Below are positions 1 to 51,806 of a stretch of DNA of 51,806 nucleotides, piece by piece. Made by a program: the position numbers and the translations under genes. The notes below the pieces were generated by a model. The model did not search any database, was not told the origin of the DNA, and saw only the letters and a list, made by a program, of their open reading frames with translations. The stretch is from Rikenella sp. (GTDB lineage Bacteria; Bacteroidota; Bacteroidia; Bacteroidales; Rikenellaceae), in NCBI GenBank assembly GCA_022511025.1, contig JAFLSI010000003.1, forward strand, positions 1 through 51,806, read 5' to 3'. How positions within the stretch are numbered: the stretch's first letter is position 1; every line of letters begins with the position of its first letter.

Positions 1-132
1 CTGCACGTTCCATTTCGGAGCAGGTGCCTCCCAATCGATTGTAATTCGGTCGGCAGTTGCTGGTTCTCCCCCCGGGACCGAACAGGATTGAATCAGAAAC
101 GCGGATATAAAACCGCATGCCACTTTTTTCAT
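1..132 (-). CDS. N-terminus of a lipoprotein (partial, continues beyond window); possibly the 6-bladed beta-propeller partner of NVEALA peptides
   Basis: Reverse-strand reading from ATG at 132: MKKVACGFISAFLIQSCSVPGGEPATADRITIDWEAPAPKWNVQ; signal peptide with lipobox-like LIQSC; no stop to the window edge. Confidence 0.6.
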   Translation of the reverse strand, partial: MKKVACGFISAFLIQSCSVPGGEPATADRITIDWEAPAPKWNVQ

Positions 133-173
133 AGAGAGACGGATTATTTTGTTATACACGCTGATACAAAATA

Positions 174-210
174 AAGGATTCTTTCATTAAATTGCGAAGA
201 AAGAATCCTT
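174..210 (-). terminator. Hairpin between the NVEALA peptide gene and the downstream lipoprotein gene
   Basis: Perfect 12-bp stem AAGGATTCTTTC(174-185)/GAAAGAATCCTT(199-210); T-rich on the minus-strand 3' side. Confidence 0.6.
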
Positions 211-220
211 GTTATAGACG

Positions 221-466
221 TTAAAAAGTACACAACTCCTCTCCGCCGGCCTCACAAATTTTGATCTCCTTATCTTGAGTTATGGTCCATCTGGCTTTTC
301 CTCCGATGTTTTCTCCCTCTTCGATATCAGTCGCCAAAGCCTCGAGGTTGGCCAAAGTCAGTTCAGAGAGCGGCTCCGTGTTCCGAGTCAGCCGGTCGAT
401 TTGTAAGCCCGCTGCGCCCAATGCTGCAGCAGACAACGTCAAAACAGCAACTTTTACGTTTTTCAT
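221..466 (-). CDS. NVEALA-family secreted small peptide
   Basis: 81 aa; Lys/hydrophobic N-terminus and LTLANLEALA motif close to the NVEALA signature; C-terminal Cys pair CEAGGEELC. Confidence 0.75.
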   Translation of the reverse strand: MKNVKVAVLTLSAAALGAAGLQIDRLTRNTEPLSELTLANLEALATDIEEGENIGGKARWTITQDKEIKICEAGGEELCTF

Positions 467-700
467 GGTTGTAAATTTTAGTTAGACAAAAAGGTAAATT
501 TTCAAACAACATTCAATTCGCTGTAAAGATATGTCTTTTTATTGTATTATCCAAAAAATATTGAACATTCTCCACCCTCCTCGGGTTCGACAAGCCGCTC
601 CCTCGTCGGATTTTGCGGCGCTCGGAATCGAAATGACGCAATTTCGGTGATTATCTGTATCTTTGCTTGTGCAAGGCTTCGCCGGATACAGGATAAAACA

Positions 701-856
701 ATGGTCGATCGCTTGAAAAACCGCTGGAAAAAACTGACGCTGAACGAAAAACTGATGTATGGATTGGTGGTCGTGCTGGCGGTCGGGATCGTGCTGCGCT
801 GGGGAAGCCTCTCCGGAGAGGTGGCGGCGGCTTTCCGCCGTATTTTTACCCGTTAA
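701..856 (+). CDS. Small single-TM membrane protein (51 aa)
   Basis: MVDRLKNRWKKLTLNEKLMYGLVVVLAVGIVLRWGSLSGEVAAAFRRIFTR; internal ATG of ORF 542..856; TATCTTTG -7-like box at 658-665. Confidence 0.55.
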   Translation: MVDRLKNRWKKLTLNEKLMYGLVVVLAVGIVLRWGSLSGEVAAAFRRIFTR

Positions 857-862
857 AGAGTT

Positions 863-3562
863 ATGCGTACACAAAAATCCCTGTCGTGGAAAGCAGCCGT
901 ATGCTGGGGTGGGGCGATCCTTGTCTCGGTAGGGTCGTGCGGCGCTTCTGCCCGCTGTCGGCCTGCCGGGTTGCGCTGCGAACATTTGGCGGCTCCCATG
1001 GGGATCGATGCGGCGGCGCCACGGCTGACCTGGCGCTTGGAGGACGACCGCTTCGGGGCCTGCCAGCGGGCCTACCGGATTGTCGTCGGGACAGACTCTG
1101 TAGCCGTCGGGCGCGGTATCGGGGAGATGTGGGATTCGGGACGGGTCGCTTCGGACGGTATGCTGACGCGGTATGCCGGGAAAGCGCTGCTGCCGTTTAC
1201 CCGCTATTTCTGGCGGGTAACGGTGTGGGACAGAGACAACCGGACGGAGAACTCGCCGGTCGCCGCTTTTGAGACCGGCATGATGGAGATGGCGAACTGG
1301 CAAGGAGCCTGGATCGGCGACGGGAGAGACCCGGACTACAAGCCCGCCCCCTATTTCCGCAAAGTCTTTTCGGTGGAGAAAGCGGTGAAGTCGGCCCGGG
1401 CCTATATAGCGGCGGCCGGGCTGTACGAACTCTCCATCAACGGAGAGCGTGTGGGAGATCACCGGCTCGATCCGATGTACACCCGCTTCGACCGGCGCAA
1501 CCTTTACGTAACTTATGATGTAACCGGATGGCTGCGCACGGGGGCGAATGCCGTCGGAGTCCTATTGGGGAACGGCTGGTACAACCACCAGTCGGGAGCG
1601 GTCTGGAATTTCGACCGGGCGCCGTGGCGCAACCGGCCGGCTTTCTGTTTCGACCTGCGGATCGAATACGAAGACGGAACGCACGAGGTGGTCGCCTCCG
1701 GTCTCGACTGGAAAACCTCCGGCGGTCCGCTTCGCTTTAACAGCATCTACACCTCGGAACATTACGATGCCTCGCAGGAGCAGCCGGGGTGGGACACGCC
1801 GGAGTTCGACGACAGCGCATGGCACGGGGTCGGCTACCGGAGTGCTCCGTCGGCCTGTGTGGCCGCCCAACAGGTGGTGCCGATTCGCCGCACGGCGGAA
1901 TACCGTCCGGTCGCTTTTCGGCGCTTGAGCGATACGAGCTGGCTCTATGATTTCGGGCAAAATATGGCCGGCATAACCCGGCTGAAGGTCTCCGGAGAGC
2001 GGGGCACCCGTATCCGGATCGTACACGCCGAACGGTTGCGGCCCGATGGCCATGCCGACCTCTCCAACATCGATGTCTATTTTCGGCCGAAAGAGCCGGA
2101 GGATCTTTTCCAAACCGATGTCGTGGTGCTGAGCGGAGGGGCGGAGGATGAATTTGCCGCCCGTTTCAACTACAAAGGCTTTCGGTATGCAGAGGTGATC
2201 GCCGACCGGCCGGTGGCGCTGTCGCCGGAGAGTCTGACGGCCTACGCCCAGCACAGCGATGTGGAGCCGAAAGGGAGAATCGCCACTTCGAACCGGTTGA
2301 TCGAACGGCTCTGGGAGGCGACGAACCGCTCCTATCTCTCCAACCTGATGGGCTACCCGACCGACTGTCCCCAGCGGGAGAAGAACGGATGGACCGGAGA
2401 CGGTCATCTGGCGATCGAGACGGCGCTGTACAACTACGACGGCATTACGGTCTACGAAAAGTGGCTGGCGGATCACCGGGACGAACAGCAGCCCAACGGC
2501 GTGCTGCCGGACATCGTGCCGACCGGAGGCTGGGGGTACGGGACGGAAAACGGATTGGACTGGACCAGCACGATTGCCTTGATTCCGTGGAATCTCTACC
2601 TTTTCTACGGCGATCCGACCCCTTTGCAGGCTTGTTACGAATCCATCAAACGCTATGTGGACTATGTCGACCGCCGGAGTCCGGAGGGGCTGACGGCTTG
2701 GGGGCGGGGCGACTGGGTGCCGGTCCGGTCGCAGTCGGTCAAGGAGCTGACTTCGTCGGTCTATTTTTATGTCGATGCAACGATTCTGGCCCGGGCGGCC
2801 GAATGGTTCGGAACGGAGGAGGAGCGGTTGCGATACGCGGCTTTGGCGGATAAAATCCGGGAGGCGGTCAACCGGAAATATTTGGATCGCGAAACCGGAA
2901 TCTATGCGCAGGGAACGCAAACGGAACTGAGCGTCCCGCTGTACTGGGGGGTCGTGCCGGAGGAGCTGCGCTCCAAAGTGGCCGAGCAGCTGGCCCGGCG
3001 GGTGGCGGAGGCGGATTACCACCTCGATGTCGGTGTGTTGGGAGCTAAGGCGATCCTCAGCGCTTTGAGCGAAAACGGACAGGTCGAAACGGCCTATCGG
3101 GTGGCGGTTCGGACGACCTACCCGTCGTGGGGCTGGTGGATCGTGAACGGAGCCACTACCCTCTTGGAAAACTGGGACTTGCAGGCTACGCGCGACATAT
3201 CGGACAACCACATGATGTTCGGCGGGATCGGCGGCTGGTTCTTCCGGGGTTTAGGCGGGATCGAACCCGATCCGGAGGCTCCGGGATTCAAACATATCGT
3301 GCTGCATCCGGCTTTGGTCGGTCCCGACCGCTTCGAGGCGAGCCACGATTCCCCTTACGGCCGGATCGTGTCGGGCTGGGAGCGTCGGGGGGCGCGGGTG
3401 ATTTACCGGGTTACGGTGCCGCCCAACAGTACGGCGACTTTGTACTGTCCGCCCCATGTCCGCGGAGCGAGGAGGCAAAAGCTGGAGGCCGGCTCGTATG
3501 AATTCGACTGGGAGGTCGTGCGCTGGTTCTCCGGGGAGGAGGCGGAAAACGAAAACAGATAA
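863..3562 (+). CDS. Alpha-L-rhamnosidase (GH78)
   Basis: 899 aa; RCEHLAAPMGIDAAAPRLTW N-terminus, GH78 core PTDCPQREKNGWTGDGHLAIETALYNYD, C-terminal domain typical of family. Confidence 0.93.
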   Translation: MRTQKSLSWKAAVCWGGAILVSVGSCGASARCRPAGLRCEHLAAPMGIDAAAPRLTWRLEDDRFGACQRAYRIVVGTDSVAVGRGIGEMWDSGRVASDGMLTRYAGKALLPFTRYFWRVTVWDRDNRTENSPVAAFETGMMEMANWQGAWIGDGRDPDYKPAPYFRKVFSVEKAVKSARAYIAAAGLYELSINGERVGDHRLDPMYTRFDRRNLYVTYDVTGWLRTGANAVGVLLGNGWYNHQSGAVWNFDRAPWRNRPAFCFDLRIEYEDGTHEVVASGLDWKTSGGPLRFNSIYTSEHYDASQEQPGWDTPEFDDSAWHGVGYRSAPSACVAAQQVVPIRRTAEYRPVAFRRLSDTSWLYDFGQNMAGITRLKVSGERGTRIRIVHAERLRPDGHADLSNIDVYFRPKEPEDLFQTDVVVLSGGAEDEFAARFNYKGFRYAEVIADRPVALSPESLTAYAQHSDVEPKGRIATSNRLIERLWEATNRSYLSNLMGYPTDCPQREKNGWTGDGHLAIETALYNYDGITVYEKWLADHRDEQQPNGVLPDIVPTGGWGYGTENGLDWTSTIALIPWNLYLFYGDPTPLQACYESIKRYVDYVDRRSPEGLTAWGRGDWVPVRSQSVKELTSSVYFYVDATILARAAEWFGTEEERLRYAALADKIREAVNRKYLDRETGIYAQGTQTELSVPLYWGVVPEELRSKVAEQLARRVAEADYHLDVGVLGAKAILSALSENGQVETAYRVAVRTTYPSWGWWIVNGATTLLENWDLQATRDISDNHMMFGGIGGWFFRGLGGIEPDPEAPGFKHIVLHPALVGPDRFEASHDSPYGRIVSGWERRGARVIYRVTVPPNSTATLYCPPHVRGARRQKLEAGSYEFDWEVVRWFSGEEAENENR

Positions 3563-3579
3563 TCACAGCATAACAGGGT

Positions 3580-5001
3580 ATGTCGATGAAAAAGGGGATG
3601 TTGCTGTTCGGAGCAGCGCTTTGCTGCTGGAGCGGTTCGACGGCGCGGGAATACCGTTCCGGACGTCCGGACGAGAGGGATCGGCTCTTCGTCTCGGAGG
3701 CGGTCGAACGGAAAATCGAAGAGGTGCAGCGGCTGCTGACGAACAAAAAATTAGCCTGGATGTTCGCGAACTGCTTTCCGAACACCTTGGAGACGACGGT
3801 TCACTATCGCCGGGATACGGTGGACGGATTGGACGATACGTTCGTCTATACGGGCGATATTCATGCCATGTGGCTGCGCGATGCGAGCGCCCAAGTGTGG
3901 CCTTACGTGCAGTTAGCCAACGAGGACGAGGCGCTGCGGCGGATGCTGGCCGGCGTGATCAACCGCCAGTTCAAGTTGATTCATATCGACCGCTATGCCA
4001 ACGCCTTCAACGACGGACCTGTCGGGGGAGAATGGATGTCCGACCTGACGGAGATGAATCCGCATGTCCACGAACGCAAGTGGGAGATCGATTCGCACTG
4101 CTATCCGATCCGGCTGGCCCACCGCTACTGGAAAGAGACGGGGGATACGTCGGTCTTCGGCCGGGTGTGGCTCGATGCGATTGCGGACATTCTGTCGACG
4201 TTCCGCGAACAGCAGCGCAAGGAGGGGTTGGGACCCTATGCGTTCATGCGCCGGACGGAACGGCAGTTGGATACCAAATGCTGCAACGGCTTCGGCAATC
4301 CGGTCCGGCCGGTCGGGTTGATCGTCTCTTCGTTCCGGCCGTCGGACGATGCCACGACATTCGACTTTTTGGTGCCCTCCAACTTCTTTGCGGTCAGTTC
4401 GCTGCGCAAAGCGGCCGAGATTCTGGAAACGGTCAACCGAAACCGGGAGTTGGCGGCCGAATGTTCGGCGCTGGCCGACGAGGTGGAGGAGGCCTTGCGA
4501 AAATATGCGGTCGTGGATCATCCGGTCTACGGCAAGATTTATGCTTACGAGGTGGACGGTTTCGGCAATGCGTTCCTGATGGACGATGCCAATGTGCCGA
4601 GTTTGCTGGCGATGCCTTATTTGGGCGATGTGGAGCGCGACGATACGGTCTATCGGAACACCCGGCGTTTCGTCTGGAGCCGGGACAACCCTTACTTTTT
4701 CAGCGGGCAGGCGGGCGAAGGGATCGGCGGCCCTCATGTCGGGTACGACATGATCTGGCCGATGAGCATCATGATGCGCGCGTTCACCTCCGACGACGAT
4801 GCCGAGATCGAACGGTGCATCGAAATGCTGCTGACGACGGATGCCGGTACGGGGTTCATGCACGAGTCGTTCCACAAGGACGATGCCTCGCGGTTTACGC
4901 GGGCGTGGTTCGCCTGGCAGAATACGCTGTTCGGCGAATTGATCCTGAAGTTGATCGGAGAGGGCAAACTCGACCTGCTCAATTCCATTCGGGTCGAATA
5001 G
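3580..5001 (+). CDS. Exo-alpha-1,6-mannosidase-like glycoside hydrolase (GH125)
   Basis: 473 aa; FANCFPNTLETTVHY, FVYTGDIHAMWLRDASAQVWPYV, GGPHVGYDMIWPMSIMMRAFTS motifs of GH125. Confidence 0.9.
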   Translation: MSMKKGMLLFGAALCCWSGSTAREYRSGRPDERDRLFVSEAVERKIEEVQRLLTNKKLAWMFANCFPNTLETTVHYRRDTVDGLDDTFVYTGDIHAMWLRDASAQVWPYVQLANEDEALRRMLAGVINRQFKLIHIDRYANAFNDGPVGGEWMSDLTEMNPHVHERKWEIDSHCYPIRLAHRYWKETGDTSVFGRVWLDAIADILSTFREQQRKEGLGPYAFMRRTERQLDTKCCNGFGNPVRPVGLIVSSFRPSDDATTFDFLVPSNFFAVSSLRKAAEILETVNRNRELAAECSALADEVEEALRKYAVVDHPVYGKIYAYEVDGFGNAFLMDDANVPSLLAMPYLGDVERDDTVYRNTRRFVWSRDNPYFFSGQAGEGIGGPHVGYDMIWPMSIMMRAFTSDDDAEIERCIEMLLTTDAGTGFMHESFHKDDASRFTRAWFAWQNTLFGELILKLIGEGKLDLLNSIRVE

Positions 5002-5036
5002 GCGAACGGGGGCGGAGGTATATTGGGACTCCCCCC

Positions 5037-5582
5037 CTACTCCGCCCGCTTCACCAATTCCATCCCCCGGCGCAGCGCCGCTTCGTTGGCCGGGATCATC
5101 TTGTGTGCCCGCTCCGGCAGCGAATGCCTCAGCCCTTCGATTACGTTTTCGATCGTTACCAACGGTTTGATTTGCAGGAAAGCTCCCAAAACGAACATGT
5201 TGAATACCTTGGCATTCCCGCTTCGCGCCGCTTCGACCGCGGCGTCGATGGTGTACACCGCCAAATCCTGCCTGTGCGGCGGGCGGGTGATCCCGTTCGG
5301 GTCGTAAAGCAACGTTCCGCCCGGCTTGACAGACTCCTCGAACTTGTCCAACGACTGCTGGTTCAGCACGATTCCCGTGTCGAACTCCTGCAACACCGGC
5401 GAACTGATCTTCCGGTCGCTCAGAATGACCGTTACGTTGGCCGTCCCGCCCCGCATCTCCGGTCCGTATGAGGGAATCCAACTCACCTCCTGACCCTGCA
5501 TGACGCCCGAATAGGCCAGTATCTTTCCCATCGACAAAACGCCCTGACCGCCGAAACCGGCTATAATGATCTCCTCTTTCAT
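5037..5582 (-). CDS. 2-oxoacid:ferredoxin oxidoreductase gamma subunit
   Basis: MKEEIIIAGFGGQGVLSMGKILAYSG...PSYGPEMRGGTANVTVILSD. Confidence 0.93.
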   Translation of the reverse strand: MKEEIIIAGFGGQGVLSMGKILAYSGVMQGQEVSWIPSYGPEMRGGTANVTVILSDRKISSPVLQEFDTGIVLNQQSLDKFEESVKPGGTLLYDPNGITRPPHRQDLAVYTIDAAVEAARSGNAKVFNMFVLGAFLQIKPLVTIENVIEGLRHSLPERAHKMIPANEAALRRGMELVKRAE

Positions 5583-5610
5583 ACGCGTGTAGTGTCTGTT
5601 GTGGTGTCGG

Positions 5611-6414
5611 TTATTCCTGCGCCGCTTTCTGTGCGGCGAGGTCTTTCAGCTCCCCTAACGGATAGACGGCGTGCATGTTCTCCTCCATCCACCGGTTGGC
5701 CGCCACCGGCGGCATTTTCCACCCCGAATTGCAGGTCGCCACGATCTCGACAAAGGAAAATCCGCGGTTGTGGATCGAGTTGTCGAACGCTTTTTTGATC
5801 GACTTCTTGGCCTGCCGCACATGGGCCGGCGTGTCGACGCTCTGCCGCGCCACGTACGTTACCCCGTCCAACAAGGTCAGCATGTCGGCCACTTTGAACG
5901 GATAGCCGTTCAGGGCGGCATCCCGTCCCATCGGTGTCGTGGCGGTCTTCATTCCCAGCAGCGTGGTCGGTGCCATCTGTCCTCCGGTCATCCCGTAAAT
6001 GGCGTTGTTGATGAAGATGATCGCGATGTTGTCGCCCCGGTTGGCCGCATGAATGGCTTCGGCCGTCCCGATCGCGGCCAAGTCCCCGTCGCCTTGGTAG
6101 GTGAAGACGAGTTTGTCGGGACAGAGCCGCTTCATCGCTGTCGCCACCGAGGGTGCCCGGCCGTGCGAGGCCTGTACCCAGTCTATGTCGATGTAGTTGT
6201 ACAGAAAAGCCGCGCAACCCACCGGGGTAATCCCGATCGCCTGCTCTTCCGCCTCCAGTTCGTCGATCGCTTCGGCCACCAACCGGTGCACCGTGCCGTG
6301 CGAACACCCCGGACAGTAGTGCATCGTGGCGTCCAACAGCAGCCTCGGCCGGCCGTGCACCTTTTCGGCCTCTGTCCCGGCCGGGTCTAACAGGAGAGTC
6401 TGTTCGGTCATCAT
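5611..6414 (-). CDS. 2-oxoacid:ferredoxin oxidoreductase beta (TPP) subunit
   Basis: YCPGCSHGTVHRL, YQGDGDLAAIGTAEAIHAANRGDNIAIIFINNAIYGMTGGQMAPTT; gene order with alpha/gamma/delta subunits. Confidence 0.93.
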   Translation of the reverse strand: MMTEQTLLLDPAGTEAEKVHGRPRLLLDATMHYCPGCSHGTVHRLVAEAIDELEAEEQAIGITPVGCAAFLYNYIDIDWVQASHGRAPSVATAMKRLCPDKLVFTYQGDGDLAAIGTAEAIHAANRGDNIAIIFINNAIYGMTGGQMAPTTLLGMKTATTPMGRDAALNGYPFKVADMLTLLDGVTYVARQSVDTPAHVRQAKKSIKKAFDNSIHNRGFSFVEIVATCNSGWKMPPVAANRWMEENMHAVYPLGELKDLAAQKAAQE

Positions 6415-7514
6415 TGCAGTCCTCCGGTTTCGGTCATCAATCGTTTGAGTGCGTCATACACCTCGCGCGGCGAGTGGATAATCCCTCCGGTGCGTCCGAA
6501 GTGGCGCACCGGCAGGCGGGCATCCCCTGCCGCCGACCGGACGTCTTCGATCATCTGCCCCATGCTCAGCTCCACCGACAGGAATCCCCGCACGCCTCTC
6601 TCTACGGCCCGGCGAATCGCCCCGGCCGGGAAAGGAAACAGCGTGATCGGCCGGATCAGACCCACGCGCAGCCCCTCGCTCCGTGCATCTTCCACCACTT
6701 TGGCGCAGATCCGGGACGACACTCCGTAAGCCACCAAAATATACTCCGCATCCGCCGTTTCGATCTCTTCGCACCGCACCTCATCGCGTTCCATCCGGTC
6801 GTATTTTTCCTGCAACTTGCGGTTGTGCCGCTCCATCGTCTCCGGGTCGATATAACACGAGGTAACGATATTCCGTGCTTTCCGCTCCGATCCCTTGCCC
6901 AGCGCGGCCCACGGGCACTCCTTGCGGATCTGCGCTTCGGTTCGCCGCGGTTTCTGCGGACTCAGCTTCACCTTTTCCATCATCTGCCCGATCACCCCGT
7001 CCGCCAAAATCACTACCGGATTCAGGTACTTGAAAGCCAGATCGAAAGCCAGCTCCACAAAATCGTTCATCTCCTGCACCGAATTGGGGGCCAGCACCGG
7101 CGTCCGGTAGTCGCCGTGTCCTCCTCCCTTCACCACTTGAAAATAGTCGGCCTGCGAAGCCTGTATCGTTCCTAAGCCCGGCCCGCCGCGCGATACGTCG
7201 ATCACGACGCAGGGCAGCTCCGCTCCCGCCAAATAGGAGAGTCCTTCGCACATCAGCGACAGCCCCGGACTCGATGTGGAGGTCATAACCCGTTTCCCCG
7301 CCGAGGCGCCGCCGTAAACCATGTTGATCGAGGCCACTTCGCTCTCGGCCTGCAGAACGACCATGCCGGTGGTCTCCCACGGACGCAGTTCGGTCAGTGT
7401 TTCCAAGACTTCGGACTGCGGGGTGATCGGGTATCCGAAGTAGCCGTCGGCGCCGCACCGTATGGCGGCGTAGGCCAGCACTTCGTTTCCTTTCATCAGT
7501 TTTATATCTTCCAT
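6411..7514 (-). CDS. 2-oxoacid:ferredoxin oxidoreductase alpha subunit (VorB/KorA-like)
   Basis: MKGNEVLAYAAIRCGADGYFGYPITPQSEVLETL...STSSPGLSLMCEGLSYLAGAELPCVVIDVSRGGPGLG. Confidence 0.93.
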   Translation of the reverse strand: MEDIKLMKGNEVLAYAAIRCGADGYFGYPITPQSEVLETLTELRPWETTGMVVLQAESEVASINMVYGGASAGKRVMTSTSSPGLSLMCEGLSYLAGAELPCVVIDVSRGGPGLGTIQASQADYFQVVKGGGHGDYRTPVLAPNSVQEMNDFVELAFDLAFKYLNPVVILADGVIGQMMEKVKLSPQKPRRTEAQIRKECPWAALGKGSERKARNIVTSCYIDPETMERHNRKLQEKYDRMERDEVRCEEIETADAEYILVAYGVSSRICAKVVEDARSEGLRVGLIRPITLFPFPAGAIRRAVERGVRGFLSVELSMGQMIEDVRSAAGDARLPVRHFGRTGGIIHSPREVYDALKRLMTETGGLQ

Positions 7515-7745
7515 CTATGCTTGTTTTTTCGCTCTGTAAACGACGATGCAGCTGTCCGGACACACCACGGCGCACCCGGCGCATCCGATGCAGGACTCCG
7601 GCGAGACCATGTAACAGTAGTTGTAGCCTTTCGAGTTCACCTGAGGATTCAGGCCGATGGTCTGTGTCGGACAGGCTTCGATGCAGACGCCGCATCCTTT
7701 GCAGCGTTCGGTGTCTACCACGATTGTCCCCTTGATTTTTGCCAT
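7515..7745 (-). CDS. 4Fe-4S ferredoxin (delta) subunit of 2-oxoacid oxidoreductase
   Basis: 76 aa; CKGCGVCIEACP and CIGCAGCAVVCP motifs; adjacent to alpha/beta/gamma subunits. Confidence 0.9.
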   Translation of the reverse strand: MAKIKGTIVVDTERCKGCGVCIEACPTQTIGLNPQVNSKGYNYCYMVSPESCIGCAGCAVVCPDSCIVVYRAKKQA

Positions 7746-7852
7746 AGCGTGCGTTCCTCCCTGTTTTCACCAACTTGGACGTCCAAAGGTATTCCGAATG
7801 TTGCACCGTGGAGGGGATATTTTGGATTTTCGTACGGTATCCAAACAAAATA

Positions 7853-7885
7853 AAAAGAGAGTAACTTATTGTTACTCTCTTTTTT
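7853..7885 (-). terminator. Rho-independent terminator downstream of the DUF1015 gene
   Basis: AAAAAGAGAGTAAC/GTTACTCTCTTTTT hairpin with flanking A/T tracts. Confidence 0.75.
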
Positions 7886-7914
7886 ATAAATCGTTTAATA
7901 AGGAGTCCAATCGT

Positions 7915-9174
7915 TTAATCCTCCAGCGCATGAATCACTAATCCCGACCGCAGTTTCGGCTCGAACCAAGTGGTTTTCGGGGGCATAATCCGGCCCGTAT
8001 CGGCAATGTCGATCAACTGTTTCATCGATACCGGATACAGAGCGAACGCCACGGCCATCTCGCCGCTGTCCACCCGCCGCTGCAATTCGCCCAGCCCCCG
8101 AATACCCCCCACGAAGTCGATCCGCTTGTCCGTTCGCAGGTCCTCGATCCCGAGCAATTTGTTCAAAACGCAGTTCGACAGGACGGTAACATCCAACACG
8201 CCGATCGGATCCGTGTCGTCGTAGGTTCCCGGCCGGGCCTTGAGTTCGTACCACTCGCCGGCCAAGTACATGGAAAGGTCATGCAATGCAGCCGGCTTGT
8301 AAATCTCCCTGCCCCGGTTCGTTACCGTGAAGTCGGCCTCCAGCGCGGCGACGAATTTCGCCGGGGTCAATCCGTTCAGGTCCCGGACAACCCGGTTGTA
8401 GTCGATGATTTTCAGCTGGTTGTCGGGAAAAATCACGGCTAAAAAGTAGTTGAACTCCTCCTCTCCGGTGTAGGTGCCGCCGGATTGGAGGACGGTCTCT
8501 TTTTTTTCGGCTCCCACCCGCGCGGCGGCTGCCGTCCGGTGGTGTCCGTCCGCTACGTACAGGGCCGGAATCTCGGCGAAAATCTGCGTAATCCGTTCGG
8601 TCGTCTCCCGATCGTCGATCACCCAGAACCGGTGCCTAAATCCGTCTCCGGCGGCCGTAAAATCGTATTCCGGCGCTTTGTCCGCCACGATGCGGCGAAC
8701 CAGCGCATCCATATCTTCCCGGGCCGGATAGGCAAAGAACACCGGCTCTATGTTGGCATTCTGGTTCCGCACGTGGATCATCCGGTCCTCCTCCTTGTCG
8801 GGCCGGGTCAGTTCGTGCTTTTTGATTCTCCCCTCCGCGTAGTCCTGAAAGTGGCATGCCGCCACCAAACCGTACTGCGTCCGCCCCTCCATCGTCTGGG
8901 CATAGACGTAGTAATGCTCTTCCTCATCCGCGATGAGCCACCCGTTCTCCTTCCACCGCTTGAAGTTGGCCACGGCCTGCCGATACACTGCCTCGGCGTG
9001 TTCGTCGACCATCGGCTCGAAGTCGATCTCCGGCTTGATGATGTGCAGCAGCGACTTCTCCCCCGCTTCTGCCTTGGCCTCGGCCGAACTCAGCACGTCG
9101 TACGGACGCGAAGCCACCTCCTCGGCCAACTCCGCCGGCGGCCGGATTCCTCTGAAGGGTTTGATTCTCACCAT
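7915..9174 (-). CDS. DUF1015 family protein
   Basis: 419 aa; MVRIKPFRGIRPPAELAEEVASRPYDVLSSAEAKAEA..., YVADGHHRTAAA; adjacent to serA/serC. Confidence 0.9.
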   Translation of the reverse strand: MVRIKPFRGIRPPAELAEEVASRPYDVLSSAEAKAEAGEKSLLHIIKPEIDFEPMVDEHAEAVYRQAVANFKRWKENGWLIADEEEHYYVYAQTMEGRTQYGLVAACHFQDYAEGRIKKHELTRPDKEEDRMIHVRNQNANIEPVFFAYPAREDMDALVRRIVADKAPEYDFTAAGDGFRHRFWVIDDRETTERITQIFAEIPALYVADGHHRTAAAARVGAEKKETVLQSGGTYTGEEEFNYFLAVIFPDNQLKIIDYNRVVRDLNGLTPAKFVAALEADFTVTNRGREIYKPAALHDLSMYLAGEWYELKARPGTYDDTDPIGVLDVTVLSNCVLNKLLGIEDLRTDKRIDFVGGIRGLGELQRRVDSGEMAVAFALYPVSMKQLIDIADTGRIMPPKTTWFEPKLRSGLVIHALED

Positions 9175-9177
9175 AGG

Positions 9178-10101
9178 TTATCGGTTGACTTGAAATTCGG
9201 CAGTCCCATCCCTGAAAAACGACACGATCTGCCGGGCTGCCGCCAAACCGGCATTGATATTGGCCTCCTCGGTCTCGGCTCCCATTTTTTTCGGTGTGGC
9301 GAAGAAGCGTGTGCCGAACTTTTCCGCCAGTTCCGGCGCGGTGTCCGGTGCAATATCCGTGATATACTTGAGGTCGGGACGTTCCGTCATGGCTTTCGCC
9401 AGCCCCGCCTCGTCGATCACCTCTTTGCGGGCCGTATTGACTAAGGTCGCTCCCGGCGGCATCGACACGAACAGGTCATAACCGATCGACCCCCGTGTCT
9501 CTGCCGTTGCCGGCAGGTGCAGCGACAGGTAGTCGCTGTTCCGGTACAATTCGGCCGGCGACGAGACCCTCTTTACTCCGTCCCGGTCGAATACCGCGGT
9601 GTCCGTAATGAACGGGTCGCAGGCCGACACCTCCATCCCCAAGGCCCGTCCGTACCGGGCCACGATCTGTCCGACATGCCCGTAGGCGTGAATCCCCAAC
9701 CGTTTGCCGCAGACCTCGCTGCCGGTGCCCTGCGTGAATCGGTTGCGGGCCATGAAAATCATCATCGCCACCGCCAGCTCCGCCACGGCGTTCGCATTCT
9801 GTCCCGGCGTGTTCATCGCCACGATCCCCCGCTCGGTGCACGCAGCTAAATCGAGGTTGTCGTACCCCGCTCCCGCCCGGACCACGACCCGCAGTCTCGG
9901 CGCAGCGGCGATTACCTCCGCCGTAACCCGGTCCGAACGGACGATCAACGCATCAGCATCGGCCACGGCCGCTTTCAACTCATCGGCCGAGGTGTATTTT
10001 TCGAGCCAGACACAACTGTGTCCCGCTTCCCGCACGATCGCCGCCATCCCCTCCACGGCCCGTTTCGAGAAAGGTTTCTCGGTTGCTACTACTATTTTCA
10101 T
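9178..10101 (-). CDS. serA: D-3-phosphoglycerate dehydrogenase
   Basis: MKIVVATEKPFSKRAVEGM...VRAGAGYDNLDLAACTERGIVAMNTPGQNANAVAELAVAMM; likely start at 10101 rather than 10128; next to serC. Confidence 0.85.
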   Translation of the reverse strand: MKIVVATEKPFSKRAVEGMAAIVREAGHSCVWLEKYTSADELKAAVADADALIVRSDRVTAEVIAAAPRLRVVVRAGAGYDNLDLAACTERGIVAMNTPGQNANAVAELAVAMMIFMARNRFTQGTGSEVCGKRLGIHAYGHVGQIVARYGRALGMEVSACDPFITDTAVFDRDGVKRVSSPAELYRNSDYLSLHLPATAETRGSIGYDLFVSMPPGATLVNTARKEVIDEAGLAKAMTERPDLKYITDIAPDTAPELAEKFGTRFFATPKKMGAETEEANINAGLAAARQIVSFFRDGTAEFQVNR

Positions 10102-10105
10102 CGGA

Positions 10106-11182
10106 CTACCGGGCATACTGTTTTTCAAATTCCTGCATGCACTCTACCAGCGCCTGCACGCTCTCTTTCGGCATCGCATTGTAGATCGAGGCCCGGAAAC
10201 CGCCGACCAGCCGGTGCCCCTTGACGCCGATCATCCCCCGCTCTTTGGCGAAGTTCACGAACTCGAAGATGTCCATCTCTTTGTACCGGTCGCTGTAGAC
10301 GAAGCAGGCGTTCATCAGCGAGCGGTCTTCCCGTGCCGCCGTTCCGACGAACATCGAGTTGCGGTCGATTTCGTTGTACAGCAGTGTCGCCTTCTCCTCG
10401 TTGAGCCGCTGGACGGCCGGCACCCCGCCGATCGACTTGAGCCACCGCAAGGTCTCGCGCACTACGTAAATCGGGAAAACCGGCGGTGTGTTGAACATCG
10501 ACCCTCCCTCCACATGCGACCGGTAGTCCAGAATGGTCGGAATCGTCCGCGAAACCCGTCCCAGAATGTCGTTGCGGACGATGACGAACGTAACCCCGGC
10601 AGGACCCAGATTCTTTTGCGCTCCGCCGTAAATCAATCCGTACTTGGAGACCTCCACCGGCCGGGAGAGGATGTCCGACGACATGTCCGCCACGAGCATG
10701 ACGGGCGAATCGGGATCGGTTTGGTACTCCGTACCGAAGATCGTGTTGTTGGTCGTGATGTGCAGGTAGTCCAGATCGGCCGGAATCTCAAATCCTTTCG
10801 GAATGTACGAGAAGTTCCGGTCCTCGGACGAGGCTACGATCTCCACTTCGCCGAACAGCCGGGCCTCTTTGATCGCTTTCTTGGCCCACACGCCGGTATG
10901 GATATATCCCGCTTTCCGCTCCAGCAGATTGAACGGAACCATGCAGAACTGCATGCTCGCCCCACCGCCGAGGAAGAGCACGCTGTACCCCTCCGGAATG
11001 TGCAGCAGCTCTTTGAACAGCGCCACCGCCTCGTCCAGCACCTCTTCGAAGTCCGGGGTGCGGTGCGATATTTCGAGCACCGACAGACCGATGCCGTTGA
11101 GGTCCAGTACGGCTTGGGCGGCATTCTCGACCGCTGTGCGGGGCAGAATCGACGGCCCGGCGGAAAAATTGTGCTTTTTCAT
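10106..11182 (-). CDS. serC: Phosphoserine aminotransferase
   Basis: [48 protein letters not shown]...[19 protein letters not shown]. Confidence 0.97.
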
Positions 11183-11291
11183 GTATTTACGTGCGTATTA
11201 TCGGTTACGATACCGAGAAATGAAAACCAAATATCGGAAATATTATTCGATTTCATACTATATTTGTTTTCTGTAACTCATAATTCCGAAC

Positions 11292-12170
11292 ATGGCAAAA
11301 TCGATGACGGGCTACGGGCGTGCCGAACGGCATACCGAACGGCGGAAAATTACCGTTGAAATCAAGAGCCTGAACAGCAAACAGTTGGACCTTTCGACAC
11401 GTATCCCCTCCCTCTACCGGGAGAAGGAGTACGAGATCCGGAATGCGGTGGGCAAGGCATTGGGGCGCGGCAAAGTGGATCTGGTCGTGTCGGTGGAGCC
11501 TGTCGGCGGAACGAAAGCGGCTGCCGGGACAATCAACCGGGAGTTGTTCAAGGCCTACTACGCTCAGTTGGTCGAGTTGCAAAACGAGGTGGGGGATAAA
11601 AACGGGTCGGAACCGTTGATTACGACGGTGCTGCGCCTGCCGGAGGTGATGCAGACCGATGCGGTGGAGATCGGCGAGGCGGAGTGGACTGCCTTGGCTG
11701 AGGCGGTGGACGAGGCGGTGGAGAACCTGAACCGCTTCCGGACGCAGGAGGGGGCGGTGCTCATCGCCGACCTGCTGAAACGGATCGACACGATCGAATC
11801 GCTGGCGGCCCGGATCGTGCCGTTGGAGGGGGAGCGGATCGAGGCGGTGCGGACACGGTTGCAGGATAGCCTCAAGGCTTTGCAGGTGCCTGTGGACAAC
11901 AACCGGTTCGAGCAGGAGATCATCTATTACCTCGAAAAGTTCGACATCACGGAGGAAAAGGTCCGCCTCAAACAGCATTGCGATTACTTCCGGACGGTGG
12001 CGGGCGAATCGGAGGGGGTGGGACGCAAGCTCGGCTTCATTGCGCAGGAGATCGGCCGCGAGATCAACACGACGGGGTCGAAAGCCAATCATGCCGAAAT
12101 ACAGAAAATCGTGGTGCGGATGAAGGACGAGTTGGAGAAGATCAAGGAACAGTTGCTCAATCTTTTATAG
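11292..12170 (+). CDS. YicC/YloC family protein (UPF0701)
   Basis: MAKSMTGYGRAERHTERRKITVEIKSLNSKQLDLSTRIPSLYREKE...GRKLGFIAQEIGREINTTGSKA. Confidence 0.95.
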   Translation: MAKSMTGYGRAERHTERRKITVEIKSLNSKQLDLSTRIPSLYREKEYEIRNAVGKALGRGKVDLVVSVEPVGGTKAAAGTINRELFKAYYAQLVELQNEVGDKNGSEPLITTVLRLPEVMQTDAVEIGEAEWTALAEAVDEAVENLNRFRTQEGAVLIADLLKRIDTIESLAARIVPLEGERIEAVRTRLQDSLKALQVPVDNNRFEQEIIYYLEKFDITEEKVRLKQHCDYFRTVAGESEGVGRKLGFIAQEIGREINTTGSKANHAEIQKIVVRMKDELEKIKEQLLNLL

Positions 12171-12179
12171 TCGCATTCT

Positions 12180-12743
12180 ATGGGTAAGGTATTGATCTTT
12201 TCGGCGCCGTCGGGTTCGGGCAAGACGACGATCGTCAAACACCTGCTGGCGCGGTTTCCGGAGCTGGAGTTCTCCATTTCGGCCACCTCGCGGGCACCGC
12301 GGGGCGAGGAGCGGGATGGAGTGGACTACTATTTTATGAATGCGGCCGAGTTTGCGGCACGGGTCGAGGCGGGCGAGTTCGTCGAGTGGGAGGAGGTCTA
12401 TGCCGGGACTTGCTACGGGACGCTGCGGGCCGAGATCGAACGGATCTGGGATCGGGGGCATGTGGCGGTATTCGATGTGGATGTGGTCGGCGCGCTGAAT
12501 ATCAAGAAACTGTTCGACGAACAGGCCCTTTCGGTTTTCATTATGCCGCCGTCGGTGGAGGTGCTGCGGATGCGGTTGGAGGGACGGGGGACCGACTCGC
12601 CGGAGGCGATCGAACGGCGGTTGGCCAAAGCGGATCAGGAGATCGGATATGCACCGCGGTTCGACCGGGTGGTGGTCAATGATGATTTGGAGAAGGCTTA
12701 TGCCGAGGCGGTGCAGGTGGTCGGGACTTTTTTGGCGCAGTAG
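12180..12743 (+). CDS. gmk: Guanylate kinase
   Basis: MGKVLIFSAPSGSGKTTIVKHLL...SATSRAPRGEERDGVDYYF. Confidence 0.97.
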   Translation: MGKVLIFSAPSGSGKTTIVKHLLARFPELEFSISATSRAPRGEERDGVDYYFMNAAEFAARVEAGEFVEWEEVYAGTCYGTLRAEIERIWDRGHVAVFDVDVVGALNIKKLFDEQALSVFIMPPSVEVLRMRLEGRGTDSPEAIERRLAKADQEIGYAPRFDRVVVNDDLEKAYAEAVQVVGTFLAQ

Positions 12744-12746
12744 ACG

Positions 12747-13319
12747 ATGGACGGGAAACGGGTGGCTCTCTTGCTGGGATCGTTCAATCCGGTCCATGCT
12801 GGCCATTTGGCTGTGGCGCGTTATGTGGCGGAGCGGGGATTGGCGGAGGAGGTGTGGTTCGTGGTGTCGCCGCAGAATCCGTTGAAGAATCCGGCGGAGC
12901 TGGCGCCGTTCGACGAACGGGTGGAGATGGTGCGGCGGGCGCTGGCCGAAACGGGCGACGGCCGGCTCCGGGTATGCGATGCGGAACGTTCGCTGCCCTA
13001 CCCTTCCTATACGATCCGTACGATCGAATACCTCCGGAAACGCTATCCCGGCGTTCGGTTTACGATTTTGGCGGGCAGCGACATCGCCGACCAACTGCCC
13101 CGGTGGTATCGGGCGGAGGATTTGCAGCGCCAGGTTCGGTTTCTGATTTATCCGCGCAACGGCGGTGCGGCTTCGCCGGAAATGGCGCAGGCGCCGGTTC
13201 TCGGGGTCGATTCGACTTCGATCCGGGCGGCATTGGCGGCGGGGCGACCGGTGGCCGACGGATGGCTGCCGGCTTCGGTGGCCGACTATATCCGGACTCG
13301 AAAACTGTATGCGCAATGA
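12747..13319 (+). CDS. nadD: Nicotinate-nucleotide adenylyltransferase
   Basis: VALLLGSFNPVHAGHLAVARYV; LGVDSTSIRAALAAG; YIRTRKLY C-terminus. Confidence 0.94.
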   Translation: MDGKRVALLLGSFNPVHAGHLAVARYVAERGLAEEVWFVVSPQNPLKNPAELAPFDERVEMVRRALAETGDGRLRVCDAERSLPYPSYTIRTIEYLRKRYPGVRFTILAGSDIADQLPRWYRAEDLQRQVRFLIYPRNGGAASPEMAQAPVLGVDSTSIRAALAAGRPVADGWLPASVADYIRTRKLYAQ

Positions 13320-13546
13320 CGGAGACGATCGAATACTGGACCGCGGAGATCGAAAAGCGTCCGGCGGTGGCGGATCTCTATTTCAAACGGGGATGCCTGC
13401 ACTACCGGAACAACGATTTCGGCGGTGCGCTCAACGATTTCAACCGGGCTTTGGCGTTAGATGCGGACTATACGGAGGCACGTCAGATGCGGGAGATGGT
13501 GCGGGAGATTCTCGACTTTCGGAATTTCGATTTGTATAATCCGTAA
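13316..13546 (+). CDS. Small TPR-like protein (76 aa)
   Basis: MTETIEYWTAEIEKRPAVADLYFKRGCLHYRNNDFGGALNDFNRALALDADYTEA; ATGA overlap with nadD stop. Confidence 0.7.
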   Translation: MTETIEYWTAEIEKRPAVADLYFKRGCLHYRNNDFGGALNDFNRALALDADYTEARQMREMVREILDFRNFDLYNP

Positions 13547-13574
13547 TTGTTTGGATCGCAGTTAGTAGCGGCTT

Positions 13575-13988
13575 TTACCGGCCGTCGAACTCGAATGCCC
13601 ACGGCAGCAGATCGGCGGCCATCGCTTCCCGCACTTCATCGGCCGACCGGTCGGACATGATGACCCGAATGTCGGCTCCTTGCTGGGCCCGCACCGCCTC
13701 GGCCAAAACTTCACGACAGCCGCCGCACGGTGTAATCGGCCTTTCCGAATCCGGCGAAGCGATGGCAATCGCCACGATCCGCACGTTCGGACAGGTTGCC
13801 CGCGCATAGTTCACCGCCACCCGTTCTGCACAACTTCCCAAAGGATAGGCCCGGTTCTCCTGGTTGTTCCCGCAGATCACCGTTCCGTCCTCCAACAGCA
13901 CCGCTGCGCCCACCCGAAAGCCGGAATAGGGTGCCCACGCTTTTTCTGCCGCTTCGAACGCTTTTGAAATCAAGGTTTTGTCATTCAT
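13575..13988 (-). CDS. cdd: Cytidine deaminase
   Basis: MNDKTLISKAFEAAEKAWAPYSGFRVGAAVLLEDG...GSCAERVAV...PCGGCREVL zinc motifs; start placed at ATG 13986-13988. Confidence 0.93.
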   Translation of the reverse strand: MNDKTLISKAFEAAEKAWAPYSGFRVGAAVLLEDGTVICGNNQENRAYPLGSCAERVAVNYARATCPNVRIVAIAIASPDSERPITPCGGCREVLAEAVRAQQGADIRVIMSDRSADEVREAMAADLLPWAFEFDGR

Positions 13989-14662
13989 TATCGAAAGGAT
14001 TGCTTGATGGATTTGACCGCCCGCAGCATATGCCGTTTCCCCAAGGCTCCCGGCAGCCGGAACACCTCGAATCCTGCCGCCCGCAAGGCCTGTTTCACCG
14101 CTCCTTTGGCCGAGTAGCTTACCCATACCCCCTCCGGTTTCAAGCTGTAGAACAGCCGGTGCATAATGGCTTCCGACCAGAGTCCCGGTTGCACGTCCGG
14201 TGCGAAGGCATCGAAATAGACGACATCGAACCGTTCGGCCAAAGCCGAAAAATCGAACGTCGACAAATCGGCCCGGTATTTCGTGAGCGAAAAACGATCC
14301 CCGTCCACCGCATGCCTTTCGCCGTCCCACGGTAACTCATGCAATGTCAGAAAGACAGGATCGTCCGTATAATGCAGCTGCCGGGCTGTCCCGACACCGA
14401 TCGGATAGAGGTCGATCGCCGAGTAGTCGACCCGTTTCCGGTTTGCGAGTGCTTGTCGATAGGTTAAGTAGCAATTCAGTCCGCTCCCGAAACCGACCTC
14501 GAAAACAGCGATTTCCTCTTTTTGCTGTATTACAGCATCGAATCCGGCGCGGATATAGACGTGTTCCGCCTCGCCGACCGCTCCGCGATCCGAGTGGTAC
14601 AGCTCTCCGAGTTGCTCGTGGCGCAGAGTCAGCGATCCGTCTCCGGTTTCGATTAATTCCAT
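13988..14662 (-). CDS. MnmD-type SAM-dependent tRNA methyltransferase (MnmC methyltransferase-domain homologue)
   Basis: FEVGFGSGLNCYLTY; VYFDAFAPDVQPGLWSEAIMHRLFYSLKPEGVWVSYSAKGAVKQALRAAGF. Confidence 0.88.
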   Translation of the reverse strand: MELIETGDGSLTLRHEQLGELYHSDRGAVGEAEHVYIRAGFDAVIQQKEEIAVFEVGFGSGLNCYLTYRQALANRKRVDYSAIDLYPIGVGTARQLHYTDDPVFLTLHELPWDGERHAVDGDRFSLTKYRADLSTFDFSALAERFDVVYFDAFAPDVQPGLWSEAIMHRLFYSLKPEGVWVSYSAKGAVKQALRAAGFEVFRLPGALGKRHMLRAVKSIKQSFR

Positions 14663-14682
14663 AATGGACTGAAAAATAAGAG

Positions 14683-16125
14683 TTACCGGCGAATCAGCTG
14701 AACTACATTCTCGACATGGTGCGTGTGCGGGAACATGTCCACCGGCTGCACTTTCGCCACCCGGTAAGCCGGATCGAAAAGAGCCAGATCCCTCGCCTGT
14801 GTCGCCGGATTGCAGCTGACGTAAACGATTCGCTGCGGAGCTGCCGCTAATATCGTTGCGGCCACATCCCCGTGGATTCCTGCCCGCGGCGGGTCCAAAA
14901 TGATGACATCCGGCCGCCCGTGCCGCTCGATAAACTCCCCGTTCAGCACATCTTTCATATCCCCGGCAAAGAACAGGGTGTTTTCGATCCCGTTCAGCGC
15001 CGAGTTCTGTTTGGCGTCTTCGATCGCCTCCGGTACATATTCGATCCCCACTACCCGCTTGGCGCCGGCCGCAACGAAATTGGCGATCGTTCCGGTTCCG
15101 GTATAAAGGTCGTACACGATTTCGGTTCCCGTCAGTTCGGCAAAATCGCGCGCAACCCGGTAGAGGTTGTAGGCCTGTTCCGAGTTGGTCTGGTAGAACG
15201 ATTTGGGGTGAATCCGAAAGGTCAATCCCTCCATGCGCTCCTCCATGTAGGGTTTTCCTTTGTAATGATGTACATCCAAATCGTTGATGGAATCATTCAG
15301 TTTATTGTTTATAATATAATTAAGCGATGTTATCTGGGGGAACTGTTCAGCTAAAAAATCCAGCAATGGCCTGCACATGGAATCCGGTTCGGCAAAAACG
15401 ACGGTAACCATCACTTCGCCCGTGGTCGAAGTGCGGACAATGAGGTTCCGCAGCAATCCCCGGTGTTCGCGCAGGTTATAGAATGCCACCCCCTTCTCCT
15501 CGGCGAAACGTTTGACGGCCGACCGGATTGCATTCGACGGTTCCGCTTGCAGGTAGCACTGCTCTACATCCAACACCTTGTCGAACATCCCCGGGATGTG
15601 GAATCCCAGCGCATTGCCGCCGCCGGCCGCTGCCGCTTCTCCCTCGGCAACCTCCGAGCGGGGCACCCACCGCTTGTCCGAAAAGGTGAATTCCAATTTG
15701 TTCCGATAATATTCGCTCTTGGCCGAACCGATGATCGGCGAAATTTCCGGCAGCTCGATACCGCCCAACCGCCGCAACTGTTCCTCCACCTGCCGCTGTT
15801 TGTAAGCCAGCTGCATGGGGTACGGCAGCGCCTGCCACTTGCATCCGCCGCACTCGCCGTAATGTCGGCAGAACGGTTCGACCCGGTCCGGCGAATAGGC
15901 CGCAAACCGCGTTACATATCCCTCCATGAACCGTCGCCGTTTTTTGTTGATCTGCACGTCGACCACATCGCCCGGCACGGTGTACGGCACGAAGACCACC
16001 ATGTCGCCGTATTTGCCCAAAGATTTTCCCTCGGCAGCTATGTCGGTGATTTTCAGTCCCTCGATTTGCGGATATTTGCTTTTCTTCGGCTTCATAAAGC
16101 GGCTGCTCGGTTTGGTTCGGGGCAA
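14683..16125 (-). CDS. 23S rRNA (uracil-5-)-methyltransferase, RumA/RlmD-like
   Basis: TRAM-like N-terminus; CRHYGECGGCKWQALPYPMQLAYKQRQV; DLYTGTGTIANFVA; DPPRAGIHG; YVSCNPATQARDL. Confidence 0.93.
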   Translation of the reverse strand: MPRTKPSSRFMKPKKSKYPQIEGLKITDIAAEGKSLGKYGDMVVFVPYTVPGDVVDVQINKKRRRFMEGYVTRFAAYSPDRVEPFCRHYGECGGCKWQALPYPMQLAYKQRQVEEQLRRLGGIELPEISPIIGSAKSEYYRNKLEFTFSDKRWVPRSEVAEGEAAAAGGGNALGFHIPGMFDKVLDVEQCYLQAEPSNAIRSAVKRFAEEKGVAFYNLREHRGLLRNLIVRTSTTGEVMVTVVFAEPDSMCRPLLDFLAEQFPQITSLNYIINNKLNDSINDLDVHHYKGKPYMEERMEGLTFRIHPKSFYQTNSEQAYNLYRVARDFAELTGTEIVYDLYTGTGTIANFVAAGAKRVVGIEYVPEAIEDAKQNSALNGIENTLFFAGDMKDVLNGEFIERHGRPDVIILDPPRAGIHGDVAATILAAAPQRIVYVSCNPATQARDLALFDPAYRVAKVQPVDMFPHTHHVENVVQLIRR

Positions 16126-16184
16126 AGATACGGGTAAATTGCGTAAATTTGGAACCGAATCACCTTATACCTTTTGACCCGCTT

Positions 16185-16877
16185 ATGATCAAACTGGCTA
16201 CGCTTACTTTCAATCCTTTCGGCGAAAATACCTATGTGCTCTTCGACGAGACGAAACAGTGCGCCTTGGTCGACGCCGGATGCTACACCGAACAAGAACG
16301 GCAGACCTTGGTCGCGTTCATCGCGAAAAACGATTTGGAGCCTGTTGTGGCGATCAATACGCACGGACACGTGGACCATATTTGCGGAGTGGAGTTCGTG
16401 AAACGGCAGTGGGGCGTGCCGTTTGCGCTGCACCGCAACGAATGGCCGATTATGGAGTTGGCGCCGAGCTATGCCGGGGGTATGGGTTTCGACATCGAGA
16501 CCGTTCCGGCGGTGGAGATCGATCTGGCGGAGACGACCGATATTCCCTTGGGAAAGAGTCGGTTGCACATCTTGCAGACGCCGGGGCACGCTCCGGGCCA
16601 TGTGGCGATTCATGTGCCGGAGGCGGAGTTGCTGCTGACCGGCGATCTGCTCTTCAAAGAGAGCATCGGGCGAACCGATCTGCCGGGCGGAGACTATCCG
16701 ACGTTGATGGAGAGCATTATCGAACGGGTGATTCCGTTGGGAGGCGACACCCGGATTTTTCCGGGCCACGGACCGCACAGCACGGTGGCGCACGAAGTGA
16801 TGTTCAATCCGTTCATCGTCGAGGCGCTGCGGGGCGATGTGAACTACAAAGGCGAAGCGACGACCCATGAGAATTGA
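16185..16877 (+). CDS. MBL-fold metallohydrolase (glyoxalase II-like)
   Basis: [50 protein letters not shown]; start at [19 protein letters not shown]. Confidence 0.92.
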
Positions 16878-17547
16878 TATTATTACCCTGCTGCCCAAGC
16901 TGTTGGACGGTGCGCTGAGCGAATCGATCATCAAGCGGGCGCAGGACAAAGGGCTGGTCGACATCCGGATTCACAACCTGCGGGATTATTGCGAAGACAA
17001 ACACCGGACGGCGGACGACTACCCGTTCGGCGGCGAGGCGGGCATGGTGATGAAGATCGAGCCGATTTACAAGATCATCACTTGGTTGCGTTCGGAGCGG
17101 GAGTACGACGAGGTGATCTACACCTCGCCGGACGGGATTACCTATAACCAGCAGGAGGCCAATCGGTTATCGACTCTGAAGAATTTGATCATCCTGTGCG
17201 GTCATTACAAAGGGGTGGACTACCGGGTGCGGGAACATTTGATTACGCGTGAGATTTCGATCGGCGATTATGTGCTGACGGGGGGCGAATTAGCGGCGGC
17301 GGTCATTGCGGACAGTGTGGTCCGGATTCTGCCGGGGGCGATCGGCGACGAATGTTCGGCCTTGACGGACAGTTTTCAGGACAACCTGTTGGCTCCGCCG
17401 GTCTACACGCGTCCGGCGGAGTTCAACGGCTGGCGGGTGCCGGATGTGCTGTTGTCGGGAAATTTTGCCGAAATTTCGAGCTGGCAGGAGGAGCAGGCAT
17501 TCGAACGAACGCAAAGATTAAGGCCTGATTTATTGGAAATTAAATAA
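16867..17547 (+). CDS. trmD: tRNA (guanine-N1)-methyltransferase
   Basis: [78 protein letters not shown]. Confidence 0.97.
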
Positions 17548-17553
17548 GTCGAT

Positions 17554-18726
17554 ATGAAGTATTACATCATAGCGGGCGAGGCGTCGGGCGACCTGCACGG
17601 GGCGAATCTTATCGGCGGTCTGTTGCAGGCCGATCCGGAGGCGGAGATCCGTTTCTGGGGCGGCGACAAGATGGCTGAAGCGGCGGGAGAGCACGGGACG
17701 TTGGTGAGGCATTACAAAGAGGCCTCGATCATGGGATTCTGGGAGGTGGTCAAAAACCTGCGGAGGATCGGCCGGCAAATGCGGTTTTGTCGGGAGGATA
17801 TAGCAGCCAGCCGGCCCGATGCGTTGATCTTGATCGACTATCCGGGATTCAACCTGCGCATGGCGGAGTTCGCCCGCACCCATCGTTGGCCGGCGGGGGT
17901 GAAGCGGCCGGAGGTCTTCTATTATATCGCGCCGAAGGTTTGGGCGTGGAAAGAAAAACGGGTGGTTCGGATTCGGAAGTTTGTGGATCGGTTGTTCATC
18001 ATTTTTCCGTTCGAGGTCGAATATTTTCGACGGCATGGGATCGAGGCTTTCTATGCCGGCAATCCGTTGATGGATGCAGTGGCCGGACGGGGGGCGGTTG
18101 CGGAGGAGAGCGCCGAGGCGTTCCGGCGGGAGAATGGGTTGGACCGGCGGCCGATGGTCGCGTTGGTGGCTGGGAGCAGGGGGTCGGAGATTCGCTACAA
18201 TTTACCCTGTATGGTGGCTGTTGCGAGGCGTTTCCCGGAGTACCAGTTTGTGGTAACGGGTGTTTCGTGGCTCGACAAGGCGCTGTATGACAGGTATTTG
18301 TCGGGAAACGATGTGCGGTTCGTCTGCGACCAGACCTACCGCACGCTGCTCTTTTCGGAAGCGGCATTGGTTACGTCGGGGACGGCGACGCTCGAAACGG
18401 CGCTCTTGAACGTGCCGGAGGTGGTCTGTTTCCGCAGCTCGGCGATCAGCATTTGGGTGGCGAAACGGCTTGTGAAACTGCGCTTTATCTCGCTTGTCAA
18501 TTTGATCCTGAACCGCGAAGCGGTGCGGGAGTTGATCCAGGAGGAGTTCACACCGGAACGGGCGGCAGAGGAGTTGCGGGCGGTGCTGCCGGGGGGGGCG
18601 AAACACGAACGGATGATGCGGGATTTCGACGCATTGCGCGTAGCGATGGGCGCGCCGGGTGCTTCGGTGCGGGTGGCCGAGGAGATGGTGCGGCTGTTGA
18701 ATGAAAAGGGAGGGGCAAAGGCATGA
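17554..18726 (+). CDS. lpxB: Lipid-A-disaccharide synthase
   Basis: MKYYIIAGEASGDLHGANLIGGLL; YYIAPKVWAWKEKRV; TSGTATLETALLNVPEVV. Confidence 0.97.
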   Translation: MKYYIIAGEASGDLHGANLIGGLLQADPEAEIRFWGGDKMAEAAGEHGTLVRHYKEASIMGFWEVVKNLRRIGRQMRFCREDIAASRPDALILIDYPGFNLRMAEFARTHRWPAGVKRPEVFYYIAPKVWAWKEKRVVRIRKFVDRLFIIFPFEVEYFRRHGIEAFYAGNPLMDAVAGRGAVAEESAEAFRRENGLDRRPMVALVAGSRGSEIRYNLPCMVAVARRFPEYQFVVTGVSWLDKALYDRYLSGNDVRFVCDQTYRTLLFSEAALVTSGTATLETALLNVPEVVCFRSSAISIWVAKRLVKLRFISLVNLILNREAVRELIQEEFTPERAAEELRAVLPGGAKHERMMRDFDALRVAMGAPGASVRVAEEMVRLLNEKGGAKA

Positions 18727-19370
18727 AAATCATTTGCATCGGCATGAACTATGCGGAACATGTCAGGGAGCTGCCGGGCGTGTGGGGCGGAGCGGTGCAG
18801 CAGAGGGAGCGGCCGATGCCGCAGGAGCCGGTCTTTTTCATCAAACCCGATACCGCTTTGCTGCGGAACAACGAGCCGTTTTATATTCCGGATTTCTCGG
18901 AAGATGTGCAGTACGAGTGCGAGTTGGTCGTGCGAATCGACCGGCTGTGCAAAGGGATCGAGGAGCGTTTTGCGCACCGGTGTTACGCGGAGGTCGGGTT
19001 GGGGATCGACTTCACGGCCCGCGACTTGCAGCGGCGGTGTAAGGCGGAGGGGCTGCCCTGGGAGATTGCCAAAGGGTTCGACCACTCGGCGGCGGTGGCA
19101 CCGGTGTTCGTGCCGAAAGCGGAATTGCCGGATATGCAGCAGCTTCACTTCTCGATGAAACTCAATGGCGAACAGCGGCAGACAGGGTTTACGGGGGATA
19201 TGATTTTCAGTGTGGACCGGATCATTGCCTATGTATCGCAGTTCGTTACCTTGCGTATCGGCGATCTGATCTTTACCGGGACGCCAGCCGGGGTGGGACA
19301 GGTGCATATCGGCGACCGGATTACGGCGGAATTGGAGGGGAGAATCCTGCTGGATTTTCAGGTCAAATAA
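18723..19370 (+). CDS. Fumarylacetoacetate hydrolase family protein
   Basis: MKIICIGMNYAEHVREL; VFFIKPDTALL; VGLGIDFTARDLQ; IFTGTPAGVGQV. Confidence 0.95.
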   Translation: MKIICIGMNYAEHVRELPGVWGGAVQQRERPMPQEPVFFIKPDTALLRNNEPFYIPDFSEDVQYECELVVRIDRLCKGIEERFAHRCYAEVGLGIDFTARDLQRRCKAEGLPWEIAKGFDHSAAVAPVFVPKAELPDMQQLHFSMKLNGEQRQTGFTGDMIFSVDRIIAYVSQFVTLRIGDLIFTGTPAGVGQVHIGDRITAELEGRILLDFQVK

Positions 19371-19380
19371 ATCGTTGAAT

Positions 19381-19998
19381 ATGCTGGAAAACTGTTTATT
19401 GCAGAATAAAATAGATATTGTTTTAGCCAGCGGATCGCCACGGCGGCGGGAGTTGTTGGCGGGGATGGGGATTCCGTTTCGCGTGGCGGAGGCCTACCCG
19501 GTCGACGAGGTTTATCCGGCGGCGCTGGCGGTGCAGGATGTGCCGCTCTACTTGGCGGAGCGGAAGTCGAGGGCTTTTCCCGAGGTGCTGAAGGAGAGGG
19601 AGATATTGATTACGGCGGACACCGTGGTTATTCACGGCGGCCGGGTCATCGGCAAGCCTGCGGGGCGGGAGGAGGCGGTCGAAACCCTGCGGCAGCTCTC
19701 CTGTTCGGTGCATGAGGTGGTTACCGGAGTGATGCTGCGCAGCAGCCGGGCGGAACGAAAATTCTCGGATACGGCACGGGTGGTTTTCGGCCCTTTGACT
19801 GCGGAAGAGATCGAATATTATGTGGACCGGTTTCGGCCCTACGACAAGGCGGGGGCTTACGGGATTCAGGAGTGGATCGGCTATGCGGGGATCGAACGGA
19901 TCGAAGGGTCGTTCTACAACGTAATGGGGCTGCCGACCCGGCTGCTGTATCTCGAATTGTCGGATTTTATCCGAATGCAAGGATGGAATAATGAATAA
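19381..19998 (+). CDS. Maf-like nucleotide pyrophosphatase
   Basis: IVLASGSPRRRELLAGMGIPF; ITADTVVIHGGRVIGKP; DKAGAYGIQEWIGYAGIERIEGSFYNVMGLPT. Confidence 0.97.
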   Translation: MLENCLLQNKIDIVLASGSPRRRELLAGMGIPFRVAEAYPVDEVYPAALAVQDVPLYLAERKSRAFPEVLKEREILITADTVVIHGGRVIGKPAGREEAVETLRQLSCSVHEVVTGVMLRSSRAERKFSDTARVVFGPLTAEEIEYYVDRFRPYDKAGAYGIQEWIGYAGIERIEGSFYNVMGLPTRLLYLELSDFIRMQGWNNE

Positions 19999-20015
19999 TC
20001 GATAAAATACATGAT

Positions 20016-22115
20016 ATGAGAAAATTAAGTTTCTTTATTTTACTCTTCGGTTTGGTTCTCTCTCTTTGTCCGGCGCTGCGGGCCGACGAGGGGATGTGGC
20101 TGCCGAGCCTGATCGAACAGGGGCATATCAAAGATATGCGGGCCAAAGGGTTCCGGCTCAAGGCGCAGGATTTGTATGCGGTGAACCGGGCCAGCCTGAA
20201 AGATGCCATCGTGCGGTTCGGAAGCGGATGTACCGGGGAGTTGATCTCCGACCAAGGGCTGTTGATTACGAACCACCATTGCGGATACGGGCAGATCCAG
20301 CAGCACAGCTCGGTGGAGCATGACTACCTGACCGACGGATTTGCGGCGATGAACCGCGACGAGGAGTTGCCGAATCCGGGATTGACGGTGAGTTTCTTGG
20401 TTGAGATGCGGGATGTTACCGATTCGATCCTCAAAGGAGTAACGAATACCATGGACGAAACGGAACGGCAGCAGATCGTCGAGGCCAATAAGAAAGAGGT
20501 TGTGGGGTCGGCGACGGAGGGAAACCATTACCGGGCTTCGGTCGAGGCGCTGTACTATGGAAACCAGTATTTTCTGTTCGTCTATGAGGTCTTCGAGGAT
20601 GTCCGGTTGGTCTTCGCCCCGCCGTCGGCGGTCGGAAAGTTCGGCGGGGATACCGACAACTGGATGTGGCCGCGGCATACGGGCGATTTCTCGATTTTCC
20701 GGGTCTATGCCTCGCCCGACAACAAACCGGCCCCCTACTCGCCGGACAATGTGCCGTATGTGCCGAAAAAGTCGTTCACCATCTCGCTGAAAGGGATTCG
20801 GCCGGGCGATTTTACCTTTGTGTACGGTTTTCCGGGGCGGACATACCAGTATCTGCATTCCGAAGCGGTGCGGTACATCCAGGAAAAGAGCGATCCGCAC
20901 AAGGTGAGGCTGCGGACGCTGCGGCTCGAGGTCATGAACCGGGCTCAGGCGGCCGATCCGGCGGTGCGGATCCAGTATGCGGCCAAAAATGCCAATGTGT
21001 CGAATGCCTGGAAAAAGTGGCAGGGCGAAATGAAGGGGCTGAAGCGGTTGGGGACGGTGGCCAAAAAGCAGGCGTTCGAACGGCGGTTCGAGGCGTGGGC
21101 GGCCGACAAACCGGAGTATGCGGGGGTTACGGAGCGGTTAGCCCGGCTGTACGATTCGTTAGAGCCGTATGCTTTTGCGCGGGATTACCACACGGAGGCG
21201 GTGCTGGCGATCGAGCTGTTCCGGTTTGCCGGAACTTTTGCCGGAGTCGAAGAGTGGACCCCGGAGGCGATCGAACAGGTTCGGAAGAGATCGGCGGCAT
21301 TTTTCAAAGACTATGTGCCGGCCATCGACCGGGAGACAGCCCGGAGGTTGTTGGAGGAGTACGAGCGCCATGTGCCGGAGAGTTTCCGGCCGCAGGGCGG
21401 AAAGATCGATGTGGGGGCTATTTTCGACTCTACCCTCTTGGTCGATTCGGTACGGGTCGGCCGGCTGCTGGCGGAGGGGGATACCGCCGCTGTTCGCCGG
21501 ATTGTGGACAGCGATGCGGCGGTGAGAGCTTTCCGGGCCTTTACAGCGGTGTACAAAACCCGGATCGAACCGGCCTATAAGGAGCTGAACGGGCAGATCG
21601 ACCGCCTCTACCGGACTTACATGCGGGGGATGATGGAGATGCCGGGCGCGGGCAAGGCCTTCTATCCGGATGCCAACTCGACGCTGCGGATCGCCTACGG
21701 CAAGGTGGAGGGCTATCGGCCGGTGGATGCAGTCGTTTACGAGCCGGTGTCGACGCTCGAAGGGGTGATGGAGAAAGACAATCCGGAGATCTATGATTAC
21801 AACGTTCCGGCCCGGCTGCGGCGGCTTTACGAGACAAAAGACTACGGCCGGTGGGCGGTGAACGGAACGGTGCCGGTGGCTTTCATCGCGACGAACCATA
21901 CCACGGGCGGAAATTCGGGCAGTCCGGTGCTGAACGGGCGGGGCGAGTTGATCGGGGTCAACTTCGACCGCTGCTGGGAGGGAACGATGTCCGATCTGGA
22001 GTACGATCCGGAGGTCTGCCGGAATATCGCTTTGGATATTCGGTATGCCCTCTTCCTGATCGACCGGGTCGGCGGGGCCGGCTATCTGCTCGACGAAATG
22101 AAATTCGCTGAATGA
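20016..22115 (+). CDS. S46 family dipeptidyl peptidase (DPP11-like by specificity residue)
   Basis: LLITNHHCGYGQIQQHSSVEHDYL; NHTTGGNSGSPVLNGRGELIGVNFDRCWEG; signal peptide. Confidence 0.93.
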   Translation: MRKLSFFILLFGLVLSLCPALRADEGMWLPSLIEQGHIKDMRAKGFRLKAQDLYAVNRASLKDAIVRFGSGCTGELISDQGLLITNHHCGYGQIQQHSSVEHDYLTDGFAAMNRDEELPNPGLTVSFLVEMRDVTDSILKGVTNTMDETERQQIVEANKKEVVGSATEGNHYRASVEALYYGNQYFLFVYEVFEDVRLVFAPPSAVGKFGGDTDNWMWPRHTGDFSIFRVYASPDNKPAPYSPDNVPYVPKKSFTISLKGIRPGDFTFVYGFPGRTYQYLHSEAVRYIQEKSDPHKVRLRTLRLEVMNRAQAADPAVRIQYAAKNANVSNAWKKWQGEMKGLKRLGTVAKKQAFERRFEAWAADKPEYAGVTERLARLYDSLEPYAFARDYHTEAVLAIELFRFAGTFAGVEEWTPEAIEQVRKRSAAFFKDYVPAIDRETARRLLEEYERHVPESFRPQGGKIDVGAIFDSTLLVDSVRVGRLLAEGDTAAVRRIVDSDAAVRAFRAFTAVYKTRIEPAYKELNGQIDRLYRTYMRGMMEMPGAGKAFYPDANSTLRIAYGKVEGYRPVDAVVYEPVSTLEGVMEKDNPEIYDYNVPARLRRLYETKDYGRWAVNGTVPVAFIATNHTTGGNSGSPVLNGRGELIGVNFDRCWEGTMSDLEYDPEVCRNIALDIRYALFLIDRVGGAGYLLDEMKFAE

Positions 22116-23890
22116 CGATGGTTCGGGAACGGTTGGAAAGATTGCGGAGCTGGATGCGGGAGCAGGAGGTCGGGGCATTTGTCGTCCCCTCGAACGACCC
22201 GCATTTCAGCGAGTATGTGGCTCCGTACTGGGGTTGCCGGGCATGGCTCAGCGGGTTTGACGGGTCGGCCGGAACCGTGGCGGTTGCGGCCGACGGGCGG
22301 GCGGCGCTTTGGACCGACTCGCGCTATTTCCTGCAGGCCGAGGCCCAGTTGGCAGGGACGGGAATCGAACTGCAACGCAGCGGATTGGCAGGGACGCCGA
22401 CGCTTTCGGTGTGGTTGGCTGCGGCTGCTGTCGGGCGGGTCGGGGTGGACGGGCAGTTATTCTCCCGCACGGCGTTCGAGGAGATGAAACACGACTTGGC
22501 GGGGCTTGGGATCGAATTAGTGCCGCTCGGCGATCCGTTCGGGACGATCTGGGACGGTCGGCCGGCCTTGCCCCATGCACCGGCTTTCTGTCTCGAGGAG
22601 GCATATTGCGGCGAGGCGGCGGCCGGCAAACTCGACCGCATTCGGGCAGCGGGGCCGGCCGAGGGAGCGGTTCGGATTGTGGCGGTATTGGACGAAATTG
22701 CCTGGACGCTCAATATTCGGGGGGGAGACATTGCCTACAATCCGGTCGTTGTCAGCTATTTGGCGATCGAATCGGAACGGGCGGTGCTCTTTGTCGACCG
22801 GGAGAAATTCTCGGCTGAGGATCGGGAGCGACTGAGACGGGAAGCGGGGGTCGAGATGCGGCCTTACACCGATTTCGGGGCCTATCTTGCGGCATGCGGA
22901 GGGCGGACGGTAGTGGCCGATCCGAATGGGTTGGATCTCTGCCATTGGCAGATACTCGAAACGGCCGGGGCGGTGTTAGTGGCGGAGAGCGGGGTGATTG
23001 CCGGCATGAAAGCGGTCAAGAATCCGACGGAAACAGCCGGATTCAGGCGGGCGATGGAGTTGGACGGGGTGGCTTTGGTGCGATTCGAGCGGTGGCTCGA
23101 ACAAACGATGGCGGCGGGCGGAAGACCGACGGAGCGGGAGATCTCCGCCCGGCTGCATGCCTTTCGCCGGGCGGCGGGAGAGGCGTTTCGCGGCGAGAGT
23201 TTCGGGACCATTGCGGGATATGGCGCGCACGGAGCGATCGTGCACTACGAGGCGACGCCGGAGAGCGATGTGCCGACAGGAACGGAATCTTTCCTGTTGG
23301 TCGACAGCGGGGGGCACTACCTGCACGGGACGACGGACATCACCCGGACCTACCATTTCGGCACCCCCTCCGAGGAGCAGCGGCGGGACTATACGGCGGT
23401 GCTGCGGGGGATGATCGACCTGAGTGCCGTCCGGTTCCCGGTCGGGACACGGGGGGCGCAGCTGGACGTACTGGCCCGGCGGTACTTGTGGGAAGAGGGG
23501 CGGAACTACCTGCACGGGACGGGGCATGGGGTCGGCCACTATCTTTGCGTCCACGAGGGGCCGCAGTCGATCCGGATGAACGAGAATCCGGTGGTCCTGC
23601 AACCGGGGATGGTGCAAAGTTGCGAGCCGGGAGTGTATGTGGCGGGGCGGTACGGGATTCGTATCGAGAATCTGACGCTCGTAACGGCAGAGGGGTGTCC
23701 GGAGGGGTTCCTGCGCTTCGAGACCTTGACTCTCTGTCCGATCTCTTTGTCTGCGGTCGATACGGAGGCGCTGGATGCCGGCCAGCGGGAGTGGCTGAAC
23801 CGGTATCATGCGACGGTCTGCGAACGGCTGGCTCCCTATTTGGAGGCGGACGAACGGGAGTGGCTGCGGGACAAAACCCGGCCGGTTTAG
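22112..23890 (+). CDS. Xaa-Pro aminopeptidase (aminopeptidase P family, M24)
   Basis: 592 aa; VVPSNDPHFSEYVAPYW; LLVDSGGHYLHGTTDITRTYHFG; GTGHGVGHYLCVHEGPQSIR. Confidence 0.96.
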   Translation: MTMVRERLERLRSWMREQEVGAFVVPSNDPHFSEYVAPYWGCRAWLSGFDGSAGTVAVAADGRAALWTDSRYFLQAEAQLAGTGIELQRSGLAGTPTLSVWLAAAAVGRVGVDGQLFSRTAFEEMKHDLAGLGIELVPLGDPFGTIWDGRPALPHAPAFCLEEAYCGEAAAGKLDRIRAAGPAEGAVRIVAVLDEIAWTLNIRGGDIAYNPVVVSYLAIESERAVLFVDREKFSAEDRERLRREAGVEMRPYTDFGAYLAACGGRTVVADPNGLDLCHWQILETAGAVLVAESGVIAGMKAVKNPTETAGFRRAMELDGVALVRFERWLEQTMAAGGRPTEREISARLHAFRRAAGEAFRGESFGTIAGYGAHGAIVHYEATPESDVPTGTESFLLVDSGGHYLHGTTDITRTYHFGTPSEEQRRDYTAVLRGMIDLSAVRFPVGTRGAQLDVLARRYLWEEGRNYLHGTGHGVGHYLCVHEGPQSIRMNENPVVLQPGMVQSCEPGVYVAGRYGIRIENLTLVTAEGCPEGFLRFETLTLCPISLSAVDTEALDAGQREWLNRYHATVCERLAPYLEADEREWLRDKTRPV

Positions 23891-23944
23891 GCACGGTTCT
23901 TGCTTATCCATCGTTCGGTCTAAACACGCACAAATTAACGAACG

Positions 23945-24421
23945 ATGGAAAAATTCGAGACGGTCGAAAACTTCGACCTCCAAAAGTATCTGGGCAAATG
24001 GTATGAGATTGCGCGGTTCGATTTTCTTTTCGAGCGCGGTTTGTGTTCCGTAACGGCGGAATATTCGCTGCGTCCGGACGGACGGGTGCGGGTGGTCAAC
24101 AGCGGCCGGAAAGGCTCGCCGCAGGGGCGGTTGTCCGTGGCGGAGGGCAAAGCGAAATTGGGAGCGCCGGACGATCTGCGGCGGCCGGGATTTCTGAAAG
24201 TTTCGTTCTTCGGTCCTTTCTATACGCCGTATTACATTCTGGCGCTCGATCCGGACTACCGGTACGTGCTGGTGGGTGGACGGAAGGGGAAATACCTCTG
24301 GATTCTTTCCCGCACCCCGCACCTGCCGCAGGAGACGGTGCAGCAGTTGGTCGCGCGGGCCGGGGAGTTAGGATTCGACACCTCGAAACTGATCTTTACG
24401 CCTCAGCCGGCGGAACTGTAG
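23945..24421 (+). CDS. Lipocalin family protein (Blc-like)
   Basis: VENFDLQKYLGKWYEIARFDFLFERGL; YILALDPDYRYVLVGGRKGKYLWILSRTPHLP. Confidence 0.95.
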   Translation: MEKFETVENFDLQKYLGKWYEIARFDFLFERGLCSVTAEYSLRPDGRVRVVNSGRKGSPQGRLSVAEGKAKLGAPDDLRRPGFLKVSFFGPFYTPYYILALDPDYRYVLVGGRKGKYLWILSRTPHLPQETVQQLVARAGELGFDTSKLIFTPQPAEL

Positions 24422-25145
24422 CTGCCGTCGGCTTCGGCAGTGAGGCGGTGGCTGACTCGAAAAAGGCCCACAGTTTGTCGTCTGCCGGCGTCGGCGCTTC
24501 GACGGTGATCGTTTCGTGCGAGACCGGGTGTTCAAAAGAGAGGCGGCGCGCCCACAGCGAAATGCTGCCGTCCCGGTTGGAACGCCGTGCGCCGTATTTC
24601 AAGTCGCCTTTGATCGGACAGCCGATTTTCGACAGCTGGCACCGGATCTGATGGTGCCGGCCGGTCAGCAGTTCGATCTCCAAAAGATGGTACCGGTCGC
24701 CGGAGGCCAGTACTTTGTACCGCAAGACTGCCTCTTTCGCTTCGGAGCGCAGGCGTTCCGGAACAGCCGGCAATGAGTCGTAAGCGGTCGAATGGTTGGT
24801 TTTGCCGTTCCGGACGATCCAGTGGGTCAAAGTTTCGGCCGAACAGGCGGGGATGTTTTCGACGATAGCCCAGTAAATTTTTCGGAACTGTCGCTGTTTC
24901 AACTGCTCGTTGAGCCGAACCAGGGCTTTGGACGTCCGCGCCAGCAGCACCGCTCCCCCCACCGGCCGGTCGATCCGGTGAACGACCCCCAGAAACACGG
25001 CCCCCGGTTTGGCATATTTCGCTTTGATGTAAGCCTTTACGCTCTCCTCCAATGCCGGTCCGCCCGTCGGATCGGGCTGCACCAATTCGCCGGGGCGTTT
25101 GTTCACCACGATGATGTGGTTGTCTTCGTAAAGTACTTCGATCAT
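24396..25145 (-). CDS. RluA-family pseudouridine synthase
   Basis: VLYEDNHIIVVNKRPGELVQ; VVHRIDRPVGGAVLLARTSKAL; TGRHHQIRCQLSKIGCPIKGDLKYG. Confidence 0.94.
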   Translation of the reverse strand: MIEVLYEDNHIIVVNKRPGELVQPDPTGGPALEESVKAYIKAKYAKPGAVFLGVVHRIDRPVGGAVLLARTSKALVRLNEQLKQRQFRKIYWAIVENIPACSAETLTHWIVRNGKTNHSTAYDSLPAVPERLRSEAKEAVLRYKVLASGDRYHLLEIELLTGRHHQIRCQLSKIGCPIKGDLKYGARRSNRDGSISLWARRLSFEHPVSHETITVEAPTPADDKLWAFFESATASLPKPTAATVPPAEA

Positions 25146-25263
25146 AAAGCGCTGTGTATAAAAATCCCGCCGACTTTCCGGTTTGCAAAATGGGGGCGCG
25201 CAAACCGAAAATGTGTGCCGGCGGGAAAAACCGAACCGTTGCTGCGGCAGCAGACAAAACGGC

Positions 25264-26208
25264 TTAGAAAATAAACATCGAACTGATCTCCTTGTAGTTG
25301 TAAACCCGTTCCACTACGTCGGCAAAAATATCCGCTACGGTCAAAACCTTGAACTTGGCGATATCCTTTCCCTCCTTGAGCGGAATCGTGTCGGTCGTAA
25401 TGATCTGGTCCAGCTCGCTCGCTGCGATCCGTTCATAGGCCGGTCCGGAGAGTACCGGGTGGGTTACCACCGCCCGCACCGACAAGGCTCCCATCTGCTT
25501 CATCACATCGGCCGCTTTGGTGATCGTTCCGGCGGTGTCGATCATGTCGTCGAACAGGATTACGTTCCGCCCTTTCACCTCTCCGATTGCGGTCATTTCG
25601 CTGACCTCGTTCGGTTTGGAGCGGTGTTTGTGGCAGATGACCATCGGCGCCCCCAAATACTTGGCATAGGCGTTCGCCCGTTTCGACCCCCCGATGTCCG
25701 GCGTGGCCACGGTCAGGTTGTCGATTCCCAAGCTCTTGATATACGGCACGAAAACTCCGCTGGCGTACAAATGGTCGACCGGCACGTCGAAAAATCCCTG
25801 AATCTGGTCGGCATGCAGGTCCATCGTCATCACCCGGTCCACCCCTGCCGCGTGCAGCAGGTTGGCCACCAATTTCGCGCCGATCGAGACGCGGGGCCGG
25901 TCTTTTCTGTCCTGTCGCGCCCAGCCGAAATAGGGCATGATCGCCACCACCCGCTTAGCCGAAGCCCGTTTGGCGGCATCCACCATCAACAGCAGCTCCA
26001 TCAAATTGTCTGCCGGCGGAAAGGTCGATCCCACCACGAAAACCGTGCATCCACGGATGCTTTCGTCGTAGGCCGGCTGAAATTCGCCGTCGCTGAACTC
26101 CAGCACGACGGAATTACCGAGTTCCGAACCATAGTGTTTGGCAATCTTTTCGGCCAGATAACGCGAATTCCGGCAGGCGAAGAATTTGATTTTGCGAGGT
26201 TCGCTCAT
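25264..26208 (-). CDS. prs: Ribose-phosphate pyrophosphokinase
   Basis: IKFFACRNSRYLAEKIAKHYG; RVVAIMPYFGWARQDRKDRPR; ILFDDMIDTAGTITKAAD; start at MSEPRKIK. Confidence 0.96.
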   Translation of the reverse strand: MSEPRKIKFFACRNSRYLAEKIAKHYGSELGNSVVLEFSDGEFQPAYDESIRGCTVFVVGSTFPPADNLMELLLMVDAAKRASAKRVVAIMPYFGWARQDRKDRPRVSIGAKLVANLLHAAGVDRVMTMDLHADQIQGFFDVPVDHLYASGVFVPYIKSLGIDNLTVATPDIGGSKRANAYAKYLGAPMVICHKHRSKPNEVSEMTAIGEVKGRNVILFDDMIDTAGTITKAADVMKQMGALSVRAVVTHPVLSGPAYERIAASELDQIITTDTIPLKEGKDIAKFKVLTVADIFADVVERVYNYKEISSMFIF

Positions 26209-26271
26209 GACAGTGTGCAGTTGTGTGAACACAATGGTGTCGATTTCGACAGGCGCAAAGGTAGTTTTTTT

Positions 26272-26868
26272 TTAGTTCTGTGTTAAACAATTTTCGATAA
26301 AATCCAGAATTTCCTCCCGACCCCTGCCCCGCTCCGACGAGGTAACGAAAAGAGCCGGCAGCTCTTCCCACTCTTCGGCCAGTTGGCGCCGGTAGAGTTC
26401 GATGTTCCGGTTCAGCTGTGCCTGCGACAGTTTGTCGGATTTGGTGAAGACGATGCCGAACGGCACTCCGTGCCGGCCGAGGAAACGGATGAATTCGAGG
26501 TCGATGCGCAGCGGTTCGTGCCGCGCATCGACCAGCACGAACAGATAGTACAGCTGTTCGCGTTTCAGGATGTAGTCCGTGATCAGGGTCGAAAACCCGC
26601 TCCGCTCCCGGCGCGACACCTTGGCATACCCGTAGCCCGGCAGGTCGACCAACGCCCATTCTCCGTTGATGATGAAGTGGTTGATGAGCCGGGTCTTGCC
26701 CGGCGTTCCCGACACTTTGGCCAAACCGGGGCGCTGGGTCAGCATGTTGATGAGCGATGATTTGCCGACGTTCGACCGGCCGATGAAAGCGAATTCGCGC
26801 ATGGAGTCCGCCGGACACTGCGCGAGTTTCTGGCTGCTGCATCGAAAGGTGGCGGATTGGATGTTCAT
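26272..26868 (-). CDS. engB: Ribosome biogenesis GTP-binding protein EngB/YsxC
   Basis: MNIQSATFRCSSQKLAQCPADSMREFAFIGRSNVGKSSLINMLTQ; GTPGKTRLINHFIINGEWALVDLPGYGYAKV. Confidence 0.95.
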   Translation of the reverse strand: MNIQSATFRCSSQKLAQCPADSMREFAFIGRSNVGKSSLINMLTQRPGLAKVSGTPGKTRLINHFIINGEWALVDLPGYGYAKVSRRERSGFSTLITDYILKREQLYYLFVLVDARHEPLRIDLEFIRFLGRHGVPFGIVFTKSDKLSQAQLNRNIELYRRQLAEEWEELPALFVTSSERGRGREEILDFIENCLTQN

Positions 26869-26897
26869 AGTCGTTGTTCGGTGTGCGCCGAGGAGGG

Positions 26898-28235
26898 TTA
26901 GATTTTTTTGCTCTGCCAGTCGGCCCGCCGCATGTAGGTATAGGCCAGCGCGAACATAGCGATTCCGTAGATGTGTTCCGCCGTCCAGCACCAGGCGACA
27001 TCGGCCTGCCGGTGGATGGCGATGATGTAGACGTACAGCGCGTAGACCAGAATGGCGGCCATTTCGAGCCGGAAAGCGGCCCGTGTGTTTCCGGTTCCCG
27101 AGACGCTGTTGAACCAGATGAATGCCGGTGTCTGGAACAGGTAGGCGGAGGCCATGACCCACAGGGCCGGAACCGAGGCGCCGATCAGGTCGGGGTTGTC
27201 GGTGTAGATGCGCAGGGTGGCCCGCGGGAAGAGCATGACGGCGGTCAGCAGCGGCACGATGATCGCGTAACACATCCGGAGAATCCGCCGGACGGTGGCG
27301 AGCACCTCCCCGCTCTGTTCCGCCCCCATGAGGTTGCTGACCAACGAACTGCCGGTGGTGGCGAACGAGCTGACGAGGATGAACAGCAGCGACGAGACGC
27401 TCCGGACGATGTTGGTTACCGCCAATGGCCGTTCGCCGAGGTGTTCGATGGCGATGAAGAAGAGGAACCACGTGCTGACGGCCACGAACTGCTGAACCAT
27501 CGTCCAGGACGAAAGGTTCAGCACATGGCCCAGTTCGCGGAAGCGGATGCGGAGGGGGCGAAACAGGGCGTATCTGCGCCAGTCGGTGTACAAGGTGTAG
27601 CCGGCGAAAAACAGGAGCGAAACGAGCTCCGCCACGGTCGATGCGACGGCGGCACCGGCGATTCCCCAAGCCGGCAGACCGAAACGGCCGAAAATCAATC
27701 CGTAGTTCAGCACCACGTTGCTCAGCACCATGACGACCGAGTTGACGGTCAGGATTCCGGTTCGGGTGGTTGCGACGTAATAGGCCCGAAAAATGACGGC
27801 TAAAAAGATGAAGAAAAAGCCGTAGACCCGCCAGTCCAGATACTCTAATGTCGCGCGGTAGACCTCCTCGGAGGAGATGAGCCGTTGCAGCAGGCAGGGG
27901 GCGGCCGTTTTGGAGAAGACGAAGACGGCGGCAGCCAGAAAAAACAGAAACAGAGCGCTCTGTTGGAAAATCGGACCGATCGCGCCGAAGCGCTTCTCGC
28001 CGTTTCGCCGGGCCATTAGGATTTGCGCCCCGATGCTGAACCCGAAACCGAGCATGAAAACAGCGATGTAATAGACTCCGCCGAGCGCCGAAGCGCCCAA
28101 GGCGACTTCGGCGGCATGGCCGCCCATACGTCCCAGAAAAGCGGTGTCGGTCAGCCCGATCAGGTGCTCCATCAACAGGCTGAGCAGAATCGGATAGGCG
28201 ATGTGCCAGATATTTCGGTCGGTATAGACGGGCAT
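26898..28235 (-). CDS. MATE family efflux transporter
   Basis: 445 aa multi-TM; IAYPILLSLLMEHLIGLTDTAFLGRMGGHAAEVALGASALGGVYY. Confidence 0.95.
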   Translation of the reverse strand: MPVYTDRNIWHIAYPILLSLLMEHLIGLTDTAFLGRMGGHAAEVALGASALGGVYYIAVFMLGFGFSIGAQILMARRNGEKRFGAIGPIFQQSALFLFFLAAAVFVFSKTAAPCLLQRLISSEEVYRATLEYLDWRVYGFFFIFLAVIFRAYYVATTRTGILTVNSVVMVLSNVVLNYGLIFGRFGLPAWGIAGAAVASTVAELVSLLFFAGYTLYTDWRRYALFRPLRIRFRELGHVLNLSSWTMVQQFVAVSTWFLFFIAIEHLGERPLAVTNIVRSVSSLLFILVSSFATTGSSLVSNLMGAEQSGEVLATVRRILRMCYAIIVPLLTAVMLFPRATLRIYTDNPDLIGASVPALWVMASAYLFQTPAFIWFNSVSGTGNTRAAFRLEMAAILVYALYVYIIAIHRQADVAWCWTAEHIYGIAMFALAYTYMRRADWQSKKI

Positions 28236-28254
28236 CGGTCGGTGAGAAAAAGGG

Positions 28255-28288
28255 GTTGCAAAGTTACGAAAAATATGGCTTATCTTTG
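28255..28288 (+). promoter_or_regulatory. Bacteroidetes-type promoter (-33 GTTG / -7 TATCTTTG) for osmC-like gene
   Basis: GTTG at 28255-28258, 22-nt spacer, TATCTTTG at 28281-28288; ATG at 28319. Confidence 0.65.
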
Positions 28289-28318
28289 TTCGGTATAAAC
28301 CATTCAGCGAAATCGATC

Positions 28319-28729
28319 ATGGCAATTACGGTTCACACGCGCTACCTCGGCGGGTTGCACACCGAGGCGGAACATTTGCAGTCGGGAACGAAAATCACGA
28401 CCGACGCGCCGACGGACAACGGAGGCCGGGGGGCCTGTTTCTCGCCGACAGACCTGCTGGCGACGGCATTGGGCAGCTGCATGCTGACGATTATGGGCAA
28501 AGCGGCGGAGGTGCACGGGTTCGATATCGACGGAACCGAGGTGGAGATTACGAAAAGGATGGGGACCTCGCCGCGGCGCATCGTCGAGGTGGTCGTGGAG
28601 ATGACCTTTCCGACGGATTACGAACCGAAAGTGAAAAAGATTCTGGAACGGGCGGCCCACGACTGTCCGGTGGCCCAGTCGCTGCATCCGGACTTGAAGC
28701 AGACGGTCGTCTTCCATTACGGAAAATAG
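28319..28729 (+). CDS. OsmC family protein
   Basis: MAITVHTRYLGGLHTEAEHLQSG...GGRGACFSPTDLLATALGSCMLTIMGKAAEVHG...CPVAQSLHPD. Confidence 0.94.
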   Translation: MAITVHTRYLGGLHTEAEHLQSGTKITTDAPTDNGGRGACFSPTDLLATALGSCMLTIMGKAAEVHGFDIDGTEVEITKRMGTSPRRIVEVVVEMTFPTDYEPKVKKILERAAHDCPVAQSLHPDLKQTVVFHYGK

Positions 28730-28765
28730 AGGCGGCGGTGCCCCCGGCGCGGTCGGTGCGAAAAG

Positions 28766-29710
28766 TTACCGCAGCCGCAGCCGCTGTCCGATCCGGGGCG
28801 GAAACCGGCGGATGATCGGGTTCATCTTTTGCAGCTTCTTCAGTTTGATCCCGTACTGCTGAGAAATGGAGTGGAACGAATCGCCCTGCTCCACCGTATG
28901 GATCGTTGCGGCCGATGCGCGGTTCCGTTTCGGTTCGATGTAGAGGGCCGTCCCTTCCGGCAGCGGAAAGGCGTTTTTCAAGTCGTTGAACCGGAGCAGC
29001 CGGGTGATGGAGAGGTTGTACTGCGCCGCCACCGAAGCGAAACTTTCGCCCGGCGACGAAACGATGTACCGCACGCCGTTGTTCTTCTCGACCTCATGCC
29101 GGGGGGGCGTCTGCGGGATGTTCGCCTCTTCGCCCGCCTCCCGATACTCCTCCCGGTGTTCCGACCGTTCTTTGTGCCGGCCCAGCAGTCCGCCGGCCCC
29201 GGCCGGCTGGTCGAACCGGTAGAGGCGGTGCCGTTCGATCAGGTCGATCAACAGCTGCGGATACTGCGGATTGGTGGCATAGCCCGCCGCTTTCAACCCC
29301 TTGGCCCACCCTTGGTAGTCCGTCGGGTCGAGCCGGAACAGGGCGGCATACCGGGGCGATTCGGTCAGAAATTTCGAGTGGTCGCGGTAGGAGTGTTCGA
29401 CGCTGCGGTATTTCCGGAAACACTCCCCTTTCGCATCGTCGTCGTGGTAGATGGTCGCTCCGCTCCAAGTCCCTTTGCACTTGATGCCGAAGTGGTTGTT
29501 CCCCTCCACGGCGAGCCGGCTCCCGCCGCTGCCTGATTCGAGCAGCCCTTGCGCCAGCGTGATGCTGGCCGGAATGCCGAACTCTTTCATGGAGCGTATG
29601 GCCAACTGTTTGTAGGTGTCGACATACTCCTGCGCACTCATCTTGTACTGCGCCCGGCCGGGCAGGGAGAGCAGCAGAAGCACCGGCAGGGAGAACGAAA
29701 TCCGTTTCAT
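28766..29710 (-). CDS. Glucosaminidase (muramidase)-domain protein with LysM domains
   Basis: ASITLAQGLLESGSGGSRLAVEGNNHFGIKCKGTWSGATIYHDDD; two C-terminal LysM-like segments (YIVSSPGESFASVAAQYNLS, HTVEQGDSFHSISQQYGI); signal peptide from MKRISFSL. Confidence 0.93.
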   Translation of the reverse strand: MKRISFSLPVLLLLSLPGRAQYKMSAQEYVDTYKQLAIRSMKEFGIPASITLAQGLLESGSGGSRLAVEGNNHFGIKCKGTWSGATIYHDDDAKGECFRKYRSVEHSYRDHSKFLTESPRYAALFRLDPTDYQGWAKGLKAAGYATNPQYPQLLIDLIERHRLYRFDQPAGAGGLLGRHKERSEHREEYREAGEEANIPQTPPRHEVEKNNGVRYIVSSPGESFASVAAQYNLSITRLLRFNDLKNAFPLPEGTALYIEPKRNRASAATIHTVEQGDSFHSISQQYGIKLKKLQKMNPIIRRFPPRIGQRLRLR

Positions 29711-29780
29711 GGGCGCCGCGTGTGTATATTGGATATGCGGCAAAATTAGGAAATAAGGGGCTTTCCGTCAAAATTGTTCG

Positions 29781-29788
29781 TATCTTTG
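29781..29788 (+). promoter_or_regulatory. -7 box TATCTTTG upstream of DUF4254 gene
   Basis: Consensus TAnnTTTG 27 nt before ATG at 29815. Confidence 0.55.
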
Positions 29789-29814
29789 TCCCCCGAAAAC
29801 GGAAACGGACAGGT

Positions 29815-30420
29815 ATGTTTACAACGCTTTGCAACGATATTTTCCGACAGGCGATCGAGGATTATCACCGGTACGACGATGTGGATGCGCCGGTTGTCAA
29901 TCCGTATGAGGCGGGGACAGTCGAACACTTGCTGTACCGCAAAAACTGGATCGACACGGTGCAGTGGCACCTCGAGGACATCGTTCGCGACCCGGAGATC
30001 GATCCAGTGGCGGCGTTGGCGATCAAACGGCGGATCGACGCCTCGAACCAAGAGCGGACAGATGTGGTGGAGTATATCGACAGCTATTTTCTCGACCGGT
30101 ACAAGGCGGTTCGGCCGTTAGCGGAGGCGCGGATCAACACCGAGACACCGGCTTGGGCGGTGGACCGGCTTTCGATCTTGGCACTGAAGATCTACCACAT
30201 GCAGCAGGAGGCGGAGCGGCCCGACGGTACGGATGCGCATCGGGCGGCTTGCCGGGCGAAATGGGAGGTGCTGCTGACGCAGCGGGCCGATCTCTCGCAG
30301 GCGATCGAGGAGCTGTTGGACGATATTGAGGCGGGGCGGAAATACATGAAACTCTACAAACAGATGAAGATGTACAACGACCCGGCGTTGAATCCGGTGT
30401 TGTACGGCAGATCGAAGTAG
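29815..30420 (+). CDS. DUF4254 domain-containing protein
   Basis: MFTTLCNDIFRQAIEDYHRYDD...YRKNWIDTVQWHLEDIVRDPEID...IKRRIDASNQERTDVVEYID; followed by GT9 gene. Confidence 0.88.
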   Translation: MFTTLCNDIFRQAIEDYHRYDDVDAPVVNPYEAGTVEHLLYRKNWIDTVQWHLEDIVRDPEIDPVAALAIKRRIDASNQERTDVVEYIDSYFLDRYKAVRPLAEARINTETPAWAVDRLSILALKIYHMQQEAERPDGTDAHRAACRAKWEVLLTQRADLSQAIEELLDDIEAGRKYMKLYKQMKMYNDPALNPVLYGRSK

Positions 30421-30449
30421 TTCTCCCGAATGCTTAACGGCTGAAGTTC

Positions 30450-31520
30450 TTGAAAACACGACCGAAGAAGATATTGGTGATCCGCTCGTCTGCGATGGGG
30501 GATGTGGCGATGACGGCGCCGGTGCTGGCGGCGTTTGTCAGCCGCTGGCCGCAGACGGAGGTCGTCTTGTTGACACGGGCATTTTATGCCCCTTTCTTCG
30601 ACGGGATCGAAGGTCTGAAAATCCATCATATCGATATCGATCGGGGAGAGAGGCACCGGGGTTTGCGGGGGTTGGTGAGGCTTTTCGGCGAGCTGCGGCG
30701 GGCGCACCGGGAGGTGGAGGCGGTGATCGACTTGCAAGATAAGGTTTACTCCAAACTGCTGCGGGCGTTCTATGCAGTGCGGGGGATTCGGACCTACTGC
30801 ATAGACAAGGGGCGGGCGGAGAAAAGGGCGTTGACCGCGCGGCCGGGTCGGGGCAAGGTGGTGCGGCAGCTGAAGACGAGCGTCGAACGGTATGCGGATG
30901 TCTTTCGGGCAGCGGGATTCAGACTGCCTCCGATTGAAACGGACCGGGCAGCTTACCGCCAACGGCGGCCGCTGCCGGCGGGTTTGGGAATCGCGCGGAG
31001 CGAGGGGGAACGGTGGATCGGTCTGGCACCGTTTGCACAACACAAAGGGAAGATTTACCCGTTGGACAAGATGCGGAGGGTGGCGGAACGGCTGCTGCGG
31101 GATTCTGCTTCGGTCCGGCTGTTCATTTTCGGCGGCGGCCGGGAGGAACGAAAACGGGCCGAAGAGTTGGCAGCCGGGGTCGACGGCTCCGGAAATCGCT
31201 GCATACCGGTGGTCGGGCGGTTTACGCTGCGGGAGGAGATCGACTTGATCGCTAACCTCGACGGGATGGTGTCGATGGACTCCTCGGCGATGCACATGGC
31301 GTCGTTGGTAGGGGTGCCGGTGGTGTCGGTCTGGGGGGCGACGCACCCTTACGCGGGCTTTCTGGGGCTGGGTCAGTCGACGGAGGATGCGGTGGGACTC
31401 GACATGGCTTGCCGGCCCTGCTCGGTGTTCGGCCACAAGGAGTGCTGGCGGGGCGATTACGCCTGTCTGAATGATTTGCCGCCGGAGAGGGTGTACGAAC
31501 GGATTGCGGAGCGGCTGTAG
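30450..31520 (+). CDS. Glycosyltransferase family 9 (ADP-heptose:LPS heptosyltransferase-like)
   Basis: KKILVIRSSAMGDVAMTAPVLAAF; WIGLAPFAQHKGKIYPLDKM; MVSMDSSAMHMASLVGVPVVSVWGATHPYAGF. Confidence 0.94.
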   Translation: MKTRPKKILVIRSSAMGDVAMTAPVLAAFVSRWPQTEVVLLTRAFYAPFFDGIEGLKIHHIDIDRGERHRGLRGLVRLFGELRRAHREVEAVIDLQDKVYSKLLRAFYAVRGIRTYCIDKGRAEKRALTARPGRGKVVRQLKTSVERYADVFRAAGFRLPPIETDRAAYRQRRPLPAGLGIARSEGERWIGLAPFAQHKGKIYPLDKMRRVAERLLRDSASVRLFIFGGGREERKRAEELAAGVDGSGNRCIPVVGRFTLREEIDLIANLDGMVSMDSSAMHMASLVGVPVVSVWGATHPYAGFLGLGQSTEDAVGLDMACRPCSVFGHKECWRGDYACLNDLPPERVYERIAERL

Positions 31521-31542
31521 GTACTTCCCGCTCCAAAGAGTC

Positions 31543-31600
31543 GGGCGCAACCTCTTGCGGAACAAGCAACGGCAGTTGCGGGCCTCCGCAAGAGACGCTC
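31543..31600. repeat. Long composite stem-loop between convergent genes
   Basis: CTCTTGCGGA(31552-31561)/TCCGCAAGAG(31585-31594), inner GCAAC(31566-31570)/GTTGC(31575-31579), outer GGGCG/CGCTC with one G-U pair. Confidence 0.7.
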
Positions 31601-31626
31601 TGCAAACGAGTAGTAAGGTCGCCTCC

Positions 31627-33063
31627 TCACTCAGCCGCCAATTCCTTGACCTGCCGCGTTGCGATTTTCGGATTGGCGATTACGTTGCACCCGTTCACGC
31701 ACCCCCCCTCGCACGCCATCACCTCCACCATATTCCCCGGACAACTCTTGGCGAACCCCCGCAGCTCCCGAATCGCCTGTTTGTCGATCCCGTTGATCAC
31801 GACCGGCCGGATTTTCTCTTTGTATCCCTCCGGCAACTGCCCCGCCACCGCATTCATCACCCCTTCGCTCGCCGCATAACCCCGGCTGCTCGGCATGATC
31901 GCCTCGTCCAATGCCACTGCCGCCTCGTCCGTAAAGGCATCGACCCCCATCGCCACGAACATCGTCCCCAACTCCTCGAAACTCAGCATCAGATCGACAT
32001 TCGGATCGTCGTACGCCTCCTTGCGCTTCGCCACGCACGGCCCCACGAAGACCAGCGTCGCATCCGGCCAGCGCTTGCGGGCGATCTCCGCCGCATAGTA
32101 CATCGGACTCCGCGTGTGCGACACGAAAGGAGCCACCTCCGGAATATGCCGGTAGGCCAACCGATAGTAAGCCGGACAACACGACGTCGTCATGAATGCC
32201 TGCCCCCCGTCGATCACCTTTTCGGCAAACTCGGCCGCCTCATTGGTCGTCGTAACGTCCGCCCCTTTCGCCACCTCGATCACCTCGTCGAAACCCAATT
32301 TGCGGATCGCCCCCATGATGTTGGCCAGCGAGGTCTTGAACTGTCCCGCCACCGCCGGAGCCACGAGCGCCACCACCGGCCGCTCCGAACGGAACGCTTT
32401 GAAAATCTCGATCAAATGCGACTTCTCCATCACCGCCCCGAACGGACAGGCCGAGAGACACCGGCCGCAGTAGATACATTTTTCGGGGTCGATATGCTCC
32501 TTTCCCTGCTCGTCCTTGCTGATCGCCCCTACCGGACACGACTCCTCGCACGGCACCGGGATGTAAACGATCGCATGGAACGGACAGTTTTTCATACACA
32601 GTCCACAGTTCACACACTTCGTCGAGTCGATATTGGCCTGTCCGTTCACGAAGTGGATCGCCCCCTTGTTGCAGTTCACCTCGCAGGGCCGCGCCACACA
32701 CCCCCGGCACATGTTGGTAACCACGTAGTTGACCTTCACGCATGCCGAGCAGGCCTCGGTGATGACCGAGAGCGGATTCTCGGAAACTCCTTCCCGGTCG
32801 AAAGCCCGCTGCGTGTACTCCGCCAGCGAGGTCATTTCGTCCTCCTCGTCGTCGAACCCGAAGCCGAGCACCCCCATCGCCCGGTATTTGAGCATCGCCC
32901 GGTCTTTGTAGATGCAGCACCGCGACACCTCGGCGCACCCTTTCGGCCTCATCAGGTAGGGGATGCGGTCGATGTTCTCCGCCCACGTATCGTTGTGCAG
33001 CAGTTTGACGATGCGCGTGAGCAGCTCGCGGCGCAGAATCATGGTATTGTTCGTAACGGCCAT
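31627..33063 (-). CDS. [FeFe]-hydrogenase, monomeric group B-like, with 4Fe-4S domains
   Basis: H-cluster motifs TTSCCPAYY, VGPCVAKRKE, EVMACEGGCVNGC; ferredoxin motifs CVNCGLCMKNCP and CIYCGRCLSACP. Confidence 0.92.
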   Translation of the reverse strand: MAVTNNTMILRRELLTRIVKLLHNDTWAENIDRIPYLMRPKGCAEVSRCCIYKDRAMLKYRAMGVLGFGFDDEEDEMTSLAEYTQRAFDREGVSENPLSVITEACSACVKVNYVVTNMCRGCVARPCEVNCNKGAIHFVNGQANIDSTKCVNCGLCMKNCPFHAIVYIPVPCEESCPVGAISKDEQGKEHIDPEKCIYCGRCLSACPFGAVMEKSHLIEIFKAFRSERPVVALVAPAVAGQFKTSLANIMGAIRKLGFDEVIEVAKGADVTTTNEAAEFAEKVIDGGQAFMTTSCCPAYYRLAYRHIPEVAPFVSHTRSPMYYAAEIARKRWPDATLVFVGPCVAKRKEAYDDPNVDLMLSFEELGTMFVAMGVDAFTDEAAVALDEAIMPSSRGYAASEGVMNAVAGQLPEGYKEKIRPVVINGIDKQAIRELRGFAKSCPGNMVEVMACEGGCVNGCNVIANPKIATRQVKELAAE

Positions 33064-33108
33064 AAAGCGTACGTGTATAAGTATAGTGTGTGTATTTTCG
33101 ATCGTGTG

Positions 33109-33360
33109 TTATCCGAGTTGCTGTTTGATCGCTTCGACGACTTTGGCGACGGTCGCCTCTGTAATCAACTCCTCGCCGACCCGGACGAAAGGTGCCTTGC
33201 CGCTCCCCTCGCGGTTGCAGAAATCGAGGCAGGTCGCCCCCCGGATCTCGACCCGGTCGGCTATCGCGTCCGGCAGGTATTCGCCGAGCAGCTGAAGCTC
33301 CGCGCCGCCCATAATGTAACAGAGGGTTCCGGTGCAGATTCGGACAGTCAGTTTTTCCAT
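33109..33360 (-). CDS. Thioredoxin-like [2Fe-2S] ferredoxin (NuoE/HfsA-like)
   Basis: MEKLTVRICTGTLCYIMGGAELQLLGEYL...IRGATCLDFCNREGSGKAPFVRV; C-x4-C and C-x3-C. Confidence 0.85.
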   Translation of the reverse strand: MEKLTVRICTGTLCYIMGGAELQLLGEYLPDAIADRVEIRGATCLDFCNREGSGKAPFVRVGEELITEATVAKVVEAIKQQLG

Positions 33361-33450
33361 GGCATGTGCATCTCTTGGCCGACCGAGTCCGGAGATTCGA
33401 TCGGGGTTCAAAGGTAATATATTTTTCGGCCGGCTTTTCGCTTTCCCCGA

Positions 33451-34641
33451 TCACAGGTATTCGATCCGGATCTCTTTCAGGAATTTGCTTTCCAGCAGCC
33501 GGGCGATCTCCTTGACGACGTTTCGCCGCAACTCCAACTCCACCGGCAGGGCCGGGTCCTGGTGCTGCGGGTTGATCCGCGTCCCGATCACGAACTCGAT
33601 CCGGTCGTGTTCCAGCAGCATCCGGGCCAGATCGAAATCTGTCCCCTGCCCTCTCAGTTCCGCCGACGAGGTTTGCTCCAGCAGGCTTTTGACGCGGGCC
33701 AGCGTCAACACCCCCTCCGTAATCAACTCCACGCCCGGCATGGAGGAGGTCGGCGGCAGTCCGGAAATATCCCGTCGCAGGTTGACCTCGATCTCCCGCC
33801 GCAGTTCGCGGGCCACGATCGCAGCCGTCGTTCCCCCGCAGATCACGGTGGTTCCGTCCCATTCCCGGATGCGTTCGGCCAGCTGCCGGTCGTTGGTTTC
33901 CGTGAAAGGCGGACCGGAGCAGAGCAGCAGCCGGCGGGGCTGGCGAAAATAGACCGACAGGCAGCTCAGGTCGCTTTTCGGCACGAAGAGGTCGTTTTCG
34001 GTCGCCCGGTCGACCAGCTTTGCAGCCAACTCCCGTGCCGAGCTTTTCGGCGTGTGTGCGAGCGTTTCCGCCACGGTCCGGACCACCCCTTCCCTGCCCC
34101 ATCCCTCCGGCAGGCGCAGCGTTCCTGATCCCGACCGCAACATCCCTTTGTTCAGAAACAGCAACCGGTCTTCCGCCTGAGCCTCGAACCGGGTCAGACG
34201 CAGTTCGTTCCGACAGCCGTTGTGCGTCGGGATGGTCCGCAACGCCTGCTCCGTCGTCCGGTCGTCCGCCGGCTTCCCGTCGCGAAACAGCAGAAAGGGT
34301 GGCACTTCGTATTCTGCAATGCCGACCCGACCGTCGGCCCGAATCTCGGCCACGGCGAACGACGCACCGGTCCGGCTCTCCCGCCCGCCGAAGGTCTCCA
34401 ACACCGAACGGGCGGCCTGTTCGACCGGAACGCTGCGCAGACCGTAACTGACGATCATGGAGGCGATCACCGAGGCCGTTACCTGGGCCTGAATGCCGCT
34501 GTCCCGTCCGTGGACCACGGTCAGCAGCGTCCGTCCGTCGCCGGTGCGGCGGCTGACGCAGAGGTCGCCGCTGGCGAACGACCCGCTTTCGGTGCGGCCG
34601 GCCGACTCCGCTTCGATGAAGTATTTATTCGGATCGGTCAT
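33451..34641 (-). CDS. SpoIIE/PP2C-family serine phosphatase-like protein (HfsC-like)
   Basis: 396 aa; GDLCVSRRTGDGRTLLTVVHGRDSGIQAQVTASVIASMIVSY and TTVICGGTTAAIVARELRREIEV; position between PAS/H-cluster gene and [2Fe-2S] gene. Confidence 0.8.
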   Translation of the reverse strand: MTDPNKYFIEAESAGRTESGSFASGDLCVSRRTGDGRTLLTVVHGRDSGIQAQVTASVIASMIVSYGLRSVPVEQAARSVLETFGGRESRTGASFAVAEIRADGRVGIAEYEVPPFLLFRDGKPADDRTTEQALRTIPTHNGCRNELRLTRFEAQAEDRLLFLNKGMLRSGSGTLRLPEGWGREGVVRTVAETLAHTPKSSARELAAKLVDRATENDLFVPKSDLSCLSVYFRQPRRLLLCSGPPFTETNDRQLAERIREWDGTTVICGGTTAAIVARELRREIEVNLRRDISGLPPTSSMPGVELITEGVLTLARVKSLLEQTSSAELRGQGTDFDLARMLLEHDRIEFVIGTRINPQHQDPALPVELELRRNVVKEIARLLESKFLKEIRIEYL

Positions 34642-36319
34642 CGTCGGCGGCGGTTACGATGGAGTTCAGTATCGCTTCGGTGCGCGAAGCGTTTTCGCCC
34701 AAGAGCCAGGCGATCTGCTGCACGGTTTCCAAGTTTTCGCGAATCACCTGTCGGGTGCGGCGAACCATTTCGTCGTTCTCGCCGCTGCCGATCCGCAGGG
34801 TGCCGATCAACACCCCGACCGACCGGTGCGTTTCGACCGGAAAGGCCGAAAGGTGCAGCAGTTTTCCTTTCAACCGCAGATCCTGTTCGATGGTCTCGCA
34901 GTCGGAGTTCAGCGCCTGACGCAGCAGGTCGCCGAGCGGAGCCAGCGTCTCCACGGCGACTCCCGACAAACCGCGGTGCGAGTCGAAGAGCTGTTCGGCC
35001 TGCGGCCCCAAAAGGCGGGCAGCCTGCCGGTTGGCCTCCACGATCCGGAGTTCCGCATCCACGAACAGCACGCCGGAGGCAAGGTGTTCCAGCAGAACGG
35101 AGGATTTTTTCTGGGCCAGTGCGCGCGTGTAGCTCAGACACATCTCCGGCTCGGCGCGTCCGATGCACAAGGCCCGGGCGAATTCGCGACAAGTTTCGTA
35201 GCCGCAGCCGCTGCAATTCGGCATGTCCCGTTCGGCGGACTTCCCGATCGAGGCCAAGGCAGCCTCGATTTGCGATGCGGCAACGCGAAACCGTTCGGCC
35301 GGCTGGGCCGGATAAGCGGCCACGGTGGCGATGAAAGGGAGTTTGTAAACCGGATTGGCCGGCGTGCGTTCGCGATAAAACCGGTCGCAGGCCCCTATTT
35401 TATCGACGATCGAATGCCGCTCTTTTCCCTGCTGCGAATCTGCCGCCCCGGCGCAACCCCCCGTACAACCGAGCAGTTCGAGCAGCCGGGCTTCCCTCGC
35501 CTCTCCCGACCGCTCCGCCTCTTCTCCGGCCAGCAACTCCCGCACGGCTGCCATACCGGAACAGGTGAGGGGGGCGGCAATCCGGGGCGGTGTGTAGTCG
35601 GCTTCACCCGGCTCGAAACGGTAACTGTCGTTTCCGGGTATCAGATCGAATTCCACCCCCTCTTCGCGCATCCACCGCCGCAGTTCGCCGAAGGTAATCA
35701 CGGCGTCCAGTTCGCTGATTTCATCGGGATTGGATTTGGCGGCGACGCAGGGGGTGATGTACACCACTTTGCTGCCCTGTCCGTGCCACCGCCGGATCAT
35801 GCGGGCATGCAGCACGGCGGGATGGGCCACGGGCAAAAGCCGTTCGGCCTGCTCCGGATAGTGGTGCCGGATGAGCCGCACGACCACCGGACAGACGGTG
35901 GAGATCGCTCGCCTCGGATGGCGCTGCAACTGTTCTTCGGCGGCTTTATCATAAGCGATGCGGCCGAGCAGGGTCTCCCCGACGCTTTTGAAACCGAGCA
36001 GGATCAAGGCTTCGATCATCCGCTGCGGAGCGATTCCGGCAAATTCGCCGACCCAGGCCGGGTCGAGCGAGGCGAAAACGGTGTCGGAGTTTTTGAGCAG
36101 CCGGCGGACGCTCTCCACGTCGTCGCGCAGGGAGATCATGCCGTGTGGACAGGCTTTTCGGCAGGCGCCGCACCGGGTACACTCCTCTTGGGCGATAGCG
36201 GCCCGCTGGTTGCGAATGACGATGGCTCCGCAGCTGCATGCCCGGACGCAACGGTAGCATCCGGCACAACGGTGCGGTGCGATATGGATCGCATAGTGGC
36301 TCTGTTCCATGCGGACCAA
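34625..36319 (-). CDS. PAS-domain, H-cluster-like [FeFe]-hydrogenase homologue (putative sensory, HfsB-like)
   Basis: N-terminal 2x4Fe-4S (CAGCYRCVRACSC, CTRCGACRKACP); STVCPVV, YITPCVAAKS, ELLGCTGGCAG motifs; C-terminal CSGCGYETCREFARAL and PAS segment LASGVLFVDAELRIVEANRQAARLLG. Confidence 0.85.
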   Translation of the reverse strand: MVRMEQSHYAIHIAPHRCAGCYRCVRACSCGAIVIRNQRAAIAQEECTRCGACRKACPHGMISLRDDVESVRRLLKNSDTVFASLDPAWVGEFAGIAPQRMIEALILLGFKSVGETLLGRIAYDKAAEEQLQRHPRRAISTVCPVVVRLIRHHYPEQAERLLPVAHPAVLHARMIRRWHGQGSKVVYITPCVAAKSNPDEISELDAVITFGELRRWMREEGVEFDLIPGNDSYRFEPGEADYTPPRIAAPLTCSGMAAVRELLAGEEAERSGEAREARLLELLGCTGGCAGAADSQQGKERHSIVDKIGACDRFYRERTPANPVYKLPFIATVAAYPAQPAERFRVAASQIEAALASIGKSAERDMPNCSGCGYETCREFARALCIGRAEPEMCLSYTRALAQKKSSVLLEHLASGVLFVDAELRIVEANRQAARLLGPQAEQLFDSHRGLSGVAVETLAPLGDLLRQALNSDCETIEQDLRLKGKLLHLSAFPVETHRSVGVLIGTLRIGSGENDEMVRRTRQVIRENLETVQQIAWLLGENASRTEAILNSIVTAADDDRSE

Positions 36320-36489
36320 GTTACGGTTTTTCCGTCGATTCCTGAAATTTTACATCCTTGATTGGGACCGGGGCGGTCGATAAAAGAGAGGGTGCGCTTA
36401 CATGCAAAGGCCTCCTGAAAAACGCCGGCAGAAAACAGAAACAAAGTGTTGAATGGAAAAATCGACCGAATCGGTTGATACGTAAAGAC

Positions 36490-36786
36490 TTAAAACTCGA
36501 CATTCCGCAGAGAGCCATCCTCCTCTCCGATCAACTTGGGAGAGTGTTCCCATCCGGCTATCCCTTTGGCCGGATCGTTCCAGAAGAAGGTCAGCGCGCG
36601 TGTCGGACAGGCTTCTACCACCTCGAGAATCTCCTCTGTTCCGGCCCTGCTCAGGTCGATCCACGGTCTCCGCCCCGGGTCGAAGACCCGCCGCAGCAAG
36701 GTGAAACACCGTCCCGCATGCACACACTCGCCCGGCTGCCACACCACCGTGATCGTTTCGTTGCTGTATTTCCGGTTGTCAGTCAT
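36490..36786 (-). CDS. Divergent mono-cluster ferredoxin-like protein (Fer4_19 type)
   Basis: MTDNRKYSNETITVVWQPGECVHAGRCFTLLRRVFDPGRRPWIDLSRAGTEEILEVVEACPTRALTFFW. Confidence 0.8.
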   Translation of the reverse strand: MTDNRKYSNETITVVWQPGECVHAGRCFTLLRRVFDPGRRPWIDLSRAGTEEILEVVEACPTRALTFFWNDPAKGIAGWEHSPKLIGEEDGSLRNVEF

Positions 36787-37099
36787 CCTCCTCGTCGTCC
36801 GGCGTGTCGTCAATCTGGTCGGCCCCCGAGATTTCGCCCTCCTCATCGTCGTAATAGTCCTTCTCGATATCCTCCTCCGGTTTGGCATCGATCTTCACGT
36901 CGACCTTGACCAAATAGCTGATCTCCTCCGTCTCGAACGGCACTGCGTAGAAGAAGTCTCCGCCCGGCTTGTCGACCCGGATCAGCGCCTCGCCGTAGCC
37001 GTACGGATAAGTCGCCCTGAAGGCTTCGGCCAACTCCGGACTCAGGTTCGCGTGGCTGACGATCACACGCTTCTTTGGATGGGCCGTTTTGTTTACCAT
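36779..37099 (-). CDS. Hypothetical protein with acidic C-terminal tail (106 aa)
   Basis: MVNKTAHPKKRVIVSHANLSPELAEAFRATYPYGYGEALIRVDKPGGDFFYAVPFETEEISYLVKVDVKI...DDEEDD; overlaps the start of the ferredoxin-like gene by 8 nt. Confidence 0.75.
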   Translation of the reverse strand: MVNKTAHPKKRVIVSHANLSPELAEAFRATYPYGYGEALIRVDKPGGDFFYAVPFETEEISYLVKVDVKIDAKPEEDIEKDYYDDEEGEISGADQIDDTPDDEEDD

Positions 37100-37165
37100 A
37101 GATTTGTGCTTCGCTAAGTTTGAATCTGTCGTCGAAAATTACTGCAAGTATAATCCAAAAATTAA

Positions 37166-39316
<2,151 letters not shown>

Positions 39317-39359
39317 TGGAAAATCGTCAGCCCGGAGCGCTATCCGGGCGGAATAACCT

Positions 39360-39367
39360 TAACTTTG
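39360..39367 (+). promoter_or_regulatory. -7 box TAACTTTG for dapA, giving an approximately 150-nt leader
   Basis: Matches TAnnTTTG; dapA ATG at 39526; -33 box not clear. Confidence 0.45.
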
Positions 39368-39525
39368 CTGCACCGGTGCCGCGTTGGAGGTAAGGGAAGT
39401 ACAGCTTGACAAGGGGGGAACCGCCATTTTCGAGAACCGCTCGGTGGAAAGCGGCCTGAAACAAAACGCACCAGTTACGAAGAGACATAACAAAAACGTT
39501 ATTCATAACCAAGTCAATACACACT

Positions 39526-40413
39526 ATGTCGATCAATCTCAGGGGCGTAGGCGTCGCTTTGGTAACGCCTTTCACGGCGGGCGGGGAGGTGGACTACCCG
39601 GCCTTGACCTCGCTGATCCACCACATTACGACCGGAGGGGTCGATTACATGGTCGTGCTGGGAACCACGGGCGAACCGGCGACGCTGACGGCCGAGGAGA
39701 AGTACAACGTCGTGCGGCATTGCGTGGCCCACAACCCGGGCGGTCTGCCGATCGTAGTGGGGATCGGAGGGAACAACACGGCGGAGGTGATCCGGACCAT
39801 GCAGACGTTCGACCTGAGCGGGGTGAGCGCCATCCTGTCCGTTACCCCTTATTACAACAAGCCGAGTCAGGCGGGGCTGAAAGCCCATTTCCGGGCGGTG
39901 TTGGAGGCGGCGCCGCTGCCGGTGATCCTCTACAATGTGCCGGGTCGGACGGGGGTCAACATGACGGCGGAGACGACGCTCGAACTGGCGCACGCATTTC
40001 CGGGCCGGGCGGTGGCGGTGAAAGAGGCGTCGGGGAATTTGTCGCAGGCGGCTTATATCCTGCGGGATCGGCCGGAGGGATTTTTCCTCCTCTCGGGCGA
40101 GGATAACTTGGCCTTGGCAACGGTGGCGATGGGGGGCGACGGGGTGATTTCGGTCTCGGCCAATGTCTTTCCGGACACCTTCTGCTGCATGATCCACGCG
40201 GCATTGGCGGGGAACATGCAAGATGCGGCGACGCTGAACTTGCAGCTGCACGAAGTTACCGACCTGCTCTTTGCAGAGGGGAATCCGGTGGGGGCCAAGG
40301 CGGCGCTGGCGATCAAACTGATCATCGACAACCAGTTGCGGCTGCCGTTGGTGCCGGCCAGCGAAGAATTGAAAAACAAAATCCGGGCCCAGATCGACCG
40401 GTACGGATTCTGA
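39526..40413 (+). CDS. dapA: 4-hydroxy-tetrahydrodipicolinate synthase
   Basis: GVGVALVTPFTAGGEVDYPAL; VVLGTTGEPATLTAEEK; VTPYYNKPSQAGLKAHF; ILYNVPGRTGVNM; AVKEASGNLSQ. Confidence 0.96.
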   Translation: MSINLRGVGVALVTPFTAGGEVDYPALTSLIHHITTGGVDYMVVLGTTGEPATLTAEEKYNVVRHCVAHNPGGLPIVVGIGGNNTAEVIRTMQTFDLSGVSAILSVTPYYNKPSQAGLKAHFRAVLEAAPLPVILYNVPGRTGVNMTAETTLELAHAFPGRAVAVKEASGNLSQAAYILRDRPEGFFLLSGEDNLALATVAMGGDGVISVSANVFPDTFCCMIHAALAGNMQDAATLNLQLHEVTDLLFAEGNPVGAKAALAIKLIIDNQLRLPLVPASEELKNKIRAQIDRYGF

Positions 40414-40478
40414 CCGGTTCGCTATTTTTTTACTCTTGCGGCCGGCAGTGGCCGGAGTCCGGTTTTTTGTTATATTTG

Positions 40479-40528
40479 CCCTGCACGGCCGAGGTTTTCA
40501 CTCTCACTTTCGGCCGGCAGGGTTTTTT
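40479..40528 (+). terminator. Strong intrinsic-terminator-like hairpin directly after a TATATTTG box and directly before DUF4919
   Basis: CCCTGC(40479-40484)/GCAGGG(40517-40522) plus GGCCGA(40487-40492)/TCGGCC(40510-40515), followed by TTTTTT. Confidence 0.7.
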
Positions 40529-40542
40529 ATTTCGACAATGGC

Positions 40543-41331
40543 ATGACTATGCGGAAAATCATGGTGCTGGTCTCGATGGTCTGGACGGGGGCGGGGCATG
40601 CGCAAACGGCCGACTCGCCGGCATTCCGGCCGCCCGATTACCAACAGATCGCCACAGAAACGGCGGATGCAACGTCGCCCTATTACTATCCCGAACTCAT
40701 GAGACGGTACGAACGGGGCGACACCACCCTCACCCTCGAAGATTTCCGCCACCTCTACTACGGCTATCCGGCCCAGCCGGGGTATAAACCGCTCCTCGCT
40801 TCGCCGTATGCAGACAGCTTGGAGCAGGCGTTCGGCAAGAGAAGCCGTTTGGAGGCCGGCGATTACCGGCGGGTGGCGCAGTTCGCCCGCGAGATTCTTC
40901 GGGAAGAGCCGTTCAGCATGCGGGATTTGAACGTTTTGGCTTTTGCCTGCCAGATGCTCGACGAACCGGAAAAAGCAGCGGTGCAGATGGCCAAGATACG
41001 GGGTATCTTGGAGGCGATCCGTTCGACCGGGACGGGGCTGCGGGAGGAGTCGCCGTGGTACGTCATCTACCTGCGCGATGCGGAGGATGTACTGAATCTG
41101 TTGGGGGCGAGGTTCACCAAATTCATCGTGGTGAGCCGGAGCGTGGAGTATGCGCCGGTCTACAACATGCCGGAGGGGATGGGAAAACGCTTCAAGGGCT
41201 ACTATTTCGACTACAGCGAAGTCTATCGGCGGCGGCCCGACTACTTGGACAACCTGCCGAAACCCAAACGCCGGCTCGAAGTCAATCCTCTCTACAATCC
41301 GCACTCGAAACAGAGTGTGCTGCCCAAATAA
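40543..41331 (+). CDS. DUF4919 domain-containing exported protein
   Basis: FRPPDYQQIATETADATSPYYYPELMRRYERGDTTLTLEDFRHLYYGYPAQPGYKP; signal peptide. Confidence 0.85.
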   Translation: MTMRKIMVLVSMVWTGAGHAQTADSPAFRPPDYQQIATETADATSPYYYPELMRRYERGDTTLTLEDFRHLYYGYPAQPGYKPLLASPYADSLEQAFGKRSRLEAGDYRRVAQFAREILREEPFSMRDLNVLAFACQMLDEPEKAAVQMAKIRGILEAIRSTGTGLREESPWYVIYLRDAEDVLNLLGARFTKFIVVSRSVEYAPVYNMPEGMGKRFKGYYFDYSEVYRRRPDYLDNLPKPKRRLEVNPLYNPHSKQSVLPK

Positions 41332-41362
41332 ACTTTACGGAAACAAACAGAGAGAAAAAGCT

Positions 41363-42760
41363 ATGTCATACGATGTGATTGTAATCGGCAGCGGGCCGGG
41401 CGGGTATGCGGCGGCGATCCGCTGCGCGCAATTGGGATTGCGCACAGCGGTGGTCGAACGGGCGGAACTCGGCGGAACCTGCCTCAACTGGGGTTGCATC
41501 CCGACCAAAGCGCTGCTCAAGAGCGCTGAAGTCTACCGGTATGCTTCGCACGCGGCGGAGTATGGAGTGGATGTGGCGCCGGAGACGGTACGGGCCGATT
41601 TGCCGGCCATGGTCGCCCGCAGCCGGGCCGTGGCGGAGCAGATGAGCCGGGGGATCGACTTTTTGCTCAAAAAGAACGGCGTGGAAATTCTCGTCGGGAG
41701 GGGATCGCTGACCGAGGTGCCGCACACGGTGGAGGTAACGGCAGAGGACGGGGCGGCTGTCCGGTACGAAGCCCAGCACATCATTCTGGCCACGGGAGCG
41801 AGGCCGCGGGAGCTGCCCTCCATTCCGGTGGACGGGAAGCGGGTGATCACCTCGCGTCAGGCTCTGACACTGACCGAGCTGCCGCAGTCGATGGCGGTAA
41901 TCGGTTCGGGGGCGATCGGAGCGGAGTTCGCCACCTTTTTCAGCACTTTGGGGACGCGGGTAACGATCGTAGAGTATGCGCCGAATCTGGCGCCGTTGGA
42001 GGACGAGGAGATTTCAAAACTCTTGGAGCGTTCGTTCCGCAAGGCGAAGATCGCGGTAATGACGGCCACGGAGGTGAAAGGGGTCAAGGCGACCGAAACG
42101 GGATGCGAAGTCTTCGTCGCGGGCAAAAAGGGCGAACAGGTTTTGGAGGCCGAGGTGGTGCTGTCGGCGGTGGGGATCGCTGCCAACATCGAGCAGATCG
42201 GTTTGGAACAGGCCGGAGTGCGGGTCGACCGGGGCAAGGTGCCGGTCGATGAGCATTACCGGACATCGGCGGAGGGGGTCTATGCCATCGGCGATTTGAT
42301 TCCGACCCCGGCGCTGGCCCATGTCGCAACGGCCGAAGCGATCCACTGTGCCGAATTCATTGCCGGGCGCCGGCCGGAGCCGGTGGATTACGGAGTGATT
42401 CCCTCCTGCATCTACACAACGCCGGAGGTGGCTTCGGTAGGGTTGACCGAGGCGCAGGCGGCTGCACAGGGACATGCACTTCGGATCGGCCGGTTTCCTT
42501 ACACGGCCTCGGGCAAGGCGACGGCGGCGGGGAACCGGGACGGGATGGTCAAGCTGGTTTTCGATGCGGAGACCGATAAACTGTTAGGGGCGCATCTGTT
42601 CGGGCTGAACGTTACGGAGATGGTGGCGGAACCGACCTTGGGGATGATGCTCGGTGCAAGTGCGGAGGATCTGGTCCGGACGATCCATGCCCACCCGACG
42701 ATGTCGGAGGGGTTGATGGAGGCGGCTGCGGCGGCGCAGGGCGAGGCGATACATTTGTAA
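41363..42760 (+). CDS. lpdA: Dihydrolipoyl dehydrogenase
   Basis: MSYDVIVIGSGPGGYAAAIRCAQLGLRTAVVERAELGGTCLNWGCIPTKALL; C-terminal HAHPTMSEGLMEA. Confidence 0.96.
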   Translation: MSYDVIVIGSGPGGYAAAIRCAQLGLRTAVVERAELGGTCLNWGCIPTKALLKSAEVYRYASHAAEYGVDVAPETVRADLPAMVARSRAVAEQMSRGIDFLLKKNGVEILVGRGSLTEVPHTVEVTAEDGAAVRYEAQHIILATGARPRELPSIPVDGKRVITSRQALTLTELPQSMAVIGSGAIGAEFATFFSTLGTRVTIVEYAPNLAPLEDEEISKLLERSFRKAKIAVMTATEVKGVKATETGCEVFVAGKKGEQVLEAEVVLSAVGIAANIEQIGLEQAGVRVDRGKVPVDEHYRTSAEGVYAIGDLIPTPALAHVATAEAIHCAEFIAGRRPEPVDYGVIPSCIYTTPEVASVGLTEAQAAAQGHALRIGRFPYTASGKATAAGNRDGMVKLVFDAETDKLLGAHLFGLNVTEMVAEPTLGMMLGASAEDLVRTIHAHPTMSEGLMEAAAAAQGEAIHL

Positions 42761-42812
42761 TCATTTGTAATAAAAGATTCAGGGCGGCAGTATAAAGCGA
42801 CACAAAAAGTTC

Positions 42813-42884
42813 GGCCTCGCGCCCACCCCCTGAAGCCGCTGCGAGCGGCTTGGGCGCGGAGGCCGGCGATTCCAAAGGAATCGC
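42813..42884. repeat. Compact multi-hairpin (REP-like) intergenic element between lpd and fprA
   Basis: GGCCTCGCGCCCA/TGGGCGCGGAGGCC enclosing AAGCCGCT-gcg-AGCGGCTT, then GCGATTCC-aaa-GGAATCGC. Confidence 0.7.
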
Positions 42885-42932
42885 GGTTGGAATCGCTCGG
42901 GAAACCCATTCAATCTTGACAAAACGATAACC

Positions 42933-44147
42933 ATGAAAGTCAACGTATCCGAACGCATCTACTGGTTGGGCGTCAACGACCGGCGAAAGGCGCTGTTCGA
43001 AAATTTGTGGCCCTTGCCGGCAGGGGTGAGCTACAACTCCTATTTGATAGTCGATGAAAAGACCGCTCTGCTCGATACGGTCGAAACGGGCGCAGGTGGC
43101 GGTTACGTCGAGTGGATCGAACGACTGCTGGCGGAACATGGACGGCAGGAGCTGGACTACCTCGTCGTCAACCACATGGAGCCGGACCATTCCGGAGAGA
43201 TCGGCGATATCGTGCGGCGGTGGCCACAGGTGCGGATCGTCGGGAACAGCAAGACGTTCAAGATCATCGAGGGGTATTACGGCCTTTCGGAGCATGGGGT
43301 CGAGGTCGGCGACGGAGATCTGCTGGATCTGGGCCATCACAAACTACAGTTCGTAATGACCCCGTGGGTGCACTGGCCGGAGACCATGATGACCTATGAC
43401 ACGACAGAACACATTCTCTTTTCGGGCGACGCTTTCGGGACATTCGGCACGTTGGACGGAGCGGTTTTCGATGACGAGATAGCCGACTTCGATGCGAAAT
43501 ACCTCGGCCAGATGCGGAGGTACTACTCCAATATTGTCGGGAAGTACAGCAACATGGTGCAGAAAGCGCTCGACCGGCTTCGCGATGTTCCGGTTCGGAC
43601 GATCTGTCCGCTGCACGGGCCGGTATGGCGGAGCGAGCCGAAGCGGGTGATCGGCCTCTACGACCGGTGGAGCCGGTACGAGGCGGATGCCGGGGTGGCG
43701 ATCATCTACGGCTCGATGTACGGGAATACGGCCGCGATGGCCGATCGCATCGCCCGACGGTGCGCCGAAGCGGGGATCCGGGATATTACCGTGCGGGATG
43801 CCTCCAAAACCCATCTCTCCTACCTGATCGACGATGTGTGGCGCTGCCGGGGGATCGTACTGGGGAGCTGCGCCTACAATGCCGGTCTGTTTCCGGCCGT
43901 CGAACGCCTGACCGCCGAACTGCTGCACATGGGGGTGAAGGAGAAAGTCTTGGGGCTGTTCGGCTCCTACAGCTGGAACGGAGGCGGCGTGAAAAATTTG
44001 CGGGTTTTTGCCGAACAGATCGGCTGGCCTTTGGTGGCGGAACCGGTGGAGCTGTTCGGGCGGCCGACTCCGGAAAAACTGCTTGCTTGCAACGATTTGG
44101 CGCACGGTATGGCGGAAGCGCTGGCCGGCGCGGCGAAACACGAATAG
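42933..44147 (+). CDS. FprA family A-type flavoprotein (flavodiiron)
   Basis: MBL-type diiron domain YLVVNHMEPDHSGEIGDI, ILFSGDAFGTFG; flavodoxin domain GVAIIYGSMYGNTAAMADRIA. Confidence 0.95.
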   Translation: MKVNVSERIYWLGVNDRRKALFENLWPLPAGVSYNSYLIVDEKTALLDTVETGAGGGYVEWIERLLAEHGRQELDYLVVNHMEPDHSGEIGDIVRRWPQVRIVGNSKTFKIIEGYYGLSEHGVEVGDGDLLDLGHHKLQFVMTPWVHWPETMMTYDTTEHILFSGDAFGTFGTLDGAVFDDEIADFDAKYLGQMRRYYSNIVGKYSNMVQKALDRLRDVPVRTICPLHGPVWRSEPKRVIGLYDRWSRYEADAGVAIIYGSMYGNTAAMADRIARRCAEAGIRDITVRDASKTHLSYLIDDVWRCRGIVLGSCAYNAGLFPAVERLTAELLHMGVKEKVLGLFGSYSWNGGGVKNLRVFAEQIGWPLVAEPVELFGRPTPEKLLACNDLAHGMAEALAGAAKHE

Positions 44148-44151
44148 AACG

Positions 44152-44541
44152 ATGAAAGAGATTCCAATCGGTACGAGCTGCACGACGACCGGAGTCGTTG
44201 CGGAGGGAGATACGGCCGCTGTTTTGGGTTCCGGCGACCTGCTGGTATTGGGGACCCCGGCTTTGGCCGCGTGGATGGAAAACGCGGCGATGCGGGCCAT
44301 TGCCCCGTTCTTGACTTTCGGTTCGGAGAGCAGCGTCGGGACGGCGTTGCAGATGACCCACGAGCGGGCTTCGCGGATCGGTGCGCAGATTCGGGCCACG
44401 GCCACGGTTACGGCAGTCGACGGCCGGCGTATCGATTTTACAATCAGTGCTGTAGACGATACCGGAGCGACGGTCGGACGGGGAACGCACACCCGATTTG
44501 TGATCGGGATCGAAAAATTTATGGCCCGAATCGAAAAATAA
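44152..44541 (+). CDS. Thioesterase-family (hotdog-fold, FlK-like) protein
   Basis: MKEIPIGTSCTTTGVVAEGDTAAVLGSGDLLVLGTPALAAWMENAAMRAIAPFLTFGSESSVGTALQMTHERASRIG. Confidence 0.88.
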   Translation: MKEIPIGTSCTTTGVVAEGDTAAVLGSGDLLVLGTPALAAWMENAAMRAIAPFLTFGSESSVGTALQMTHERASRIGAQIRATATVTAVDGRRIDFTISAVDDTGATVGRGTHTRFVIGIEKFMARIEK

Positions 44542-44544
44542 TCG

Positions 44545-44552
44545 TAAATTTG
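44545..44552 (+). promoter_or_regulatory. -7 box TAAATTTG upstream of fba
   Basis: Matches TAnnTTTG, 55 nt before ATG at 44607. Confidence 0.5.
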
Positions 44553-44606
44553 GAGACACGTTGCAGAAACGCGAAACATTACTTAACAAATAATACAAAC
44601 ACACAC

Positions 44607-45680
44607 ATGAGCGACAAAAAATTTCCGGCCGGAGTTCTCACGGGGGACAAAGTGGGCCAACTGTTTGCCTATGCCAAAGAAAAAGGGTTTGCGATTCCGG
44701 CGGTGAACGTTACCGGAACCGACACCATCAACGCAGTGCTCGAAGCGGCCGCAGCGGTCAATTCGCCGGTGATCATCCAGATCTCGAACGGCGGTGCGGC
44801 ATTCGTCGCAGGGAAAGGGCTGAAGCTCGACGGACAGGAAGCCCAGATACTGGGGGCGGTGGCTGCGGCCAAACATGTGCACACGGTGGCCAAGGCCTAT
44901 GGGGTGCCGGTGATTCTGCACACCGACCATGCTGCGAAAAAACTGCTGCCGTGGATCGACGGACTGCTCGACGCCAGCGAAAAACACTTCGCCGAGACCG
45001 GGACGCCGCTTTTCAGCTCGCACATGCTCGACCTGAGTGAAGAGCCGCTGAACGAAAACCTCGAAATCTGCGCGAAATACCTGACCCGGATGGCCAAGAT
45101 GGGGATGACCCTCGAAATCGAACTGGGGATTACCGGCGGCGAAGAAGACGGGGTGGACAACTCGCACGTCGACTCGTCGAAACTCTACACCCAGTCGGAA
45201 GATGTCTGCGCAGCTTACCAGACCCTGATGAAGATCAGCCCGAACTTCACCATCGCGGCATCGTTCGGGAACGTCCACGGGGTTTACAAACCGGGGAATG
45301 TGGTGCTCGAACCGAAGATTCTGCGCGACTCGCAGGCCTACATCCACAAAACCTTGAACACGGCGTCGGACAAACCGGTGAATTTCGTTTTCCACGGCGG
45401 TTCGGGTTCGGAACCGGAAAAGATCGCCGAAGCCATTTCGTACGGGGTGATCAAGATGAACATCGACACCGACACCCAGTGGGCTTTCTGGAACGGGATT
45501 CGTCTGTTCTACCAGAAAAACGAGGCTTACCTCCAGGGACAGCTCGGCAATCCGGAAGGGCCGGACAAACCGAACAAAAAGTACTACGACCCGCGGAACT
45601 GGCTCCGGGCAGGAGAGGTGTCGATCATCGAACGCCTGAAGATCGCTTTCGACAACCTGAACTGCGTGAACGTACTGTAA
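44607..45680 (+). CDS. fba: Class II fructose-bisphosphate aldolase
   Basis: GFAIPAVNVTGTDTINAVLEAA; VPVILHTDHAAKKLLPWID; FSSHMLDLSEEP; NFVFHGGSGS; NIDTDTQWAFWNG. Confidence 0.97.
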   Translation: MSDKKFPAGVLTGDKVGQLFAYAKEKGFAIPAVNVTGTDTINAVLEAAAAVNSPVIIQISNGGAAFVAGKGLKLDGQEAQILGAVAAAKHVHTVAKAYGVPVILHTDHAAKKLLPWIDGLLDASEKHFAETGTPLFSSHMLDLSEEPLNENLEICAKYLTRMAKMGMTLEIELGITGGEEDGVDNSHVDSSKLYTQSEDVCAAYQTLMKISPNFTIAASFGNVHGVYKPGNVVLEPKILRDSQAYIHKTLNTASDKPVNFVFHGGSGSEPEKIAEAISYGVIKMNIDTDTQWAFWNGIRLFYQKNEAYLQGQLGNPEGPDKPNKKYYDPRNWLRAGEVSIIERLKIAFDNLNCVNVL

Positions 45681-45696
45681 TCCGCAGAAACACCGA

Positions 45697-45728
45697 GAAC
45701 AGCCCCGCTGCCGGGGCTGTTCGTTTTA
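45697..45728 (+). terminator. Rho-independent terminator downstream of fba
   Basis: GAACAGCCCCG/CGGGGCTGTTC hairpin followed by GTTTTATT. Confidence 0.8.
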
Positions 45729-45756
45729 TTCAAACTCTTTTCAATCCATTCCATCC

Positions 45757-46980
45757 ATGAAAAATGCAGTGGCCATACTGTGTGCAGGGGGGCCTGCACC
45801 GGGTATCAACACCGTAATCAGCTCCGTTACCAAGATTTTCAGCCAGAACGGCTACCAGGTCATCGGGCTGAACGGCGGGTATAAAAGTTTAGTGAGCGAC
45901 GAACCGGATTTCGTTTACCTCGACTTCGAGACCGCCGACACGATCTACTGCCGCGGCGGATCGGCCTTGGTGATGAGCCGGTACAAACCGACGGACAAGG
46001 AGTTTCGCACCGACTTTTTCGAGCGCTACAACGTCAAAGTATTGGTTACGATCGGGGGCGACGACACGGCGTCGACCGCCAACCGGCTGACCAAGTTCCT
46101 CAAACAGAAAGGGATCGACGTGTCGAGCATCCATGTGCCGAAGACCATCGACAACGACCTGCCGCTTCCGGCCGGGTATCCGACATTCGGCTACAACTCG
46201 GCCAAGGAGGAGGGGGTGAAGTTGGCCACCACGCTCTACGAAGATGCCCGGACCAGCGGAAACTGGTTCGTCGTATCGGCCATGGGGCGCGAGGCGGGAC
46301 ACTTGGCATTCGGGATCGGATCGGCGTGCCACTACCCGATGATCGTGATTCCGGAGATGTTCAACAAAACCCCGATCACGTTCGACAAGATTACGCGGCT
46401 CGTAATTTCGTCGATGGTGAAGCGCCGTTTATTAGGGATTCCGTACGGCGTGGCGGTCATTTCCGAAGGGGTCTTCCACTTCATGAACGACGATGAGGTG
46501 ATCAACACCGGGGTGCAGTTCACCTACGACGAACACGGGCATCCGGAGTTGGGGAACGTCAGCAAGTCGCATATCTTCAACATGCTCGTTCAGAAAAAAC
46601 TCAAAACCTTGCGCATCAAGGTCAAGAGCCGTCCGAACGAAATCGGGTACGAACTGCGCTGCTGCCGGCCGATCGCCTACGACTTGTCCTATGCGACGCA
46701 GCTGGGGTTGGGCGTGTACGAACTGTATCAGGCAGGGCACAGCGGCTGTATGGTAACGGTGGGTCGGGACGGTTCGGTCGAACCGCTCTTTATGGACAGC
46801 GTGGCGGACAAGAACGGAAAGATCATGCCGCGGTTGGTTGATGTGAACTCCCGGAAGATTCAGCAGATTATCCAGAACAACCTGCACTACATCACGCCGG
46901 AGGACTACAAAGGGGCGTCGAAATATGTCGACGATCCGGAGGAGTACGACTTCATGAAGATTCTCGAATGGGACAAGTAG
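45757..46980 (+). CDS. 6-phosphofructokinase, PPi-type by GGDD motif
   Basis: AILCAGGPAPGINTVISSV; VTIGGDDTASTANRL; VPKTIDNDLPLP; SAMGREAGHLA. Confidence 0.93.
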   Translation: MKNAVAILCAGGPAPGINTVISSVTKIFSQNGYQVIGLNGGYKSLVSDEPDFVYLDFETADTIYCRGGSALVMSRYKPTDKEFRTDFFERYNVKVLVTIGGDDTASTANRLTKFLKQKGIDVSSIHVPKTIDNDLPLPAGYPTFGYNSAKEEGVKLATTLYEDARTSGNWFVVSAMGREAGHLAFGIGSACHYPMIVIPEMFNKTPITFDKITRLVISSMVKRRLLGIPYGVAVISEGVFHFMNDDEVINTGVQFTYDEHGHPELGNVSKSHIFNMLVQKKLKTLRIKVKSRPNEIGYELRCCRPIAYDLSYATQLGLGVYELYQAGHSGCMVTVGRDGSVEPLFMDSVADKNGKIMPRLVDVNSRKIQQIIQNNLHYITPEDYKGASKYVDDPEEYDFMKILEWDK

Positions 46981-47019
46981 TAATCCTCTGAAAAGGGTAT
47001 TTTTGTCTTGGACTGCCGA

Positions 47020-47053
47020 GGCCTCGAAAGAGCAATCTTTCGAGGCCTTTTTT
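47020..47053. terminator. Terminator between convergent pfk and lipoprotein genes
   Basis: Perfect 12-bp stem GGCCTCGAAAGA/TCTTTCGAGGCC with GCAA loop and T6. Confidence 0.85.
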
Positions 47054-47095
47054 CGTGAGAAGAGGGACAGGGCTAACCGATTGGGATAAAATCGG

Positions 47096-48052
47096 TTAAT
47101 TTTTTGTCGGCTGCTCGAGCGTTTCCGGATCATCGACCAACGTGTCGTTCTCCCTTTCGAGGACGAGCGAGCCTTGACCGGCATTGCTGCACAGCAAAGT
47201 CAGAATTTTGTTCATTTTCCGGGTAATCGTGTAGGAGGTCATCGGTTTGCTGAACTGAATTTTGCTGCCGTCGCCTTTGGTCCAGGTAATGGCGATGGGA
47301 ATATCTTCCGAATAGTCGTCCGCCGTCCAGTCATTGCCCATAAAATTCTCGAACGTGAAAATCTTTTTGGTAACAGCCGTCGGATCGTCCGGCGTCAGCG
47401 TGAACGTCGGTGCTCCCTCCATCTTGACCTCGATCGACCCCTCCGTAAAATCTTCCGGCACGATCGTAAGCCCGAAACAGACATATTTCAGCGGTATGGT
47501 CAGCGTACCTCCCCGCTCCGGTCGGTAATTTTTGACTACGCCGTAGTATCGTTCGATCGGCGGTCGGGCATACTCCGTCTTTTTGCCTCCCTCCTCGTTG
47601 ATTACTGCCTTTCCTGTATTAATTTCGAGGTAATTCTCAGAAGACGATTTTATAAATTCATTGGTGATTTTTCCCGGAGTACCGCTAAAACCACCAACTA
47701 AAAATGGATCCTGATACCCACCATTTTCTCCTTTCGCAATCAGATCCTTGCCGTTCGGCACCACCGAGACCTCGATTTTATAGGTCGATCCCAACTCCAA
47801 ATCCAAACTCATCCGGCTTTCGTCGTCGAAAATCCCATAGGCGTATTGAAGAATACTTCCTTTATATATCTGAACGGCATACAGATCCTTGGAACTCGCC
47901 TTGGTCAATGTCAGCGGTTCGTCTCGCTCCACAATATCTTCCCGGTCGAGCAGCAGCTGAACAGTATATTTTTCGGGCAGCGGATCGGGTTTGTCCAACC
48001 GGCACGAAACCATCGAAGAAATAGCTAACAGAATGAAAATCAGGTTTTTCAT
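47096..48052 (-). CDS. Hypothetical lipoprotein
   Basis: MKNLIFILLAISSMVSCRLDKPDPLPEK; SPII-like lipobox SMVSC; 318 aa, no confident family. Confidence 0.8.
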   Translation of the reverse strand: MKNLIFILLAISSMVSCRLDKPDPLPEKYTVQLLLDREDIVERDEPLTLTKASSKDLYAVQIYKGSILQYAYGIFDDESRMSLDLELGSTYKIEVSVVPNGKDLIAKGENGGYQDPFLVGGFSGTPGKITNEFIKSSSENYLEINTGKAVINEEGGKKTEYARPPIERYYGVVKNYRPERGGTLTIPLKYVCFGLTIVPEDFTEGSIEVKMEGAPTFTLTPDDPTAVTKKIFTFENFMGNDWTADDYSEDIPIAITWTKGDGSKIQFSKPMTSYTITRKMNKILTLLCSNAGQGSLVLERENDTLVDDPETLEQPTKN

Positions 48053-48158
48053 GGTATATCAACAAAATTTTGTCGAAATATCATGCTTTTCAACCTGAAT
48101 GCAAAGCGAAAAAACATTTCGCGTTACGATCTGTGTTTTTCGCGATATGACAATCCTT

Positions 48159-48824
48159 TTACCGGATGATGATGCCGGGCAGGGCTTTTCGAAGCCGCTC
48201 CCGATCCACCGACTCGAAATGGTAGGGATAGAGGTATTGCGGCTCGATGATTTTTGCCGCCTCGATCCACTCCTCCTCGCTCATCGTATAAGGCAGCATT
48301 TGCGGCAAAAAGGCTATGTCGACCGGTTTCAACCGCCGCATTTCCGGTATCAGTTCCGTATCGCCGGCGATGTAGATGCGGCGGCCGCCGATCGTCAGCA
48401 GATAACCGTTCCCCTCCCCTATCGGGTGAAAGGGCACGCCGGCACTCCGCTCGCGCAGGATGTTGTAGGCCGGAACCGCTTCGATCCCGATCCGGCCGGC
48501 ATAGAGGGCCGACTGACCGTTGGCGAGCGTAACGACCGGCTGAGTAAAACCGTCGGCCCGCAGCCGTTCTGCCGTTTTGGGCGGAGCGACCAATGTCGTC
48601 TCCGGGCGAGCGATCGCCCGAATCGCCTGTGGATCGTAATGATCGTAATGGTCGTGGGTCAGCAGGATTGCCGTCGCGGGCGGTAGCAACGAGAAGTCGG
48701 CGACTGCGCTATAGGGATCGACGACGATCGTTTCCTCCTGCCAGCTCAAACAAACGGAGCCATGGCCGATCGGTGCGACCCGGAGTTCGCCGTAACAGTC
48801 GGCGGAGTGTTGAAGCATGCTCAT
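48159..48824 (-). CDS. MBL-fold metallohydrolase (UlaG-like)
   Basis: IGHGSVCLSWQEETIVVDPYS; LLTHDHYDHYDPQAIRAI; IYIAGDTELIPEMRRL. Confidence 0.93.
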   Translation of the reverse strand: MSMLQHSADCYGELRVAPIGHGSVCLSWQEETIVVDPYSAVADFSLLPPATAILLTHDHYDHYDPQAIRAIARPETTLVAPPKTAERLRADGFTQPVVTLANGQSALYAGRIGIEAVPAYNILRERSAGVPFHPIGEGNGYLLTIGGRRIYIAGDTELIPEMRRLKPVDIAFLPQMLPYTMSEEEWIEAAKIIEPQYLYPYHFESVDRERLRKALPGIIIR

Positions 48825-48956
48825 AGTGGAGTAAAAGTAGGATTTTTATGTTGAAATCCCACAAAAAACGTACATTTGGCTACTCAGCCCGACGAAATGT
48901 GGCAGCAATTTTCCTAATAATTATAATTTCCCAGCAATACTTCACCAAGGTGAGTG

Positions 48957-48987
48957 CTTGTTCGTGTGCGAAAATATGGTATCTTTG
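48957..48987 (+). promoter_or_regulatory. Promoter (-33 CTTG / -7 TATCTTTG) for the BspA-like gene leader
   Basis: CTTG 48957-48960, 19-nt spacer, TATCTTTG 48980-48987; no CDS start for about 340 nt downstream. Confidence 0.7.
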
Positions 48988-49330
48988 TGGTGCTGAGTGC
49001 CTCCCGGCACGCGGCAGACATATCAGAGAAAGTGTTTTCGCACGGTCCTAAGTAGGAAATGTGGTAATTTCACGACTGAAGGACGACGAACAGCACTCAT
49101 TTCTTGTTTAGATGATGACGGGCGAACGTATCTGTTGCATTCGCATACCTCATATCTATACAAGTGTGGGGTATTGCGTCGTTTATTTCAGTCAAGGTCT
49201 TACCACAACCTCCTACTTGATAAACGAAATCGACTCCACACTTTCTATTTTTTAACTTGCTGAAATTCATATAGCTACCAGGAGTCGATGGCGATTGATG
49301 TTTAACGCGATGCACAAAACAAAAGTGGCC
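48988..49330 (+). ncRNA. Candidate structured 5' leader RNA upstream of LRR lipoprotein
   Basis: Stems GTGCC-tccc-GGCAC (48997-49010), GAAAT/ATTTC (49056-49071), 11-bp AAGTGTGGGGT/ACTCCACACTT (49162-49172/49233-49243), 8-bp TCGTTTAT/ATAAACGA (49179-49186/49220-49227). Confidence 0.45.
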
Positions 49331-50983
49331 ATGAAACGACTATTTCCTATTGGGGCGATTTTGACCCTGTTGCTGGCCGTCGGTTGCAGCAAGAGCGACG
49401 ACTATTTCGACGAACCAAAGCCAGACGAGGAACCGACAGAACAGTTCGATGTACTCTGCGAGCAGATAAATAGAAATATGGCCTCGTTACAGGCATTGAT
49501 CGGCGTCATGCAGGAGGGAGATTATATCGACGAGGTAAGCCCCGTTATGCAAGGCGGTAAAGAAATCGGCCATACGATTACTTTTGAAGATAGCGATCCG
49601 ATTACCATCTATTACAGCACGGAGAACGACACGGAGGCAAATGGAGCAATGCCGGTTATCAGTGTGCGGCAGGACGAAGACGAAGTTTATTATTGGACGT
49701 TAAACGGCGCTTGGCTTCTGGAGAAAGGGAATAAAGTTCAGGTACAGTCTGCTCTGCCCCAACTGAAATTGCAGAATGGAGAGTGGTATCTATCCAATGA
49801 CGGGGAGCAAACTTGGCAAAAGTACGGAAAAGCGACCGAGGCCGATTACGATAGGACATTTCAAAGTGTAACCGAGAAGGAGGATAATGTCGATATTATT
49901 TTGTCCAACGGTTCCAAGATCACCTTGCCGAGAATAACCGCGTTGACCGTTCAGATTATGGAGCAGGACACCCTGTTGCAATTCTTGGACGATGAGACGA
50001 AAACGATCTGTTACACCATTACCGGGGGAGGTAAGAACCAGGTTGTAAAGGTTGAAATGCAGAATGACGACGGAGGTTACACGCTTCATACGACCTCGGA
50101 ATCGGCGACCGCCGGTACGGTCGATATTCAGGCAAATACTCCGACCGAAAATCGCGTGATCGTATCGGTTTCCAACAGTCGCCAAACGGTTCAGGCGAGT
50201 ATCGCTGTGGCTGGATATCCGCCTTTCGACGGACTGACCATCCGGGTAGAGACTCCGGGAACGTTGTCCCAGTTATTGAGCGAACACGACCAATCGATCC
50301 TTACCGAACTGAGAGTAATCGGTTCGATCGATGACGAGGATATTGCCACCTTGAAAGCTCTTGCGAAGCGTCTTTTACTTACGAATTTTCTTTTAATACT
50401 GGATATAGAGAATACGGATATAACCAGTCTGCCAGAAGAAGCTTTTTTTGCATGCAAGAAACTGACTGCCATTAAACTACCTAAAACTTTAACAACAATT
50501 GGAGATCGGGCATTTCATTCCTGTTCCGATTTGACGAGTATAACAATTCCGAACAGTGTTACGACGATTGGAGAGTGGGCATTTGAACTTTGTACCAACC
50601 TGACGAGTATAACAATCCCGAACAGTGTTACGACGATTAGAGAGTGGACTTTTGCTTTCTGTTCCAATTTGACGAGTATAACAATTCCGAACAGCGTTAC
50701 GACGATTGGAGACTATACATTTGCAAAGTGCACCAGCTTGACAAGTATAACAATCCCAAACAGTGTTACGACAATTGGAAGCCAGGCATTGGCTGGTTGT
50801 GATCGCCTCACACGAATCGATTGCCAACCCAACACGCCTCCACAATTAGGTAGTGAGGTATTCCAGCTAACACCAGTAGAAAATTGTGTGTTATACGTTC
50901 CGACAGGTTGTGCAGAGGCCTATCGTACCGCTGAGGGCTGGAAATCCTATACTTTCCAAGAGATCATCGAAACCAATTTCTAA
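49331..50983 (+). CDS. BspA-like leucine-rich-repeat (LRR_5) surface lipoprotein with DUF4988-like N-terminal region
   Basis: MKRLFPIGAILTLLLAVGCSKSDD lipobox; repeated LTSITIPNSVTTIGxxAFxxC; C-terminal CVLYVPTGCAEAYRTAEGWKSYTFQEI. Confidence 0.9.
   Translation: MKRLFPIGAILTLLLAVGCSKSDDYFDEPKPDEEPTEQFDVLCEQINRNMASLQALIGVMQEGDYIDEVSPVMQGGKEIGHTITFEDSDPITIYYSTENDTEANGAMPVISVRQDEDEVYYWTLNGAWLLEKGNKVQVQSALPQLKLQNGEWYLSNDGEQTWQKYGKATEADYDRTFQSVTEKEDNVDIILSNGSKITLPRITALTVQIMEQDTLLQFLDDETKTICYTITGGGKNQVVKVEMQNDDGGYTLHTTSESATAGTVDIQANTPTENRVIVSVSNSRQTVQASIAVAGYPPFDGLTIRVETPGTLSQLLSEHDQSILTELRVIGSIDDEDIATLKALAKRLLLTNFLLILDIENTDITSLPEEAFFACKKLTAIKLPKTLTTIGDRAFHSCSDLTSITIPNSVTTIGEWAFELCTNLTSITIPNSVTTIREWTFAFCSNLTSITIPNSVTTIGDYTFAKCTSLTSITIPNSVTTIGSQALAGCDRLTRIDCQPNTPPQLGSEVFQLTPVENCVLYVPTGCAEAYRTAEGWKSYTFQEIIETNF
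50492..50836 (+). repeat. Tandem 69-bp repeats encoding 23-aa LRR_5 units
   Basis: Units starting at 50492, 50561, 50630, 50699 and 50768 (last degenerate); conserved core TTGACGAGTATAACAATTCCGAACAGTGTTACGACGATTGGAGA. Confidence 0.9.
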
Positions 50984-51005
50984 CCTTTCTTAAACTTTTT
51001 TAGTT

Positions 51006-51641
51006 ATGAATGAAAATCAAGATCAATCAATGAAAAACACAAAACTTTTCGCCGCTTACGAAAAAGCGATCGAGGGTCAACAGTTTATCGTAGGACGTTA
51101 CAATACGTGGATGAACTACTATGCAATTTTTGTCGGTGCACTTTTCCTCGCGCTCTATACGATCTGGCCACAACAAGATATGACAAGCGAGAAAGCGAAA
51201 ATATGGTTTCTGCCAGCTATCATTACTTTGATTGGTTGGATTGCTTCTCTGGGTTGGTACGGAGCTTTGCTCGGTTACCGAAAATGGAATGGACATTGGA
51301 TGATGGTTGTACATAAAATAGAGAAAACCATTAGCAACAAAGGGACTGAAGAAGATTTTTTCCCGTTAGTCTATGGAGATATGCCGGGATCAAACCATTC
51401 ACATGGTGCGGAGCGGTATATGCCAGGGTATCTTTCGACCCAGAAAATAACGGGGACATTTATCTTTTTTGTAGCATTGGCTTGGATTGCGGTCTTCGGG
51501 TATACGATCTACTGTTGGACTAATTGCCTATGTGCGAGTATATATTCCGGTACAATAGTCTTGATTGCAACTCTATTGATTTGGATACTCTTCCATTATC
51601 TTGGCTGTCGTGCCTACTGCTCCACCATCTCGCAAGACTAA
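51006..51641 (+). CDS. Multi-TM membrane protein, possibly RipA-family
   Basis: 211 aa with about four TM segments (YYAIFVGALFLALYTIW, PAIITLIGWIASLGWYGALLG, GTFIFFVALAWIAVFGYTIY, IVLIATLLIWILFHYLG) and GYRKWNGHWMMVVHKIE; family assignment tentative. Confidence 0.6.
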   Translation: MNENQDQSMKNTKLFAAYEKAIEGQQFIVGRYNTWMNYYAIFVGALFLALYTIWPQQDMTSEKAKIWFLPAIITLIGWIASLGWYGALLGYRKWNGHWMMVVHKIEKTISNKGTEEDFFPLVYGDMPGSNHSHGAERYMPGYLSTQKITGTFIFFVALAWIAVFGYTIYCWTNCLCASIYSGTIVLIATLLIWILFHYLGCRAYCSTISQD

Positions 51642-51678
51642 AAACAACTAAAAAGGCTTCTTGCAGCGTTTCTATATG

Positions 51679-51726
51679 AAAAAAGCCTCTGTTTTCATTA
51701 TCCGAAAACAGAGGCCTTTTTTCCTG
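51679..51726. terminator. Bidirectional terminator between membrane protein gene and tRNA-Ser
   Basis: AAAAAAGCCTCTGTTTTC-attatcc-GAAAACAGAGGCcTTTTTT. Confidence 0.85.
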
Positions 51727-51806
51727 CGGAGAGATAGGGATTCGAACCCTAGGTACAGTTGCCCGTACACCGCATTTCGAGTGCGGCCCGATCGACCACT
51801 CCGGCA
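51727..51806 (-). tRNA. tRNA-Ser(CGA), 5' acceptor strand cut by window edge
   Basis: Reverse complement: GCCGGAGTGGTCGATCGGGC / CCGCA-CTCGAAA-TGCGG anticodon arm / long variable arm / TAGGG-TTCGAAT-CCCTA T-arm / TCTCTCC plus discriminator G; 5' GGAGAGA lies outside. Confidence 0.92.

What the first reader, a model, noticed from the sequence alone, without database searches (positions are those of the whole stretch)
48988..49330. Unexplained ~330-nt structured leader upstream of a BspA-like LRR lipoprotein
A good Bacteroidetes promoter (CTTG-19 nt-TATCTTTG, ending 48987) is followed by about 340 nt without a convincing CDS before the LRR lipoprotein start (49331). This stretch has several stems: GTGCC-tccc-GGCAC (48997-49010), GAAAT-gtggta-ATTTC (49056-49071), an 11-bp stem with one G-U pair (49162-49172/49233-49243), and an 8-bp stem nested inside it (TCGTTTAT/ATAAACGA, 49179-49186/49220-49227). 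Nested stems in an otherwise AT-rich intergenic region suggest a cis-regulatory RNA, or a mobile leader cassette tied to BspA-type surface proteins. I do not recognise it as a named riboswitch class.
Basis: partly seen in the sequence, partly recalled or inferred. Interest (0 to 1): 0.72.

Follow-up and report, generated by a model that had tools for sequence, protein, structure and literature searches.

The report
Unlisted pseudoknotted leader RNA in Bacteroidota
The stretch before this surface-protein gene is one copy of a large, intricately folded RNA switch-like leader that sits in front of many different secreted-protein genes across gut Bacteroidales and a few other members of the Bacteroidota phylum, and that matches no catalogued RNA family we could search.

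Summary
Window 48980-49330 is one of about five copies in this genome of a structured 5' leader RNA, found in 145/200 Rikenellaceae genomes and, in a more compact form, in other Bacteroidales (74/295 genomes) and a few other Bacteroidia. It has its own TAnnTTTG promoter, a variable 5' hairpin, a conserved ~200-nt core, and a stem followed by a conserved U-tract. After that comes a hairpin whose loop pairs back into that stem. The start codon lies 50-62 nt after the stem. They also hold in 72 distant copies found with a model that did not contain them. No Rfam family matches. It is not tied to BspA: 9/137 downstream genes are LRR_5, and most of the rest encode diverse secreted or lipoproteins. 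Near-identical cores occur between unrelated flanks, so the core has been copied or homogenised. Best reading: a new cis-regulatory leader class working by transcription attenuation with a mutually exclusive downstream pairing; trigger unknown. The RNA family and its cis position are shown by sequence evidence; the mechanism is inferred. There are no expression data.

The parts
48935..48945 (+). upstream antisense segment P0 (CAATACTTCAC; CAATACCCC in other copies), complementary to 49166-49176 (two G-U pairs)
   Evidence: complementary run of 9 or more in 58/133 copies against ~7 expected; a compensated variant in L019. Whether it is transcribed is unknown
48958..48987 (+). Bacteroidota promoter, TTG ... 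TATCTTTG; expected TSS about 48993
   Evidence: TAnnTTTG at a like distance in 141/151 copies; TSS not measured
48997..49010 (+). P1, 5' hairpin of variable sequence
   Evidence: this region folds better than shuffles in 131/133 copies
49032..49096 (+). P2, GTGTT 49032-49036 / AGCAC 49092-49096
49045..49084 (+). P3, GTCCT 49045-49049 / AGGAC 49080-49084
   Evidence: five of six pairs with changes on both sides
49050..49218 (+). PK4, long-range helix 49050-49056 / 49212-49218 (AAGTAGG/CCTACTT)
   Evidence: 96% of cells paired, every pair covaries
49056..49071 (+). P4 hairpin GAAAT-GTGGTA-ATTTC
49061..49206 (+). PK1, kissing-loop pairing 49061-49067 / 49200-49206 (GTGGTAA/TTACCAC)
   Evidence: 92% paired, all seven pairs covary
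49074..49193 (+). PK3, long-range helix 49074-49080 / 49187-49193 (GACTGAA/TTCAGTC)
49103..49164 (+). P5, variable-length hairpin joining CTTGTTTAGAT.. with ..ATCTATACAAG
49162..49243 (+). P6, 11-bp stem 49162-49172 / 49233-49243 enclosing the 8-bp stem 49179-49186 / 49220-49227
   Evidence: 8-bp core of the stem nearly invariant in Rikenellaceae; divergent own copy L185 keeps it as GTGAGG/CCTCAC
49242..49255 (+). conserved U-tract right after P6 (putative intrinsic terminator or pause)
   Evidence: 8.8 T in 12 nt against 3.4 expected, 122/137 copies with 8 or more
49231..49287 (+). PK2, CGACTCC 49231-49237 (P6 3' strand) / GGAGTCG 49281-49287 (loop of P7); overlaps and competes with P6
49276..49291 (+). 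P7, hairpin presenting GGAGTCG, of variable stem sequence
   Evidence: GGRG loop flanked by a stem of 4 bp or more in 117/126 copies, 54 with shuffled flanks
49331..50983 (+). controlled gene in this copy: BspA-like LRR_5/DUF4988 lipoprotein

Best explanation
The region is a copy of a phylum-level, previously uncatalogued cis-acting 5' leader RNA. Transcription starts at about 48993. The first ~250 nt fold into a compact core in which the P3/P4 domain is tied to the apical part of P6 by three stacked long-range helices (PK4, PK1, PK3). P6 plus its U-tract acts as an intrinsic terminator or pause site upstream of the gene. The upper half of P6 is mutually exclusive with PK2, in which the P6 3' strand pairs with the loop of the next hairpin (P7), just before the start codon. 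A signal that stabilises or destabilises the core would therefore set how much full-length or translatable mRNA is made for the downstream gene, usually a secreted or surface protein. Shown by sequence evidence: the RNA-level structure, the cis position, the U-tract, PK2 and the spread. Inferred: that P6 terminates, the direction of control, and that a ligand or protein is the signal.
For: Homologues: 4 copies in the own genome by DNA and a fifth, divergent one by covariance model (L185), upstream of a BACON lipoprotein. 145/200 Rikenellaceae genomes match; 74/295 of the order and 8/199 of the phylum sample match the model. Structure: 40-sequence alignment 86.9% paired, covariation 0.311 against 0.153 shuffled and at most 0.112 when slid. 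Own-versus-swapped partner test in 137 copies: PK4 8.1 vs 4.6, PK1 7.7 vs 5.8, PK3 8.6 vs 6.5, PK2 6.5 vs 5.8, control windows flat; the same in 72 compact copies found with a model lacking these helices. RNA of this strand: 141 G-U against 52 A-C cells at variable pairs. Cis position: start codon 50-62 nt after P6 as the main peak in both groups. Terminator-like: U-tract 8.8/12 T in both groups. Tandem domains on one apparent transcript before one gene in L261 and L237. Regulon-like: 73/104 downstream proteins have a crude signal peptide against 200/571 other genes, p 4e-11.
Against: No RNA-seq, 3'-end or reporter data. The simple terminator scan finds nothing here because it allows loops of only 3-8 nt. 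P6 is near invariant in Rikenellaceae, so it gives little covariation there, and in compact copies own exceeds swapped only modestly (8.3 vs 7.4). PK2 can form only after polymerase has passed the U-tract, so it is not a simple antiterminator. No common biochemical function of the downstream genes points to a ligand. Model E-values near 1e-5 are unreliable (antisense palindromic hits).
Confidence: 0.66

Rival explanations
1. A stand-alone trans-acting small RNA gene: transcription starts at the near promoter and always ends at P6, and its place in front of genes is incidental.
For: Own promoter and terminator-like end. Copies with a different 3' continuation (TTGAACCG...) have no gene start at the usual distance where enough sequence is held.
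Against: Start codon fixed at ~55-60 nt after P6 in unrelated lineages, P7/PK2 conserved beyond the U-tract, and tandem domains without an internal promoter in front of one gene. None of these is expected of a free sRNA.
Confidence: 0.1
2. A ligand-independent processive antitermination or RNA-polymerase-modifying element (put- or EAR-like) that lets polymerase pass its own terminator and later ones.
For: Diverse downstream genes with no common pathway; compact multi-pseudoknot core directly at a U-tract.
Against: Many downstream units look like single short genes. put and EAR resemblance is from memory only; no homology was tested.
Confidence: 0.1
3. A two-promoter switch: a far promoter starts transcription exactly at CAATACCCC, whose 5' end pairs with GGGGUAUUG of P6 and blocks the terminator, while the near promoter gives attenuated transcripts.
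For: CAATA-pyrimidine motif in 51/133 copies, often 5-6 nt after a TTTG (34 of 69 motif-matched copies), complementary to P6 (run of 9 or more in 58/133 against ~7 expected). The complement is kept in divergent copies, best in L019 (shuffle p 0.0023).
Against: About half of the copies, including many intact ones, lack the motif. Few copies are informative for covariation (own 8.4 vs swapped 8.2). The motif could be a protein-binding site next to the near -33 box.
Confidence: 0.2
4. A DNA-level mobile or recombination element (folded single strand or cruciform) whose promoter-like ends happen to drive neighbours.
For: Cores at least 85% identical with sharp edges between unrelated flanks and unrelated genes (41 pairs). 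Leader identity is not coupled to gene homology (0.63 vs 0.61). Restriction-modification genes follow type-B 3' ends in L004 and L068.
Against: G-U pairs outnumber A-C mismatches 141:52 (p 1e-10), which argues for RNA. Helices in the variable flanks (P1, P7/PK2) are re-established in each context. No transposase or target duplication was found.
Confidence: 0.08

Closest known systems
Metabolite riboswitches with transcription-terminator expression platforms (e.g. cobalamin, lysine, preQ1 classes)
   Same: Conserved pseudoknotted core in 5' leaders, U-tract after a stem that has a mutually exclusive partner, occasional tandem arrangement, several copies per genome
   Different: No ligand known, no common pathway among controlled genes, no Rfam match; the competing partner lies downstream of the U-tract
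Flavo-1 RNA (RF01705) and other Bacteroidetes motifs of Weinberg et al. 2010 (Bacteroidales-1, Bacteroides-1)
   Same: Bacteroidetes-specific structured RNA motifs of unknown function (PMC2864571; PMC9723704)
   Different: cmscan against all Rfam families gives no hit to them in the window region or in 17 distant loci
T-box and leader-peptide attenuators
   Same: Terminator-containing leaders upstream of genes
   Different: No T-box match by cmscan, no obvious leader peptide in the ORF list, and helices (not codons) are conserved
IS605/IscB-type guide RNAs and retron msr-msd
   Same: Structured, pseudoknotted, repeated RNA near variable sequence
   Different: No nuclease or reverse transcriptase as a recurrent partner among the downstream genes, no guide segment; compared from memory only

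Membership tests
Structured cis-regulatory leader RNA | Conserved secondary structure with compensatory changes in homologues at independent loci | tested here: met
Structured cis-regulatory leader RNA | Fixed position in the 5' region of downstream genes | tested here: met
   start codon mostly 50-62 nt after P6 in both groups
Structured cis-regulatory leader RNA | Changes expression of the downstream gene | not testable with these tools
   needs reporters or RNA-seq
Transcription attenuator (intrinsic terminator) | Stable stem followed by a U-tract | tested here: met
   note the long apical domain, which a simple scan with loops of 3-8 nt misses
Transcription attenuator (intrinsic terminator) | Mutually exclusive alternative pairing | tested here: met
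   PK2 overlaps P6 (CTCC shared) and covaries; P0 partly
Transcription attenuator (intrinsic terminator) | RNA 3' ends at the U-tract | not testable with these tools
   no transcript data
Riboswitch | Direct ligand binding changes structure | not testable with these tools
   needs in-line probing or similar
Any of 4227 Rfam 15 families | Covariance-model score at or above gathering | tested here: not met
BspA-specific leader | Downstream gene is a BspA/LRR_5 protein | tested here: not met
   9/137 with LRR_5
Autonomous mobile element | Mobility gene, target duplication or empty sites | tested here: inconclusive
   sharp-edged shared cores; no recurrent mobility gene among first downstream genes; empty sites not examined

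The most novel reading that the evidence does not exclude
A new, widely spread class of ligand- or factor-sensing leader RNA of Bacteroidota that places many unrelated secreted and surface-protein genes under one signal. Its conserved core is copied or homogenised between loci, while hypervariable flanking hairpins are re-matched to it through PK2.
Probability: 0.4. Interest if true: 0.86.

Novelty: new variant of a known kind. Interest (0 to 1): 0.74.

Why it matters
Bacteroidales dominate the human gut, and their surface lipoproteins (BspA, DUF4988, BACON, OMPs) mediate much of their contact with host and diet, yet few RNA regulators beyond known riboswitches have been described there. A single RNA class with about 2-8 detected copies per genome in front of such genes would define a new post-transcriptional regulon. 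It would also give a concrete orphan-riboswitch target, with a predicted architecture and named isolates that carry it (Bacteroides xylanisolvens XB1A, B. acidifaciens DSM 15896, B. heparinolyticus DSM 23917).

Tried and rejected
Rfam at gathering and at E up to 10: only the tRNA at the window edge, and chance hits. Plasmids: no match. Phage records: two unannotated, unverified faecal contigs carry copies, not pursued as phage evidence. Viral contig scan failed twice for technical reasons. A second strand of upstream antisense pairing (GAGTGTT with AACACTC) was considered; I dropped it because variants did not covary and GTTG is probably the near -33 box. RNA-guided targeting of CAATACCCC by the RNA was considered; no effector gene and no guide-like variation. 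Literature searches and passages of PMC8040213, PMC9723704, PMC2864571 and PMC7366714 showed no description of this RNA. The library is open-access only, so absence is not proof, and supplementary lists of candidate RNAs were not searchable.

Full report
OBSERVATION. The 337 nt from the expected TSS to the start codon fold far better than shuffles (-110 kcal/mol, z -5.6). No Rfam family matches, even at E 10, apart from chance.

HOMOLOGUES. A DNA search of the own genome finds three more copies. A covariance model built from 40 copies (A2, R1) adds a fifth, divergent one (L185), whose P6 is GTGAGG/CCTCAC and which precedes a BACON-domain lipoprotein. Of 200 Rikenellaceae genomes 145 have at least one copy, and a pattern scan named 80 loci, mostly Alistipes but also Bacteroides acidifaciens, B. 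xylanisolvens XB1A, B. heparinolyticus, Phocaeicola, Limisoma and Cryptobacteroides. In the wider order 74/295 genomes match and in a phylum sample 8/199, the own genome included in both. Many of these are a compact ~160-nt form (P5 shortened, P6 stem GCGTGG/CCACGC). Model E-values around 1e-5 are not trustworthy by themselves, because palindromic antisense hits reach them. The compact copies are supported by helices that were not in the model (below).

STRUCTURE. Besides P1-P6 there are three long-range helices, nested among themselves but crossing P2, P3 and P4. PK4 joins the segment between P3 and P4 to the segment after the conserved CC in the P6 apex. PK1 joins the P4 loop to the P6 apex. 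PK3 joins the segment between P4 and P3' to the 5' part of the P6 apex. In the window they are 7 bp each and exact. In 40 sequences the whole structure is 86.9% paired, with covariation twice the shuffled value and nearly three times the best slid value; PK4 and PK1 covary at every pair. In an own-versus-swapped test on 137 copies, partners from the same copy pair much better than partners from other copies (PK4 8.1 vs 4.6; PK1 7.7 vs 5.8; PK3 8.6 vs 6.5), while two control window pairs are flat. The 72 compact copies give the same result. G-U pairs exceed A-C mismatches 141:52 at variable pairs, so the structure is selected in the RNA of this strand.

THE 3' SIDE. P6 is followed by a conserved U-rich tract (8.8 of 12 nt against 3.4-3.6 expected, both groups). 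Then comes hairpin P7, whose loop (GGAGTCG here) is complementary to the P6 3' strand (CGACTCC). This pairing, PK2, covaries (6.5 vs 5.8, z 6.7 and 5.9 in the two groups), and the GGRG loop is flanked by a stem in 117/126 copies against 54 with shuffled flanks. PK2 shares CTCC with the upper half of P6, so the two exclude each other there; in the window the free-energy minimum contains PK2 rather than P6. The start codon usually follows P6 by 50-62 nt, in Rikenellaceae and in the compact group. This places the RNA in cis as a leader. Two related loci (L261, L237) carry two domains in tandem with no recognisable promoter between them, in front of one gene.

THE 5' SIDE. TAnnTTTG is found at a like distance in 141/151 copies, and a hairpin of ever-changing sequence follows it (131/133 more stable than shuffles). 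In about half of the copies an upstream segment CAATACCCC (CAATACTTCAC here) is complementary to the P6 5' strand; it often lies 5-6 nt after a TTTG. A complementary run of 9 or more occurs in 58/133 against about 7 expected, and the divergent copy L019 keeps the complement with changed letters (p 0.0023). I read this as a possible second start site that yields a P6-blocking 5' end. It is a lead, not a result.

GENES AND SPREAD. Downstream proteins are diverse. LRR_5 occurs in 9 and DUF4988 in 9 of 137; 73 of 104 close ones have a crude signal peptide against 200 of 571 other genes nearby (p 4e-11). Leader similarity is hardly related to gene homology (0.63 vs 0.61). In 41 pairs the core is at least 85% identical from 8 nt before AAAGTG to about 9 nt after P6, while both flanks, including P1 and P7, look unrelated. 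Within such near-identical cores the three letters next to CTCC, which pair with the P7 loop, are among the most variable positions. So the core is copied or homogenised between loci and then re-matched to its local P7. Which process does this is open.

MECHANISM. Most likely: transcription attenuation (P6 plus U-tract), with PK2 and in some copies P0 as competing pairings, governed by the folding of the core. The signal is unknown. Structure, cis position, U-tract and PK2 are shown by sequence comparison; termination, direction of control and signal are inference. A riboswitch is plausible but untested.

NOVELTY. Not in Rfam 15 and not found in the open-access papers searched. I class it as a new variant of a known kind: a new leader-RNA class.

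Noticed in passing
L003, L004, L020, L022, L027, L068, L120, L122: right after the P6 3' strand: Eight copies lack the U-tract and P7 and continue with a shared sequence (TTGAACCGAATAAC..TATCAAATTA..TAATTTGATACC). Type I restriction-modification genes follow in L004 and L068, and a DUF6088-like gene in L022. It looks as if the hairpin end served as an integration site for defence islands.
   Followed up: partly
L261 (G268), L237 (G373), L227 (G488): Tandem copies: two domains ~60 nt apart without an internal promoter in L261/L237, and two copies each with its own promoter in L227.
   Followed up: partly
L179 (MT836914.1) 4260-4453, L180 (MT838511.1) 1852-2050: Two unannotated 'Bacteriophage sp.' faecal contigs carry full copies. 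They may be bacterial contamination or real phage carriage.
   Followed up: no
window 51006-51641: The gene after the LRR lipoprotein encodes an 8xMP-family membrane protein (PF24838).
   Followed up: no
L102 and L130: Same upstream sequence and 97% identical leader core but different downstream genes, as if the gene behind a fixed leader had been exchanged.
   Followed up: partly
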